Source of the DNA: a virus
Virus record (IMG/VR): IMGVR_UViG_3300025736_000052
Coordinates: 1-45,463 of that record
Reading direction: 5' to 3' (one strand)
Length of the DNA: 45,463 nucleotides
The position numbers and the translations under genes were made by a program. Positions 1 to 45,463 of this stretch are shown here, piece after piece. Below the pieces are notes generated by a model, which worked only from the letters and a program-made list of their open reading frames with translations, did no database searches and was not told the origin of the DNA. How positions within the stretch are numbered: the first letter of the stretch is position 1; each line of letters begins with the position of its first letter.

Positions 1-34
1 CAATAGCCGATAATTCTTTTTTAGATAGTTCCAT
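1..34 (-). CDS. 5' fragment of the 190-residue coiled-coil gene (complete copy at 44773-45345)
   Basis: The reverse strand from 34 reads MELSKKELSAI, identical in protein to the start of the gene at 44773-45345. It is a fragment only because the circular genome was linearised here. The ATG follows a GGGGA ribosome site inside the end of the upstream gene. Confidence 0.85.
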   Translation of the reverse strand, partial: MELSKKELSAI

Positions 35-152
35 TTATTTCCCCTTGTTACCGTCAACAACGGCGTTTTTCGATTGATATAAGTCGCGATTTCTCATGGC
101 TTTGCGCTCCGCCTCTAGTTCTGTTATGCGACCTGCTTGTTTTGCTAATTGA
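1..152. repeat. Terminal direct repeat, left copy (equals 45312-45463)
   Basis: Bases 1-152 match 45312-45463 with one difference: T at 26, C at 45337. The repeat covers the 5' end of the 190-residue gene and the 3' half of the coiled-coil gene at 35-319. The mismatch is a silent leucine-codon change. This is what an assembler leaves when a circular or circularly permuted genome is cut open, so the real length is about 45,311 bp. A true 152-bp terminal repeat on the virion DNA is possible but less likely, because the repeat falls inside genes. Confidence 0.9.
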
Positions 153-319
153 GCAAGATTTTTGGAAGCCATTTTAATTAATGATTTATGTTTTCTGTCT
201 TTATCTTCTATTTCTATTTTTAGGAGCCATACTGCGTGTTTCAAATCGTCAACAACAGCCCACTGCTTTTTATCTTTTCTAGATATTTTACGGTCTTTCT
301 TGGTCTGTTTCAGTTCCAT
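35..319 (-). CDS. Small charged coiled-coil protein with RITELEAER module
   Basis: Ninety-four residues, Lys/Glu-rich, with no recognised enzyme motif. Residues 64-72 read RITELEAER, a heptad-like segment also found in the otherwise different genes at 3240-3524 and 41479-41733. It lies between the annealing protein gene and the 190-residue coiled-coil gene. Its start (ATGGAACT) and its end (KGK, stop, ATGGAACT) use the same 21-base junction sequence. Function unknown; a small scaffold or adaptor role is a guess. Confidence 0.75.
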   Translation of the reverse strand: MELKQTKKDRKISRKDKKQWAVVDDLKHAVWLLKIEIEDKDRKHKSLIKMASKNLAQLAKQAGRITELEAERKAMRNRDLYQSKNAVVDGNKGK

Positions 320-1285
320 TTATTTCCCCTTGCTTTTCTGCCTCTCAAAATAAAGCTCGTGTAGCTCTTTATACATCCCCTCCATGTGTTGGAGATCGTT
401 GTTGTTTACATATTCCTGGAGTTCTTTATCGAAAGCTTTTTGTTCACCATCATCGATAAGCTTTGTTTCAACCATTATTTTAATACCACGCTCACACTTG
501 CCCTTCATTTCAGATATTTTGTCTTCAGGTATCGGATAAGGTTCCGTTGCTGTTTCCGCAATCGGCGACGGATCTTGTTTGTCTTTCGGTTTTTCCTGGC
601 CCACGATGTCATTTGATACAGATTTTTTACTGTTATTTCCATCTTCTTTTCCTTTTGGAGTAACATCCCTTTCTTTTGGCATGGTAACTGTTTTTTCTGG
701 TAGATCGGTACTGTCTAACCCCATTTCCGCACTGTCATAAAGACCCTGGAACTTGTCGGGGAACAGCTCTCTAAGCATTTGCACTAGTGCTATTTTGCGA
801 ATCATGGTAGCTGGTTGTTTCTTCCATACTTTGTTGGTTGAACCGTCTTTCTTTTTGCCCTCATATTCGGAAAAGTTCACGCTGATAAAAACTGGTTTGT
901 CCCAATCTTTCCGATAGCCTTTTGCCCAACCGCCAACCAAGGTTTCGCTATTCAAAACAAGAGTACCCTCTCTATTGGTAATTTCACCCTCACCATCAAC
1001 CACAATTACCCCCGCCTCACAACCATCATAGTTTTCATTGTTGGCTGCCCTTTTGGTAAAGGTGTCCTTGCCAACTATCATGGTGGCCGGTGTATCACTT
1101 TTATATTTTATTAGATATGCCTCTCGCAAATACGGGTTAAGCTGTTGATATTTGCACAGAGCAAGAAACATAGTTATTTCTTGATCGCTGGTATTGCCAC
1201 CACCAGATACCAAATATTTGCGAACTGTTTCTTTTGTCAATACCACTTCCCCGTGATCGGTTTCGTACCTAATTGTTTCACTCAT
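320..1285 (-). CDS. bet: Phage recombination protein Bet (RecT/Red-beta family ssDNA annealing protein)
   Basis: Length 321 residues. Residues 1-190 form the annealase core: a helical N-terminus with CKYQQLNPYLREAYLIKY (44-61), PATMIVGKDTFTKRA (66-80), a beta-rich centre and PATMIRKIALVQMLRELFP (158-176) followed by GLYDSAEM. This pattern is typical of Bet/RecT proteins, which coat ssDNA made by a partner exonuclease and anneal it to complementary strands. The remaining 130 residues are a charged linker and a helical tail. The likely partner exonuclease is encoded at 43572-44150 in the same leftward unit, and SSB is at 38210. The start follows a GGAGATGAATA ribosome site and overlaps the previous stop by one base. 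Confidence 0.88.
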   Translation of the reverse strand: MSETIRYETDHGEVVLTKETVRKYLVSGGGNTSDQEITMFLALCKYQQLNPYLREAYLIKYKSDTPATMIVGKDTFTKRAANNENYDGCEAGVIVVDGEGEITNREGTLVLNSETLVGGWAKGYRKDWDKPVFISVNFSEYEGKKKDGSTNKVWKKQPATMIRKIALVQMLRELFPDKFQGLYDSAEMGLDSTDLPEKTVTMPKERDVTPKGKEDGNNSKKSVSNDIVGQEKPKDKQDPSPIAETATEPYPIPEDKISEMKGKCERGIKIMVETKLIDDGEQKAFDKELQEYVNNNDLQHMEGMYKELHELYFERQKSKGK

Positions 1286-1524
1286 TATTCATCTCCTATT
1301 ACGATTCTGTTCTTTTCGTCTAGCGTCAAGCCGAGTTCCGACGACATGCTCCTGATTTTTCCGATTGTTCCGTTCTTCCTAATGTGAAGCAGAGCACCCC
1401 CAGCGATCTGATGCCCAAAATAGTCTACAGCCTGTAAATAATAACCATCGGATTCTTCAGATAGTTTCAAATACCATTCTTCTTTTCCTATTGGATGTTC
1501 TTCATAAATACCACTAAACTTCAT
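1285..1524 (-). CDS. Hypothetical protein, 79 residues
   Basis: Short acidic protein starting MKFSGIYEEHP behind a GGAGATGAATA ribosome site. No domain recognised. It overlaps the Bet start by one base, so it is translated in the same message. Function unknown. Confidence 0.7.
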   Translation of the reverse strand: MKFSGIYEEHPIGKEEWYLKLSEESDGYYLQAVDYFGHQIAGGALLHIRKNGTIGKIRSMSSELGLTLDEKNRIVIGDE

Positions 1525-1536
1525 TATTCATCTCCT

Positions 1537-1938
1537 TTAATTGTCAAACCAAAATATGAAACGAAAATCTTGTATTTCAGGTGGGTAATCTCCCGGATAA
1601 TTATAGAAATCTTGAAAATCATTATCAAACAAATACCCAAAACATTTATAGGCTCGCCATTCGATAAAAAGCTTTCGCATTGCTATTATCAATTTTATGA
1701 TCTCTTTGCTATCAAGATAAGAATGGGTATGCCCGTCCGTTTCCGAACATTTTGCATCAAACTTAACAATTTCTGTAGCATTCTCTGGCAATCCCCGAAC
1801 CGGAAATAATGAACTACCACCCCGCACCCCGGCCATTAAACCGAAAAGCGCATAATTTCCGCCAACATCGGGATGGTTATAATGGTGCCATTTACCATCC
1901 ATTTTTACTTCAATGTGTAAATGAATATCACACCCCAT
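1537..1938 (-). CDS. MGCDIH-type phage protein, 133 residues
   Basis: Starts MGCDIHLHIEV and has further His/Asp and aromatic residues (HTHSYLD in the middle, FWFDN at the end). Proteins beginning MGCDIH..IE recur in unrelated phages as uncharacterised proteins; the early Cys-Asp-His cluster looks like a metal site, but that is inference. It overlaps the gene at 1928-2086 by 11 bases. Confidence 0.7.
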   Translation of the reverse strand: MGCDIHLHIEVKMDGKWHHYNHPDVGGNYALFGLMAGVRGGSSLFPVRGLPENATEIVKFDAKCSETDGHTHSYLDSKEIIKLIIAMRKLFIEWRAYKCFGYLFDNDFQDFYNYPGDYPPEIQDFRFIFWFDN

Positions 1939-2086
1939 CTTTTCCCTCTATTAGTTCTATGTCTATTACTTCGGCCTCTCCATATTCCCGTAACGGTTCC
2001 AATAACTCATCCATTTCCATACCAGTTGCGGTTAAAACCACTTCTGCTTTAATGGTATACTTAAGCTCTTTCTTTGTTTTTTTCAT
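1928..2086 (-). CDS. Hypothetical protein, 52 residues
   Basis: Reads MKKTKKELKYTIKAEVV and ends KDGV. Short beta-alpha pattern with an acidic C-terminal half. Start and stop overlap the neighbouring genes (TAATG upstream, 11 bases downstream). No family recognised. Confidence 0.6.
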   Translation of the reverse strand: MKKTKKELKYTIKAEVVLTATGMEMDELLEPLREYGEAEVIDIELIEGKDGV

Positions 2087-2238
2087 TATTCTTTCCCCTC
2101 CATTAGTTTTTGCATCATGGCCTTATTAAGCCATTCGGTGAAATTACTATCCTCTGCGATTAGTTTGATTCGCACAGCCTTGTAAAGTCTATGGTCTGCC
2201 CTTACCGTCACTCTGTAAATGTCTTTTTCTTCTTTCAT
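2086..2238 (-). CDS. Small ribbon-helix-helix-like protein
   Basis: Fifty residues: MKEEKDIYRVTVRADHRLY, then two short helices ending in NKAMMQKL. A basic beta strand (YRVTVRA) followed by two helices is the plan of Arc/MetJ-type ribbon-helix-helix DNA-binding proteins, which act as dimeric repressors. The call rests on pattern alone. It could regulate the leftward unit it sits in. Confidence 0.5.
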   Translation of the reverse strand: MKEEKDIYRVTVRADHRLYKAVRIKLIAEDSNFTEWLNKAMMQKLMEGKE

Positions 2239-2239
2239 G

Positions 2240-2488
2240 TTATGCCCCTATACCCCTTTGCTTCATTATATCGCCAATCTTGAACCACACCGCAGAGAAT
2301 TGACCAGGAAGTCCATTAAAATCAAAATCTGTATATCCAACAGTGTCGAGACTGACTTCCCGTAGATCCCGCCGGTGTACGGAGAGCCTATACCATAATT
2401 CCTGAAGCTCTTCTTTGCTTTCCAGTGTAAGCTTGATTACTACAGGAGAAAAAGCACACTCTGCAATTGGTTCAATTTCATATTTCAC
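2240..2488 (-). CDS. Hypothetical protein, 82 residues, paralogue of the next gene upstream
   Basis: Starts with GTG behind AGGGAGAT. The N-terminus (KYEIEPIAE..FSPVVIKLTLES..ELQELWYRL) aligns with the gene at 2498-2740 (KCEIEPIEKKDFKPIVIKLTLET..EAQELWHRL), so the two are tandem duplicates that diverged in the C-terminal half. No known family; small beta-alpha fold expected. Confidence 0.65.
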   Translation of the reverse strand: MKYEIEPIAECAFSPVVIKLTLESKEELQELWYRLSVHRRDLREVSLDTVGYTDFDFNGLPGQFSAVWFKIGDIMKQRGIGA

Positions 2489-2497
2489 GTTATCTCC

Positions 2498-2740
2498 CTA
2501 TGGAAGTATGTTTCTTGATTTCATGGCGTGGTTAATGTCTTCCCATAATCCAGACGATGTCTTATCATTAAAATCATATTCGTATTCGTCACCCCCACCA
2601 TTATATCCCTCTTTTATGTTTTCGTTACTAAGATTAAGCCTGTGCCACAATTCTTGCGCCTCCCTTTCCGTCTCAAGCGTAAGTTTAATTACTATTGGTT
2701 TAAAGTCCTTCTTTTCGATTGGTTCAATTTCACATTTCAT
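2498..2740 (-). CDS. Hypothetical protein, 80 residues, tandem paralogue
   Basis: Two in-frame ATGs exist (2746 and 2740). The GGAGG site abuts the first directly but is six bases from the second, and only the second matches the paralogue's start, so 2740 is chosen. It shares the IEPI....PIVIKLTLE..EAQELW.RL block with the gene at 2240-2488. It is the first gene after the strong promoter at 2761-2789. Confidence 0.65.
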   Translation of the reverse strand: MKCEIEPIEKKDFKPIVIKLTLETEREAQELWHRLNLSNENIKEGYNGGGDEYEYDFNDKTSSGLWEDINHAMKSRNILP

Positions 2741-2760
2741 TTTCATCCTCCAATAACCGC

Positions 2761-2789
2761 ATTATAGCATAGTACGTCTTTAATGTCAA
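2761..2789 (-). promoter_or_regulatory. Consensus sigma-70 promoter, extended -10, leftward
   Basis: On the reverse strand: TTGACA (2789-2784), 17-base spacer, TATAAT (2766-2761), with TG one base before the -10 (TGCTATAAT). This is a perfect consensus. Expected start of transcription is near 2754, giving a short leader to the gene at 2740 and on to the Bet gene. Confidence 0.85.
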
Positions 2790-2793
2790 GTCT

Positions 2794-3228
2794 TTATTTG
2801 ATTTTCCCTGATATTTTGATACCAATTCTATCATGTGATGCTTCCCAAAGTGGAGTTATTTTCCTGTAATAAATATATGTAGGCGCAGGATGGATACAGT
2901 TATGTTTGAAAAACAGCTCGGCTATCCCAAACTTAAGTCCTGTTGTAAACATATAATCAATTCCTTCTGGTGCAAATGATATACGCTTCTCGCATTTATG
3001 AAAAGAGCTGTCCATACCACCGCCAATAAAAATATGCTCTAAGATAAATACTCTCCCTAAAAATGAGGCATAAAATGTATTGGAAAGATCGTATTTATCT
3101 CTTGATTCATACATCAGCAGTGTGCCTTGCGGCAACCAACCTAATTCCAGACTGAACTCTGCTGATAGCACATCAACACCAAATAGATTAACACAAATTA
3201 AAAGCATTAATAAAACAATAATTTTCAT
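2794..3228 (-). CDS. Secreted protein, possibly a small outer-membrane beta-barrel
   Basis: Length 144 residues. Residues 1-23 form a clear signal peptide (MK, hydrophobic stretch IIVLLMLLICVNLFG, then VLSAE). The mature part alternates hydrophobic and polar residues with many aromatics and glycines (FIGGGMDSSFH, MFTTGLKFGIAELFF), as in porin-like barrels, but is short for a full barrel. An exported early phage protein could alter the host surface, for instance to block superinfection; this is inference. Ribosome site AAAGGAGGAAGGG. The gene ends just before the promoter at 2761-2789. Confidence 0.65.
   Translation of the reverse strand: MKIIVLLMLLICVNLFGVDVLSAEFSLELGWLPQGTLLMYESRDKYDLSNTFYASFLGRVFILEHIFIGGGMDSSFHKCEKRISFAPEGIDYMFTTGLKFGIAELFFKHNCIHPAPTYIYYRKITPLWEASHDRIGIKISGKIK
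3062..3079. repeat. 18-bp direct repeat (second copy 3242-3259)
   Basis: AATGAGGCATAAAATGTA occurs exactly at 3062-3079, inside the secreted-protein gene, and at 3242-3259, at the 3' end of the next gene. The copies are 180 bp apart and flank the signal-peptide coding end. They are read in different contexts, so shared protein sequence does not explain them. Confidence 0.6.
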
Positions 3229-3239
3229 CCCTTCCTCCT

Positions 3240-3524
3240 TTAATGAGGCATAAAATGTAAAAGTTTATACCATGTTTGATAGTCGGCTTCAGTCATACGC
3301 TCTTCTAGATGTCCCGGAACTTCACTGTAAAGACGCTTGGCCCGTTTTAGGCTCTTTATCTCTGCTTTTAGCTCATCCCGCTCCGCCTCAAGCTCGGTTA
3401 TGCGGTTGTCGAGGGTGATGAGAGCATCCCCTGCTTCCGTGAACGAACAATCAGTTGCACTACTATGTGTGGCCCGATATTCCTTCAACCTTTGGACATA
3501 TTGCCTTGCTTCTTCCCATTTCAT
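3240..3524 (-). CDS. Coiled-coil protein with ITELEAERDEL module
   Basis: Length 94 residues. The middle (ALITLDNRITELEAERDEL, about 34-52) is a predicted coiled coil nearly identical to one in the gene at 41479-41733. The ends (MKWEEARQYVQRLKEYR and a C-terminal WYKLLHFMPH) are unlike the other copy. Overlaps the HTH gene at 3521 by four bases. Function unknown. Confidence 0.7.
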   Translation of the reverse strand: MKWEEARQYVQRLKEYRATHSSATDCSFTEAGDALITLDNRITELEAERDELKAEIKSLKRAKRLYSEVPGHLEERMTEADYQTWYKLLHFMPH

Positions 3525-3733
3525 CCCTTCCTCCTTTTTGGTCTACCCCTTCCGGGGCGCATACCCAACATTTCTATTTCAGCCGTACTGAACAACCATC
3601 GCCCACTCAGCTTTTTGCCCAACCCGTATTTTACCGCATACACTCGCAGACTGTTAGGGCTTAACCTCAACCTGAAAGCGGCCTCACGGGAAGAAAGTAA
3701 GTGCAACAGATTTAAGTCTTCAAGATTTGTCAT
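3521..3733 (-). CDS. Small MerR/excisionase-type HTH DNA-binding protein
   Basis: Seventy residues from the ATG at 3733, chosen because AGGAGG lies at the right distance; an upstream in-frame start at 3754 lacks this. LLSSREAAFRLRLSPNSLRVYAVKYGLGKKLSGRWLFS matches the HTH_17 plan (helix, turn, helix, then a wing ending in W.F). The C-terminus GRGRPKRRKG is very basic. Such proteins act as excisionases or small regulators; with no integrase here, a regulator is likelier. Confidence 0.7.
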   Translation of the reverse strand: MTNLEDLNLLHLLSSREAAFRLRLSPNSLRVYAVKYGLGKKLSGRWLFSTAEIEMLGMRPGRGRPKRRKG

Positions 3734-3818
3734 GTTTCCTCCTTTTAAACTCATCTACCGCCCAAACACAATAACCGATAAACAGGAAAGTTACTATTAA
3801 TAGTGCAAAAAGTTCCAT
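3720..3818 (-). CDS. Small single-pass membrane peptide, 32 residues
   Basis: MELFALLIVTFLFIGYCVWAVDEFKRRKHDKS: one hydrophobic helix (2-20) followed by a basic tail, so an N-out/C-in orientation is expected. The start overlaps the upstream stop by one base (TAATG). Its 3' part carries the AGGAGG for the HTH gene. Function unknown. Confidence 0.55.
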   Translation of the reverse strand: MELFALLIVTFLFIGYCVWAVDEFKRRKHDKS

Positions 3819-3985
3819 TATTCATAAACCTCCCTATAGCATACCTCGCCGTCATTGTCATATTCGAAACAGGTATAGTCTTCCGGATGAACGTCATAAT
3901 CAAATACTTCTACAGTACAATCACTTGGTATACCACCAACATCAACCACCATTCCACCCCTAACTGTTACTGTTATTTTGTTCAT
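3818..3985 (-). CDS. Hypothetical acidic protein, 55 residues
   Basis: Starts MNKITVTVRGGMVVDVGGIP, then an acidic, tyrosine-rich end. Beta-rich by pattern. Ribosome site GGGGAGGAAATAAAAG. Overlaps the zinc-knuckle gene upstream by 26 bases. No family recognised. Confidence 0.6.
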   Translation of the reverse strand: MNKITVTVRGGMVVDVGGIPSDCTVEVFDYDVHPEDYTCFEYDNDGEVCYREVYE

Positions 3986-4103
3986 CTTTTATTTCCTCCC
4001 CTTTCTGTATTTTATCAGCACATTCAGCACATATACCATGAGTAAAGCCCTTGCCTTTTTTATAACCAATTGTCTTACCACACCAAGAACAAATTCGAAT
4101 CAT
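3960..4103 (-). CDS. Small zinc-ribbon-like protein, 47 residues
   Basis: Two CxxC pairs (CSWC at 5-8, CAEC at 25-28) separated by a basic loop form a likely four-Cys zinc site. Function unknown. Confidence 0.6.
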   Translation of the reverse strand: MIRICSWCGKTIGYKKGKGFTHGICAECADKIQKGEEIKDEQNNSNS

Positions 4104-4106
4104 AAT

Positions 4107-4271
4107 TTACCCCCTTTTATCACGGATCAAGTCTTCTAGCCGTTCAGCCACACCAACCGGCAGCGGATACTCTAACAGCTCCTCACAGTTCTTTACTGTT
4201 TGCTCTTTACTATCATCTATATCTGATAGTTCTCGGTAGTAGCTATCGGGATATTTATAAACTAACATCAT
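4107..4271 (-). CDS. Hypothetical protein, 54 residues
   Basis: Starts MMLVYKYPDSYYRELSDIDD; acidic and helical. The start overlaps the stop of the gene at 4268. No family recognised. Confidence 0.55.
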   Translation of the reverse strand: MMLVYKYPDSYYRELSDIDDSKEQTVKNCEELLEYPLPVGVAERLEDLIRDKRG

Positions 4272-4513
4272 TTATCCCTTTCTTTTATCATGGCATCGGC
4301 TATAGTATAGGCACCAATAGCAAGCAATTCCCCCAGTTCTTCCATAGATTTAACAGAAGATGTGATTTCATGGGTTGCCGTCCCCTGCAAAGCCTTGGCT
4401 GCAAAATAATCCCTTAGTGTCATGCCTTCCTCGTAGATAATAACCTGATTGTTGCGGCCTCTTCGTGGATTTTTAGTCGGAAACGCTGCCCCGCCCGTGT
4501 TAATGTCTTTCAT
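4268..4513 (-). CDS. GGxAFP family phage protein, 81 residues
   Basis: The pattern GGAAFP....GMTLRDYFAAKALQG....AY.IADAMI is a recurrent small phage protein family of unknown function. A second member lies at 41730-42053 in the same unit. GGAGG ribosome site inside the upstream gene. Confidence 0.7.
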   Translation of the reverse strand: MKDINTGGAAFPTKNPRRGRNNQVIIYEEGMTLRDYFAAKALQGTATHEITSSVKSMEELGELLAIGAYTIADAMIKERDK

Positions 4514-4679
4514 CTCTATCCTCCTTTAAACCAATAAGAAAAAACGCTATAGCAGCAATAAAACAAACAATCGCCATGCCACCATTTATCACATAACTCA
4601 AACGATTATTTATACCTATAGCCACAAGTAAATTAATAACCCCGCCCAACAATGGAAAAAGACTCATTTCTTTCATCAT
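4500..4679 (-). CDS. Small two-helix membrane protein, 59 residues
   Basis: Two hydrophobic segments (about 7-22 and 33-50, the second reading GMAIVCFIAAIAFFLIGL) with a short polar turn and a charged C-terminus. Overlaps both neighbours by a few bases. Could act at the host inner membrane; function unknown. Confidence 0.6.
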   Translation of the reverse strand: MMKEMSLFPLLGGVINLLVAIGINNRLSYVINGGMAIVCFIAAIAFFLIGLKEDRDERH

Positions 4680-4840
4680 TTACCCCCTAGCCTTTTATAT
4701 GCCTTTTCGGCCCATACCTGTATAGTTTCAACAGGTAAGTCCGCCGGTACGTACTGTACGATAATCCGGCCACTGATGCGAAAAATAACCTTGTGCGATA
4801 TTTTACCCGGTCGTATACTAATAGGCTGTAATCGTTTCAT
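4676..4840 (-). CDS. Hypothetical basic protein, 54 residues
   Basis: MKRLQPISIRPGKISHKVIF start, ends AEKAYKRLGGK. ATGA overlap with the upstream gene and a strong AGGAGG site. Beta-rich basic N-terminal half. No family recognised. Confidence 0.6.
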   Translation of the reverse strand: MKRLQPISIRPGKISHKVIFRISGRIIVQYVPADLPVETIQVWAEKAYKRLGGK

Positions 4841-5076
4841 GCTTTCCTCCTATCACTAACAACATCGTTGATCTCAGACTCCAATGAATGCCATGTTATG
4901 CCCTGGTCGGAATCACAATTACTTTCTAAAGAAATAAGAATACGATCAATTTCAACCTCGGTTAAAACAGCGTCAAATGCTTCTTTTGCCACATTTATAA
5001 CATCTAGTCTATCCCAAATGTGCCCGATCCAGTTTACCGACCCATCACTATTGTATTTAACCATACTGTCCTCCAT
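4837..5076 (-). CDS. Hypothetical acidic protein, 79 residues
   Basis: Acidic, helical, with no recognised domain. Preceded by a composite leader (5089-5130) resembling those of the two genes upstream, and a GGAGG site. Confidence 0.65.
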   Translation of the reverse strand: MEDSMVKYNSDGSVNWIGHIWDRLDVINVAKEAFDAVLTEVEIDRILISLESNCDSDQGITWHSLESEINDVVSDRRKA

Positions 5077-5088
5077 ACTAATATTATT

Positions 5089-5130
5089 TAGCTTAACAAG
5101 CTATTACACGGCTCTTTTGCAAAAGCCGTG
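5089..5130 (-). promoter_or_regulatory. Composite 5' leader element, copy C
   Basis: In transcript order: hairpin CACGGCT (5130-5124) with AGCCGTG (5113-5107), then the AT-rich inverted repeat TAGCTT/AAGCTA (5103-5089), then GGAGG and ATG. Same order of parts as 5429-5475 and 6045-6086, but the most diverged. Confidence 0.6.
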
Positions 5131-5140
5131 CGGTAGGTGG

Positions 5141-5407
5141 TTAAGCAGACCTTTTGAAAGGTCGATCTTTTTGATACCATGTAGGATAGTCTTCAATAGT
5201 CTTTACCTGAGTATAATACCGATCTTTATTGTAGTGTGAACGAGTAGAGCAAATATTGACATTCTTTTGATCGGTTCTATCTTGACCGTTTTGCTCCACT
5301 ATGCAAGCCTCTTCATAGTCTTTACATTTGAAAACCAGTTTATTTAGCTTGTTACCCGCCTCACCCCAGCCCGATAAAAACTTGTCTGTCATAGTTACAT
5401 AATACAT
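5141..5407 (-). CDS. Hypothetical phage protein, 88 residues
   Basis: Starts MYYVTMTDKFLSGWGEAGNK and ends in a basic segment; contains a Tyr/His-rich middle. Small proteins with a YYVTMTDKFLSGWG-type start occur in several phages, with no assigned function. Preceded by leader copy B and a GGAGG site. Confidence 0.65.
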   Translation of the reverse strand: MYYVTMTDKFLSGWGEAGNKLNKLVFKCKDYEEACIVEQNGQDRTDQKNVNICSTRSHYNKDRYYTQVKTIEDYPTWYQKDRPFKRSA

Positions 5408-5428
5408 AATCTATCCTCCAATAATTTA

Positions 5429-5475
5429 TTAAGCTTTAAAAGCTTTAACGAACCGCTCTATATTTCAAGAGCGGT
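5429..5475 (-). promoter_or_regulatory. Composite 5' leader element, copy B
   Basis: In transcript order: ATTATAG, hairpin ACCGCTC (5475-5469) with GAGCGGT (5458-5452), TCG, then the inverted repeat TTAAAGCTTTTAAAGCTTAA (5448-5429), then ATTATTGGAGG and the start codon. The sequence and order closely match copy A. Confidence 0.7.
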
Positions 5476-5486
5476 CTATAATGCTT

Positions 5487-6020
5487 CTAGTCTTTTTGCA
5501 TCGGCATTATAACAGCAGTAAACTGATCGTTTTCAAACAAGATAGCTTTATCCGGTTCTTGGTAGTATACCTCCCAGGAATGACCGACCAAGTCCTTAAA
5601 AAAGTCAAGGTTGACTAGGGTGTCGGTATTCTTAGAAAAAGCAAAGTAAGCCCTGCTAATGTTTGATAAATTGTTTTTCTTGAAGGTGGCATTTTCGAGA
5701 TCAAGCTTGCCGTCAACTATTTTACATTTTTGCTTTTCGGGCATTACTATTTTCCAATTAGGGAAAGTGTAATCATCGATAGGAGTTAAAACTATTTGAC
5801 TTTTGCTTACGACTGTTGCTTTATAATCACCATCTTCTAGAGTATCACCCGAATAGATATGCAGTCGCTTGCCATCGGTACTAATTGACTTACCCTCTTC
5901 TACGTGCAGGCCGGTCATGTGATACCTTGTTTCATCGGTACTGCGAGCTTGCAAGACAAAAGATAGCCGGGAAAATAAGGGATGATTTTTCTCTAAGATA
6001 GTTGATTCTTTTGTATTCAT
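5487..6020 (-). CDS. Short sliding-clamp-like protein (DnaN C-terminal region type)
   Basis: Length 177 residues from the ATG at 6020; an upstream TTG at 6035 coincides with the GGAGG site and is not used. STDGKRL (47-53) matches the ATDGHRL strand of the bacterial beta clamp. FPNWKIVMP (86-94) matches the FPDYxRVIP opening of clamp domain III. VNLDFFKDLV (136-145) and the end AVIMPMQ (169-175) match the domain III helix and the VVMPMRL end. Bacterial clamps have three domains and about 366 residues, so this would be a two-domain or shortened ring subunit. No phage polymerase is present, so it may tether the host replicase or block the host clamp. First large early gene. Confidence 0.65.
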   Translation of the reverse strand: MNTKESTILEKNHPLFSRLSFVLQARSTDETRYHMTGLHVEEGKSISTDGKRLHIYSGDTLEDGDYKATVVSKSQIVLTPIDDYTFPNWKIVMPEKQKCKIVDGKLDLENATFKKNNLSNISRAYFAFSKNTDTLVNLDFFKDLVGHSWEVYYQEPDKAILFENDQFTAVIMPMQKD

Positions 6021-6029
6021 TTTGAATAC
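6013..6029 (-). promoter_or_regulatory. Start-codon hairpin of the clamp-like gene
   Basis: In the mRNA, GUAUUCA (6029-6023), loop AAA, UGAAUAC (6019-6013) form a perfect 7-bp hairpin. It holds the U and G of the AUG in its stem and starts right after GGAG, so it could throttle initiation. Confidence 0.5.
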
Positions 6030-6044
6030 CTCCAATAATAGAAT

Positions 6045-6086
6045 AAAAGCTTTAAAAGCTTTACTCGAAGGCAGTATAAGACTGCC
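6045..6086 (-). promoter_or_regulatory. Composite 5' leader element, copy A
   Basis: In transcript order: ATTATAG, hairpin GGCAGT (6086-6081) with ACTGCC (6075-6070), TTCGAG, then TAAAGCTTTTAAAGCTTTT (6063-6045), then CTATTATTGGAGG and the clamp start. Nearly the same layout as copy B. Confidence 0.7.
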
Positions 6087-6106
6087 CTATAATAAAACTG
6101 TTAAAC

Positions 6107-6274
6107 CTAGAAGCCTGCTGCTCCTAATACTTCACGGACAGTTCGTATCACGCCAACACCATCATCATAATTATCACGATAGTGATAGTCTGGTAAGTCA
6201 TCGGATACAACACCACATCTTTGTTCAAGTTCAAGATCAATAGCCACCATGTAGTTTTCGAATAATGTAATCAT
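6107..6274 (-). CDS. First leftward early gene, acidic 55-residue protein
   Basis: ATG at 6274 lies behind AGGGGG. The protein starts MITLFENYMVAIDLELEQRC, carries an Asp/Tyr-rich middle and ends VREVLGAAGF. It is the first gene downstream of the leftward promoter at 6305-6333. Its small size, acidity and position fit an anti-host or anti-repressor protein, but no family is recognised. Confidence 0.65.
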   Translation of the reverse strand: MITLFENYMVAIDLELEQRCGVVSDDLPDYHYRDNYDDGVGVIRTVREVLGAAGF

Positions 6275-6291
6275 TTTGTCCCCCTATATAA

Positions 6292-6306
6292 TATCGTTAT
6301 CGTTAT
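6292..6306. repeat. Tandem TATCGT repeat at the leftward start site
   Basis: TATCGTTATCGTTAT overlaps the -10 end and the expected transcription start of the leftward promoter. Two head-to-tail copies at this place are a candidate operator. Confidence 0.4.
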
Positions 6307-6333
6307 AATAGCATAGGTGATAATAGAAATCAA
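6305..6333 (-). promoter_or_regulatory. Leftward early promoter
   Basis: Reverse strand: TTGATT (6333-6328), 17-base spacer, TATTAT (6310-6305), with an extended -10 TG (TATGCTATTAT). The expected start is near 6298, just upstream of the gene at 6274. The -10 surroundings resemble those of the promoter at 2761-2789 (TATGCTATAAT). The rest of the gap 6334-6491 is AT-rich and holds only the weak rightward promoter. Confidence 0.75.
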
Positions 6334-6450
6334 GCATTAAAAATGAGTTTTTTACTGTTTTTTCAATATATTTAATGATAGTACTAAACAGATGTATAGT
6401 ATGCAGGCTCAAATTAGCAATAGTGTTGATTAATATTTATTTATTGCCAT

Positions 6451-6480
6451 TTGTTCTTATATATTTGGCTTTTTTATGAT
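6451..6480 (+). promoter_or_regulatory. Possible rightward promoter for the HNH/LexA-like gene
   Basis: TTGTTC (6451-6456), 18-base spacer, TATGAT (6475-6480). The ATG at 6492 is only 11 bases past the -10, so the leader would be about five bases or none. The -35 is weak. Confidence 0.4.
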
Positions 6481-6491
6481 ATAGTTGAATC

Positions 6492-6968
6492 ATGGAAACA
6501 TTACGTGATAGATATCCTAGGGAATATAGCACCTGGGCAGGTATTAAGCAAAGGTGCTATAATAAGAACAACAAGAAATATAGTTCTTATGGTGGTAAGG
6601 GAATTGTGATGTCTGAAAAATGGCTTAAATCTTTTGAAACATTTAATAGAGATATGGGCGATAAACCAATAGACAATCATATTCACCGGACAGATAATGA
6701 TGGGAATTACGAGCCTGGTAATTGTGTATGGATTGAAGCGAAAAAACATAGAGAACTGCATAAAGGAATATACTCGAAAAGGCTTACAGCAAAACAAGCG
6801 AATATATATGCTTTTCTTTTTTTCAGTTATACGATCCCCACTCTTCAAGAGCTTAGTGATAATTTCAATATAACTGTTGCGACTGTCGCTTTCCATTTAA
6901 AGGCATTAAGGCGCAAGGGTAAAATTGATTGGCAACCTTATAAAAGGAGCAGCCTGGTTCTGTTTTGA
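6492..6968 (+). CDS. HNH-like domain fused to a LexA-type winged helix
   Basis: Length 158 residues. Residues 8-90 carry the phage HNH-like pattern (W..IKQRCYN...Y..YGGKGI....W..SF..F..DMG, then HIHRTDNDGNYEPGNCVW). The gene at 34504-35031 has the same domain. Residues 98-158 (LTAKQANIYAFL...PTLQELSDNFNITVATVAFHLKALRRKGKI) align by eye with the N-terminal DNA-binding domain of LexA (LT.RQ, PT..EI, ..HL.AL.RKG.I). No LexA protease domain follows. Its position next to the divergent promoters suggests a regulator; a homing endonuclease with a DNA-reading tail is the alternative. Confidence 0.6.
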   Translation: METLRDRYPREYSTWAGIKQRCYNKNNKKYSSYGGKGIVMSEKWLKSFETFNRDMGDKPIDNHIHRTDNDGNYEPGNCVWIEAKKHRELHKGIYSKRLTAKQANIYAFLFFSYTIPTLQELSDNFNITVATVAFHLKALRRKGKIDWQPYKRSSLVLF

Positions 6969-7134
6969 GCGCAAACTAACAATTTTGTTTAATATTTTTA
7001 CTGTTATTAAATGACACTGCAAAAAAGACCTTGACTATTTGGTTCGATCTGTATTATGGTCTATCTAAAAAGGCTATCGTTAAGTATCCCATTACATTTA
7101 TTCAACATATATGACAAGATAGTTACAAAAGCTC

Positions 7135-7163
7135 TTGACATTTCTATGTATCTGTGATACACT
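7135..7163 (+). promoter_or_regulatory. Rightward promoter of the packaging genes
   Basis: TTGACA (7135-7140), 17-base spacer, TACACT (7158-7163). The terminase ATG at 7170 is seven bases past the -10, where transcription should start, and no ribosome site precedes it, so the message looks leaderless. A second TTGACT at 7031, with TATTAT 15 bases on, is a weaker candidate. Confidence 0.65.
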
Positions 7164-7169
7164 CAAATC

Positions 7170-7865
7170 ATGGCAAGTACAACAGTTCAAGCAAAAGCAG
7201 ATAATCAGCTTGATTCTATGCTTGTTGAGTTTCTAGAAGATACGCACTTGCCTGATAAGGCAAGACCAAACGATAGTGCGGTAGCTAGTAAGCCCGCTAG
7301 GCGGAGATCTAGACCGAAACCCAAGCCAAAAGCAAAAGGTGATGGATTGACCCTTAAGCAAAAGGTTATGGTAGATGCCTACTTAGATAAGAGTAACCCT
7401 AAGACATACTCTAACAAAACACAGTCCGCCCTCGTTGCTTATAACATAGCACCAGACAACACCAACCTAGCGGGTCAAGTAGGACATGATACCTTGAAAA
7501 TACCAAAGGTACAGAACTACCTAGAGCGCAGATGCGAAGAGATGGGTATAGGAGTAGAGGTTCGAGTAGACACTTTACGCCAAATAGTCAAAGGTGAAGG
7601 TGTTACCAAGACCACTATCAAGCACAAGACCAAAGCTGCTGGTGACAATGAGTTCAAGGTTACCCGCATACAAGAGGTCGAGACCCCCCCACGCGTACAC
7701 GATAGGATCATAGCTATCAAAGAGATCAATAGCATGACTGGATACTATAAGCAACAGGAGATAGACAAGCAGATAGCGCTAAGTGAAGTACGCAGCATGT
7801 ACGATAAGATCGTAGGCACCGGGAAGAACCGGGCTAGGGGGGAAAAGGAGTCCCGTGATATATAA
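7170..7865 (+). CDS. terS: Terminase small subunit
   Basis: Length 231 residues. The N-terminus is disordered and basic (ARRRSRPKPKPKAKG, about 43-57). Residues 59-125 hold the helix-turn-helix region (LTLKQKVMVDAYL...ALVAYNIA...NLAGQVGHDTLKIPKVQNYLE) typical of small terminases such as the P27/Terminase_2 groups. A helical oligomerisation part follows (VHDRIIAIKEINSMTGYYK). The protein recognises phage DNA and hands it to the large subunit, which is 2.5 kb downstream instead of adjacent. The structured intergenic segment 7876-8078 follows and could be its target. Confidence 0.72.
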   Translation: MASTTVQAKADNQLDSMLVEFLEDTHLPDKARPNDSAVASKPARRRSRPKPKPKAKGDGLTLKQKVMVDAYLDKSNPKTYSNKTQSALVAYNIAPDNTNLAGQVGHDTLKIPKVQNYLERRCEEMGIGVEVRVDTLRQIVKGEGVTKTTIKHKTKAAGDNEFKVTRIQEVETPPRVHDRIIAIKEINSMTGYYKQQEIDKQIALSEVRSMYDKIVGTGKNRARGEKESRDI

Positions 7866-7875
7866 TATTGTCCCT

Positions 7876-8078
7876 CCCCTTGAAGCTCGCAACCAAATTT
7901 TGCAAGGGGCTATCTTTAATATCACGTTTGGAAACATTACCAAGCGGTAACATCTTGTCGAATACAGGCTTTATTTGTGTAAATGTTACCAAGCAGGAAC
8001 ATTGTTAAAGGGTTCTCCTATGCTGATAAGTTCCGCAAGGGACGACTTAGTCGCAAAGCGTCTTGGTAGGCATGGGAG
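7876..8078 (+). ncRNA. Structured intergenic segment (tandem hairpins plus three-way junction)
   Basis: The 240-base gap after the small terminase is rich in pairing. CCCCTTG (7876-7882) pairs with CAAGGGG (7903-7909). TTACC-AAGC-GGTAA lies at 7937-7950. AATGTT (7982-7987) pairs with AACATT (7998-8003) around a second CCAAGC. A three-way junction can then form: P1 CTCCTATGC (8015-8023) with GCATGGGAG (8070-8078); P2 GTTCC-GCAA-GGGAC (8030-8043) with a GNRA tetraloop; P3 8046-8066 with an AAA loop and two mismatches. Candidate roles are a 5' leader of the gene at 8106, a packaging RNA or a terminase binding site. Confidence 0.45.
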
Positions 8079-8105
8079 TATATTAAATATAACGGAGGCA
8101 AAGAG

Positions 8106-8207
8106 ATGAAGGCTAAACCTAAAAAAGACGGTAGCGGTAGGGGCACTAGGGCTAATCAGGGAAGGGGTGGTTGCAAGACCACAAGGAAGACTGGCAGAGG
8201 TAAATGA
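8106..8207 (+). CDS. Small Lys/Arg/Gly-rich protein, 33 residues
   Basis: ATG behind CGGAGGCAAAGAG. The sequence starts MKAKPKKDGSGRGTRANQGR and has one Cys near the middle. Very similar tiny basic proteins sit between packaging genes in other phages, without known function. Nucleic-acid binding is plausible from charge. Confidence 0.65.
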   Translation: MKAKPKKDGSGRGTRANQGRGGCKTTRKTGRGK

Positions 8208-8208
8208 T

Positions 8209-8388
8209 ATGACAGTTAAAGAATTGCGAAAATATTTGAGATGGTTGCCGGGGAAAGATACAGTTTATCTTGATACGGAGAAAGCTATGTATTTGGAACA
8301 TATTGATGAAGTAGAGATTAGAAAGAGGAACACAAATTTAACTTCTTATGTATCGCTAAGATCTTATGGGGAGAATGGTACAGGCTAA
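8209..8388 (+). CDS. Hypothetical protein, 59 residues
   Basis: Start at the ATG 8209 behind AGAGG. MTVKELRKYLRWLPGKDTVYLDTE followed by beta strands; resembles small phage proteins with a VKEL...L..LP.D..V pattern, without function. Overlaps the next gene by one base (TAATG). Confidence 0.6.
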   Translation: MTVKELRKYLRWLPGKDTVYLDTEKAMYLEHIDEVEIRKRNTNLTSYVSLRSYGENGTG

Positions 8389-8759
8389 TGATTCTAGCAC
8401 CGCCAAGGATGGAACGACTAGACAGGGAATTGCGAAAGGGTGAAGCTCCGATGGTAGAGGCCCGTGAAGAGGCATACGAATGTCTTGAGGATTTCATAGA
8501 CCCTGCTGAATATATACCCGATGAGTTTTGCGAGAATTGTTGCTATTGGGAAGAGTGCGGTGATGTGATGAGACTGTGGATGTTTACTTCGGGTTATGGG
8601 AAGTGCCGGTGTGAAAAATTTTGCGATGAATACGCATGGCAAGAGCCTGGTCCTCCGGAGGATGGGTTGGTAGTGCTAGGGGCGAGTTGTCAAGCTACTG
8701 GATTTGTAACAGGTCCCAAGTTTGGGTGTAGACACCATGAGAGTAGGGAGGAAGAATGA
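8388..8759 (+). CDS. Cysteine-rich protein, probable metal binding
   Basis: Length 123 residues with twelve Cys, eleven of them in residues 48-114 (CENCCYWEEC, GKCRCEKFC, ASCQATG, FGCRHH). The arrangement suggests one or two zinc or iron-sulfur-like sites. Acidic overall. No named family. Confidence 0.6.
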   Translation: MILAPPRMERLDRELRKGEAPMVEAREEAYECLEDFIDPAEYIPDEFCENCCYWEECGDVMRLWMFTSGYGKCRCEKFCDEYAWQEPGPPEDGLVVLGASCQATGFVTGPKFGCRHHESREEE

Positions 8760-8938
8760 TTAGAACGGGTGAGCCTGTTAATTTTTATTATAGTGGTCCA
8801 TTTAGTACACGTTTTTGGGAACGAATTAACGTACTGAAAAATGACAATGATATGTACCGATTAGGTGTAATGTTGCAGAATCTTGAAGAATATGTTGCGG
8901 AACAATTATTGAAAGCGGAAGGGAAGGAGAAGGAATGA
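8756..8938 (+). CDS. Hypothetical protein, 60 residues
   Basis: ATGA overlap with the cysteine-rich gene. MIRTGEPVNFYYSGPFSTRF start, helical C-terminus ending KEKE; its 3' end holds the AAGGAGAAGGA site for the next gene. Function unknown. Confidence 0.6.
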   Translation: MIRTGEPVNFYYSGPFSTRFWERINVLKNDNDMYRLGVMLQNLEEYVAEQLLKAEGKEKE

Positions 8939-9099
8939 AACCATTATATTTGGTAGTGCATGAGGGTGAGATTTTGAAGGCGTATAAAGACAAAGAGTCA
9001 GCAAAGTTTATTGCGAAAGAATTGATTGCAGACAATCTTTGGATACCGGATGATGTAGCGATATATTCGGTTAATTGTGGGGAGATAGAAAATGGCTGA
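8935..9099 (+). CDS. Hypothetical protein, 54 residues
   Basis: Starts MKPLYLVVHEGEILKAYKDK, a small alpha/beta pattern. Overlaps the genes on both sides (ATGA at the start, eight bases at the end). Function unknown. Confidence 0.6.
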   Translation: MKPLYLVVHEGEILKAYKDKESAKFIAKELIADNLWIPDDVAIYSVNCGEIENG

Positions 9100-9370
9100 A
9101 AAAACATGGGCTGATAAGATTATGGATTTTATAGAAAAAGCCTCTTTGGTTAAAATCGATAGACCGCCGGAAATGTCTGAAGAGGAAATACAATCAAGAA
9201 AGGAGAGTCTAGCAGAAAGAGAAAGAATGGGAATATTAAACCGTGAAGATACTGAAGGTATTTTCTCAAAAGCAATGCGATGGGTTAGTAAACCCTATAC
9301 ACGAGATATGGGAGTTGGCAGAGATGATCCAAACCAGACCGTTCCGACTAAGGCTGGATATAAATATTAG
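9092..9370 (+). CDS. Hypothetical protein, 92 residues
   Basis: Charged helical protein (SEEEIQSRKESLAERERMG in the middle) ending DPNQTVPTKAGYKY. No domain recognised. Between the terminase genes. Confidence 0.6.
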   Translation: MAEKTWADKIMDFIEKASLVKIDRPPEMSEEEIQSRKESLAERERMGILNREDTEGIFSKAMRWVSKPYTRDMGVGRDDPNQTVPTKAGYKY

Positions 9371-9379
9371 GGGGTGCTT

Positions 9380-9919
9380 ATGGCACTAGATAATGACGAA
9401 ATAAACGCACTATATAAAAAGCTTGCAGAAACAAGATTAGATACTGCCGCCGGGTTAGATTGTACTGATACCACAAATGGTAGTAAACTAGATTGGAAAC
9501 GATGGGATGTTCCAATGATTTCTTGGGACGAAAATACAACGAATGGTACTGATTTGGTATATGGCAAATATTCTTATACACCATATCCATATCAAATAAT
9601 TCCTTGGAACCAACCGGAAATATCTGAGGATGGTGGTTTTATTGTACCGGGAGATTTAGCTAGTCAAATTAAAAATCTTTTAAAGGATACGGAGGTATTC
9701 GAAATGTATGTTTATGACATTGTTTTAGTAGACACAAAAGAGTGCGAGGTTATTCACAGGTTTGAAAACATAGTTGCTGTAGATGAGAAAATGGCAATGC
9801 TTGAGGTTGATCTGAAAGAGGCACCCGCATTCATAAAACAGTCATTAAAAAAGGGCGAAGCTAAACTCATCTTCAAGGTAGTGGGCGGGTTTGACAAATT
9901 CAAAGAGAAGGGGAAATAA
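9380..9919 (+). CDS. Hypothetical protein, 179 residues
   Basis: The ATG at 9380 follows GGGGGTG; an in-frame GTG six bases earlier is part of that site. The C-terminal third (MYVYDIVLVDTKECEVIHRF..IVAVDEKMAMLEVDL) is a compact beta-alpha segment. No family recognised. Confidence 0.6.
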   Translation: MALDNDEINALYKKLAETRLDTAAGLDCTDTTNGSKLDWKRWDVPMISWDENTTNGTDLVYGKYSYTPYPYQIIPWNQPEISEDGGFIVPGDLASQIKNLLKDTEVFEMYVYDIVLVDTKECEVIHRFENIVAVDEKMAMLEVDLKEAPAFIKQSLKKGEAKLIFKVVGGFDKFKEKGK

Positions 9920-10336
9920 ATGGCAGACGTAGACGTTTTTGAAGAACTTGATGAAAAACACGAAGAATACGATGAGGCCACAGCCAAGGCCGCAGGGAAA
10001 GAAGCAGAAAAAACCGCTGAAGCAGACCCAAAACTTGAGAAGAATCCTTTTGGATCTGGCGAAGGCGACGTTTCCAGGGCACAGAGAGCTGCGAGACACG
10101 TAGCAGACTTCACACAAGACGATGATTTGCCGGTTCCTCATGTACCAAAAAACACAGAAATGGTACTTGTACAGGACTATGCGGGACGTTTGAAGACATG
10201 GCATTATGGTAATCTTGCTGTTGTGCAGGAAATGGCGCAGAATATGAAGGGAAGGAAGAGGCTGTTCATGGTAGTGCCTAGTAAGAGTGAACTGCAAGAG
10301 ATTAATGCTTTAGGAGATCCAATAAACAGAGGATGA
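9920..10336 (+). CDS. Hypothetical protein, 138 residues
   Basis: Acidic, Ala/Glu-rich first half (to about 55), probably disordered or helical, then a folded-looking second half (DYAGRLKTWHYGNLAVVQEMAQ). The start follows the AAGGGGAAATAAATGG junction seen elsewhere in the genome. Overlaps the large terminase by four bases; an accessory packaging role is only suggested by position. Confidence 0.6.
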   Translation: MADVDVFEELDEKHEEYDEATAKAAGKEAEKTAEADPKLEKNPFGSGEGDVSRAQRAARHVADFTQDDDLPVPHVPKNTEMVLVQDYAGRLKTWHYGNLAVVQEMAQNMKGRKRLFMVVPSKSELQEINALGDPINRG

Positions 10337-11931
10337 AACAATATCAGAAGCCTTTCCAGATGTCCTCTTACGAACGCAATAGATTTAACTCTATGGTAAA
10401 GGAATGTAATGGGGACAAGAAAGAGGCTTTTGATTATTGGTTAAGGTGGAAGATTAAAACTGATCTGTTCTTTTTCGGTAATGAAGTTTTGGGATGGCGC
10501 AATGCATGTAATAAATTGCGGACCAGGTGGCGGGTAGACCCAATACTACACAAATGGTTGGCTGATGCGCTGATGTCTGAAGAAGATATTTTGATTATTA
10601 TATCTAGGCTGCATTTAAAAACTACCTGGGTAAAGTTGAGAATAGCTCAGCGTGTTCTTATTAACCCAAACATAAGGATTGGTTTGTTTTCTACAACTAC
10701 GAAATTAGTGAGAAGGGAGTTGGCAGATATTAAAAGGATATTTGCTACTCCTATTGTTTTAAGATTGTTTGCAGAGCAGGTTCCTGCCCCAGGGAAAGAT
10801 TATAAGGATTGGGAAAAGTCAACCCTGGATGAGTTGACTATTAAGAGAGATCATTCTCTTGGCAAGATGCCGCAGGAGTGTCAGATTACCGTGGCCGGTG
10901 CAGACACAAAGATAACAGGGTTTCACTTCGATGCTGCTTTCTTTGACGACATCATCGACAAGGATACCGTTAAGACAGTTGAACAGATGGAGAAGGCCGA
11001 AGAGTTTTGGGAGTACATGCAGCCTATTTTAGAAACAGATGCAGTAGTAACCATGACCGGCACTCCGTATCACTATCGGGATCTGTATGCCAAGATTGTT
11101 CGGGAGAAGCAGTTTAAGAATGTTTTCTGGAGAGGGAATATTGAGAATGGTAAACCGATTTACAAATCATGGTTTACCCTTAAAGACTTTGAGCGGCTTA
11201 AAAAGAGGATGGGGCGGCAGAATTATTTTGCACAGATAGAATGTAATTGTACGCCGGAAGAGGATAAGATCTTTCCTTCTCCGCAACCCACTTTCAAAAT
11301 GCCCCTCCCAGACGACGAGAAGGGTTACAGATACTATTGTTTGATAGACCCCGCGGCCACGATTAAAGATTATAGTGATTATACGGCTTTTGCTATTATC
11401 GCAGTTAATCACATAAACCAGGTGTTTGTACCGGAGAGTTTTTCGATCAAGCGTGGCGGTGATGAGATAGCGGATTTGCTAATAAAGAAACATCTCCAGT
11501 ATGGTTTTAAGAAAGTTGGTATTGAATTAGGATTGCAGACACATTTAGAAGTTATCATAAAGATGAAAATAGTAGAATGGGAACGTTTGAATAGGGCAAA
11601 ACTGAAACTGCCGATTATACCCATTCCGATCAAGAGACAGAGCAAGAGACAGAGAATTGATGGTTCCCTTGGTTCTTTGGTCCGTACCGGCAAGGTAAGG
11701 ATTAATTCGGAATGTAGCAGACTAATTAGGCAGATGGATATGTTCACCGGAAAAGATGGTGACGAGGACGATGAGGTAGACGCTCTCTCTATGTGCGTTT
11801 ATGTTGTCGAGAGTTTTGCCCAGCATAAGAACCTGGATAAACTGCTAAGGATACCGGGTTTGACATGGAGAGATTTTCATGGAAAAAAGAAAGATACAGG
11901 TTGGGGCAAGAACTTCAGGGAGAGTGCGTAG
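10333..11931 (+). CDS. terL: Terminase large subunit (ATPase and nuclease)
   Basis: Length 532 residues, normal for the family. ATPase: Walker A region SRLHLKTT (91-98), which lacks the usual glycines of a GxxGK[T/S] loop but keeps K-T-T; Walker B AFFDDI (202-207); coupling motif TMTGTPY (240-246). Nuclease (RNase H-like) acidic residues: D339 in LIDPAA, E398 in GIELG and D483 in DEVDALS. The protein powers DNA translocation into the prohead and cuts concatemers. It stands alone from the small subunit, separated by eight small genes. Confidence 0.92.
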   Translation: MKQYQKPFQMSSYERNRFNSMVKECNGDKKEAFDYWLRWKIKTDLFFFGNEVLGWRNACNKLRTRWRVDPILHKWLADALMSEEDILIIISRLHLKTTWVKLRIAQRVLINPNIRIGLFSTTTKLVRRELADIKRIFATPIVLRLFAEQVPAPGKDYKDWEKSTLDELTIKRDHSLGKMPQECQITVAGADTKITGFHFDAAFFDDIIDKDTVKTVEQMEKAEEFWEYMQPILETDAVVTMTGTPYHYRDLYAKIVREKQFKNVFWRGNIENGKPIYKSWFTLKDFERLKKRMGRQNYFAQIECNCTPEEDKIFPSPQPTFKMPLPDDEKGYRYYCLIDPAATIKDYSDYTAFAIIAVNHINQVFVPESFSIKRGGDEIADLLIKKHLQYGFKKVGIELGLQTHLEVIIKMKIVEWERLNRAKLKLPIIPIPIKRQSKRQRIDGSLGSLVRTGKVRINSECSRLIRQMDMFTGKDGDEDDEVDALSMCVYVVESFAQHKNLDKLLRIPGLTWRDFHGKKKDTGWGKNFRESA

Positions 11932-12040
11932 GCTTCGGTGCAGTTATTGTGGCGGCAGAATGTTCAGACCGATAAAGGTGGGCGGACGTTTGTGTTGCAA
12001 ACGCTGTGATGAGTATATGAAGGAAAAGAAAAATGGATAA
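11924..12040 (+). CDS. Tiny zinc-finger-like protein, 38 residues
   Basis: GTG start overlapping the terminase stop, behind AGGGAGA. CSYC (6-9) and CCKRC (24-28) form a likely four-Cys zinc site. The C-terminus MKEKKNG is the first of a series of near-identical gene ends that also encode the ribosome site of the next gene. Confidence 0.55.
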   Translation: MRRLRCSYCGGRMFRPIKVGGRLCCKRCDEYMKEKKNG

Positions 12041-12158
12041 AAAAATGACTAAACTCTATGAAAAAGCCGGTAAAAAAAACATAGATAAATTATATGCGGA
12101 TGTTCTAAGTGATGTTTATTCTGCCAACAACAACATGAAGGAGAAGAAGAGTGGCTGA
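12033..12158 (+). CDS. Hypothetical protein, 41 residues
   Basis: MDKKMTKLYEKAGKKNIDKL start, ends NNNMKEKKSG. Basic and helical. The start lies in the KEKKNG-encoding junction of the previous gene. Confidence 0.5.
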   Translation: MDKKMTKLYEKAGKKNIDKLYADVLSDVYSANNNMKEKKSG

Positions 12159-12360
12159 GTGGATTAGCGTTAAAGATAGATTGCCAGAAATTATTTACGG
12201 TGATGATGGCGGGGTGAATATGGTGATGGTATATCTGAAAAATGGTTTTGATGGCAGCGGGGACATTCAAATCTGGAACACTGTCTACTTGCACAACAAT
12301 AAGTGCAATTTTACCCACTGGACGCCATTACCGGAACCACCGAAGGAGAAGAAGAAATGA
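12151..12360 (+). CDS. DUF551 family protein
   Basis: GTG start behind GGAGAAGAAGA. WISVKDRLPE at the N-terminus, a central YLKNGFDGSGDIQIWNT and the end THWTPLPEPP match the DUF551 pattern (WI...DRLP.....V......THW.PLPEPP), a common small phage protein of unknown function. Confidence 0.82.
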   Translation: MAEWISVKDRLPEIIYGDDGGVNMVMVYLKNGFDGSGDIQIWNTVYLHNNKCNFTHWTPLPEPPKEKKK

Positions 12361-12569
12361 AGAGTTTTCAGGAAGCGGTTGAAGATCTTATTAACGGGTA
12401 TAGTATGGAGAATGAATCAAATACGCCAGATTTCATATTGGCAACGTATTTGTTGTCGTGTCTGAAGGCATTTGATGAAGTCACTAAGAGGCGAGATGAG
12501 TGGTATGGGGTTGATTTGTACCCAGGGTGTGGTATAGGGAAGTTATTGAAGGAGAAGAAGAATGGGTGA
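12357..12569 (+). CDS. Hypothetical protein, 70 residues
   Basis: ATGA overlap start. The pattern SFQEAVEDLINGYSMENESNT, LATYLL.CL.AFDE occurs in many uncharacterised phage proteins. Ends LKEKKNG, with the next ATG inside that end. Confidence 0.65.
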   Translation: MKSFQEAVEDLINGYSMENESNTPDFILATYLLSCLKAFDEVTKRRDEWYGVDLYPGCGIGKLLKEKKNG

Positions 12570-12786
12570 AAATAAAATTAGTGGTTATCCCACATGGAGT
12601 TTACAAGAAGACGGGAATTGGCACCACCTTTTGATTGCTGGTGATAAAATGTATGTGGATGGCAACGAAGTTGTTGGTAAGAATAAAAAGAAACAGAGAG
12701 AGAATTGGCATTATTTAGGGCTTCATGATGAAGTAATGTATGTGGACGGCAAAGAGGTGATCTATAAGGAAAAGAAGAATGGGTGA
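12562..12786 (+). CDS. Repeat protein with two WHxL...MYVDG units
   Basis: Length 74 residues with two copies of a short unit, NWHHLLIAGDKMYVDGNEV and NWHYLGLHDEVMYVDGKEV. The W-H-L ... YVDG spacing recalls the two central strands of LamG/concanavalin-like domains. The following gene has a third copy. Ends YKEKKNG. Confidence 0.6.
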   Translation: MGENKISGYPTWSLQEDGNWHHLLIAGDKMYVDGNEVVGKNKKKQRENWHYLGLHDEVMYVDGKEVIYKEKKNG

Positions 12787-12940
12787 TAACGGAACGGATC
12801 ATACTGAGTTTATGAAGAAAAACATAACACCAGGGTACAACTTGCAAAAGAACGGAACATGGCACCATTTAGTAATTGATGGTGAAAAAATGTATGTGGA
12901 TGGCAAAGAAGTGATCTATAAGGAACAAGACAATGGTTAG
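12779..12940 (+). CDS. Paralogue with one WHHL...MYVDG unit, 53 residues
   Basis: TWHHLVIDGEKMYVDGKEV followed by IYKEQDNG matches the second unit of the previous gene, so this gene arose by tandem duplication. The ATG lies inside the previous gene's KEKKNG end. Confidence 0.6.
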   Translation: MGDNGTDHTEFMKKNITPGYNLQKNGTWHHLVIDGEKMYVDGKEVIYKEQDNG

Positions 12941-13196
12941 TCAAAGCGGTAACTTCAGTCAACTAATGGGTGCCGCTGGTGGCGATCCCGACAAACTGCG
13001 GCGACTGATGAACATATTCAAGCGTGTTCAGGAAGGTAAGAGCATGATGAGTGCTGCCCCACAGGGAGCTGCGGGGAATGTTAGGGCTATGCGTGGTACT
13101 CCCGGCATGATGACGCCACAAGGAGTAACGCCAGTACGTCCAGGTAGCCGTATGCCCTTCCAGAAGCAAAGGAACAGGAGATTAGCAGGAGTATAA
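12933..13196 (+). CDS. Hypothetical Gly/Met-rich protein, 87 residues
   Basis: Helical start (DPDKLRRLMNIFKRVQEG), then a flexible Gly/Pro/Met region and a basic end. Like the gene at 15349-15732 in composition; both flank the portal gene, so a minor head role is possible. Confidence 0.6.
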   Translation: MVSQSGNFSQLMGAAGGDPDKLRRLMNIFKRVQEGKSMMSAAPQGAAGNVRAMRGTPGMMTPQGVTPVRPGSRMPFQKQRNRRLAGV

Positions 13197-13469
13197 ATGG
13201 CACTTAGAGAATATAAATGCAAGTGCGGACATTCTTTTGATTTATTGTTTCCGGGAGAATATCCGAAAACCATGAAGTGTGAAAAGTGTGGTGGGACAGC
13301 CGAGAATAAGTTTGGTACTTTTGGATTTGCCCTTACTTTTCGCTACGGTTGGGACCCGGGGGCAGGGCAATACTTTGATTCAAAACGGCCAAGAGACAAC
13401 TTTCTGGCCGAACACAATCTTGAGCCTGCTCCCGATGGGGCGTTTGAGACAGAATATAAGGGTAAATAA
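13197..13469 (+). CDS. Zinc-ribbon protein (FmdB-like)
   Basis: Ninety residues. ALREYKCKCGHSFDLLFP....KTMKCEKCGGTAENKFG has CKCG (8-11) and CEKC (28-31), the FmdB/zinc-ribbon pattern. Such proteins often sit beside phage head genes. Overlaps the portal start by one base. Confidence 0.75.
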   Translation: MALREYKCKCGHSFDLLFPGEYPKTMKCEKCGGTAENKFGTFGFALTFRYGWDPGAGQYFDSKRPRDNFLAEHNLEPAPDGAFETEYKGK

Positions 13470-15349
13470 TGGCTTTATTTAAGAAGAAACCAGAGATAGA
13501 AGAAGAATTACCAAAAGAATATTTGGCAATGAAAACCATATTCGATAAAGAGTATGATTCTGACGAGTATGTGGAACGCCGAAAGAAAATGAATGAGTGG
13601 CTTGAACTTTATGAGGCTAAGTTGTGGAAAGACGGCCTTGATGATAACGCAAGCCGGGTACAGGTCAATTACATATTTTCCAATATTCAAGCTCTTTGCC
13701 CTCTGTTGACTGACAATAAACCAATTTGGCATATACGGGCAGAAGAACCAGTGTTCCAGAATCTTGCCAACCTTTACAACAAGGCCGGGGAATATTTGTG
13801 GGAAGCCGAGGAAATGAGCGACCTTGTATACCTTGTTGAGCTTGATGCCCTACTGTGGCCGGTGGCGTTGACCAAAACCTATTTTGATAGCGAAACCGAT
13901 AAGATTGTTACTGAGCTTGCGGATCCACGCAATTTTGTTATTGCACGTGGATATGAAGATGTATGGAAAGCCCCCTGGTGTGGGGAGAAATTACGGAAGC
14001 CCATGTCTTGGGTAAAGATGAAATTCCCGGATGAATTTGAAGACGTGAAGCCCGACAATGACACCAGTTCTGATAGCCATGAAGACAAAACAGACATGCA
14101 GCTTGAGAATGAAAATGTAACAATCTATTATATGTGGATAAGAGACAACAGTGTTGAGGATTACATCATTCAGGAAGCCAACGAGGAAGAGGGAATAAAA
14201 AAAGAAAAAGGTACTAGAAAGAAATATCCTAATGGCAGGATTGTTATTTTCACCAATACTGTTGTTTTATCTGACGAACCATCTCCTTTTGAGCATGGCT
14301 TCCCACCCTATGTGGCATGGTATGACTATCGAGTACCGCATAGTTTTTGGGGTATGGGAGAACCTCAGCAGATAGAATATCTGCACAAAGAATATAACAG
14401 GCAGCTTCAAACCGCTGTACAGTGGGCAAGACTGACCGAGAATCCCAATTACACGATTGACAGTGCATCCGGATTGGACGAAGACGAAGTAAAAGATAAG
14501 TTTGCAGAGGGCGGCAATATGTGGGTTGCAAGCCACATGAACAGCAACGAACCGATCAAAATGATCGAGACCGGAAAGATGGATAGAATACATCTCGATT
14601 TGCTTGGTATTCTACCTCAGGCGATAGAAGAGGCCAGTAGGGTTACTGAACTGTCCAAGGGCCGGGCAGCCAAGAAAGAAAGGCAGTCGGCCTCTGAAGT
14701 GTCCATAATGATTGAGTCAAGTTATACCGGAGTACGGCAGAAGGTACGCAATTTAGAGTTTTCTCTCAAGAGGGTTAATTATTTACACACCTCATTGATG
14801 ATACAGAATTATACAGCACCAAAATACTTTTCCATGAAGACCGGCGACGAGCAGGGCGAACGGGTTGATTTTGGTCTTGTGGGTAATAGTGCGAATGTAT
14901 TCAGGCAGACCAATAAGCCCGAGCAGTTGGAGACCGATGCCGGAACGAAGGAATCTGAAGAAGATTATGGAAAGAGATTATCTGAAGATAAAATATACCA
15001 GGAAACCGAGAGGTTGATTGAAGAAGTTTTTGGTGATGTAGACCCGATACATTTTAAGTTTAGAATAGAGATACAAACAAACAGCACTTTGCCGATGGAT
15101 AAACAGAGCCTTGCCAATTTGTATCTGCGCTTGGCTGAGGTAAGAAGCACACCGCAGAGCATTATAGACGATGAGGCGGTTATGGATGCGCTACAGATAC
15201 CGGACAAAGAGGCTATCCTACACAGGAAGGAACTACTCCGAAAGGAAGAAATGAAGGCAAAGATGCCACCGGCAGCCCCCACCGGGGGACCGAAGAAAGT
15301 ACCTATGGGGGGACAAACACCCCCGGCTAATTTAGCAGGAGGAATGTAA
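13469..15349 (+). CDS. Portal protein
   Basis: Length 626 residues. Called from size, position between terminase and scaffold, and the portal-like layout: N-terminal helical region (VNYIFSNIQALCPLLTDNKPIWHIRA), a wing with DPRNFVIARG, the long central GMGEPQQIEYLHKEYNRQLQ, and a helical crown with RVTELSKGRAAKKERQSASEV. The end is Pro/Gly-rich and flexible. The portal forms the twelve-fold ring at the capsid vertex through which DNA enters. Confidence 0.85.
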   Translation: MALFKKKPEIEEELPKEYLAMKTIFDKEYDSDEYVERRKKMNEWLELYEAKLWKDGLDDNASRVQVNYIFSNIQALCPLLTDNKPIWHIRAEEPVFQNLANLYNKAGEYLWEAEEMSDLVYLVELDALLWPVALTKTYFDSETDKIVTELADPRNFVIARGYEDVWKAPWCGEKLRKPMSWVKMKFPDEFEDVKPDNDTSSDSHEDKTDMQLENENVTIYYMWIRDNSVEDYIIQEANEEEGIKKEKGTRKKYPNGRIVIFTNTVVLSDEPSPFEHGFPPYVAWYDYRVPHSFWGMGEPQQIEYLHKEYNRQLQTAVQWARLTENPNYTIDSASGLDEDEVKDKFAEGGNMWVASHMNSNEPIKMIETGKMDRIHLDLLGILPQAIEEASRVTELSKGRAAKKERQSASEVSIMIESSYTGVRQKVRNLEFSLKRVNYLHTSLMIQNYTAPKYFSMKTGDEQGERVDFGLVGNSANVFRQTNKPEQLETDAGTKESEEDYGKRLSEDKIYQETERLIEEVFGDVDPIHFKFRIEIQTNSTLPMDKQSLANLYLRLAEVRSTPQSIIDDEAVMDALQIPDKEAILHRKELLRKEEMKAKMPPAAPTGGPKKVPMGGQTPPANLAGGM

Positions 15350-15732
15350 TGCCAATGTCACAGATGCCACCGCAAGGTGGAATGAGACCGCCACAGATGC
15401 CAGGCGGAATGTCACCGCAGGGTGGTGGCATAGAAGACAAAGTAAAGAATATGAGATCAATTATGAACCCGGTCGATGCTTCTATGATGAAGCAGGACGG
15501 GCAGATTGATCCGAACATGACTGTAATACAGTTATTGGAACAGTTGGGTATAGATCCAGAGGGTCCGGCTTCTCAGTTTACAGATTTTGCGAAAAGACAA
15601 CATGAGAACGCCAATCCTTTGAATAAGATGAAGGGATTAGCGGGTGGTGGGATGGCTCCGCCAACTAGTATGGGGTCGCAGGGAGCTAATGTTCCCCCCC
15701 CACCCGACTTTGATAAATTAATGAGAGGTTAA
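15349..15732 (+). CDS. Hypothetical Met/Pro/Gly-rich protein, 127 residues
   Basis: Low-complexity N-terminus rich in M, P, Q and G, a short folded centre (DASMMKQDGQIDPNMTVIQ) and a disordered end. Starts in a one-base overlap with the portal stop. May be a minor head protein; not recognised. Confidence 0.6.
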   Translation: MPMSQMPPQGGMRPPQMPGGMSPQGGGIEDKVKNMRSIMNPVDASMMKQDGQIDPNMTVIQLLEQLGIDPEGPASQFTDFAKRQHENANPLNKMKGLAGGGMAPPTSMGSQGANVPPPPDFDKLMRG

Positions 15733-15734
15733 TT

Positions 15735-16577
15735 ATGGAAAATCTGCAAGGGAATCGGTTTGACCAGATCGGACTTCAGCATTTTGCTGAAACACCCGCT
15801 GAAGGTCCTATCGAAGAACCCGCTGGCGGACCGGAATCAAGAGAAGCTGCTGTCGCAGACGCAGTAGTTGAACCTGAACAACCGGCTTTTTTCGAGTATG
15901 ACAAACCTGGTGGCGAGAAGATGTCTTTCAAAGATGCCGATGAGCTTAAACAGGCTTTTGGCAAGAGTTTTATGATGCAAAGGGATTATACCGGGAAGAC
16001 AACGGCACTAAGGGAACAGTCTGAAAAAGTAAAGGTAAGGGAAGCAGAGCTTGAAAAACAGGCTGAGGATTTGAAAGGTGTTGGAAAAGAATACGGAAAG
16101 TTCCGTAACTTTATGAACGCCAGACCAGATACTTATGCTAAGTTCAAGCGCATGGTAGAATCTCCACCTTCTCCTGAAGAAGCCTTCGGTCGTTCAAAAG
16201 GTTATGTAGATGAACAACTGACGGAAATTAGGGGAATGTTTGATGAGATGAAGAAGTACAGAGCCGACCAGGAGTTTGATACGCAAAAGAAAGAGTTGTA
16301 CGCAAAGATGAAAGGCAAGTACAGCGACTTTGATTCTGATGCTGTTGAAAGGGTTCTTGGTAGTCTTTCGGATAATCCCGAAGCCTTAGTTGAAATGGGG
16401 TATTTTTCGGAACGTGGTCGATTAGATCCCGTAGAAATGGAGCGCAGGGTTGCAGAGGCGTCAGAAAGAAAACGCCGAGAAACGCCGGGGGTCGTACCTG
16501 GTCCAGGTAAACCCGGCAAAGCCAAGAGCTTTGATAACATTGCAGATGCAAGGAGGGCAGCCCAAGAAGCGCAATAG
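15735..16577 (+). CDS. Capsid scaffold-type protein
   Basis: Length 280 residues, immediately before the capsid gene. Acidic disordered N-terminus, then long helices with heptads (REQSEKVKVREAELEKQAED, about 92-111) and a basic C-terminus (KPGKAKSFDNIADARRAAQ). This composition and position are typical of scaffolds that shape the prohead and then leave or are degraded. Confidence 0.7.
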   Translation: MENLQGNRFDQIGLQHFAETPAEGPIEEPAGGPESREAAVADAVVEPEQPAFFEYDKPGGEKMSFKDADELKQAFGKSFMMQRDYTGKTTALREQSEKVKVREAELEKQAEDLKGVGKEYGKFRNFMNARPDTYAKFKRMVESPPSPEEAFGRSKGYVDEQLTEIRGMFDEMKKYRADQEFDTQKKELYAKMKGKYSDFDSDAVERVLGSLSDNPEALVEMGYFSERGRLDPVEMERRVAEASERKRRETPGVVPGPGKPGKAKSFDNIADARRAAQEAQ

Positions 16578-16587
16578 GAGCTAACAA

Positions 16588-17529
16588 ATGGCACTTGCCA
16601 TAGTTGAAGCTAATACGGTTAGCCGTAAATATTTTGACAAAACCATGACACAGAATGTGTATGAGGATTCTGCTGTTTTATATAAATTAAAAGACAACAG
16701 AGCAATTACTGTGGATGGTGGAACTTCTATACAGTTTCCGGTAAGATACCGGAAGTTCGCAAGAGCTGATGCGGTTGGTCCGCATGAGCAGGTTACTTTC
16801 GAGCAAAAAGTCACCCGTACTGGTGGCGACATTGCATGGAAGTATTACAACTGTGACAATATGATTTCCTGGGACGAGAGGGTCAAGAACTCAGGGAAGG
16901 AAAAGATTGTCAATTTATTGGCTGATAAAGCCGATGAAATCCGTGAAGATATGATGGACAGGTTTGCAACTGACCTTTACACAACCAACCCGAATGGGTT
17001 AGGTTTTATTTCTCTTCCCGTTATCGTAGGGACAGACACTTATGCCGGTATTCTGATAGCGGATGTACCGGAGTGGCAATCTACAGAAGATACTACCACT
17101 ACTGAGTTAGTGCTTTACGGTGCAAACTCTTTGAGTTACTTTGTTAATGCGGCTACTTTTGGCAAGAACTCTCCGACCTTACACATGACTACCAGAGATT
17201 TGGCTTCCAAGTTTGAGTCTCTTATTGAACCGCAGAAAAGGTATAAAGAGAAGACTCTTGCAGATGCAGGTTTCACCAATACTACTTTTCATGGTGTTCC
17301 TGTTGTTGGTGATGCTTTTTGTGTCGCCAAGATGTGGTTGGGTCTTGATATTAAGCAGTTAGAGCTTCGGTATCATAAAGACTTCAATTTTGACGTATCG
17401 GATTGGCAGGACCTTTTTCAGGCTGGCTTTCCTCGTGCTATGGGCAAAGTAATGTCCTGGGCGGGGAATATGACTTGCAGGATGCGGAGATCTAGTTTCA
17501 AAGCGACTGCACTAGACTATACCATATAA
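16588..17529 (+). CDS. Major capsid protein
   Basis: Length 313 residues behind GGAGCTAACAA. Follows the scaffold and precedes decoration-type genes. N-terminal arm (AIVEANTVSRKYFDKTMTQNVYEDS), a beta-rich E-loop-like stretch (TSIQFPVRYRKFARADAV), helices of a P-domain type (KADEIREDMMDRFATDLY) and a C-terminal segment with W residues. Fits an HK97-fold coat protein. Called from position, size and pattern. Confidence 0.8.
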   Translation: MALAIVEANTVSRKYFDKTMTQNVYEDSAVLYKLKDNRAITVDGGTSIQFPVRYRKFARADAVGPHEQVTFEQKVTRTGGDIAWKYYNCDNMISWDERVKNSGKEKIVNLLADKADEIREDMMDRFATDLYTTNPNGLGFISLPVIVGTDTYAGILIADVPEWQSTEDTTTTELVLYGANSLSYFVNAATFGKNSPTLHMTTRDLASKFESLIEPQKRYKEKTLADAGFTNTTFHGVPVVGDAFCVAKMWLGLDIKQLELRYHKDFNFDVSDWQDLFQAGFPRAMGKVMSWAGNMTCRMRRSSFKATALDYTI

Positions 17530-17539
17530 GGAGGATAAT

Positions 17540-17983
17540 ATGGGTGTTCATTTTGTACCCGATGCGTATACATACGCAACCTTTGAAAAAAGGTGGGATT
17601 CAGACGGTAAAGTATTTCACAATGCCATAGCTCATGATGCTCTTACAGCTAAGACTCCTTATGGAATCATAGCGAATGAGTATGGTCCCGTGTCAGAAGC
17701 TTTACCTGCTGCCGATAAGTACATCTATGTGGGTGTACCAACAGAAGCTGTTGCCAGCGGTGTTAACTGCTGGTTGCAGATCGGTGGATATATTACAGCA
17801 GTAATAAGTACGGCGTTGACCGTGGCCCTTGGTGATGGTTTTACCATAAATGCAGGAGCCGTGGCTGATATTGCAGCGGCTTATTCCGGGGCGGCAGGAG
17901 AATTTGCCGTAAATGCTGGTACTGCGGGTGCTTCGACAACTCACGCAATGATACTGGTGCCCGAACAGATCATAACTATATAA
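17540..17983 (+). CDS. Capsid decoration-type protein, copy 1
   Basis: Length 147 residues behind AGGAGG. Starts FVPDAYTYATFEKRWDSDGKVFHNAI; the rest is Ala/Gly-rich beta (ALTAKTPYGIIANEYGPV). It is a tandem paralogue of the next gene (FVPDAYTYASFQPRYDSNGKVF, TLTAKTPVGVIYNEYG). Two copies right after the coat gene suggest capsid cement or decoration proteins. Confidence 0.65.
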   Translation: MGVHFVPDAYTYATFEKRWDSDGKVFHNAIAHDALTAKTPYGIIANEYGPVSEALPAADKYIYVGVPTEAVASGVNCWLQIGGYITAVISTALTVALGDGFTINAGAVADIAAAYSGAAGEFAVNAGTAGASTTHAMILVPEQIITI

Positions 17984-17993
17984 GGAGGATGAT

Positions 17994-18446
17994 ATGGGTG
18001 AATTAACTTGTTTTGTACCCGATGCTTACACTTATGCCTCCTTTCAGCCAAGGTATGATTCAAATGGGAAGGTGTTCATAAATGCCATTGCCGGAGATAC
18101 GCTTACTGCGAAGACCCCTGTGGGGGTGATTTATAATGAGTATGGAGCTGTAACTCTGGCCTTGGCGGATACTACACTTTATTACAGGGTTGGGGTTCCG
18201 ATAGCCGGTGCTGCTGCTGATGCTAGCGTGTGGTTGCAGCATGGTGGTTATATCACTGATGTAGTCACTGCAAGCATTACTACAGTTGTGGGCTATGGGA
18301 TTGAAATACATGATGGTACTGTTGCTCTGGTTTCAGCCGATTATTCAGGCGTAGACGCAGAGTTTGCAGTATGTACGGAAGCGTCTGGCGCAAGCACGAC
18401 CCATGAGTTGATGCTTGTACCAAGATTAATACTTTCGTCTTCGTAA
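17994..18446 (+). CDS. Capsid decoration-type protein, copy 2
   Basis: Length 150 residues. Paralogue of 17540-17983: same N-terminal FVPDAYTYA.F motif, same LTAKTP.G.I.NEYG segment, and both end in the run GASTTH.(M/L)(I/L)LVP. Ten bases separate the genes, with an identical AGGAGGATGATATGGGTG-like start region. Confidence 0.65.
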   Translation: MGELTCFVPDAYTYASFQPRYDSNGKVFINAIAGDTLTAKTPVGVIYNEYGAVTLALADTTLYYRVGVPIAGAAADASVWLQHGGYITDVVTASITTVVGYGIEIHDGTVALVSADYSGVDAEFAVCTEASGASTTHELMLVPRLILSSS

Positions 18447-18515
18447 GTTATATAGGCAAGGGTAGCGGAAGAGTATGAAAATTACTTGCTCTTAGCCTGT
18501 ATTATAGAGAATTAG

Positions 18516-18539
18516 AGGGGGTGGGACCGCTCACCCCCT
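18516..18539 (+). terminator. GC-rich hairpin after the capsid genes
   Basis: AGGGGGTG (18516-18523) pairs with CACCCCCT (18532-18539), an 8-bp stem, followed by ATTTAGGAG and the next ATG. There is no T-run, so it may be a partial terminator or mRNA end-stabiliser lowering expression after the coat genes. A weaker imperfect stem (ATAGGC with GCCTGTAT) lies just upstream in the same 108-base gap. Confidence 0.45.
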
Positions 18540-18554
18540 ATTTAGGAGTTTTAA

Positions 18555-19220
18555 ATGGCTGGAACTAGGAGATGGACTGACAAGTTCAAATGGGGTTCTA
18601 CGGGTGGTGGCATAATAGAGGCTGGTACTTCTTCAGTACCTCTTGTTATAAAAAATGCTTCAGATCCGTTAGTTCAGATTCATACGACACATTCTTTATT
18701 GGCCGGAATAGTAAGAAGCATGGAGATTGTGCAAACACAGACGGTGGCTGATGTCAGCATAGTCAACGAGGCTCTTTATGTAAGTTTTGAGTCTGCCGTT
18801 ACCACGGGGGAGTGGGCTAATGCTATTGTTGGTAGGATTAGTTTTACTGCTCCAGGTAAAGCTGATGGTGGTATGGCTGCTGCTATCTGTAGCGAGATGA
18901 ATATGCCAGCGGCCGCACAGACTGGCGGCGTGTATTGTTCGTTGGATGTAGAGATGAATTGTCCAACAAGTTTTACGCATGCTGCTAATACAGCCCTGCC
19001 TGTTAGTTTTATCAGGTTCGGGTTGTGGGGTGGTGCAGCGGGTGAGTTTGACGATCATGGAGTGCTTTTCCACATAGAAGGAGTAACTGCTGGTGATGGG
19101 CATGTATTTGATACAACGCCAGCTAATGCTGATTTTGCGGCGGATGCTGCACTGAAGATCAATGTGAAGGGAACTGAGTATTGGATTGGACTCTGTGACC
19201 AGAAATCATGTGTTGCGTAA
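18555..19220 (+). CDS. Structural protein of unknown role, 221 residues
   Basis: Beta-rich, with alternating small and hydrophobic residues throughout (VSIVNEALYVSFESAVTTGE, GRISFTAPGKADGGMAAAIC). Lies between coat/decoration genes and connector genes, so a head fibre or decoration role is likely; no family recognised. Confidence 0.55.
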   Translation: MAGTRRWTDKFKWGSTGGGIIEAGTSSVPLVIKNASDPLVQIHTTHSLLAGIVRSMEIVQTQTVADVSIVNEALYVSFESAVTTGEWANAIVGRISFTAPGKADGGMAAAICSEMNMPAAAQTGGVYCSLDVEMNCPTSFTHAANTALPVSFIRFGLWGGAAGEFDDHGVLFHIEGVTAGDGHVFDTTPANADFAADAALKINVKGTEYWIGLCDQKSCVA

Positions 19221-19241
19221 ATAAATAAGAAGGAGTGAGAG

Positions 19242-19553
19242 ATGGTGTTAGAAATTCAAGAACGGTTGGGAATCATGGGACTTTTAGGCCAAGAGGGGAG
19301 CGTGGCTTTCCTTAAGGCTAAGAGAGATATTGTGTCAAAAGTTGGGTTGTCGGCTGACGAGATCAAAGAGTTTGAGGTTGTTGTAAAAGACGGCAGCACT
19401 GCTTGGAACCCCGAAAAGGCAAAAGAGAAAGATATTGAGTTCACTGGTGGGGAAATAGCCATTATGGTAGATGCACTAAAAGCATTAGAAAAAGAAGAAA
19501 AGCTACTTGAACACCAGCTCTCGCTCTACGAGAAGTTTGTAGAAGGAGGTTAA
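19242..19553 (+). CDS. Hypothetical protein, 103 residues
   Basis: AGGAGTGAGAG site. Helical ends and a central FEVVVKDGSTAWNPEKAKEK; the C-terminus KALEKEEKLLEHQLSLYEKF could form a coiled coil. Similar small helical proteins with an E(I/V)..G....W(N/D) core occur in phage structural regions. Role unknown. Confidence 0.6.
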   Translation: MVLEIQERLGIMGLLGQEGSVAFLKAKRDIVSKVGLSADEIKEFEVVVKDGSTAWNPEKAKEKDIEFTGGEIAIMVDALKALEKEEKLLEHQLSLYEKFVEGG

Positions 19554-19554
19554 G

Positions 19555-19881
19555 ATGCCAGCACACAGAGAGGCACAGGGAAATGAGACACGGACATCGG
19601 CAGGCAGTACTACTTTGATAGATATTTCTGACCATGGCACTCGACTGAGGCTTAAAACCCTTGTGGTCGGGATTTCGGTGTTTGCAGGTTCAGGAAAGGT
19701 AGAAATTACCGATGGTACTACAACCTACTTCGCATGGGAAGCAATAACAACGGGGGGAGGACAACCTCCTTCCGTTAATATTCCTGATGGGTTTGATTGG
19801 GGAGCTAACAAAGACATTATCCTCACGACTACAGGAGCAATTACAGTTCATGCGGTATGTACGGCTGAAGTGAGGGGGTAA
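19555..19881 (+). CDS. Tandem 110-residue structural paralogue 1 of 3
   Basis: Starts MPAHREAQGNE. The family pattern is LIDISDHGTRLRLKTLVVGI, ITDGTTTYFAWEA, QPPSVNIPDGFDWGANKDIIL and a final AEVRG, all beta-strand-like. Three consecutive genes share it. Position before the adaptor suggests virion fibre or decoration proteins. Confidence 0.65.
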   Translation: MPAHREAQGNETRTSAGSTTLIDISDHGTRLRLKTLVVGISVFAGSGKVEITDGTTTYFAWEAITTGGGQPPSVNIPDGFDWGANKDIILTTTGAITVHAVCTAEVRG

Positions 19882-19882
19882 A

Positions 19883-20224
19883 ATGCCCGCTCATAGAGTA
19901 GCACAAGGGAATAAGGGCCGAGTCGGTGGGGCAGGTGTTGGTACCGCTACCCTGATCGACTGTTCGGGCTATGGCTCACGGCTAAGGATTAAAACATTAT
20001 GTTGTTCTATTGCCGTGTTCGCCAATGAGGGTTTGATAGAAATTACTGACGGCACTACCACCCATTTTTCGTGGAGTGCTGACGACAATCAGGGGGCGGG
20101 AAAACAACCGCCATGCCTCAATTTCCCCGATGGTTATGATTGGGGTGATGGTCTTGACGTGATTCTAAAGACCACAAATGCCATTACAATGTGGTGCATA
20201 GTAGTGGCGGAAGTGAGGGGATAA
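19883..20224 (+). CDS. Tandem 110-residue structural paralogue 2 of 3
   Basis: Starts MPAHRVAQGNKG; shares ATLIDCSGYGSRLRIKTL, ITDGTTTHFSW, QPPCLNFPDGYDWGDGLDVIL and AEVRG with its neighbours. Its stop overlaps the next start by one base (TAATG). Confidence 0.65.
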   Translation: MPAHRVAQGNKGRVGGAGVGTATLIDCSGYGSRLRIKTLCCSIAVFANEGLIEITDGTTTHFSWSADDNQGAGKQPPCLNFPDGYDWGDGLDVILKTTNAITMWCIVVAEVRG

Positions 20225-20577
20225 TGCCCGCACATCGTGTGGCTCAAGGTAACGTATACCTTCAGGGAGACGGTTCTGCGACCATCATTGACTGCTCCGA
20301 CTATGGAGATAGGCTTAGGCTGAAAACATTGGTGGTAACTTTCTCTCTTGTGCTGGTGAGTTATTCGGTGGAGGTTACAGACGGCACCACGACCATATTC
20401 CAGTGGGAGGCAAAGGCCGGAAAGCTGAAACAACCACCGTGTCTAAACTTCCCCGATGGTTACGATTGGGGAGCAGGGAATGACATTATTCTGAAGATAG
20501 AAGCTCCGCCAACAAAAGGCGGCCCTGCAATATTTGTTTATGCAATAGCTGTGGCTGAAGCAAGGGGAGAGACATGA
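20224..20577 (+). CDS. Tandem 110-residue structural paralogue 3 of 3
   Basis: The ATG at 20224 was chosen because MPAHRVAQGN matches the other two starts. Shares ATIIDCSDYGDRLRLKTL, VTDGTTTIFQW and QPPCLNFPDGYDWGAGNDIIL (copy 2 has the same QPPCLNFPDGYDWG). A small insertion lies near the C-terminus (PPTKGGP). Confidence 0.65.
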   Translation: MPAHRVAQGNVYLQGDGSATIIDCSDYGDRLRLKTLVVTFSLVLVSYSVEVTDGTTTIFQWEAKAGKLKQPPCLNFPDGYDWGAGNDIILKIEAPPTKGGPAIFVYAIAVAEARGET

Positions 20578-21863
20578 CCTTAACAAAAATGATTACAAGG
20601 ATACGGCAACGCTCACGGACTGGTGAAGATTTTGTTCCTGCTGCTGTTATTGTTGATAGAATTAACGAAGCAATGACTCAATTATCCAAAGATATGGGCG
20701 GGCTGGTTAAAGAAGCTTACCTCGCACTTACACCAAAGTTTGACCTATCCACCCATCATGCGTTTAATATCACAATAGTGGGTGGAACAAATGCGCTTGT
20801 GGCGACAGATATTCCGGTAACTGATGTTTCCGTGAACGACCAGACCGGAGCAGAAACAGCCACCGAGTTACAGGAGCGAATACGGGCAGCAGGCCCTACT
20901 ACGTTGACGGTAGCATGGAGTGCGTCTACCTATAAGTTCACGATAGATGGTGATGACTGTACTTCGATGACGATCGCAGCTCCCGTTGGAGCGAATTATG
21001 CGGATGTTACGGATCTGTTATTTGCCAAAACTGGTACAGAAACAGCCCTAACCTGGGTGAGCAATATTCCACAAGATTGTATGCTTGAGGTAGATCTCCC
21101 ATCTGACTTTTTAAGGATCAAGGCGGTAGAATGGGACAGGAACCCCTTAAGCCCGGCTCCATTTGATCTGTTTGTCTCACCGCAAGCAAGCGGTGTACCG
21201 TGTTACTATCAGATAATGAACAAGAAAATGAGGGTAAATGCTATACCCACTTCTCAAAAGTTATTTCATCTGTTTTATAAATATTTACCAGCTACGATTA
21301 CTCCCGCATATCAAGAATGTGGGTTATCTTCCAAAACCACAGCTACCGAAACAGGGCTTGCGGCTACAACCCAATACTATTTCAAAATCACAATTGATGG
21401 CGGAGCTGAGACTGAATATGACATTACTACTGGTGCAAGAACAACTTTTGCTCCAGTTATAGTTTTGTTGAACGCAGAAGCCTTGGGGTGTACTTTTACT
21501 ATTACCGGCGGAGATTTGAGATGTACTTCATCTGCTGGTGGTCCCGAATCTTCTATAGCCCTGGCTGCTGGTACTACGGGAACTGACTTATTTGTTACTC
21601 TTACTGGTTGGGCGGCTTTTGATACTGCATATTCGGAGCTTCAAGATGAGATAGCGATAGAGGCAGAAATAGAAGATGCAATAATATTTTACGCAACGGC
21701 TTTACTATATGAGGATGCGGCAGATTTAGCAAAAGCCAATTACTTCAGGGCCAGATATGTTGTGGCTAAGAATGAGTATAAACAACAATTAGGCAATCAG
21801 AACCCAAAGTTCCGGACTTATACGAAAGGAACAATTAGAAAGGATTACCGGGTAATAGTTTGA
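20574..21863 (+). CDS. Head-tail adaptor with inserted beta domains
   Basis: Length 429 residues. N-terminus MTLTKMITRIRQRS...AVIVDRINEAMTQLSKDM and C-terminus EIEDAIIFYATALLYEDAADLAKANYFRARYVVAKNEYK are the helical ends of podovirus-type adaptors that dock on the portal. Between them sit two beta-rich stretches (about 60-165 and 250-355) with Thr/Ala-rich repeats that look like inserted Ig-like or carbohydrate-facing domains. The usual adaptor is about half this length, so the insertions are notable. Its stop overlaps the remnant at 21860. Confidence 0.65.
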   Translation: MTLTKMITRIRQRSRTGEDFVPAAVIVDRINEAMTQLSKDMGGLVKEAYLALTPKFDLSTHHAFNITIVGGTNALVATDIPVTDVSVNDQTGAETATELQERIRAAGPTTLTVAWSASTYKFTIDGDDCTSMTIAAPVGANYADVTDLLFAKTGTETALTWVSNIPQDCMLEVDLPSDFLRIKAVEWDRNPLSPAPFDLFVSPQASGVPCYYQIMNKKMRVNAIPTSQKLFHLFYKYLPATITPAYQECGLSSKTTATETGLAATTQYYFKITIDGGAETEYDITTGARTTFAPVIVLLNAEALGCTFTITGGDLRCTSSAGGPESSIALAAGTTGTDLFVTLTGWAAFDTAYSELQDEIAIEAEIEDAIIFYATALLYEDAADLAKANYFRARYVVAKNEYKQQLGNQNPKFRTYTKGTIRKDYRVIV

Positions 21864-21895
21864 AAACTTCGAGTATCATTGACGGCAGGGGCGGG
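21860..21895 (+). pseudogene. Remnant second copy of the tail gene's N-terminal codons
   Basis: From the TTG at 21860 the frame reads (M)KTSSIIDGRGG, matching MKTTSLIDGRSG at the start of the tail gene at 22444, but with many silent base differences. It overlaps the adaptor stop as a translationally coupled start would. The open frame continues to 22447 but loses all similarity after these 12 codons. Confidence 0.6.
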
Positions 21896-21945
21896 GTTGA
21901 TAAATTATTATTGGTTTCCGGGGAGGGGTTGACAAATTATTATGG
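21892..21945 (+). repeat. Two direct repeats carrying -35 boxes
   Basis: GGGGTTGATAAATTATTAT starts at 21892 and GGGGTTGACAAATTATTAT at 21925, 33 bp apart and differing at one base. The second holds the TTGACA of the HNH-gene promoter. Confidence 0.6.
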
Positions 21946-21957
21946 ATGTGATATAAT
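21929..21957 (+). promoter_or_regulatory. Consensus sigma-70 promoter of the HNH gene
   Basis: TTGACA (21929-21934), 17 bases, TATAAT (21952-21957): perfect consensus. The HNH ATG at 21966 is nine bases past the -10 and has no ribosome site, so its transcript should begin at or within a few bases of the start codon. Confidence 0.8.
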
Positions 21958-21965
21958 GATTAACT

Positions 21966-22493
21966 ATGAAACATACATGGATATTCAGCGTACATCCGAA
22001 CAGCAAGGCTCTTGTAGCAGAGGAACGCCCCGGCCCTCTCGATACTTCTTGTTGGGTAGTAACCAGTCATGTGCCATGTGGAAATGGTTATATTTTTATT
22101 GGTTTCAACCCACGGCAATTGGTTTATCGTGCGGTTTACGAAAGAGAGGTAGGCCCAATCCCCGAAGGGTTAATAATAAGACACAGATGCGACAATCCGA
22201 AATGTGTCAATCCCGATCATCTTTTAACAGGAACCAAGCAAGACAATACACAAGACATGATAAACAGAAAACGCCACAAATATGGCGAAAAAGCTTCTTG
22301 GTCAAAATTAAACGAAATTTCTGTACGATTTATTCGGCAGTTAGAAAAAGCACCAGGAATATTTGCCTATCTTGCTTGTCTTTTAAATGTATCAGAAGCA
22401 ACTATCAGAGATGCCTATTATGGCCGAACATGGAGGCATCTCAATGAAAACAACGAGCCTAATCGACGGAAGATCGGGATATTATACAGATGA
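21966..22493 (+). CDS. HNH homing endonuclease
   Basis: Length 175 residues. The core at about 51-103 reads QLVYRAVYEREVGPIPEG, then IIRHRCDNPKCVNPDHLLTG and KQDNTQDM, the classic phage HNH homing nuclease with C75/C80 and H73, N82, H85 near the metal site. Residues 112-157 form a helix-turn-helix (WSKLNEISVRFIRQLE..PGIFAYLACLLNVSEATIRDAYYGRTWRHL) of the kind that reads target DNA. It sits between the adaptor and tail genes, overlaps the start of the latter by 50 bases, and has its own promoter. Confidence 0.88.
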   Translation: MKHTWIFSVHPNSKALVAEERPGPLDTSCWVVTSHVPCGNGYIFIGFNPRQLVYRAVYEREVGPIPEGLIIRHRCDNPKCVNPDHLLTGTKQDNTQDMINRKRHKYGEKASWSKLNEISVRFIRQLEKAPGIFAYLACLLNVSEATIRDAYYGRTWRHLNENNEPNRRKIGILYR

Positions 22494-24354
22494 AGCTTAC
22501 GAGCTTATTCCGAGGAATGGTCTCCTCACGGCTGAAAACTGCTATTGGCGAGATGGCCTACAGCAAAGAGGTGGACATAAGCCCTATGGCACCGCAACAT
22601 ACGCAGTCAATGATGTGGTCCGTGGTGTATCACAAAGATACTATATTAATGATGCTTGGGTAAGCTTCGAGGCTGTAGATGTTGCCCTTGCGGGCAAGGT
22701 TAGATTCTTTTGGCGGGCAACTACCGGGCTGACTGCTGTAGACAATACTTTTGAATGGACAACCGGCTTAGAGGTGCACTTCGCAGAAATTGATGGCCAT
22801 ATTGTAGCGGTGAACGGAGAGGACAAACCTGCTGTGATCTACTATGATGGTGCGTATAAAATACAGAATCTTGAAGCCCATGATGTTCGGACAAGAAGCA
22901 CTACCACCTGGAATGCTGGACAGTATACGGAGGTCGGTCCGGTATGGAGAGACGACACTACTGACGCTCAGGATGTGGGTGTGAATGACTTCCAGATAAC
23001 AACCGCAACCGATGATGATGGGTTCTTTGTAGCCTGTACGCATACCTTCAACAAAGTGATCGTGGTAGACGCTACGGCTGCCGCCGGTGCGCCAGCAATA
23101 GAGTATAGATATTATACAGATGCTGGGGCATGGGGTACTCCCGTGATGGTAACTACACCAGACTGGACCGCTGCTGAAGCAAATAGAACTATTGAGTTTA
23201 ACTATCCTAGTGATATGGGTAGATATGATGGTGCAGAGAGCGTATTGGCTAACAGGTTCTTGCTAAGGGTGCGCTTCACGACTGCTCCCACCGGAGCGGT
23301 AACGGCTGACTCTATGACTGTTTACCACACACAATATATTACTCAGATAACCGGAACCGATCAGCCACACTTTGTTTTGGCACATAATAGCAGGATATGG
23401 TTGGCAACAGGATATATTGTGTTCTATTCGCCACCCAACACGGTGACTGGTTGGCGAGGTTTGAGTGAATCCGAATACTTTCTTGAGGGTGGGCCAGAAG
23501 TTAGGTCTATGGTATCTCACAAAGGCTATCTTGTGGTGTACAAGGATGCAGCCACCTATGTATTTTATGGCAATTCGCTTGAGTCATTCTTGCGTAAAAA
23601 GGTATCTGATGTAGGTATCGGTACGGGTATACGTTCTCCGGTATCTGCTGAACAAGCTTATTATTTAAATCAGAACGGTTTGAGGATGTTTGATGGGGCA
23701 AAAGATATAGTTGTGAGCAAGCATATTCAAACTGATATTGACGGATACACCAATTCGAGTGCTGTTGCAACATATTACAACGGAGAGGTATGGTTATCTT
23801 TCCCGGATGATAAGATTGTGCTTGTCTTTGACCCTGCCACGATGAAAGTAGACGAACAGACAGGGGATGGGTCGGTCGCTTTCTTTAAGTTCACCGGCTT
23901 CCAGGCTGATTATTTTATCAACTGTAACGGCAGCGGTGACACTGGATACTTTCTAGCTGTTGTTAATGATACGACCCCCTATGTGGCAAGGCTTGAAAAT
24001 GGTACGAATGATGAAATAAGAGATACTACTGTAGTGAATACCGACTATAATATAATGACTAATTACTTGGCCTTTGTAGATTTCCAGACCGAAAAACGCT
24101 ATGGAATATTGAAGCTGAAACTTAAAGAGGCCACAGCAGAAACCATCTATGCTATTACCCTCAGTGCTGACGGTGGTGAACGTACTGCCTCTGCAAACGT
24201 AACTGTTGCCCTTGGCACACGCTACTACAATAGTATCAGCAGAATACCATATACCATAGATGGATATAACATAGCAATACAAATCCGCAATAACCAATTA
24301 CAGGATGCTGGAATGAGGGGTATTTCTCTGCAATACGAGAAGAAGGAGTTTTAA
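22444..24354 (+). CDS. Tail nozzle/stabilisation-type protein
   Basis: Length 636 residues. The ATG at 22444 follows GGAGG; in-frame codons upstream belong to the HNH insertion. MKTTSLIDGRSGYYTDEAYELIPRNGLLTAENCYWRDG is the N-terminus of podovirus tail tube or nozzle proteins (T7 gp12/P22 gp10 role), followed by many beta-propeller-like repeats (HIVAVNGEDKPAVIYYDG, LVVYKDAATYVFYG, YYNGEVWLSFPDD). It extends the portal-adaptor channel. Codes for its start are duplicated at 21860. Confidence 0.72.
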   Translation: MKTTSLIDGRSGYYTDEAYELIPRNGLLTAENCYWRDGLQQRGGHKPYGTATYAVNDVVRGVSQRYYINDAWVSFEAVDVALAGKVRFFWRATTGLTAVDNTFEWTTGLEVHFAEIDGHIVAVNGEDKPAVIYYDGAYKIQNLEAHDVRTRSTTTWNAGQYTEVGPVWRDDTTDAQDVGVNDFQITTATDDDGFFVACTHTFNKVIVVDATAAAGAPAIEYRYYTDAGAWGTPVMVTTPDWTAAEANRTIEFNYPSDMGRYDGAESVLANRFLLRVRFTTAPTGAVTADSMTVYHTQYITQITGTDQPHFVLAHNSRIWLATGYIVFYSPPNTVTGWRGLSESEYFLEGGPEVRSMVSHKGYLVVYKDAATYVFYGNSLESFLRKKVSDVGIGTGIRSPVSAEQAYYLNQNGLRMFDGAKDIVVSKHIQTDIDGYTNSSAVATYYNGEVWLSFPDDKIVLVFDPATMKVDEQTGDGSVAFFKFTGFQADYFINCNGSGDTGYFLAVVNDTTPYVARLENGTNDEIRDTTVVNTDYNIMTNYLAFVDFQTEKRYGILKLKLKEATAETIYAITLSADGGERTASANVTVALGTRYYNSISRIPYTIDGYNIAIQIRNNQLQDAGMRGISLQYEKKEF

Positions 24355-24355
24355 T

Positions 24356-25657
24356 ATGTCAGATATTTATGATAGAGATAGAGATGAGCCATACGGTTCG
24401 CCCGATCCTGACCGAGAATATGTAGATCCAAATCCACAACCAGTAATACCAGACGAACGAACTTATGGAAGTTTAACCGCTGAACAATGGTTCACACCAC
24501 AGTATCACACCGATGAATACTCACAATATTGGGACCCCTTTCTTCAGGAAGGAGAAAACTGGGAGGAGTTAGCTACTACATACGCTGGTATGCCGGTTGT
24601 GTCTGGTTATTGGACTGGTGAGGGCGAGAATAGGGTTTTTACACCAGAAAAAAGTCTGTACAGCACAACTTCTCAGCTAGCTGAGTTGCAGGATACTGAA
24701 TTCCCCACCTTTGATGAATGGATGGGCGGGTCCGGGGCCACTTACGAATCAGACCTTACGCAAACAGATCCCTATGCAGGTATTACAGCTATAGCAGAAG
24801 ATTTTAATGATTTAAGCGATGAGCAACAGGGGGCCCTAGATGCCGCAGCTATGGCAAATGGTTTTGTAACCCCAGAGGGTACGGGAGATGGGGCGGCATA
24901 TCTTGATTATATTCAGAGTCAACGAGAGCAAAAAGACCTTGGTGTAATGGGTCAAACCGGAGTAATGGGTACTGAATATGAGACTGCTGCCCGAAAAGCG
25001 ACACAGTCCAGTATCGAGCAGACAGTGGAAGCTAATATGCAGATGATAGAATCTCTGGGTATGGGTTCTTCGGCTGCTGCTTATGCAAAAATGAATGAGG
25101 TCAGTAACACCATTCAAAACATGACCCTGCAAGCAGATGTGAAATTGCTTGAACAAGACATGCTAATGAGACAGATGGAATATGAGGGTTTGCTTGCTAG
25201 AAGCGAACAGGCCGCTCAGGCTGGACGGGCCGCAGCCGCACAATATGCTGAAATGATTGTGAATAAGAGAATGGCAGCACTAGAGGGTTATGCTATTCAA
25301 ATGAATACAATAGTACAAAACAATGCACAGACTCTACAGCAGTACGGTATGGAGCTTGAACGGATTACTTCTCATGCTGAAATAACCTATAAGAGCATCA
25401 TGGCAGAGATAGGATACGATGAGCACTTAATGCAGCAGAGCGAAGATTACTACAACCAATACATGCAACCCTATTACGATAAGATGGAGGCTTGGTATCA
25501 GGCGGAAGAATTGCGGATTGCGGAAAAGGCGGCTGAGGGTGACGGTCTGTGGGGATTTGTTTCTGATATTGTAGGATGGGGTATAGCTATTCTTGGTATC
25601 GTAGTGGGAAATCCCGCAGTAGTAGCAGCAGGAGCAGGAGTAGCAGCAGCGGAATAA
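24356..25657 (+). CDS. Ejection-type internal protein with C-terminal membrane segment
   Basis: Length 433 residues. Acidic Pro/Tyr-rich first third, long Ala/Gln/Met-rich helices in the middle (about 210-385), and a hydrophobic end (DIVGWGIAILGIVVGNPAVVAAGAGVAAA, 404-432). The genes after a podovirus nozzle usually encode proteins injected with DNA; the terminal hydrophobic segment could insert in the host membrane. Role inferred from position. Confidence 0.6.
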   Translation: MSDIYDRDRDEPYGSPDPDREYVDPNPQPVIPDERTYGSLTAEQWFTPQYHTDEYSQYWDPFLQEGENWEELATTYAGMPVVSGYWTGEGENRVFTPEKSLYSTTSQLAELQDTEFPTFDEWMGGSGATYESDLTQTDPYAGITAIAEDFNDLSDEQQGALDAAAMANGFVTPEGTGDGAAYLDYIQSQREQKDLGVMGQTGVMGTEYETAARKATQSSIEQTVEANMQMIESLGMGSSAAAYAKMNEVSNTIQNMTLQADVKLLEQDMLMRQMEYEGLLARSEQAAQAGRAAAAQYAEMIVNKRMAALEGYAIQMNTIVQNNAQTLQQYGMELERITSHAEITYKSIMAEIGYDEHLMQQSEDYYNQYMQPYYDKMEAWYQAEELRIAEKAAEGDGLWGFVSDIVGWGIAILGIVVGNPAVVAAGAGVAAAE

Positions 25658-25668
25658 AGGAGAACAAT

Positions 25669-26682
25669 ATGCCTTACACTGAAAGTGTAAATTTACAACG
25701 CCAAAGAATAGCAGATATGGCTCGTTCATTATCTGGTTCTAAACAACGGCTTGGCGAAAGAAAGGCCGCAGAAAGAGAGGCCGGTAAACAAAGAATATCA
25801 AGCGCACTTGGTAAATTCGGAGAACAGGTACAAGAGCGTAGGCTAGTTAAAGCCCATGGTGAGCAGCAACGATTAACACAAGAAGCTCAGTATGCTCCTG
25901 GTTCTGGTTATACTGAATGGGAAAATATACGTGAAGAAACAAGAGCCAGACTAAAGGCAGAATATGGTGCCGCTGCCACTGATCCAGACAGCCCCTATTA
26001 CCAGCAAAGCGGTGATGTGGGGGCTACTATTGCTCTTTTTGAATGGTTTGATAAGTTGCCTGAATCGCAAAAACAAAATTATCTTAGGATGATAAGAACT
26101 GGTACTGTCACCACACCAACGGATGATCCCAATGGGCTAGATGGGCAATCTATGATTAAGGCTATGTTTATGGATTATAGTGCCGGTCTCAAAATAAAAG
26201 GTGTAGAAGGTGATGCAGGGGATTTTAGAGCTTGGGTAATGGCAGAAATACAACCCATGCCTGGTTTTAATAATGTAACCGATGAACAAAGGAAATCAAT
26301 TACAGATGCTCTTGATCTTTGGATACCCAGACTTTTCGAGACAGGTGCGGTAGACGAAGCTCCTGTTGCTGTGAGAGGTGCACCCAGAGGTCAGTCTGAA
26401 AGAGAAACCGGACTTGAACAAGAATTGTTACAAAAGATTATGGCAGCTCAGCAAAAACAAATATCAGAAACAGGAATGGGTGAAGAAATGTCAAGAGCGG
26501 GGATGGCTAAAACAGCAGCTATTGAGAAACAATGGCAACCCATAATTGATGAGATAAACGAGCCTAAATATATAGGACTTGTGCGGTATAATGAGATAAT
26601 GCAAATGATACATAATTTAAAGCCAAAACCCTTAGAGGATAAGGCTGAAGAAGAAAAATTAAAAAGAGCACTGTGGTATTAA
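25669..26682 (+). CDS. Ejection-type virion protein, 337 residues
   Basis: The ATG at 25669 lies behind AGGAGAACAAT; a longer in-frame start inside the previous gene is not supported. Lys/Gln/Glu-rich helical ends and a folded centre (GATIALFEWFDKLPESQKQNYLRMI). Second of three consecutive genes of the ejection-protein type. Confidence 0.6.
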   Translation: MPYTESVNLQRQRIADMARSLSGSKQRLGERKAAEREAGKQRISSALGKFGEQVQERRLVKAHGEQQRLTQEAQYAPGSGYTEWENIREETRARLKAEYGAAATDPDSPYYQQSGDVGATIALFEWFDKLPESQKQNYLRMIRTGTVTTPTDDPNGLDGQSMIKAMFMDYSAGLKIKGVEGDAGDFRAWVMAEIQPMPGFNNVTDEQRKSITDALDLWIPRLFETGAVDEAPVAVRGAPRGQSERETGLEQELLQKIMAAQQKQISETGMGEEMSRAGMAKTAAIEKQWQPIIDEINEPKYIGLVRYNEIMQMIHNLKPKPLEDKAEEEKLKRALWY

Positions 26683-26688
26683 TAGAAT

Positions 26689-29600
26689 ATGCCCTTCTTC
26701 CCTTCGCAAACAATACAAGGACTCGATGTTGGTTCGTTTGCAGATAAGTATGCTCAAAAACTATACCCTGCCCGCAAGAAACAGACAAGCTTTTTCCCAC
26801 AACCCAAGCAATTAACACCATCTCAGCAAGAACTACTTCCATATTTACAGATTGAGGCGGAGAAAAAGGCCAAAAAGAAAGGGCTATTGCAGCCAGTTGA
26901 GGCGTTATTCAACCTTCTCAACCGTGGTCAATTTTTAACCGCCGGTATCGCACAGCAAGTAATCAACAACATAGAAGATAACCGACCAGTCATGGAAGAT
27001 ATGCCCGAAACTATTAAGCAAGCGGTAACCGGCAAGGTACAATATGATTGGGAAGTAGTGTTATTCGGTGGCAAACACAGGGGAGGCGAAGAATATGAAG
27101 GGCTTATGCCTTGGGACCCTACCACCGGAGCCGGAAAGTTCGGCAAAGGAGCGGCAGGATTTATTGCTAACGTTGCTTTGGATCCGCTTACCTATGTTGG
27201 GTTCGGTCCTTCTACTGCTGCTAAGGGTGCCGCAACCAGGTATGCTGACGATGTTGTTAAGTTCGCCATTAGGGGAATTGGCAAGGATGCTAAGAAGGCC
27301 ATTCCTGAAATGGTACAGAAAGGGTTTAGCAAGAAACTTTTTGCTGAGAAATTAGGTAAAAGCGTACCAAAAGCCCTTCAGTACATGCAGAAATATTCCG
27401 GTGGTGATGTAACCAAATTCTATTCCAAGCTATCGAAACAAGCCTACAAGAAAGCCCTTAGAACTCCGGGGAAAGAACTCACAGATCCATTATTGAAAGA
27501 GTTCGGGGAAGAGTTGGGCGAGAAGGGTGTAAGCAAAGGTGCAAAGAGCTATCTTGAAAAGACCATCGCAGAATTGAAGGCTAGTCCATACGCAGGAGCC
27601 GGGCAGAGAGCCGGCAGGTTTATGCGGGCAGAGTTTGGTGTTGGTGAACGGTATCCCAACTGGCTCAAAACAATGGATAAGCTCAAGAGTAGGATGGCTA
27701 AGAGCAAAATAGGTGGTAAGTTTTCTGATGCCTGGTGGGGATTAATGAATAATCCCAAATCTCCAGTGGCGAATATCCGCAAAATGTTCCATGTAAGGAA
27801 CCCCTACCAGAAACTTCTTTCAGTGATGGAAAGAGATATTATTTCTGAGTCTTCTCATTCTATGGTGATTAAGGGTGAGCGCATAATGCGGTCACTTGAC
27901 GATTTAACCGATGTTGAAAACAAAGCAGTAAGAGACTTTATGATCCAGTCTCAGATCATGCAGGAGGCAGCGAAAAAGACTGGAGAAGTACCATTAAGGG
28001 CTTCCGAATTGGTGCAGAAATACGGGGATAAGATAGATGTTGACAAGGTTATCAAGAAGATAACTGAGATCAATACCATGACAAAAGAATGGCGGCAGTT
28101 CAACGTGGAAGCCTATGAGAAGGGACTTGCTAGTAAGGTGGGGGAATGGCAGGACTATCTCCCCGAACAGCGGGTCGGTAGCATGGGAGCGAAAAGAGCT
28201 GGTACTCAGATGGGGGCTGCCAAGCAAGCGTACACCAGACCCAGGAAAGCGGGATGGTCTGGAAATATAAAGGCCCAAGTAGAGAAAATCAAATGGATGT
28301 ACGGGGTTGACGATGCAACCGCCAAGAAAGTATTAATGGGTGGCGGTGGAGATCTTAACGTAGACCTACAGGATATGTTGATGCGACGTGCGTTCGCACA
28401 AACTAGGTTTGAGCAACGTATCAATATGATAGAAAGTTTTCGAGAATTTGGGGTAAATCTTAACGAGGTAAAGAAGCTTCCCGGTGGTAAGAATATATAC
28501 CGTGAGTTGACCGGACAGTGGGGACAGCTTGAGCAATTAGGGCTAAAGCCGATCCAGGGCAAGGGACTTAAGGGATATGTGTTTGACCGTGAAATAGCCG
28601 ATGTATTGCAAAGAGTAGTTGATTTGGGTTCTAACGACCAATCCATGAAGGCAGCGGCAAAGGCATTGAGTAGCTTCACCTCATGGTGGAGGGGATGGGC
28701 TACCCTATCTCCGGGGTTCCACGCTCGTAATTTCTATTCCAATAATATGACCGGATTTCTCAAGCACGGTATGGAATGGTTTAATCCTAACGTACATCTT
28801 GAATCTATGGTGGGAACTGCAATCGGACTACATGGTAAAGAGGCTGGTATAAGACAGCTATCCAAGATAATGCCGGACAGTCTTATAAAAGAAGTCATGG
28901 GGCGGCAGATTGGCAATCAAAGAATTGTCGATTTGGCTGATTGGGCCGGTTCAAAAGGTATTATCACTCGTATGTCAAAGGGATACGGCCAGCCAGAGTC
29001 TTTCAAAGAGCTGGTTAAAATGGAAGGCAAACTGTTCGAGAGTATAAACCTTAACCCCATGTCTACTCAAAATGTAGCCATGAAGGGCAGCAGACAGTTG
29101 GGTAGCTTTATCGAGTCAAGCGCAAAGTTCCAATCCTTTCTATTGGATCTCCGCCGAAGCGTAAAGCAGGGCGGCAGCATGCAGGCTGGAATGGATTACG
29201 CCAAGAGAGAGGCAAGGAAATGGTGGATAGATTATGGTGATCTAACTGACTTTGAGAAGAAAACCATGAAGAACATCATACCATTTTACACCTGGATCAG
29301 AGGAAATATAGCCAATCAATTAACAGGGTTGTTGCAGTTTACAGAGATGTATGCCATGATTCCGAAGGCCACACAAGCCTTTACCGCAGAAGGTGGACCA
29401 AGCAGAGAAGAAACGCCCGATTGGATGAGAGAGTTAGGTATGTTCCCGATTGATGAAACCGATGGAAAGCCCCGGATGTTTTGGCCGAACTTTCCCTACC
29501 AGGATTTAAATAAGATCCCCATTAAGTTCCAGATGGACGAGGAAACCGGATTCCCCGTGCCTATGGCTGGAAGCCCGTGGGATTTGGTGTCTGATATTGC

Positions 29601-30183
29601 TGCCGATGCTCACCCACTAATTAAGTCGGTTATACAGGTTATTCCAAAAGAAGGGGTTGACATATTCTACCAGGAACCGTTGGGCGAAACCAGAAAAGCA
29701 CCAAGAGCTTTAAGACTATTAACTAAATCGAAAGGATTGTTGGGGTTTTTGGATGGTATGATGCGTAGAGCTGGCTTCGAAGAGGGCATGAGAGTTGACG
29801 TTAATAAGAAAGGCCAGTTGATAATGGACGCTAAAATGGCAAAGGTATTGGAAGATAATATCCTACCTTTACGAATGATACCGCAGTACCTTGACCTCCC
29901 GGAGTTGATGTTCCCCGTGCTGGAAGATTGGAAACGAAAGATCACTGGTGCAGTAGACGACTATGATGCTGTAGAGCAGTTCATGCAGACGCTTTCCTTC
30001 TATGCTGGTGTCAAGATGAAAGACCTTGAGTTGGAAGATTACGAGTTCAGGGAGAAGGAAGAGCTGTTGGAGAAAGCGCAGGCAGCCAAAAGGAAGATGA
30101 CTAAGAAACTTCCCGGTGCTGAGACTCGCAGTCAAACATGGAAACAAAAACGTAAAGAATACCAGAAGAGGTTAGGGTTATGA
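26689..30183 (+). CDS. Large internal virion/ejection protein, 1164 residues
   Basis: The largest protein after the tailspike. It is helical and basic, with several Gly/Ala-rich amphipathic stretches (GAGKFGKGAAGFIANVALDP near 144-163) and a conserved-looking block around 665-690 (WWRGWATLSPGFHARNFYSN) seen in large phage internal proteins. No peptidoglycan-cutting active site was recognised by eye. Probably the long ejection protein that helps DNA cross the envelope. No ribosome site better than weak AATAGAAT precedes it. Confidence 0.6.
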   Translation: MPFFPSQTIQGLDVGSFADKYAQKLYPARKKQTSFFPQPKQLTPSQQELLPYLQIEAEKKAKKKGLLQPVEALFNLLNRGQFLTAGIAQQVINNIEDNRPVMEDMPETIKQAVTGKVQYDWEVVLFGGKHRGGEEYEGLMPWDPTTGAGKFGKGAAGFIANVALDPLTYVGFGPSTAAKGAATRYADDVVKFAIRGIGKDAKKAIPEMVQKGFSKKLFAEKLGKSVPKALQYMQKYSGGDVTKFYSKLSKQAYKKALRTPGKELTDPLLKEFGEELGEKGVSKGAKSYLEKTIAELKASPYAGAGQRAGRFMRAEFGVGERYPNWLKTMDKLKSRMAKSKIGGKFSDAWWGLMNNPKSPVANIRKMFHVRNPYQKLLSVMERDIISESSHSMVIKGERIMRSLDDLTDVENKAVRDFMIQSQIMQEAAKKTGEVPLRASELVQKYGDKIDVDKVIKKITEINTMTKEWRQFNVEAYEKGLASKVGEWQDYLPEQRVGSMGAKRAGTQMGAAKQAYTRPRKAGWSGNIKAQVEKIKWMYGVDDATAKKVLMGGGGDLNVDLQDMLMRRAFAQTRFEQRINMIESFREFGVNLNEVKKLPGGKNIYRELTGQWGQLEQLGLKPIQGKGLKGYVFDREIADVLQRVVDLGSNDQSMKAAAKALSSFTSWWRGWATLSPGFHARNFYSNNMTGFLKHGMEWFNPNVHLESMVGTAIGLHGKEAGIRQLSKIMPDSLIKEVMGRQIGNQRIVDLADWAGSKGIITRMSKGYGQPESFKELVKMEGKLFESINLNPMSTQNVAMKGSRQLGSFIESSAKFQSFLLDLRRSVKQGGSMQAGMDYAKREARKWWIDYGDLTDFEKKTMKNIIPFYTWIRGNIANQLTGLLQFTEMYAMIPKATQAFTAEGGPSREETPDWMRELGMFPIDETDGKPRMFWPNFPYQDLNKIPIKFQMDEETGFPVPMAGSPWDLVSDIAADAHPLIKSVIQVIPKEGVDIFYQEPLGETRKAPRALRLLTKSKGLLGFLDGMMRRAGFEEGMRVDVNKKGQLIMDAKMAKVLEDNILPLRMIPQYLDLPELMFPVLEDWKRKITGAVDDYDAVEQFMQTLSFYAGVKMKDLELEDYEFREKEELLEKAQAAKRKMTKKLPGAETRSQTWKQKRKEYQKRLGL

Positions 30184-30214
30184 GATGTGTATTAAATGGA
30201 TTAAGAGGTTATTT

Positions 30215-33200
30215 ATGCTTTCATGGCAAGAAATAGAAGCAGCCAAAGCAGCAGAAGCAGCCGGTACTCTTGAGAACGAAGCCCGGATACAGACCTTACC
30301 CCCCGGATATATCAAGGGGTTTGATCTTACCATAGACGGCGACACTGGTGCGCTCACAATAGGTGCTGGATTTGCTGATGTTAATGGTGTATTTGTAAGG
30401 CGTAACGATATCCATATAATGACCGATGAAGACTACGGTACTGGTGTACTGGAACTACCTTCCTTACGGTACTATATTTATATCTCAAAAGAATCGGCCT
30501 TTTGGGTAGACGTTACCGCTCCCGAATATCAAGCTCTGCTATATGGAAACTACCATCCCGATCTAACATATAGATATATAGGTGAGTTCTATGTCGGTGC
30601 TGACGGCAAGATAGCAATAGCAACTTCTTTAGAACAGAACACCGGACAGATTATTGTGGTTGCCTCTTCTACTTATAAAGGATTGAAATACGATAGACTA
30701 TGTGATGGCACACGAGATGAAGTGGAGATTAATGCTGCCATAACCTATTTGAGCGAAACCTATGGTGGTGGTGTTGTTGAATTGACAGAGGGTACTTTTT
30801 ATACTGGTGCATCGGTAGTACCAAAAGTCAATGTTGCTTTACAGGGCAGGGGATGGGGTACAATCATAGAGAAGAATGGTGATTTTGTTGGGATTAATGC
30901 GATAGGTACTGTCTGCAATAAAATCACTGGTATAATCTTAAAGAATTTTAAAATCACACGGAATAGTGCTGACACAAATGATAAAGAATTAATGAAATTT
31001 GAATATACTGATGATCTTTTAATTGATAATATTCTTTTTTATGTTGCTTATACCCGTGGGTTATTTATACTATATTCTGATGGTTTTTTGATAACAGATT
31101 GTTTGTTTAATAGGTTCAAAACAGGGGGATTATATTGTTATTTGTCAAGTGGTATTATTAGCAGTTGCGTTGTAAATGGATCAAGCATATCAACTGATCA
31201 GATTTGTATGGGTATAAGAGTAACAAGTTGTTCTGATACGATTGTTTCTGCTTGTAAAGTAATAAATATGGAAAGTTCGGTGGGTGCTGTACGTCTACTT
31301 GGACTATTTGTTACTGGTACCAATAACAAGGTTGACGGATGTTTTATAGAGAATCTAAAAAGTACAACTGCGGCTGCTGTTTGTGGTATATGGGTAAGAT
31401 CCGATAAGCAACAAATAACTAATAATTATGTGGAGATTATAACAAATACAGATACGACGAGTGAGGCTTTCGGAATTTTAACCGATGGTGATGATGGTCT
31501 AATATCTAATAATTATATTGTAGATAGTTCGGGAACAGGAATAGCGGTTGGTGCTGCCGCTAACCGAAACCTTATTAATTCCAATTTCTGCCGTGCGAAC
31601 GGTGCTGATGCTGACATAGCGAATGTAAACGAAGATAACTTCTCTAACCGTGGCACTGATACTATGGCTACCGCTAACAGTTGGCAAGAACAAACTGGTA
31701 ACGCTGACACCACCGGCCAACGAGTATTAAGCGGTAAAGTAGATGTTCATGGAGATCCAGAGTTCTTGTCTGAAGAGAACATAGGTAACGCCACACTGCT
31801 AGCCACTACTACACCGGCATTATTGGCCTTTTCTAACGGATATGACGGCGATAGTGCTGTTAATTTTATGAAGCAGGTGGCTGCTGATGTTGAGCCTGCC
31901 GCATGGAAGAACCTCACCGGCCTGAAGAAACACTTCCTCTACGCACAGCTTGACGCTGGTGTGATAACCTACGGCAAAACCCCCTGCGATCCTGAATACG
32001 CAAGACACTTTCATTCTACTCATAGATTCTCTCAGCACTCACTTCTACACTTTGAAGAACTAACCAATCCAATAGACGAGTTTGCCGATAATGACGCTTG
32101 TGGTGGTGGGGTTGTGTGGACTGCTTCGGGAGCGGCGAGAAGTGCTGTCCAGAAGAAGTTTGGTAGTTATTCCTACCTATTCGATGGAGCTAATGACTAC
32201 ATTGAAACCACCGATATAACAGATTTACAGAGACCTTTTACTTTGGAGTTGTGGTTTTATACAACAAATAATGCTGACACGCAATATTTTGTCGGTTCAA
32301 AAAATGCTTACTCTTTTGCTATTGATTTTAGTGGAGCTTCAGGTGATCGGGTACGATTGCAAGCTTCATCCGATTTAGCCAGTTGGGACATAGCTAATAG
32401 TGTCTATGGAGTAAATGCCATATCAATAAATGAGTTCCACAAAACGACCTTTGAATGGGATGGTTCTTTTTATCGGGTATATATAGATGGGGTATTAGAA
32501 ATTGAAGTAGCCAATACTACTCCGTTATCTATAATGACAGGACTACAAATTGGAAATGCTGTAACGCACGCTACCGCTGCCTTGGATGGCTACATAGACG
32601 AGTTCCGCCTAACAGTCGGTAACTGCCGTTATGGTACTGCTCACGCTGTTGAAACAGAAGCCCTCACTCCCGATGCTCAGTGGTTCGATACTCAGGCTAT
32701 GAAATATTTTGAAGGGCATCCTGGTGATTGGACAGAAAAGAAACGATTAATGCTTGGTGAAGCCAACGCAGATAGAAGAGTTGGGGCTTTGCTACATTTT
32801 AACGCTGCTGCTGATACTACCGATTGGACGAAGCTAATAGATGAATATGGGAATAAGTGGACTTTTGGGGGGACTGCAAGGTTAGATACTGATGATAATG
32901 GTGGTGGAAATATCGCTCCGAAGTTTGGGAATAGGTTCCTCTGGATGGATGGTAATAGTGATTATGGTAGTTTAGACCTTGGTTCTGACACTATAGGAAA
33001 ACTTGACTTGGGCAAACCCTTTACTTACGAAGTTTGGTGGTATACGGCGGACAATACGCAAGATTCACAAACAGCTATTAATCTTGATTATAGTAGTGCT
33101 TCTAACTTTGGTTTACTAGTTCGTTATAGTGCTACAAACAAGTTTGATGTCTATATATCTTCTGACGGGGCAAATTGGGACATAGCCAGTGATCCAGATG

Positions 33201-33898
33201 GGTCCGACGCATTGGGTATAGCCAACTACACTTGGTACAAAATTACATTAGAATGGGACGGTTCTTATTATAAAATCTATCTAAATGGGGTGCAAGTTTA
33301 TTCCAAGACTTCATCGGTTGCTACATGCGATTGTCGTTATGTTGTTTTTGGGACGTATGCCGCAGGAAGTCGGCATAACGGCGGCGTAGACGAGTTCCGT
33401 CTCACGATAGGTCACAACCAATACGGTGCAGCACATACCCCCGAAACAGCAGAGTTCTCTACCGAAGGAACTATTGATACTTGTACCTCCCACATGCTCC
33501 GGGAAACTTACGAAACCAATCATGCTTCTCCTGGAAAATTAACCCTGTTGAAAGAAAGCGAAAGAAGCACGGGATGGGATGTCAATATAAACCCCACTAC
33601 GGCATGGACAGAAATTGATTTCTCTTTGGTGTGTCCGCCGGGAACAAAGGCTGTTCTCGGCCTGATGTATATAAAACAAACTGACACTACAGCAATATTG
33701 TGTGCAAGATGTAGTTGCTCTTACGAAACCAATGTAGACAGAACAACAAAATATGTTAATCAAAAGAGTGCGAATTATGTATTTGCAGTTCCAATAATGT
33801 TCCGGGCAGAGCACGGCATATTTAATATTAGAGAATACTCTGCTAGTAATGAGATAGCTGAGTTCAAGTTCAGAATACACGGATGGTACAGACGATGA
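30215..33898 (+). CDS. Tailspike/tail fibre with beta-helix and two LamG-like domains
   Basis: Length 1227 residues from the ATG at 30215 (AGAGG seven bases upstream); an in-frame ATG at 30185 has a poorer site. N-terminal part (1-150) is the virion-binding region. About 200-470 is a right-handed beta-helix with short repeating strands and asparagine-rich turns (ITNNYVEI, LISNNYIVDSSGTGIAV). Two concanavalin/LamG-type domains follow at about 655-800 and 910-1060, each with EWDGS(F/Y)Y(R/K)(V/I)Y(I/L)(D/N)GV and a DEFRLT(V/I)G end. This is the likely receptor-binding or polysaccharide-cutting protein; catalytic residues cannot be assigned by eye. Confidence 0.78.
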   Translation: MLSWQEIEAAKAAEAAGTLENEARIQTLPPGYIKGFDLTIDGDTGALTIGAGFADVNGVFVRRNDIHIMTDEDYGTGVLELPSLRYYIYISKESAFWVDVTAPEYQALLYGNYHPDLTYRYIGEFYVGADGKIAIATSLEQNTGQIIVVASSTYKGLKYDRLCDGTRDEVEINAAITYLSETYGGGVVELTEGTFYTGASVVPKVNVALQGRGWGTIIEKNGDFVGINAIGTVCNKITGIILKNFKITRNSADTNDKELMKFEYTDDLLIDNILFYVAYTRGLFILYSDGFLITDCLFNRFKTGGLYCYLSSGIISSCVVNGSSISTDQICMGIRVTSCSDTIVSACKVINMESSVGAVRLLGLFVTGTNNKVDGCFIENLKSTTAAAVCGIWVRSDKQQITNNYVEIITNTDTTSEAFGILTDGDDGLISNNYIVDSSGTGIAVGAAANRNLINSNFCRANGADADIANVNEDNFSNRGTDTMATANSWQEQTGNADTTGQRVLSGKVDVHGDPEFLSEENIGNATLLATTTPALLAFSNGYDGDSAVNFMKQVAADVEPAAWKNLTGLKKHFLYAQLDAGVITYGKTPCDPEYARHFHSTHRFSQHSLLHFEELTNPIDEFADNDACGGGVVWTASGAARSAVQKKFGSYSYLFDGANDYIETTDITDLQRPFTLELWFYTTNNADTQYFVGSKNAYSFAIDFSGASGDRVRLQASSDLASWDIANSVYGVNAISINEFHKTTFEWDGSFYRVYIDGVLEIEVANTTPLSIMTGLQIGNAVTHATAALDGYIDEFRLTVGNCRYGTAHAVETEALTPDAQWFDTQAMKYFEGHPGDWTEKKRLMLGEANADRRVGALLHFNAAADTTDWTKLIDEYGNKWTFGGTARLDTDDNGGGNIAPKFGNRFLWMDGNSDYGSLDLGSDTIGKLDLGKPFTYEVWWYTADNTQDSQTAINLDYSSASNFGLLVRYSATNKFDVYISSDGANWDIASDPDGSDALGIANYTWYKITLEWDGSYYKIYLNGVQVYSKTSSVATCDCRYVVFGTYAAGSRHNGGVDEFRLTIGHNQYGAAHTPETAEFSTEGTIDTCTSHMLRETYETNHASPGKLTLLKESERSTGWDVNINPTTAWTEIDFSLVCPPGTKAVLGLMYIKQTDTTAILCARCSCSYETNVDRTTKYVNQKSANYVFAVPIMFRAEHGIFNIREYSASNEIAEFKFRIHGWYRR

Positions 33899-34218
33899 AA
33901 TATATATGTTCAGAATATCAAGGTAAACTTTATCTTCGTGGTAAGTGTTGCCCCAACGAGAACTATCAAGATTGGGAGTGTGTCGACATAGACTTTAATG
34001 CTCGCAACCTTTTCCTTGACGATAATGGCAGACCTATCCACCGAGTAATAGATGGTAAGGTGGTGAACGAACCGCTTCCCAAAAGCAAAGAAGAGCTGAA
34101 GGCAGAGAAAGAGAAAAAGGATAAAGAGGATTATATAGAAGCCCTTCCCGATTTAGTTAGGTGTATGACAAAAGAAATAGAAGATTTGAAAGCAGAAATA
34201 GCCAAGATAAAGACTTGA
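33895..34218 (+). CDS. Small protein after the tailspike, 107 residues
   Basis: ATGA overlap with the tailspike stop. Cys-containing N-terminal fold (YICSEYQGKLYLRGKCCPNE), then a long charged coiled coil (EELKAEKEKKDKEDYIEALP). Position suggests a tail fibre chaperone or accessory; no family recognised. Confidence 0.6.
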   Translation: MKYICSEYQGKLYLRGKCCPNENYQDWECVDIDFNARNLFLDDNGRPIHRVIDGKVVNEPLPKSKEELKAEKEKKDKEDYIEALPDLVRCMTKEIEDLKAEIAKIKT

Positions 34219-34243
34219 TTTTTTTGCCGTTTTGTGATATAAT
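34215..34243 (+). promoter_or_regulatory. Promoter before the right-end membrane-protein cassette
   Basis: TTGATT (34215-34220), 17 bases, TATAAT (34238-34243), starting inside the previous stop codon region. It is followed by CGGAGG and the ATG at 34256. It would allow separate expression of the lysis-side genes. Confidence 0.7.
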
Positions 34244-34255
34244 ACGGAGGTTAAA

Positions 34256-34480
34256 ATGACTACTAACGGAACAGCTAAGTGGATTGGCGGGCTGCTCGCC
34301 GTAATTACTCTTTGCTTCGGGATAGTGGGCATAATGTATGCCGGTGCCCTGAAGCGCATAGAACTAAACGAGGTTGATGTGCGGAGGATGGATAAGAACC
34401 AAGTTTTAATAATGTATCAACTGGAGGACATCAATGATAAGCTTGATAAACTTTTGGAAAAAAGGGTTGACAAAAAATAG
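34256..34480 (+). CDS. Small membrane protein with coiled-coil tail (holin-like)
   Basis: Seventy-four residues: a single membrane helix (about 8-30, WIGGLLAVITLCFGIVGIMYAG), then a coiled coil (MYQLEDINDKLDKLLEKR). Layout resembles small phage lysis-associated membrane proteins such as XhlA-type, though with the helix at the N-terminus. Own promoter upstream. Holin function is inference. Confidence 0.55.
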   Translation: MTTNGTAKWIGGLLAVITLCFGIVGIMYAGALKRIELNEVDVRRMDKNQVLIMYQLEDINDKLDKLLEKRVDKK

Positions 34481-34495
34481 AATGTAATATATACT
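34467..34495 (+). promoter_or_regulatory. Promoter of the second HNH-like gene
   Basis: TTGACA (34467-34472), 17 bases, TATACT (34490-34495). The ATG at 34504 is nine bases past the -10 with no ribosome site, as at the HNH gene at 21966. Confidence 0.75.
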
Positions 34496-34503
34496 AAATT
34501 ATT

Positions 34504-35031
34504 ATGAAAATTTGTAAAATTGAAGACTGCGGCAGGAACCATAAGGCAAAGGGTTATTGTAGTAAACATTATCAGAGATTCAAAAATCATGGCGATCCAT
34601 TTTGTATGAAGCTAGAAAGGCACGGCAAGATGAAGACACCAGAATATATAACATGGCAAGCCATGAAAAGCAGATGTTATGATAGAAAACATAATTATTA
34701 TAAACGCTATGGCGGTCGGGGGATAATTATATGCGATAATTGGCGAAAAAGTTTTATGACTTTTTTGAAAGATATGGGTCAACGACCCTTCCCTGAAGCG
34801 CAGATAGACAGAATAGATAATAATGGCAATTATGAACCCGGTAATTGCAGGTGGGCAGGGGGGGTTGAAAATTGTAGACATCAGTCATCAACAAAACTAA
34901 CAACAGAAAAAGCTATAGAAATAAGGAAACGGTATAATATTGGAAATATAACTCAAAAAACACTGAGTTCTATTTATGGAGTAACACAGGGCTTGATAAG
35001 TTTTGTGGTAAATAACAAAAGATGGGCATAA
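34504..35031 (+). CDS. HNH-like homing-type protein with zinc knuckle and HTH
   Basis: Length 175 residues. C4, C9, C19 and H22 (KICKIEDCGR..KAKGYCSKHYQRF) form an N-terminal zinc knuckle. Residues 46-127 carry the same HNH-like domain as the protein at 6492 (WQAMKSRCYD, YGGRGI, SFMTFLKDMG, RIDNNGNYEPGNCRW). Residues 132-175 are a helix-turn-helix (LTTEKAIEIRKRYN...LSSIYGVTQGLISFVVNNKRW). It has its own promoter. Likely a free-standing homing endonuclease between late genes. Confidence 0.7.
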   Translation: MKICKIEDCGRNHKAKGYCSKHYQRFKNHGDPFCMKLERHGKMKTPEYITWQAMKSRCYDRKHNYYKRYGGRGIIICDNWRKSFMTFLKDMGQRPFPEAQIDRIDNNGNYEPGNCRWAGGVENCRHQSSTKLTTEKAIEIRKRYNIGNITQKTLSSIYGVTQGLISFVVNNKRWA

Positions 35032-35045
35032 AAGAGTAACCGAAT

Positions 35046-35228
35046 GTGATCTCGGCATGGTTGTTGAGTCGGATGAGAAGGCTTACCGATCAGAACAAAT
35101 ATATGAGGTCTATATTATGGGCGTATGCCAATGGTAAAACAACAGGAAGGGAGGAAGCAGAACAGGCAATAAAGATAGTCGAAGGTTGGGAGGACAGTAA
35201 TGATATTACAAAGAGATCTAAGACTTAA
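35046..35228 (+). CDS. Hypothetical protein, 60 residues
   Basis: GTG start with a weak site. Basic helical N-terminus (MISAWLLSRMRRLTDQNKYM), ends EDSNDITKRSKT. Overlaps the next gene by 29 bases and carries its GGGAGG. Function unknown. Confidence 0.5.
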   Translation: MISAWLLSRMRRLTDQNKYMRSILWAYANGKTTGREEAEQAIKIVEGWEDSNDITKRSKT

Positions 35229-35631
35229 TAATAGCATTAACAAATTTGGGTGCTATTTAATGTGCATCTTTTTCCTTGTCAATAAGTATACCGGCTATAT
35301 GTTCTCTCCACAGATTATCAAGGATTTATATAAAGTGTTTATATCACATGGATATATTGATAAGGATTGTTTTATCATTGATCCAGAGGCTATTTTTGAG
35401 TTCCTTCAGATGCCGGTACAATACACACAAAGACACGAATTACCCATCAGACAGTGCAGGAATAATGAGATTGAGGTACTCATGTTTAAACTTGCCAGAT
35501 TACATAAGCACGCCTGGAAGCACTTTGCGGTGGGTAATGGTAAGGGAACTGTAACATACGATCCCTATGGAGTGAGCCGGGCGGTGGCTGAGGGCAGATT
35601 GATAAGCAAACGAATCTTCAGGAGGCTATAA
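35200..35631 (+). CDS. DUF261-like protein, possible cysteine peptidase fold
   Basis: Length 143 residues. LQRDLRLNNSINKFGCYLMC, then KHFAVGNGKG, TVTYDPYG and SRAVAEGRLISKRIF match the DUF261 pattern. C18, H108 and D121 sit where a papain-like Cys-His-Asp triad would be (GC near the N-terminus, HF..G, DP). It lies beside membrane and lysis-type genes, and no other endolysin was found, so a wall- or protein-cutting role is possible. Start behind GGGAGGACAGTA. Confidence 0.6.
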   Translation: MILQRDLRLNNSINKFGCYLMCIFFLVNKYTGYMFSPQIIKDLYKVFISHGYIDKDCFIIDPEAIFEFLQMPVQYTQRHELPIRQCRNNEIEVLMFKLARLHKHAWKHFAVGNGKGTVTYDPYGVSRAVAEGRLISKRIFRRL

Positions 35632-36410
35632 TGGTTAAAAAAGGTATTTTTATAACCGATACACACTGGCAGCAGGATGTTCCGCTCCATGCTTCTTATC
35701 TTGCTGTTAAATCATTTGCTAAGTATTTTAAACCGGATATTGTGGTGCATGGCGGGGATCTTGGAGAGTGGGAGTTCCTAATGAGCATAAACGAAAGGAA
35801 ACTTCAGCTCATCAGTGGAAAAACCTATATTAAAGAATATGACCTCATTAATAGAGAATTGGATTTTTGGAAGTCTCTACCGAAAGAAAAACCCTATATA
35901 CTTCTAGGCAACCACGACGAGCGGGTATATAAGGCCATTGAGAAAAACCCCATGCTTGAGGGGTCTATGGAATGGGAGAATCAGGTTGACCTGAAGGGTA
36001 CGCATTTTGCCCGATGGAGACAGCCCGACCAGCCGGTAAGAATTGGAATACCCTATTTTGCTCACGGCTGGTATACGGTTAAATATCATGCCAATAAACA
36101 CTTAGAATCCTTTAGCGGAAATATCATTTACGGGCATGTTCACAAGTTTCAGCAAGCTTCAAAGATATTACATGCTCAGAATCAAGAGATACAGGCATGG
36201 TCTATAGGCTGCCTGAGAGATCGTAATCCGGACTGGATAGCAGGGCCTAACGAATGGCAGAATGGGTTTGCCTTGTTCTACCTGAACGGTAAGAAATCAT
36301 TCAACGTATATCCAATCAATATTATTAACGGTACTTTTGTAACTCCCTGGGGGGAGCTGTGGGACTACCGCAAAATATACAAATACGCATTAAGAGGAGA
36401 TCGAAGATGA
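35631..36410 (+). CDS. Calcineurin-like metallophosphoesterase
   Basis: Length 259 residues. The metal-binding motifs are complete and in order: D10/H12 in TDTHW, GGDLGEW (41-47), GNHDE (93-97), a later H in FAHGW, and GHVHKF (168-173). These define the two-metal phosphoesterase fold. Substrate unknown; phage members have been linked to nucleic acid or nucleotide cleavage, but nothing here shows which. Starts in a one-base overlap with the DUF261 gene. Confidence 0.88.
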   Translation: MVKKGIFITDTHWQQDVPLHASYLAVKSFAKYFKPDIVVHGGDLGEWEFLMSINERKLQLISGKTYIKEYDLINRELDFWKSLPKEKPYILLGNHDERVYKAIEKNPMLEGSMEWENQVDLKGTHFARWRQPDQPVRIGIPYFAHGWYTVKYHANKHLESFSGNIIYGHVHKFQQASKILHAQNQEIQAWSIGCLRDRNPDWIAGPNEWQNGFALFYLNGKKSFNVYPINIINGTFVTPWGELWDYRKIYKYALRGDRR

Positions 36411-36601
36411 AAGTTTTAAAAAGAGCATATGAATTTCTTATTAAGCTATTCAGTATTAAAGTAGCATTATTTGTTATCAGCACTTGGGCGTTATACCATG
36501 CTTTTATCAGTGAGTGGGTATGGTTTGGGACAGCTTTGCTGCTGATCGGCGGGAGAGAGATTTCCAAAATACTTGCGTCAAATTTAAAACTAGGAAAGTA
36601 G
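36407..36601 (+). CDS. Small membrane protein, holin candidate
   Basis: Sixty-four residues from the ATG at 36407 (AGGAG site; ATGA overlap with the phosphoesterase). Two hydrophobic helices (about 13-30 and 34-50: IKVALFVISTWALYHAFI, WVWFGTALLLIGG) with basic flanks at both ends fit a class II-type holin. Not proven. Confidence 0.55.
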   Translation: MKVLKRAYEFLIKLFSIKVALFVISTWALYHAFISEWVWFGTALLLIGGREISKILASNLKLGK

Positions 36602-36603
36602 GG

Positions 36604-36945
36604 ATGTTTAAAAAGATAGGTGAGTTTTTCAAATCTATATGGTTTTGGGTTCAGTTGATAGGTATGGCGATTGTGGTGCTTGCCGTACACCTGTTCACCA
36701 AAAATCGCAAAACGATGGGCGGTTTAAAAAATATACAAAAGGCCGCAGAGAAAGCGGCGGAGGAAAAATATGAAAAGATGTCTGATGATGATGTTGTTGA
36801 TAGTCTTGTTAATGCCAACGATATACGCAACACCGCAAGTAAAGGAGCCGACGATAGCAGAGCTTTATTCCACAATCGATCCAAGTCTATATTATCCTGG
36901 CTCGGTAGTAAAGGAGTTCGCAGAGAGGATATTCCAAGAGGCTGA
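36604..36945 (+). CDS. Membrane-anchored helical protein (spanin-like candidate)
   Basis: Length 113 residues from the ATG at 36604. N-terminal basic stretch, one membrane helix (12-31, IWFWVQLIGMAIVVLAVHLF), then a helical charged region (KNIQKAAEKAAEEKYEKM). This is the layout of an inner-membrane spanin. Its last 176 bases overlap, in another frame, the secreted protein gene at 36770. Confidence 0.55.
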   Translation: MFKKIGEFFKSIWFWVQLIGMAIVVLAVHLFTKNRKTMGGLKNIQKAAEKAAEEKYEKMSDDDVVDSLVNANDIRNTASKGADDSRALFHNRSKSILSWLGSKGVRREDIPRG

Positions 36946-37147
36946 TCGTTACGCTGCCCATGCCTATCAACAGGGCATTATGCAGGGTGCAGCTATGGCA
37001 GCTAGGCCCCTACAGGCCCGGATTGAAGGTCTTGAAGCATGGCAGGATGAGGCAAAAGATAAGCTGCTTGATGGAGCTGTGAAAACTATACTCTTTACGT
37101 TAGGCGGTATCGCAGTCGGCATTACTATAGGTGTTATTGTCTGGTGA
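36770..37147 (+). CDS. Exported protein nested in the previous gene
   Basis: Length 125 residues. Signal peptide 1-20 (MKRCLMMMLLIVLLMPTIYA), a helical middle and a C-terminal membrane helix (103-125, VKTILFTLGGIAVGITIGVIVW). It starts out of frame inside the gene at 36604 behind a clean GGAGG, so the overlap is real and recalls nested Rz/Rz1 pairs. Unlike Rz1 it has no lipobox Cys and adds a C-terminal anchor. Last rightward gene. Confidence 0.6.
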   Translation: MKRCLMMMLLIVLLMPTIYATPQVKEPTIAELYSTIDPSLYYPGSVVKEFAERIFQEADRYAAHAYQQGIMQGAAMAARPLQARIEGLEAWQDEAKDKLLDGAVKTILFTLGGIAVGITIGVIVW

Positions 37148-37148
37148 A

Positions 37149-37460
37149 TTAAAGCGCATTAATCACATCTTCCACACAGGTCGCCACAACAACCATCCCC
37201 CCGGCAGCCTCTATTTCTGCTTTACATTTTACCTGTGCGGGTTTTAATTTTTCCCCAGGTTTCTTACATTCTATGCCGAGAAATTGCCCATCGGGAGGTA
37301 TCACTGTGATAACATCCGGCCAGCCAGCAGGACCAAGGTTCACCCAATAACTACCTACCCTGACCCTGCCAGACTGATTACGAGTGGCGGGAATATTTCT
37401 TAACTTCAAATAGTCAAGAATTTCACGCTGTATCTGATTTTCACTGCGTTGGCGGACCAT
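37149..37460 (-). CDS. VRR-NUC domain nuclease
   Basis: Length 103 residues, single domain. SENQIQREILDYLKLRNI supplies the first acidic residue, GWPDV (46-50) and IECK (63-66) the catalytic D...ExK, then LKPAQ (Q76). The pattern is that of the VRR-NUC family, structure-specific PD-(D/E)XK nucleases common in phages and thought to cut branched DNA. Last gene of the leftward unit; it ends one base from the last rightward gene. Confidence 0.85.
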   Translation of the reverse strand: MVRQRSENQIQREILDYLKLRNIPATRNQSGRVRVGSYWVNLGPAGWPDVITVIPPDGQFLGIECKKPGEKLKPAQVKCKAEIEAAGGMVVVATCVEDVINAL

Positions 37461-37641
37461 AATCCCTGTATAACCTCTTATCTTCTTCTACGCTCATCCC
37501 ACCATCTACCCTTGCGTCTCGTAGCCTCTTTTTGTTGAGTCGCCTTTGTAGCTTTTCCTTGGCTGCTTTTAAAGATGGGCCACGAATAATTTTGCTATCC
37601 AATACCCTGTAGTGGTAATATATTACGAAGTCTTGGTCCAT
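37441..37641 (-). CDS. Hypothetical basic protein, 66 residues
   Basis: The start at 37641 is chosen because it overlaps the methylase stop (TAATG) with GGGGGG upstream; a start six codons earlier is possible. YYHYRVLDSKIIRGPSLKAAKEKLQRRL is a strand plus a strongly basic helix. Small nucleic-acid-binding protein by charge only. Confidence 0.55.
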   Translation of the reverse strand: MDQDFVIYYHYRVLDSKIIRGPSLKAAKEKLQRRLNKKRLRDARVDGGMSVEEDKRLYRDYGPPTQ

Positions 37642-38210
37642 TATAGTGTTGCCCCCCATTGGGTAGCCATTGCCTTTGCTATACCGGGGAAAGTTTTGCT
37701 ACGAAGTTTGCTTCTTTCTGACGAGGGGGCCATTTTCCAGACTTTTTGTTCTCGCCCGGATACAATATCGGTTGGCTTTAGTGGGGGCAAATTATCCAGC
37801 CAAAAGCAGGTTGCTTTTGTTTCGCCATGTCCAAATTGCCACGGTTGTATTATTTGGTCCGGTTTCCTCCAGACGGTTGACATAATACCGATTGGATTTT
37901 CAATAGCCAACCGCTCACATTCACAATTCGCAAACAGCATAAAAAAATCTATGGCTTCTTGTTGTCGTCCGTCTTTCTGTTTTTCTTTAAACCATCTTGC
38001 CCCGCTAACAGCCAAATGAGTACAGGGCGGAAAAGCAATAATCATATCCCACCATTTACCACTCGCCCAGTGCCGTACATCTTCCTCGAAATGCCATTCG
38101 GGATGTCCGCCAGAACAAGGCAAAACATCGCAGGAGTAAGCCTCATGCCCCAAATTACGAAAAGCAATAGTGACAGCCTGACTTTCTTCACACGCTATTA
38201 ATATAGCCAT
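37641..38210 (-). CDS. Short cytosine DNA methyltransferase-like protein
   Basis: Length 189 residues. MAILIACEESQAVTIAFRNLGHEAYSCDV is the SAM-binding start, FPPCTHL (60-66) takes the place of the catalytic PC motif of C5 methylases, and ENP (104-106) matches motif VI. FPGIAKAMATQWG near the end fits motif X. The target-recognition domain of full-length C5 enzymes is missing. This short form is common in phages and may modify the phage's own DNA. ATGA-type overlap with SSB. Confidence 0.72.
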   Translation of the reverse strand: MAILIACEESQAVTIAFRNLGHEAYSCDVLPCSGGHPEWHFEEDVRHWASGKWWDMIIAFPPCTHLAVSGARWFKEKQKDGRQQEAIDFFMLFANCECERLAIENPIGIMSTVWRKPDQIIQPWQFGHGETKATCFWLDNLPPLKPTDIVSGREQKVWKMAPSSERSKLRSKTFPGIAKAMATQWGATL

Positions 38211-38596
38211 CAGAAGGGGATGTCGTCTTCAAAATCATCGACCTTCTGCGCCGGAGCAGGCTTCTGTGTACTTCTTTCGCTGGTGAACTGGATATTATCA
38301 ATCAGTATGTTGACCTTGCTTCTGTGCTTACCCTCCTGTTCCCATCGGTCTTGCTTGAGAGATCCGTCAATTACTACTTGTTTGCCCTTTAGCAAATACT
38401 CAGCAAGAGCTTCAGCACGTTTACCGAACAGGACAGCATCAAAAAAACTTGCCTCATCCTCCCATTTGTCGTCCTTCTTCACACTTCGATTGACGGCTAT
38501 TGAGAGATTAAGAATAGCATAACCGCTGTTGGTATATTTAAGTTCGGAATCTCTCACCAACCTACCCACTAAAAATACTCTGTTAATGTCTTTCAT
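38210..38596 (-). CDS. ssb: Single-stranded DNA-binding protein
   Basis: Length 128 residues. An OB-fold of the bacterial SSB type (NRVFLVGRLVRDSELKY, NLSIAVNR, FFDAVLFGKRAEALAEYLLKGK, VVIDGSLKQDRW) occupies 1-108. A short linker leads to the acidic tip DFEDDIPF, which recruits partner proteins. It protects ssDNA during replication and Bet-mediated annealing. Strong AAGGAGAAATAG site. Confidence 0.95.
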   Translation of the reverse strand: MKDINRVFLVGRLVRDSELKYTNSGYAILNLSIAVNRSVKKDDKWEDEASFFDAVLFGKRAEALAEYLLKGKQVVIDGSLKQDRWEQEGKHRSKVNILIDNIQFTSERSTQKPAPAQKVDDFEDDIPF

Positions 38597-38610
38597 CTAT
38601 TTCTCCTTAT

Positions 38611-38868
38611 TCATATCTGCAAATTACGGATCATGGCCGCAAGATTCATAACATCAATCATATTCTCTGGCGTAAAATCTTTTTCAGCATGTTCTAATAG
38701 TTTTACTTTTAAAAATGGCAATACAATGGGATCATCCCATCCTCCCCACCCATCCATATATTTTTCCTTTAATTTTTTAAACATCTCTGAACCCGCATCG
38801 GTTGCTATTGCCCTTAACGCCTCTAATTCGGGAAATTTGCGTTTGCAAAACATATCGATTGTTATCAT
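38611..38868 (-). CDS. Phage protein with GWGGWDDP motif, 85 residues
   Basis: KYMDGWGGWDDP, LKVKLLEHAEKD and ENMIDVMNLAAMIRN form a pattern found in small phage proteins of unknown function, all-helical by appearance. In the same message as SSB. Confidence 0.65.
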   Translation of the reverse strand: MITIDMFCKRKFPELEALRAIATDAGSEMFKKLKEKYMDGWGGWDDPIVLPFLKVKLLEHAEKDFTPENMIDVMNLAAMIRNLQI

Positions 38869-38878
38869 CTGTTTCTCC

Positions 38879-39169
38879 TTATATTAATCTACTCCGCACA
38901 CTATGGATAACAGCTGCCATTTTTTCATTATCAGACTGTAATCCTGCATTTTTTGCCCTTAATTCCTTGATTATATCGTCTCTTCGCTTCAAATGATCTT
39001 GCACGGTTCTTTTCATGTTAGCGGGGTCACGTAACCATTTACGATTGACACGTATCTCAGTGATATAACACATTAGCCAAATGAAAAGTGAAAAGGAAAT
39101 AGCAGTAAAAACATAGGGTGTAACGATACGGACCTGCTCTAAGATGGTGAGACTCATTAAATTATTCAT
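38879..39169 (-). CDS. Membrane protein with coiled-coil tail, 96 residues
   Basis: The ATG at 39169 lies right after GAGGGGAGGGGGATA; a longer upstream frame is overlap with the previous gene. One membrane helix (about 17-38, VTPYVFTAISFSLFIWLMCYI) and a charged coiled coil (DHLKRRDDIIKELRAKNAGLQ). Function unknown. Confidence 0.6.
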   Translation of the reverse strand: MNNLMSLTILEQVRIVTPYVFTAISFSLFIWLMCYITEIRVNRKWLRDPANMKRTVQDHLKRRDDIIKELRAKNAGLQSDNEKMAAVIHSVRSRLI

Positions 39170-39585
39170 TATCCCCCTCCCCTCCAAATCTTCACACGCA
39201 TCAATTGCATTTCTGCCTCCTTCACAGCCCATTTGCGGTGTTTCCTCTGTCGCCCCATTTCCCCCATCAACCAATCCAACAATTCCCCCAAATCGGGTAT
39301 TGTTTCGGTTCGGCCCGTTTCCTTTTGCCATAATGATTGAGCTTTTTTTAAGCGAGGTTGCTGTAGGTCAAAGATGTGATTGAAGGCAAGATTTTCGTCC
39401 TTGCACTCATCAAGTTCTGATACGAGCCAGCGCCCCAACGTACTTATGTATTCTGTAATCTCTGCGCCCTGAGTCGGATTAAAATATTGTTTTGCCTCTT
39501 CCAGTCTATCTTCCCACTTTTTTGCTATTAACTTATCCGGCTCCAATCCCGTTAAATCTACTGGCCCGAATTCATTATCACTCAT
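39169..39585 (-). CDS. Hypothetical protein, 138 residues, possible replication accessory
   Basis: Helical protein with W-rich C-terminal half (LKKAQSLWQKETGR, DLGELLDWLMGEMGRQ). Lies among genes that in other phages encode replication-initiation factors, but no motif proves this. Confidence 0.6.
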   Translation of the reverse strand: MSDNEFGPVDLTGLEPDKLIAKKWEDRLEEAKQYFNPTQGAEITEYISTLGRWLVSELDECKDENLAFNHIFDLQQPRLKKAQSLWQKETGRTETIPDLGELLDWLMGEMGRQRKHRKWAVKEAEMQLMRVKIWRGGG

Positions 39586-39622
39586 GCTATATCTCCTTAT
39601 CTATCAACAAGTAAGGTAATTA

Positions 39623-39943
39623 CTATAATTTCCCTTTTACCTTTTTCATCAAGTCTTGACAAAACCTCTCCCATTTTTCACGGCTAATATGTTCTTCAGT
39701 TCTTTCAATTTGCAACAAGTGTGGTTTCGATGGTATATCCTTCTCATATTTCATAATAAGCCCCAAAACAGGCGGTGAAGAATATTGGTGGTTCCTGGTG
39801 ATTTGAGTAAATATTTGCTGTAACCATTGGGGGCTTGTATTTTCGTAGTGTTTAGCTATTATTTTCTTCATAGCAGGGCCAGAATATAGTCCATAAGCCG
39901 CTTCAAGGGCTTTTGCGAATCCTTCAGGAGTTATTTGTGGCAT
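39623..39943 (-). CDS. Possible helicase-loader-like protein, 106 residues
   Basis: FAKALEAAYGLY, SPQWLQQIFTQITRNHQYSSPPVLGLIMKY resembles the small helical loaders of phage and host helicases (a W..I...L.....PP.L plan), which would help recruit the host replicative helicase. Weak evidence: pattern and neighbourhood only. Confidence 0.4.
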   Translation of the reverse strand: MPQITPEGFAKALEAAYGLYSGPAMKKIIAKHYENTSPQWLQQIFTQITRNHQYSSPPVLGLIMKYEKDIPSKPHLLQIERTEEHISREKWERFCQDLMKKVKGKL

Positions 39944-40142
39944 GCTTGGCCTCCAAAGCTTTCATGTATTTATCAAGGGCTCTCTGTTCCTGAGCCTCGG
40001 TCGACCAATCCCCGCCCTTCATACAACCCGCCAACCATGCCTCTCTCACCAGTTCCTTGACACGGGGTAGGTCAATCAACCGTGGCTCTTCAGCTTCACT
40101 CTGGTAATACTCTATTATTTCCTTACTTATCGCTTTATCCAT
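39924..40142 (-). CDS. Hypothetical protein, 72 residues
   Basis: Acidic helical protein (ISKEIIEYYQSEAEEPRLID, LDKYMKALEAKHA). Overlaps both neighbours (20 and 8 bases). Function unknown. Confidence 0.6.
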   Translation of the reverse strand: MDKAISKEIIEYYQSEAEEPRLIDLPRVKELVREAWLAGCMKGGDWSTEAQEQRALDKYMKALEAKHATNNS

Positions 40143-40341
40143 GCTCTCTCTCCTTTACCTCGGCTTCGTTTATAGCTGTTTGGCGATGCTCGTCTGTGTA
40201 ATTTCGGGATATGGTTTTTTTACACGCCGTCTTTGTGTCTGCTATGATTTGTTGTACCACCTGCGCCACTTCAGGATGATTGCCATAGTTGTATAACATT
40301 TCGCCCATGATTTTCATGGTCATTTTCTCAACATAGGTCAT
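40135..40341 (-). CDS. Hypothetical protein, 68 residues
   Basis: Helical: MTYVEKMTMKIMGEMLYNYG, VVQQIIADTKTAC, ends EVKEREHG. ATGA overlap with the upstream gene. Function unknown. Confidence 0.6.
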   Translation of the reverse strand: MTYVEKMTMKIMGEMLYNYGNHPEVAQVVQQIIADTKTACKKTISRNYTDEHRQTAINEAEVKEREHG

Positions 40342-40793
40342 GCTTCTCCTCCTATAAACGCATCAACATCGGGATCTAGTCGTGTTTGCTTCGTCGCTTC
40401 TAAAACCTGGTCCCATCGGTTATTAAGTGCTGAGGGTAAAGATGGGCACCCCCGCCAATAATCTGTTCTACCTGTTTGCTTTTTCCATAGAAAAACCCGT
40501 ATCATATCATAGAGCAAAGCCTTGACATCACCATTCTTAGCTGTATTCTTTGCTTTTTTGATTAACCCCTTGATAGCCACGGCCTCTTTTGGATAGTTGG
40601 AGAAACGATCATCGTTCATGGCAAGGAACCCATTCTTCAACCATGTTTGCAGATCCTTATCAATTACAATAATCTCTTTTCCCTTCGTATCCAAAAGCTC
40701 CCGCAAAACCGCAGTTATTTTAAACTCTCTGTCTACCATATCAGAATCATAAGGTATTGAAACAATATCATCAACTGCCTTTTCTATGGTCAT
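40338..40793 (-). CDS. Hypothetical protein, 151 residues, possible replication-initiation role
   Basis: First protein gene downstream of the tmRNA-like RNA. The C-terminal part (DMIRVFLWKKQTGRTDYWRGCPSLPSALNNRWDQVLEA) resembles the tail of phage replisome-organiser proteins, where a W/Y-rich segment follows a helical domain. No HTH was recognised at the N-terminus. Function uncertain. Confidence 0.5.
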   Translation of the reverse strand: MTIEKAVDDIVSIPYDSDMVDREFKITAVLRELLDTKGKEIIVIDKDLQTWLKNGFLAMNDDRFSNYPKEAVAIKGLIKKAKNTAKNGDVKALLYDMIRVFLWKKQTGRTDYWRGCPSLPSALNNRWDQVLEATKQTRLDPDVDAFIGGEA

Positions 40794-40806
40794 TTATATC
40801 TCCTAT

Positions 40807-41018
40807 AAGCAGGGGCAGGATTCGAACCTGCAAAGGGATTCTTCTTTTTAAGGTTAGCTTACGTACTGTAGGAGTCCAAACCCACATGTGCTTAATTGTC
40901 CTAACCTCCCGCCGCTTTTATTTTCGCTGTTGCTGGGTGTCAATACCATATCCATAAAACCCTTGTCCCCGCCGACCTCTCACAAGGTTTACAGCAGGTC
41001 GAAACCATTCACAGCCCC
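40807..41018 (-). ncRNA. tmRNA-like RNA (ssrA-like)
   Basis: The 225-base gap between two leftward genes carries tmRNA hallmarks. The 5' end (from 41018) reads GGGGCTGTGAATGGTTTCGAC, matching the tmRNA start GGGGCTGNNNNTGGNTTCGAC with exact spacing. The 3' end has a perfect T-arm, GCAGG-TTCGAAT-CCTGC (40831-40815). AACCTTGT and ACAAGGGTT form a strong hairpin after the 5' domain. From GCA at 40933 a ten-codon frame (ATAKIKAAGG) ends in TAG with an in-frame TAA two codons on. Against it: the 3' acceptor strand CCCTGCT does not pair with GGGGCTG (AGGGGC/GCCCCT pairs in a shifted register), CCA is not encoded, and the tag lacks the usual LAA end. Confidence 0.6.
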
Positions 41019-41476
41019 TATTTATACCTCCACACAAAACCACCGGCACTATGTCTGTGTCCTCTCAATACCCTACAGATGTTTGTCCGGTCAATATTGG
41101 TCTGCTCAAAAGCGGAATATGTAGAATCATATTCTTTCACAAATTCCTTACCTTTGGTAAATTGCAGAACGGGCTTGCGATTATCACTATTATCAATACG
41201 TTCAAATACTGCTTCTCCCGCAAGGTGCTGTTTTTTTCTAATATATTCTATTTTTGATTTTACCCGTGATAGCCTGGTTCGCATTATCTTGGCTATTCCC
41301 GTAGCCCTAAACCCTTCTTCCAGTAATTCCCAAACCTGTTCCTCTTCTTTATCAGACCAAAAAATAAATGCTTCCTTTTCTTTGCCCTCGTAGAACTTGC
41401 CTATTCCAAAAACCTTTTCGTATGCATCACCTGTAATTTTCTGGATAGGATCGTAACAGCCCTTCAATATGTACAT
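41018..41476 (-). CDS. NUMOD1-domain protein with helical DNA-binding region
   Basis: Length 152 residues from the ATG at 41476 (AAAGGA site); a longer frame overlaps the upstream gene. Residues 38-80 (FIFWSDKEEEQVWELLEEGFRATGIAKIMRTR) look like a SANT/HTH-type DNA-binding unit. Residues 102-152 (PVLQFTKGKEFVKEY, SAFEQTNIDRTNICRVLRG, SAGGFVWRYK) match NUMOD1, the DNA-reading module of homing endonucleases. No nuclease motif is seen, so it may be a regulator derived from one. The last G of its TAG is the first base of the tmRNA-like RNA. Confidence 0.72.
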   Translation of the reverse strand: MYILKGCYDPIQKITGDAYEKVFGIGKFYEGKEKEAFIFWSDKEEEQVWELLEEGFRATGIAKIMRTRLSRVKSKIEYIRKKQHLAGEAVFERIDNSDNRKPVLQFTKGKEFVKEYDSTYSAFEQTNIDRTNICRVLRGHRHSAGGFVWRYK

Positions 41477-41478
41477 GG

Positions 41479-41733
41479 TTATCCTTTGGTAACGACGGCT
41501 TCGATTTCTTCCCATGGTTTGCCTTTAATTGCGCTAATAAGTTTGATTGCCTGTAGCCATTCCCTCGGAAAAACAGGCGTACTAGGTGATATTTTAAGCG
41601 CAAAGGCTAATAATGCCTCAACCAACTCATCCCGCTCCGCCTCTAGTTCTGTTATACGGTCGTCGAGGGTGATGAGAGCTACCTCTGATGTTAAATGTAC
41701 GCTATCGCAATCTTTGATTGAACAAGTTCTCAT
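41479..41733 (-). CDS. Coiled-coil protein with ITELEAERDEL module, second copy
   Basis: Length 84 residues. VALITLDDRITELEAERDEL (about 18-37) is nearly identical, also in DNA, to the module at 3371-3425. The N-terminal RTCSIKDC and the C-terminal KLISAIKGKPWEEIEAV are unrelated to the other copies. Overlaps the neighbour upstream by four bases. Function unknown. Confidence 0.7.
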   Translation of the reverse strand: MRTCSIKDCDSVHLTSEVALITLDDRITELEAERDELVEALLAFALKISPSTPVFPREWLQAIKLISAIKGKPWEEIEAVVTKG

Positions 41734-42053
41734 GATAGCCCCTCTGCGCCTTTTGCTATGAGAGCGTCGGCATATCTGTATGCGTCTCCTGCAACGTTCT
41801 CTGGCCAGTAATCGTCTACCTCACCGGTTGCCGCCAACACGCACAATCCCTGCACCGCCTTAACAGCAATATCCCGTCTCTCTGCCTTGGCTATCATTTT
41901 GTCTAGCCAAGACAGCCCGCTGTCGGGGATGCGGAGTTCTATGGCGGCGTACGCCTGTAAGGTCATGCCCGAACACCATGTTTGATTCCATGTTCCTTCA
42001 AGGGTTTCTCCCTGTTCTCCTGGAAATGCTGGCCCACCTGTTTCTTTACTCAT
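41730..42053 (-). CDS. GGPAFP family phage protein, 107 residues
   Basis: Begins MSKETGGPAFPGEQ; GMTLQAYAAIELRIP in the middle and AYRYADALIAKGAEG at the end match the family of the gene at 4268-4513, with a 25-residue insertion. Function unknown. Confidence 0.7.
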   Translation of the reverse strand: MSKETGGPAFPGEQGETLEGTWNQTWCSGMTLQAYAAIELRIPDSGLSWLDKMIAKAERRDIAVKAVQGLCVLAATGEVDDYWPENVAGDAYRYADALIAKGAEGLS

Positions 42054-42393
42054 TGCTATTCTCCTCCACTGAAATGCTTATTGATGGACAGTTCGAAGAC
42101 TTTGCATTAGCTTCTTTTCCTAACTTTTGGTTGAGTTCTATTACTTCTTTTGGCGGGGTTTCTCCGGGCGTTAGTACCTCAATCTCGAAGGCTTTCCCCA
42201 ACTCACCGCCGAAGTGTTTTTTATACATTTCTTTTCGTTCCGGCCTATTAGTAATCAAATCGCCTTTGGCAAAACCTATATGAGAACAGGCATGAGAAGC
42301 TAAAACAACCCCATCGTCAGCCATTGCATAACAGATTTCAAAACCACTGAACCCGCCACCCTTTGTATTAGTGAATACATATAGTTTTCTCAC
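42046..42393 (-). CDS. Hypothetical protein, 115 residues
   Basis: GTG start behind GGAGGAATAGAG. KLYVFTNTKGGGFSGFEICYAM, SHACSHIGFAKGDL suggests a small alpha/beta fold; the C-terminus is Ser/Glu-rich. No family recognised. Confidence 0.6.
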   Translation of the reverse strand: MRKLYVFTNTKGGGFSGFEICYAMADDGVVLASHACSHIGFAKGDLITNRPERKEMYKKHFGGELGKAFEIEVLTPGETPPKEVIELNQKLGKEANAKSSNCPSISISVEENSNE

Positions 42394-42395
42394 CT

Positions 42396-42530
42396 CTATT
42401 CCTCCTTAACCATCTCGCCAAACTTCCAACCATGCTCTTTAGCCCATGCCCGCACCCGCTTTTCTTCCTCGGCTTTTGTGCGTGCATCAAACTCGAATAC
42501 GTCATTGACGTGACTCCATTTACAAATCAT
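42396..42530 (-). CDS. Hypothetical protein, 44 residues
   Basis: Starts MICKWSHVNDVFEFDARTKA and ends EMVKEE. It overlaps the upstream gene by 11 bases and its end carries the AGGAGGAATAG site for the next gene. Function unknown. Confidence 0.5.
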   Translation of the reverse strand: MICKWSHVNDVFEFDARTKAEEEKRVRAWAKEHGWKFGEMVKEE

Positions 42531-42837
42531 CTGATTCCTTCATGTTTACTGCTTTAGATATTATGGGGTGCCGACCCAAAAACTCTTCTCTCTTCGCCGC
42601 TTCTCTGTATGAAATTTTCCCGAAGGCCGGGCGCATTATGTGATGGGCGTGATCTACAGCATACAAGTTCCAAACAGAATTTAGGAATAGCGGATACAAC
42701 TTTCTGTTTACCTTGGTATTGTGAACTCGATGGTGTAGTTCAGTAGGAAATTCGAACTTGCCGCTCTCTAGGGCTATAGGACACTTGCCGTGCTGCTTCC
42801 GTATTAAGTATGTCATTTTTGCTTCGTAGTTTTTCAT
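42520..42837 (-). CDS. HNH-like nuclease, 105 residues
   Basis: The run FEFPTELHHRVHNTK, then LFLNSVWNLYAVDHAHHIM follows the HNH plan: ELHH (first His), an N in the strand-helix link (NSVWN), and a final H..H. The zinc-binding Cys pairs of many HNH proteins are absent. Located in the recombination cluster, so it may process DNA branches rather than home. Confidence 0.55.
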   Translation of the reverse strand: MKNYEAKMTYLIRKQHGKCPIALESGKFEFPTELHHRVHNTKVNRKLYPLFLNSVWNLYAVDHAHHIMRPAFGKISYREAAKREEFLGRHPIISKAVNMKESDDL

Positions 42838-42838
42838 T

Positions 42839-43282
42839 TTAATTTATTCCTTCATATAACCATATATTTTCTTCTGCTGCAAACTGTTTAATTTCATCTA
42901 TAAATGGCTGAATTTGTACTGTCGACATTTTTACCTCAGACATCGCCACTGGCTCACCATCCCGATCTGTTGCGAATGGTGTTCCCCGCCTTATAGATTT
43001 TCGTTTCAACCAAGCCTTCATCACATCGAAATCTTCACCAGTAATGTAACATATCTGCTGGATATATCCATTTGCCTTGTGTGATTGACTTTTGGGGCCA
43101 GTGGTACGCAGTTTATAATATTTGCCAAGTACCATGCGCCACTGTTTACCGTCTATAAAATCATACATCATCGCCATAAACATGCGCCCATCTGTCCCGA
43201 TGGTTCCCTTGAACTCTCCGGTTACGGAATTGTAGTCAGTTATGGTTCCAATTACATCAATCTGCTTCAAAACATTCCTCAC
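42839..43282 (-). CDS. Possible NinB/Orf-like recombination protein
   Basis: Length 147 residues, GTG start inside the upstream gene. The core KLRTTGPKSQSHKANGYIQQICYITGEDFDVMKAWLKRKS resembles the R(S/T)..Q...W..I.DI......VK.WLK segment of NinB-type proteins, and MSTVQIQPFIDEIKQFAAEENI resembles their C-terminus (S....E..E.I..FAAE.G). NinB helps load recombinases on SSB-coated DNA. Similarity judged by eye only. Confidence 0.4.
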   Translation of the reverse strand: MRNVLKQIDVIGTITDYNSVTGEFKGTIGTDGRMFMAMMYDFIDGKQWRMVLGKYYKLRTTGPKSQSHKANGYIQQICYITGEDFDVMKAWLKRKSIRRGTPFATDRDGEPVAMSEVKMSTVQIQPFIDEIKQFAAEENIWLYEGIN

Positions 43283-43427
43283 ATATTATATCTGCGAAAC
43301 TACAGTCTTTATCGTTTATACGCATGGTTTTCCATTTGACATGGCCCTCTCCGGGAAGCGGTTTACCGCATAAATCGCATACACGCCCGTTACACTTGAC
43401 TATTTCAATAGGAAAGATTTTGTTCAT
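43257..43427 (-). CDS. Small zinc-finger-like protein, 56 residues
   Basis: CNGRVCDLCG (12-21) and CEECF (49-53) make a likely four-Cys metal site. Overlaps both neighbouring genes by more than 20 bases, an unusually compact arrangement. Function unknown. Confidence 0.6.
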   Translation of the reverse strand: MNKIFPIEIVKCNGRVCDLCGKPLPGEGHVKWKTMRINDKDCSFADIICEECFEAD

Positions 43428-43575
43428 ATTTCCGATACCGCTTTTTTGACCACCAACGGATAGGCTTTTCCCATGAACAGCTAAGACAGGTCCAGTATGC
43501 GGTGCCTGTTAAATGTTCATTAGTATATAATAGCTTTAGTGCTTTGCTCCCGCACTTGGGACATATTTTTTTCAT
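43405..43575 (-). CDS. Small zinc-ribbon protein, 56 residues
   Basis: CPKCG (5-9) and CLSC (30-33) form a zinc ribbon; basic C-terminus with WW and KKRYRKY. ATGA overlap with the exonuclease gene. Probable nucleic-acid binding. Confidence 0.65.
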   Translation of the reverse strand: MKKICPKCGSKALKLLYTNEHLTGTAYWTCLSCSWEKPIRWWSKKRYRKYEQNLSY

Positions 43576-44150
43576 CTATTACTCCTTTGCCAATGGTACA
43601 AACGAATACATGATTCAGCCACCTTAAATATATCAGGGTCGGTATAGTCTACTAATTTATATATGCTATTCCCCTTGAGATAGAGGCCGTAAAGCTTTAA
43701 ATTAGGATTTTGGTTTTGGACCAAAAGCATAGCATAAAGAGCAAGCTGAATAACATGCCATTTTGCTTTTTGGCCCGTTTTTATATCAAGTACAACAGCG
43801 CCTGCTTCATTTAAGAATCCAGCCCTATCGAGTGTTCCGGCATAAAACAGTTGCTTATTAAAACCACGTTTTTCTATTTCGACCCATGTAGGATCATGTT
43901 CAGCCACAAACTTCTTATAAGCCTCCACATACCCCACTATTTCAGGGTCAAGGCTGGATTCATCAAGCGTGCCCTTGTCATACAGCTCAGTAGCTTTGTG
44001 TACCGCCGTACCCCTGTCAGCATAGAATTTGGTATAGTGCTGTTTTGCAGCAGGATCCATTAGCCCCACGCCGTCTATGATCTCAGATACGCCAGGAACT
44101 CTTACTCCATCGTACCAATAGCTGTGGTCAGACTCACGAAACTCTATCAT
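43572..44150 (-). CDS. PD-(D/E)XK exonuclease (RecB/Cas4-like)
   Basis: Length 192 residues. Motifs in order: RGTAVH (46-51), a Glu in WVEIEKRGF (about 90), AGTLDR (104-109, catalytic Asp), LDIKTG (121-126, D-x-K) and the RecB-family QLALY (135-139). This is the exonuclease type that pairs with Bet/RecT annealases: it resects dsDNA ends to make ssDNA. The annealase gene lies in the same unit, separated by the 190- and 94-residue coiled-coil genes and two others. Confidence 0.9.
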   Translation of the reverse strand: MIEFRESDHSYWYDGVRVPGVSEIIDGVGLMDPAAKQHYTKFYADRGTAVHKATELYDKGTLDESSLDPEIVGYVEAYKKFVAEHDPTWVEIEKRGFNKQLFYAGTLDRAGFLNEAGAVVLDIKTGQKAKWHVIQLALYAMLLVQNQNPNLKLYGLYLKGNSIYKLVDYTDPDIFKVAESCIRLYHWQRSNR

Positions 44151-44584
44151 TTTCCCTCCAATAACTCAGGATTCTCATGAACATTGCCGATGATTTCTAT
44201 TTCTTCCCAATCAATCCATAAATCAGCTTCTCTTCCTTTTTCAATATATCCATGTGGTGTAATTTCTATTTGACAAAACATTCCTTCGGCGAAAACTATT
44301 TTGAAATATCTTGAATGGTCTAAATGTACAGATGTATACGAAACAATATCCCCCTTATATATCTCTTTGCCGTTCTTGTCTTTGAGGCCGATGTATTGCT
44401 CTGGTTCTTCAATCTCAACACATTCATGGTCTGGCGGTTCGTCTATAGTTCCGCATGTTTCATTTATAGCCCATGCCTTAAGTTTGCCGTCCTCAAAGCC
44501 CCAAACATAATAATCTGTTTCTTGGTCTGAATATGCAAAACATCCCGCATCTTCATCCCACGCCCTGAACTTAAGCTCATTCAT
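44147..44584 (-). CDS. YopX family protein
   Basis: Length 145 residues. LKFRAWDEDA at the start, EQYIGLKDKNGKEIYKGDIV in the middle and IEIIGNVHENPELLEG at the end are the conserved blocks of the YopX family, common in phages and of unknown function. ATGA overlap with the exonuclease. Confidence 0.92.
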   Translation of the reverse strand: MNELKFRAWDEDAGCFAYSDQETDYYVWGFEDGKLKAWAINETCGTIDEPPDHECVEIEEPEQYIGLKDKNGKEIYKGDIVSYTSVHLDHSRYFKIVFAEGMFCQIEITPHGYIEKGREADLWIDWEEIEIIGNVHENPELLEGK

Positions 44585-44605
44585 GGGTTACTCTCATAAT
44601 CAACA

Positions 44606-44776
44606 TCACCACGTCCCCCACAATTTATTAAAATCCATCTTTTCCAGTTCTGATTTCAATAACTTTTCGGTTGCCTCAGCCAAACGCTTGCGCTGTCTCA
44701 CCTCTGCCAAGTGCAGAAGGCCCCACCACCACGATCTTTTCTTCGGGGTCAGCCGGAACCAATCATAATTATTCAT
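44606..44776 (-). CDS. Hypothetical basic Trp-rich protein, 56 residues
   Basis: MNNYDWFRLTPKKRSWWWGL, then a helix (AEVRQRKRLAEATEKLLKSE). ATGA overlap with the upstream gene. Function unknown; nucleic-acid or membrane-surface binding is possible from composition. Confidence 0.6.
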   Translation of the reverse strand: MNNYDWFRLTPKKRSWWWGLLHLAEVRQRKRLAEATEKLLKSELEKMDFNKLWGTW

Positions 44777-45345
44777 CTTCCAGCCACCGGGATTTTCTTT
44801 TTGATTACCTGAATACCAGCGATGTTACACTTGTCTTTCTTGGCCCTTACTTCGGTAGCAATCATTTTCTCATTCAACAGCCAATATTCAGTGGGAATAA
44901 GTGATTGATTTACTATCTTGTACTCCCAGCTATCACGCCAACCTTTTGTCAAGGTAGATTGTACCGAAACCTGTGGTAAAACCTCCTGTGGGGCATCCTC
45001 GATGCTCTCAGCGGCCTTTTTTCGCATTTCATCAAGCTTACATTGCGCCGCTCGTTCCTTCTCCATTTCTTCATCAGCATATCGCTTTAGTTTTTTGGTC
45101 AATATACCCTGAAGAGTTTCAATCGGTACGAGAAAGGTTGACTCTTGAGCCTTTGCCGCTTTCCATGCCTTGTGAGCCGACTGTACCGCATCTTTGCAAA
45201 ACTCTTTGATGGATTTGATCCGCTCATTACACTTGTTGCGTAAATCCTGAGCTATTTCGCACGAAGCCCCATTTACAACCTCAAGCCCATCAACCTCCCA
45301 GGTTAATACTTCAATAGCCGATAATTCTTTTTTAGACAGTTCCAT
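44773..45345 (-). CDS. Coiled-coil protein of phage recombination clusters, 190 residues
   Basis: Long helical first two thirds (ERIKSIKEFCKDAVQSAHKA, LTKKLKRYADEEMEKERAAQ), then a small folded end (WEYKIVNQSLIPTEYWLLNE, NIAGIQVIKKK). This plan, with an IP.EYL..de...V....k....I.GI.....k end, is seen in phage proteins near RecT/exonuclease genes. A role in end protection or partner binding is inferred. The start (ATG at 45345) is repeated at 34 because the genome is circular. Confidence 0.65.
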   Translation of the reverse strand: MELSKKELSAIEVLTWEVDGLEVVNGASCEIAQDLRNKCNERIKSIKEFCKDAVQSAHKAWKAAKAQESTFLVPIETLQGILTKKLKRYADEEMEKERAAQCKLDEMRKKAAESIEDAPQEVLPQVSVQSTLTKGWRDSWEYKIVNQSLIPTEYWLLNEKMIATEVRAKKDKCNIAGIQVIKKKIPVAGR

Positions 45346-45463
45346 TTATTTCCCCTTGTTACCGTCAACAACGGCGTTTTTCGATTGATATAAGTCGCGA
45401 TTTCTCATGGCTTTGCGCTCCGCCTCTAGTTCTGTTATGCGACCTGCTTGTTTTGCTAATTGA
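45312..45463. repeat. Terminal direct repeat, right copy (equals 1-152)
   Basis: Matches bases 1-152 except C at 45337 against T at 26. Marks the circle junction. Confidence 0.9.
45346..45463 (-). CDS. 3' fragment of the coiled-coil gene complete at 35-319
   Basis: The reverse strand encodes the last 38 residues of the 94-residue protein (RITELEAERKAMRNRDLYQS and onward, to NKGK stop). Cut only by linearisation of the circle. Confidence 0.85.
   Translation of the reverse strand, partial: QLAKQAGRITELEAERKAMRNRDLYQSKNAVVDGNKGK

Follow-up and report, generated by a model that had tools for sequence, protein, structure and literature searches.

Two diverged copies of a tail-gene start on either side of an HNH gene

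The window analysed here is the whole of a 45,463-nucleotide viral DNA (IMG/VR record IMGVR_UViG_3300025736_000052, positions 1 to 45,463), and the region of interest comprises the following features, all on the plus strand.

20574..21863, plus strand: gene for an SU10-type adaptor, or head-tail connector (Pfam SU10_adaptor PF24175, E 1e-6)
21860..21895, plus strand: left start copy, TTG followed by codons for KTSSIIDGRGG (from the sequence)
21860..22447, plus strand: open frame, 195 codons long, that begins at the left start and spans the entire HNH gene, offset by 2 from the HNH frame (ORF list)
21893-21911 and 21925-21943, plus strand: imperfect direct repeat GGGGTTGAYAAATTATTAT
21929..21957, plus strand: putative promoter, an exact match to consensus TTGACA-17-TATAAT with a TG-extended -10 box
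21966..22493, plus strand: HNH endonuclease gene with an HNH_3 core at residues 55-95 and a C-terminal TWRHL motif (PF13392 and PHROG matches)
22432..22436, plus strand: GGAGG Shine-Dalgarno sequence of the tail gene, at a spacing of 7 to ATG 22444 and within the HNH tgg-agg codons of the TWRHL motif
22444..22479, plus strand: right start copy, ATG followed by codons for KTTSLIDGRSG (MKTTSLIDGRSG), its DNA about 64% identical to the left copy
22444..24354, plus strand: tail gene, 636 aa, intact behind the element (ORF list)

The sequence-only reading had described a duplicated gene start around an HNH gene, with one copy at a TTG overlapping the adaptor stop and a second 584 bases further on behind a GGAGG, and our analysis confirmed these coordinates and features. 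The adaptor stop TGA (21861-21863) shares bases with the TTG (21860-21862) as TTGA, and the left start is separated from the right start at ATG 22444 by 584 bases. The gene at 22444..24354 is presumably a tail gene, judging from its position beside the adaptor, and searches of Pfam, PHROG, INPHARED and IMG/VR returned no relative of it. The locus has the layout of a mobile ORF with a duplicated gene end, in which two diverged end copies flank an endonuclease ORF and one of them belongs to an intact gene.

Over the 33 bases that follow each start codon, the two copies match at 21 and differ at 12, with 8 of the differences at third positions, while 8 of the 11 encoded residues are identical; when 12 differences were placed at random, that many residues were kept in 0.085% of trials. 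The description of a nearly conserved protein with silent base changes is thereby upheld. When the right peptide was compared without gaps against all six frames of the window, the left copy ranked first (score 44; next best 23), and a degenerate pattern for both peptides matched a single stretch among the 2.9 million contigs of IMG/VR, namely the present virus with both of its copies. A separate IMG/VR contig is 100% identical across the junction over 11,908 bases, which makes an artefact of a single assembly unlikely.

The product of the intervening ORF belongs to the HNH_3 family (PF13392, E 3e-13, 49.5 bits against a curated cut-off of 24.8) and also matches phrog_1872 (E 3e-24) and phrog_59; a PDB sequence search with this protein gave no match. 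Most homologue matches end at about residue 159, at the TWRHL motif and just before the tail ATG. The HNH frame itself runs on to 22493, with its last 16 codons overlapping the tail gene over 50 bases. The HNH gene does lie between the two copies, as had been claimed, but the right copy is not simply placed behind it. The HNH ATG follows the -10 box by 8 bases and has no Shine-Dalgarno sequence, an arrangement from which a leaderless or near-leaderless transcript off the consensus promoter would be expected. The -35 box lies in the second copy of GGGGTTGAYAAATTATTAT, a repeat found only at these two places in the window where 0.02 copies are expected. The window contains one further exact TTGACA-17-TATAAT, at 2761-2789 on the minus strand.

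Elsewhere in the window, tandem paralogous head/neck genes were observed at 17540-17983 and 17994-18446, together with related ORFs within 19242-20577 that share an MPAHR.AQGN start. The peptide SKNAVVDGNKG is encoded near both window ends (~73 and 45384, minus strand), which suggests a terminal repeat and hence a complete circular or terminally redundant genome.

The left-start frame is open through the HNH gene

The frame that begins at the left start contains no stop until TGA 22445-22447, where it overlaps the tail start by four bases (ATGA). Given the same HNH amino acids, the probability of such an open frame is between 4e-9 (genome codon usage) and 1e-7 (the gene's own usage). The stop-making wobble positions in the left frame carry T in 0 of 34 cases and C in 20 of 34; elsewhere in the HNH gene, wobble T is found at 21 of 40 positions before other purine-first codons and at 28 of 56 before pyrimidine-first codons. 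In four other genes of the phage, T accounts for 34-43% at stop-making junctions, and in the other genes tested the equivalent frame is never open for more than 65 codons. Among about 85 HNH relatives, the equivalent frame is open in only one (P 0.004). Since the frame is stop-free beyond chance and avoids wobble T exactly where it would make stops, its openness has evidently been kept by selection.

The TTGA and ATGA overlaps at its two ends further suggest that the open left frame couples translation of the adaptor to that of the tail protein, although this arrangement is known from one sequence. The proposal that the insertion had interrupted an old translational coupling is not borne out by this frame, which traverses the HNH gene and terminates on the new start; adaptor-tail coupling looks preserved instead.

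The layout recurs around other HNH endonuclease genes

Our searches for an HNH-free relative of the adaptor/tail junction found none in INPHARED phage records (tblastn with the tail protein, the adaptor, a 1164-aa tail protein, the portal and the major capsid protein, MCP) or in IMG/VR (scans with MCP, terminase, tail and adaptor, plus the N-terminal degenerate pattern). The sole sequence in either collection that reaches the junction is the identical contig, and the relatives found through MCP (L006 and L007) stop short of it. Because the collections hold no relative of this junction, we examined whether the layout recurs at other HNH loci by searching 124 non-redundant loci for short peptides in the left flank that are related to peptides in the right. 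A complexity filter was added because low-complexity, GC-rich frames had spoiled the first control (10/308); the filter also drops two loci, L050 and L126, which are counted only as probable.

At a score of at least 45, a recoded duplicate gene end was present on both sides at 8 of the 124 HNH loci and in none of 1,500 permuted flank pairs. Control ORFs of the same contigs gave 8 matches in 633, of which four are the tandem head paralogues of the present phage, three proved to be HNH endonucleases themselves (L150, NUMOD4 + HNH_3; L183, HNH_3 + HTH; L157, phrog_374 HNH, E 3e-55) and one fits neither group. A simple Fisher test at score 40, made prior to inspection of the control matches, gave P 0.003. 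The flank similarities at L047, L061, L084 and L172 fall inside the permutation range or close to it, and we do not count these loci as cases.

The cases fall into two classes. The 5'-end class has a short start, presumably a relic, on the left side of the endonuclease, with the intact gene beginning on the right side:

MazG-like gene (L117): relic MDLNDYQDKAMSYRLEV then stop; intact gene beginning MNMNEYQDKALSFRLES
Thymidylate synthase (L150): relic KMDLKPVYIEAIDIPDAW then stop; intact gene beginning KMNLKPIYIEATTIEDAW
Terminase (L157): relic MKTLDFARAQIRFDKRSCN then stop; intact gene beginning VKTLDFARRHIAFNKSS
L151
Tail gene of the present phage

In the 3'-end class, the intact gene end lies to the left and a presumed relic end to the right:

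Helicase (L046)
UvsX-like gene (L119)
Tail protein (L140)
L132
L028
Portal-like gene (L050), probably

DNA identity between the end copies is 54-67%, except at L119 (90%). The four other 5'-end cases that were examined all share four bases, ATGA or GTGA, between the stop of the endonuclease and the rescued start. The present phage differs in that its HNH frame passes the tail start and the left frame gives the ATGA; coupling is judged uninterrupted because the left frame supplies the overlap that the endonuclease stop supplies at the other loci. The recurrence of relic end, endonuclease and recoded end, with the host gene left whole, lends partial support to the earlier suggestion that the element arrived with its own version of the gene start and kept the tail protein intact, whereas the interrupted coupling that formed part of the same suggestion finds no support.

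Several of these loci have features of their own. At L157 (4372-5135), an HNH gene of another family, phrog_374, lies between the relic and the intact start of the terminase large subunit, so that the layout extends beyond a single HNH family. At L046 (4690-5342), the HNH gene that follows the helicase seems to be broken by a frameshift at a run of GGGGG, reflecting either decay or a sequencing error. At L119 (2941-3657) and L126 (2788-3483), the HNH gene continues in frame into the relic copy, which provides its stop codon. Among 122 HNH loci, a downstream ATG with a Shine-Dalgarno sequence was found within -60 to +30 of the HNH stop at 31, in 25 of them at or before +5; HNH C-terminal codons thus often double as the ribosome site of the following gene. 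Relatives of L046, L157 and L150, sought at the DNA or protein level for evidence of polarity, yielded no useful match, and the MazG gene of L117 has many relatives, none of them more than 60% close.

A partial parallel in Kayfunavirus

Related HNH genes are located between genes 15 and 16 of Kayfunavirus, where the Shine-Dalgarno sequence and ATG of gene 16 lie within the HNH C-terminal codons. CR44b, EPr2, UKE1 and ST20 share a gene-16 start unlike that of the HNH-free phages K1F, SH3, EcoDS1, ST66 and pO91, while the encoded protein is nearly the same. Compared with the HNH-free type, the CR44b gene-16 start is 63-67% identical over the first 60 bases and reaches 97-100% by about 450 bases, a gradient as would be expected of a conversion tract. 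Two phages do not fit this pattern simply: HC13 has the HNH-type gene-16 start without the HNH gene, and in GA2A the HNH gene is present but the start differs. The HNH-free 15/16 junction with the HNH-type start in Escherichia phage HC13 (L097) could mean either that the gene was lost or that the allele is a resistant one. We rejected this T7-like case as a full parallel, since no relic start is present.

Proposed insertion of a homing endonuclease with a built-in recoded rescue

An HNH_3 gene lies between diverged copies of a gene start, the right copy heads an intact gene, and the layout recurs at the ends of core genes. We consider that these observations are best explained by insertion of a homing endonuclease that carries a built-in, recoded rescue of the gene it enters, a reading to which we assign a probability of roughly 0.68, with both the insertion and its polarity presumed from context. 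The left copy (21860..21895) is probably the old, native start. According to this proposal, the HNH endonuclease, whose activity is putative, would cut the conserved tail-gene start in phages that lack the HNH gene, and repair of the break from a diverged donor would import the HNH gene joined to the donor's spelling of the start codons, leaving the old start on the left as a relic. The donor spelling would keep the tail protein and should no longer be cut, and the donor copy would be too diverged from the relic for recombination to remove the element.

The same proposal would account for expression of the region. Ribosomes leaving the adaptor would restart at TTG 21860, traverse the HNH gene in the silent frame and restart at the tail ATG, so that the structural operon would stay coupled. 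The endonuclease would be made from its own consensus promoter as a leaderless or near-leaderless mRNA and would stay quiet on the long transcript, because its gene has no ribosome site. A broader generalization, which we offer tentatively and hold at a little below even odds, is that phage homing endonucleases are commonly natural cut-and-rescue elements at conserved core-gene ends, and that here one stretch would serve both as an endonuclease gene, read from its own promoter, and as a silent ribosome bridge on the structural transcript, with the bridge frame kept open base by base.

The orientation of these events could in principle be reversed, as illustrated by the mycobacteriophage ShiLan, in which a hidden HNH insertion in a DNA methylase gene leaves the host frame open and the first 11 residues of the insertion copy its 3' flank at 66-68% DNA identity (PMC11855218). 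The right flank of the ShiLan insertion matches the uninvaded Akhila, Dorothy and Bobi, and its left copy does not and is therefore foreign; because ShiLan's foreign copy is the left one, polarity in the present phage cannot be assumed. Applied here, the ShiLan polarity would make the right tail start native and the left copy a foreign sequence at the front of the element, by which translation from upstream would meet familiar sequence and continue through an element that is open in the upstream frame, as ShiLan also is. We regard this as unlikely, though it is one of the two stronger competitors. A left copy at a gene start rescues nothing, both in L117 and in the present phage the left start overlaps the stop of the preceding gene in a way that looks native, and the open host frame of ShiLan is barely unusual (P 0.027) against 1e-7 here. 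The other stronger competitor, which we hold to be similarly doubtful, concerns the open frame alone: it may encode a selected overlapping protein of 195 aa that begins like the tail protein, with coupling as a by-product. Avoidance of stops is expected of any selected frame; the left-frame product is, however, rich in R, S, Q and C and resembles an overprinted frame, and the exact ATGA ending suits coupling.

Explanations that dispense with a rescue fare worse. The phage does carry tandem duplicated head genes, and the two starts might have arisen by tandem duplication of the junction in place and then diverged, the HNH gene having come in by a separate or later event. This is quite improbable, since the shared segment spans only about 12 codons at 64% identity and its changes are mostly silent, a bias not to be expected in a new duplicate that is not translated, and since end copies recur among the 124 HNH loci and the non-paralogue control matches are nearly all HNH genes. 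Removal of the stretch between the copies by a self-splicing intron or by translational bypass would likewise join the left start to the body of the tail gene, and resemblance of the 5' end to the 3' exon is on record for group I introns (PMC11855218), but the right copy comes with an ATG and a GGAGG of its own and an open frame is not required for an intron, so we give this very little credence. No Rfam family was matched at E up to 5 over 21500-22900, and a group I or II intron was accordingly rejected as a candidate. Chance resemblance of two start regions, conceivable for copies of only 11-12 residues, is refuted for practical purposes by the score of 44 against 23 in the window and by a pattern that matches nothing else in IMG/VR.

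Comparison with known systems

Insertion with a built-in rescue would explain how a carrier survives when a selfish gene lodges within one of its indispensable genes. Its signature, short recoded end copies flanking an ORF, picked out HNH endonucleases even among control genes, and the protected second frame provides a concrete test of operon coupling kept across an insertion. In a search of the open-access literature, no account of phage endonucleases rescuing a gene with a recoded end came to light.

Among phage elements, ShiLan shares with the present locus an HNH gene in one frame, an open host-side frame in another and an 11-residue copy of the 3' flank. It differs in that it is inserted inside a gene and is read through in frame, with the foreign copy on the left and an openness hardly beyond chance, whereas here the left frame terminates and the tail gene restarts at its own ATG. 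The T7-like free-standing HNH genes (gp2.8/gp7.7 type; Kayfunavirus CR44b and EPr2) resemble ours in their HNH proteins (37-41% identical), in insertion at a gene junction and in a diverged gene-16 start, but they have no relic start copy and their HNH stop lies 16-18 bases past the gene-16 start. The mob and seg genes of T4, as presented in the excerpt of PMC2988022, are HNH or GIY-YIG genes between phage genes that overlap upstream stops, spread by break repair with co-conversion and cause marker exclusion; that excerpt describes no duplicated recoded gene end and attributes control of expression to hairpins, not to a silent frame.

The closest counterparts of the rescue itself come from fungal mitochondria. 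In Glomus, endonuclease ORFs in atp6, atp9, cox2 and nad3 carry a foreign C-terminal end while the native end persists as a relic; the atp6 copies are 63.5% identical in DNA and 91% in protein, and Allomyces atp6 was the first case of a mobile ORF with a duplicated C-terminus (PMC3630166). These elements share with ours a free-standing endonuclease ORF in a core gene and a foreign end copy that keeps the gene intact. They encode LAGLIDADG or GIY-YIG enzymes and occupy 3' ends in mitochondria, whereas the present element is an HNH gene at a gene start in a phage, with a four-base stop/start overlap and a protected second frame. A parallel also exists with recoded-rescue gene drives: in engineered home-and-rescue designs, such as HomeR (PMC7968924), a nuclease cuts a core gene and the cassette restores it with a recoded end that is not cut. 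Such drives are engineered and CRISPR-based, and the analogy is one of logic only; within that limit, the HNH layout described here suggests a natural counterpart of engineered cut-and-rescue elements.
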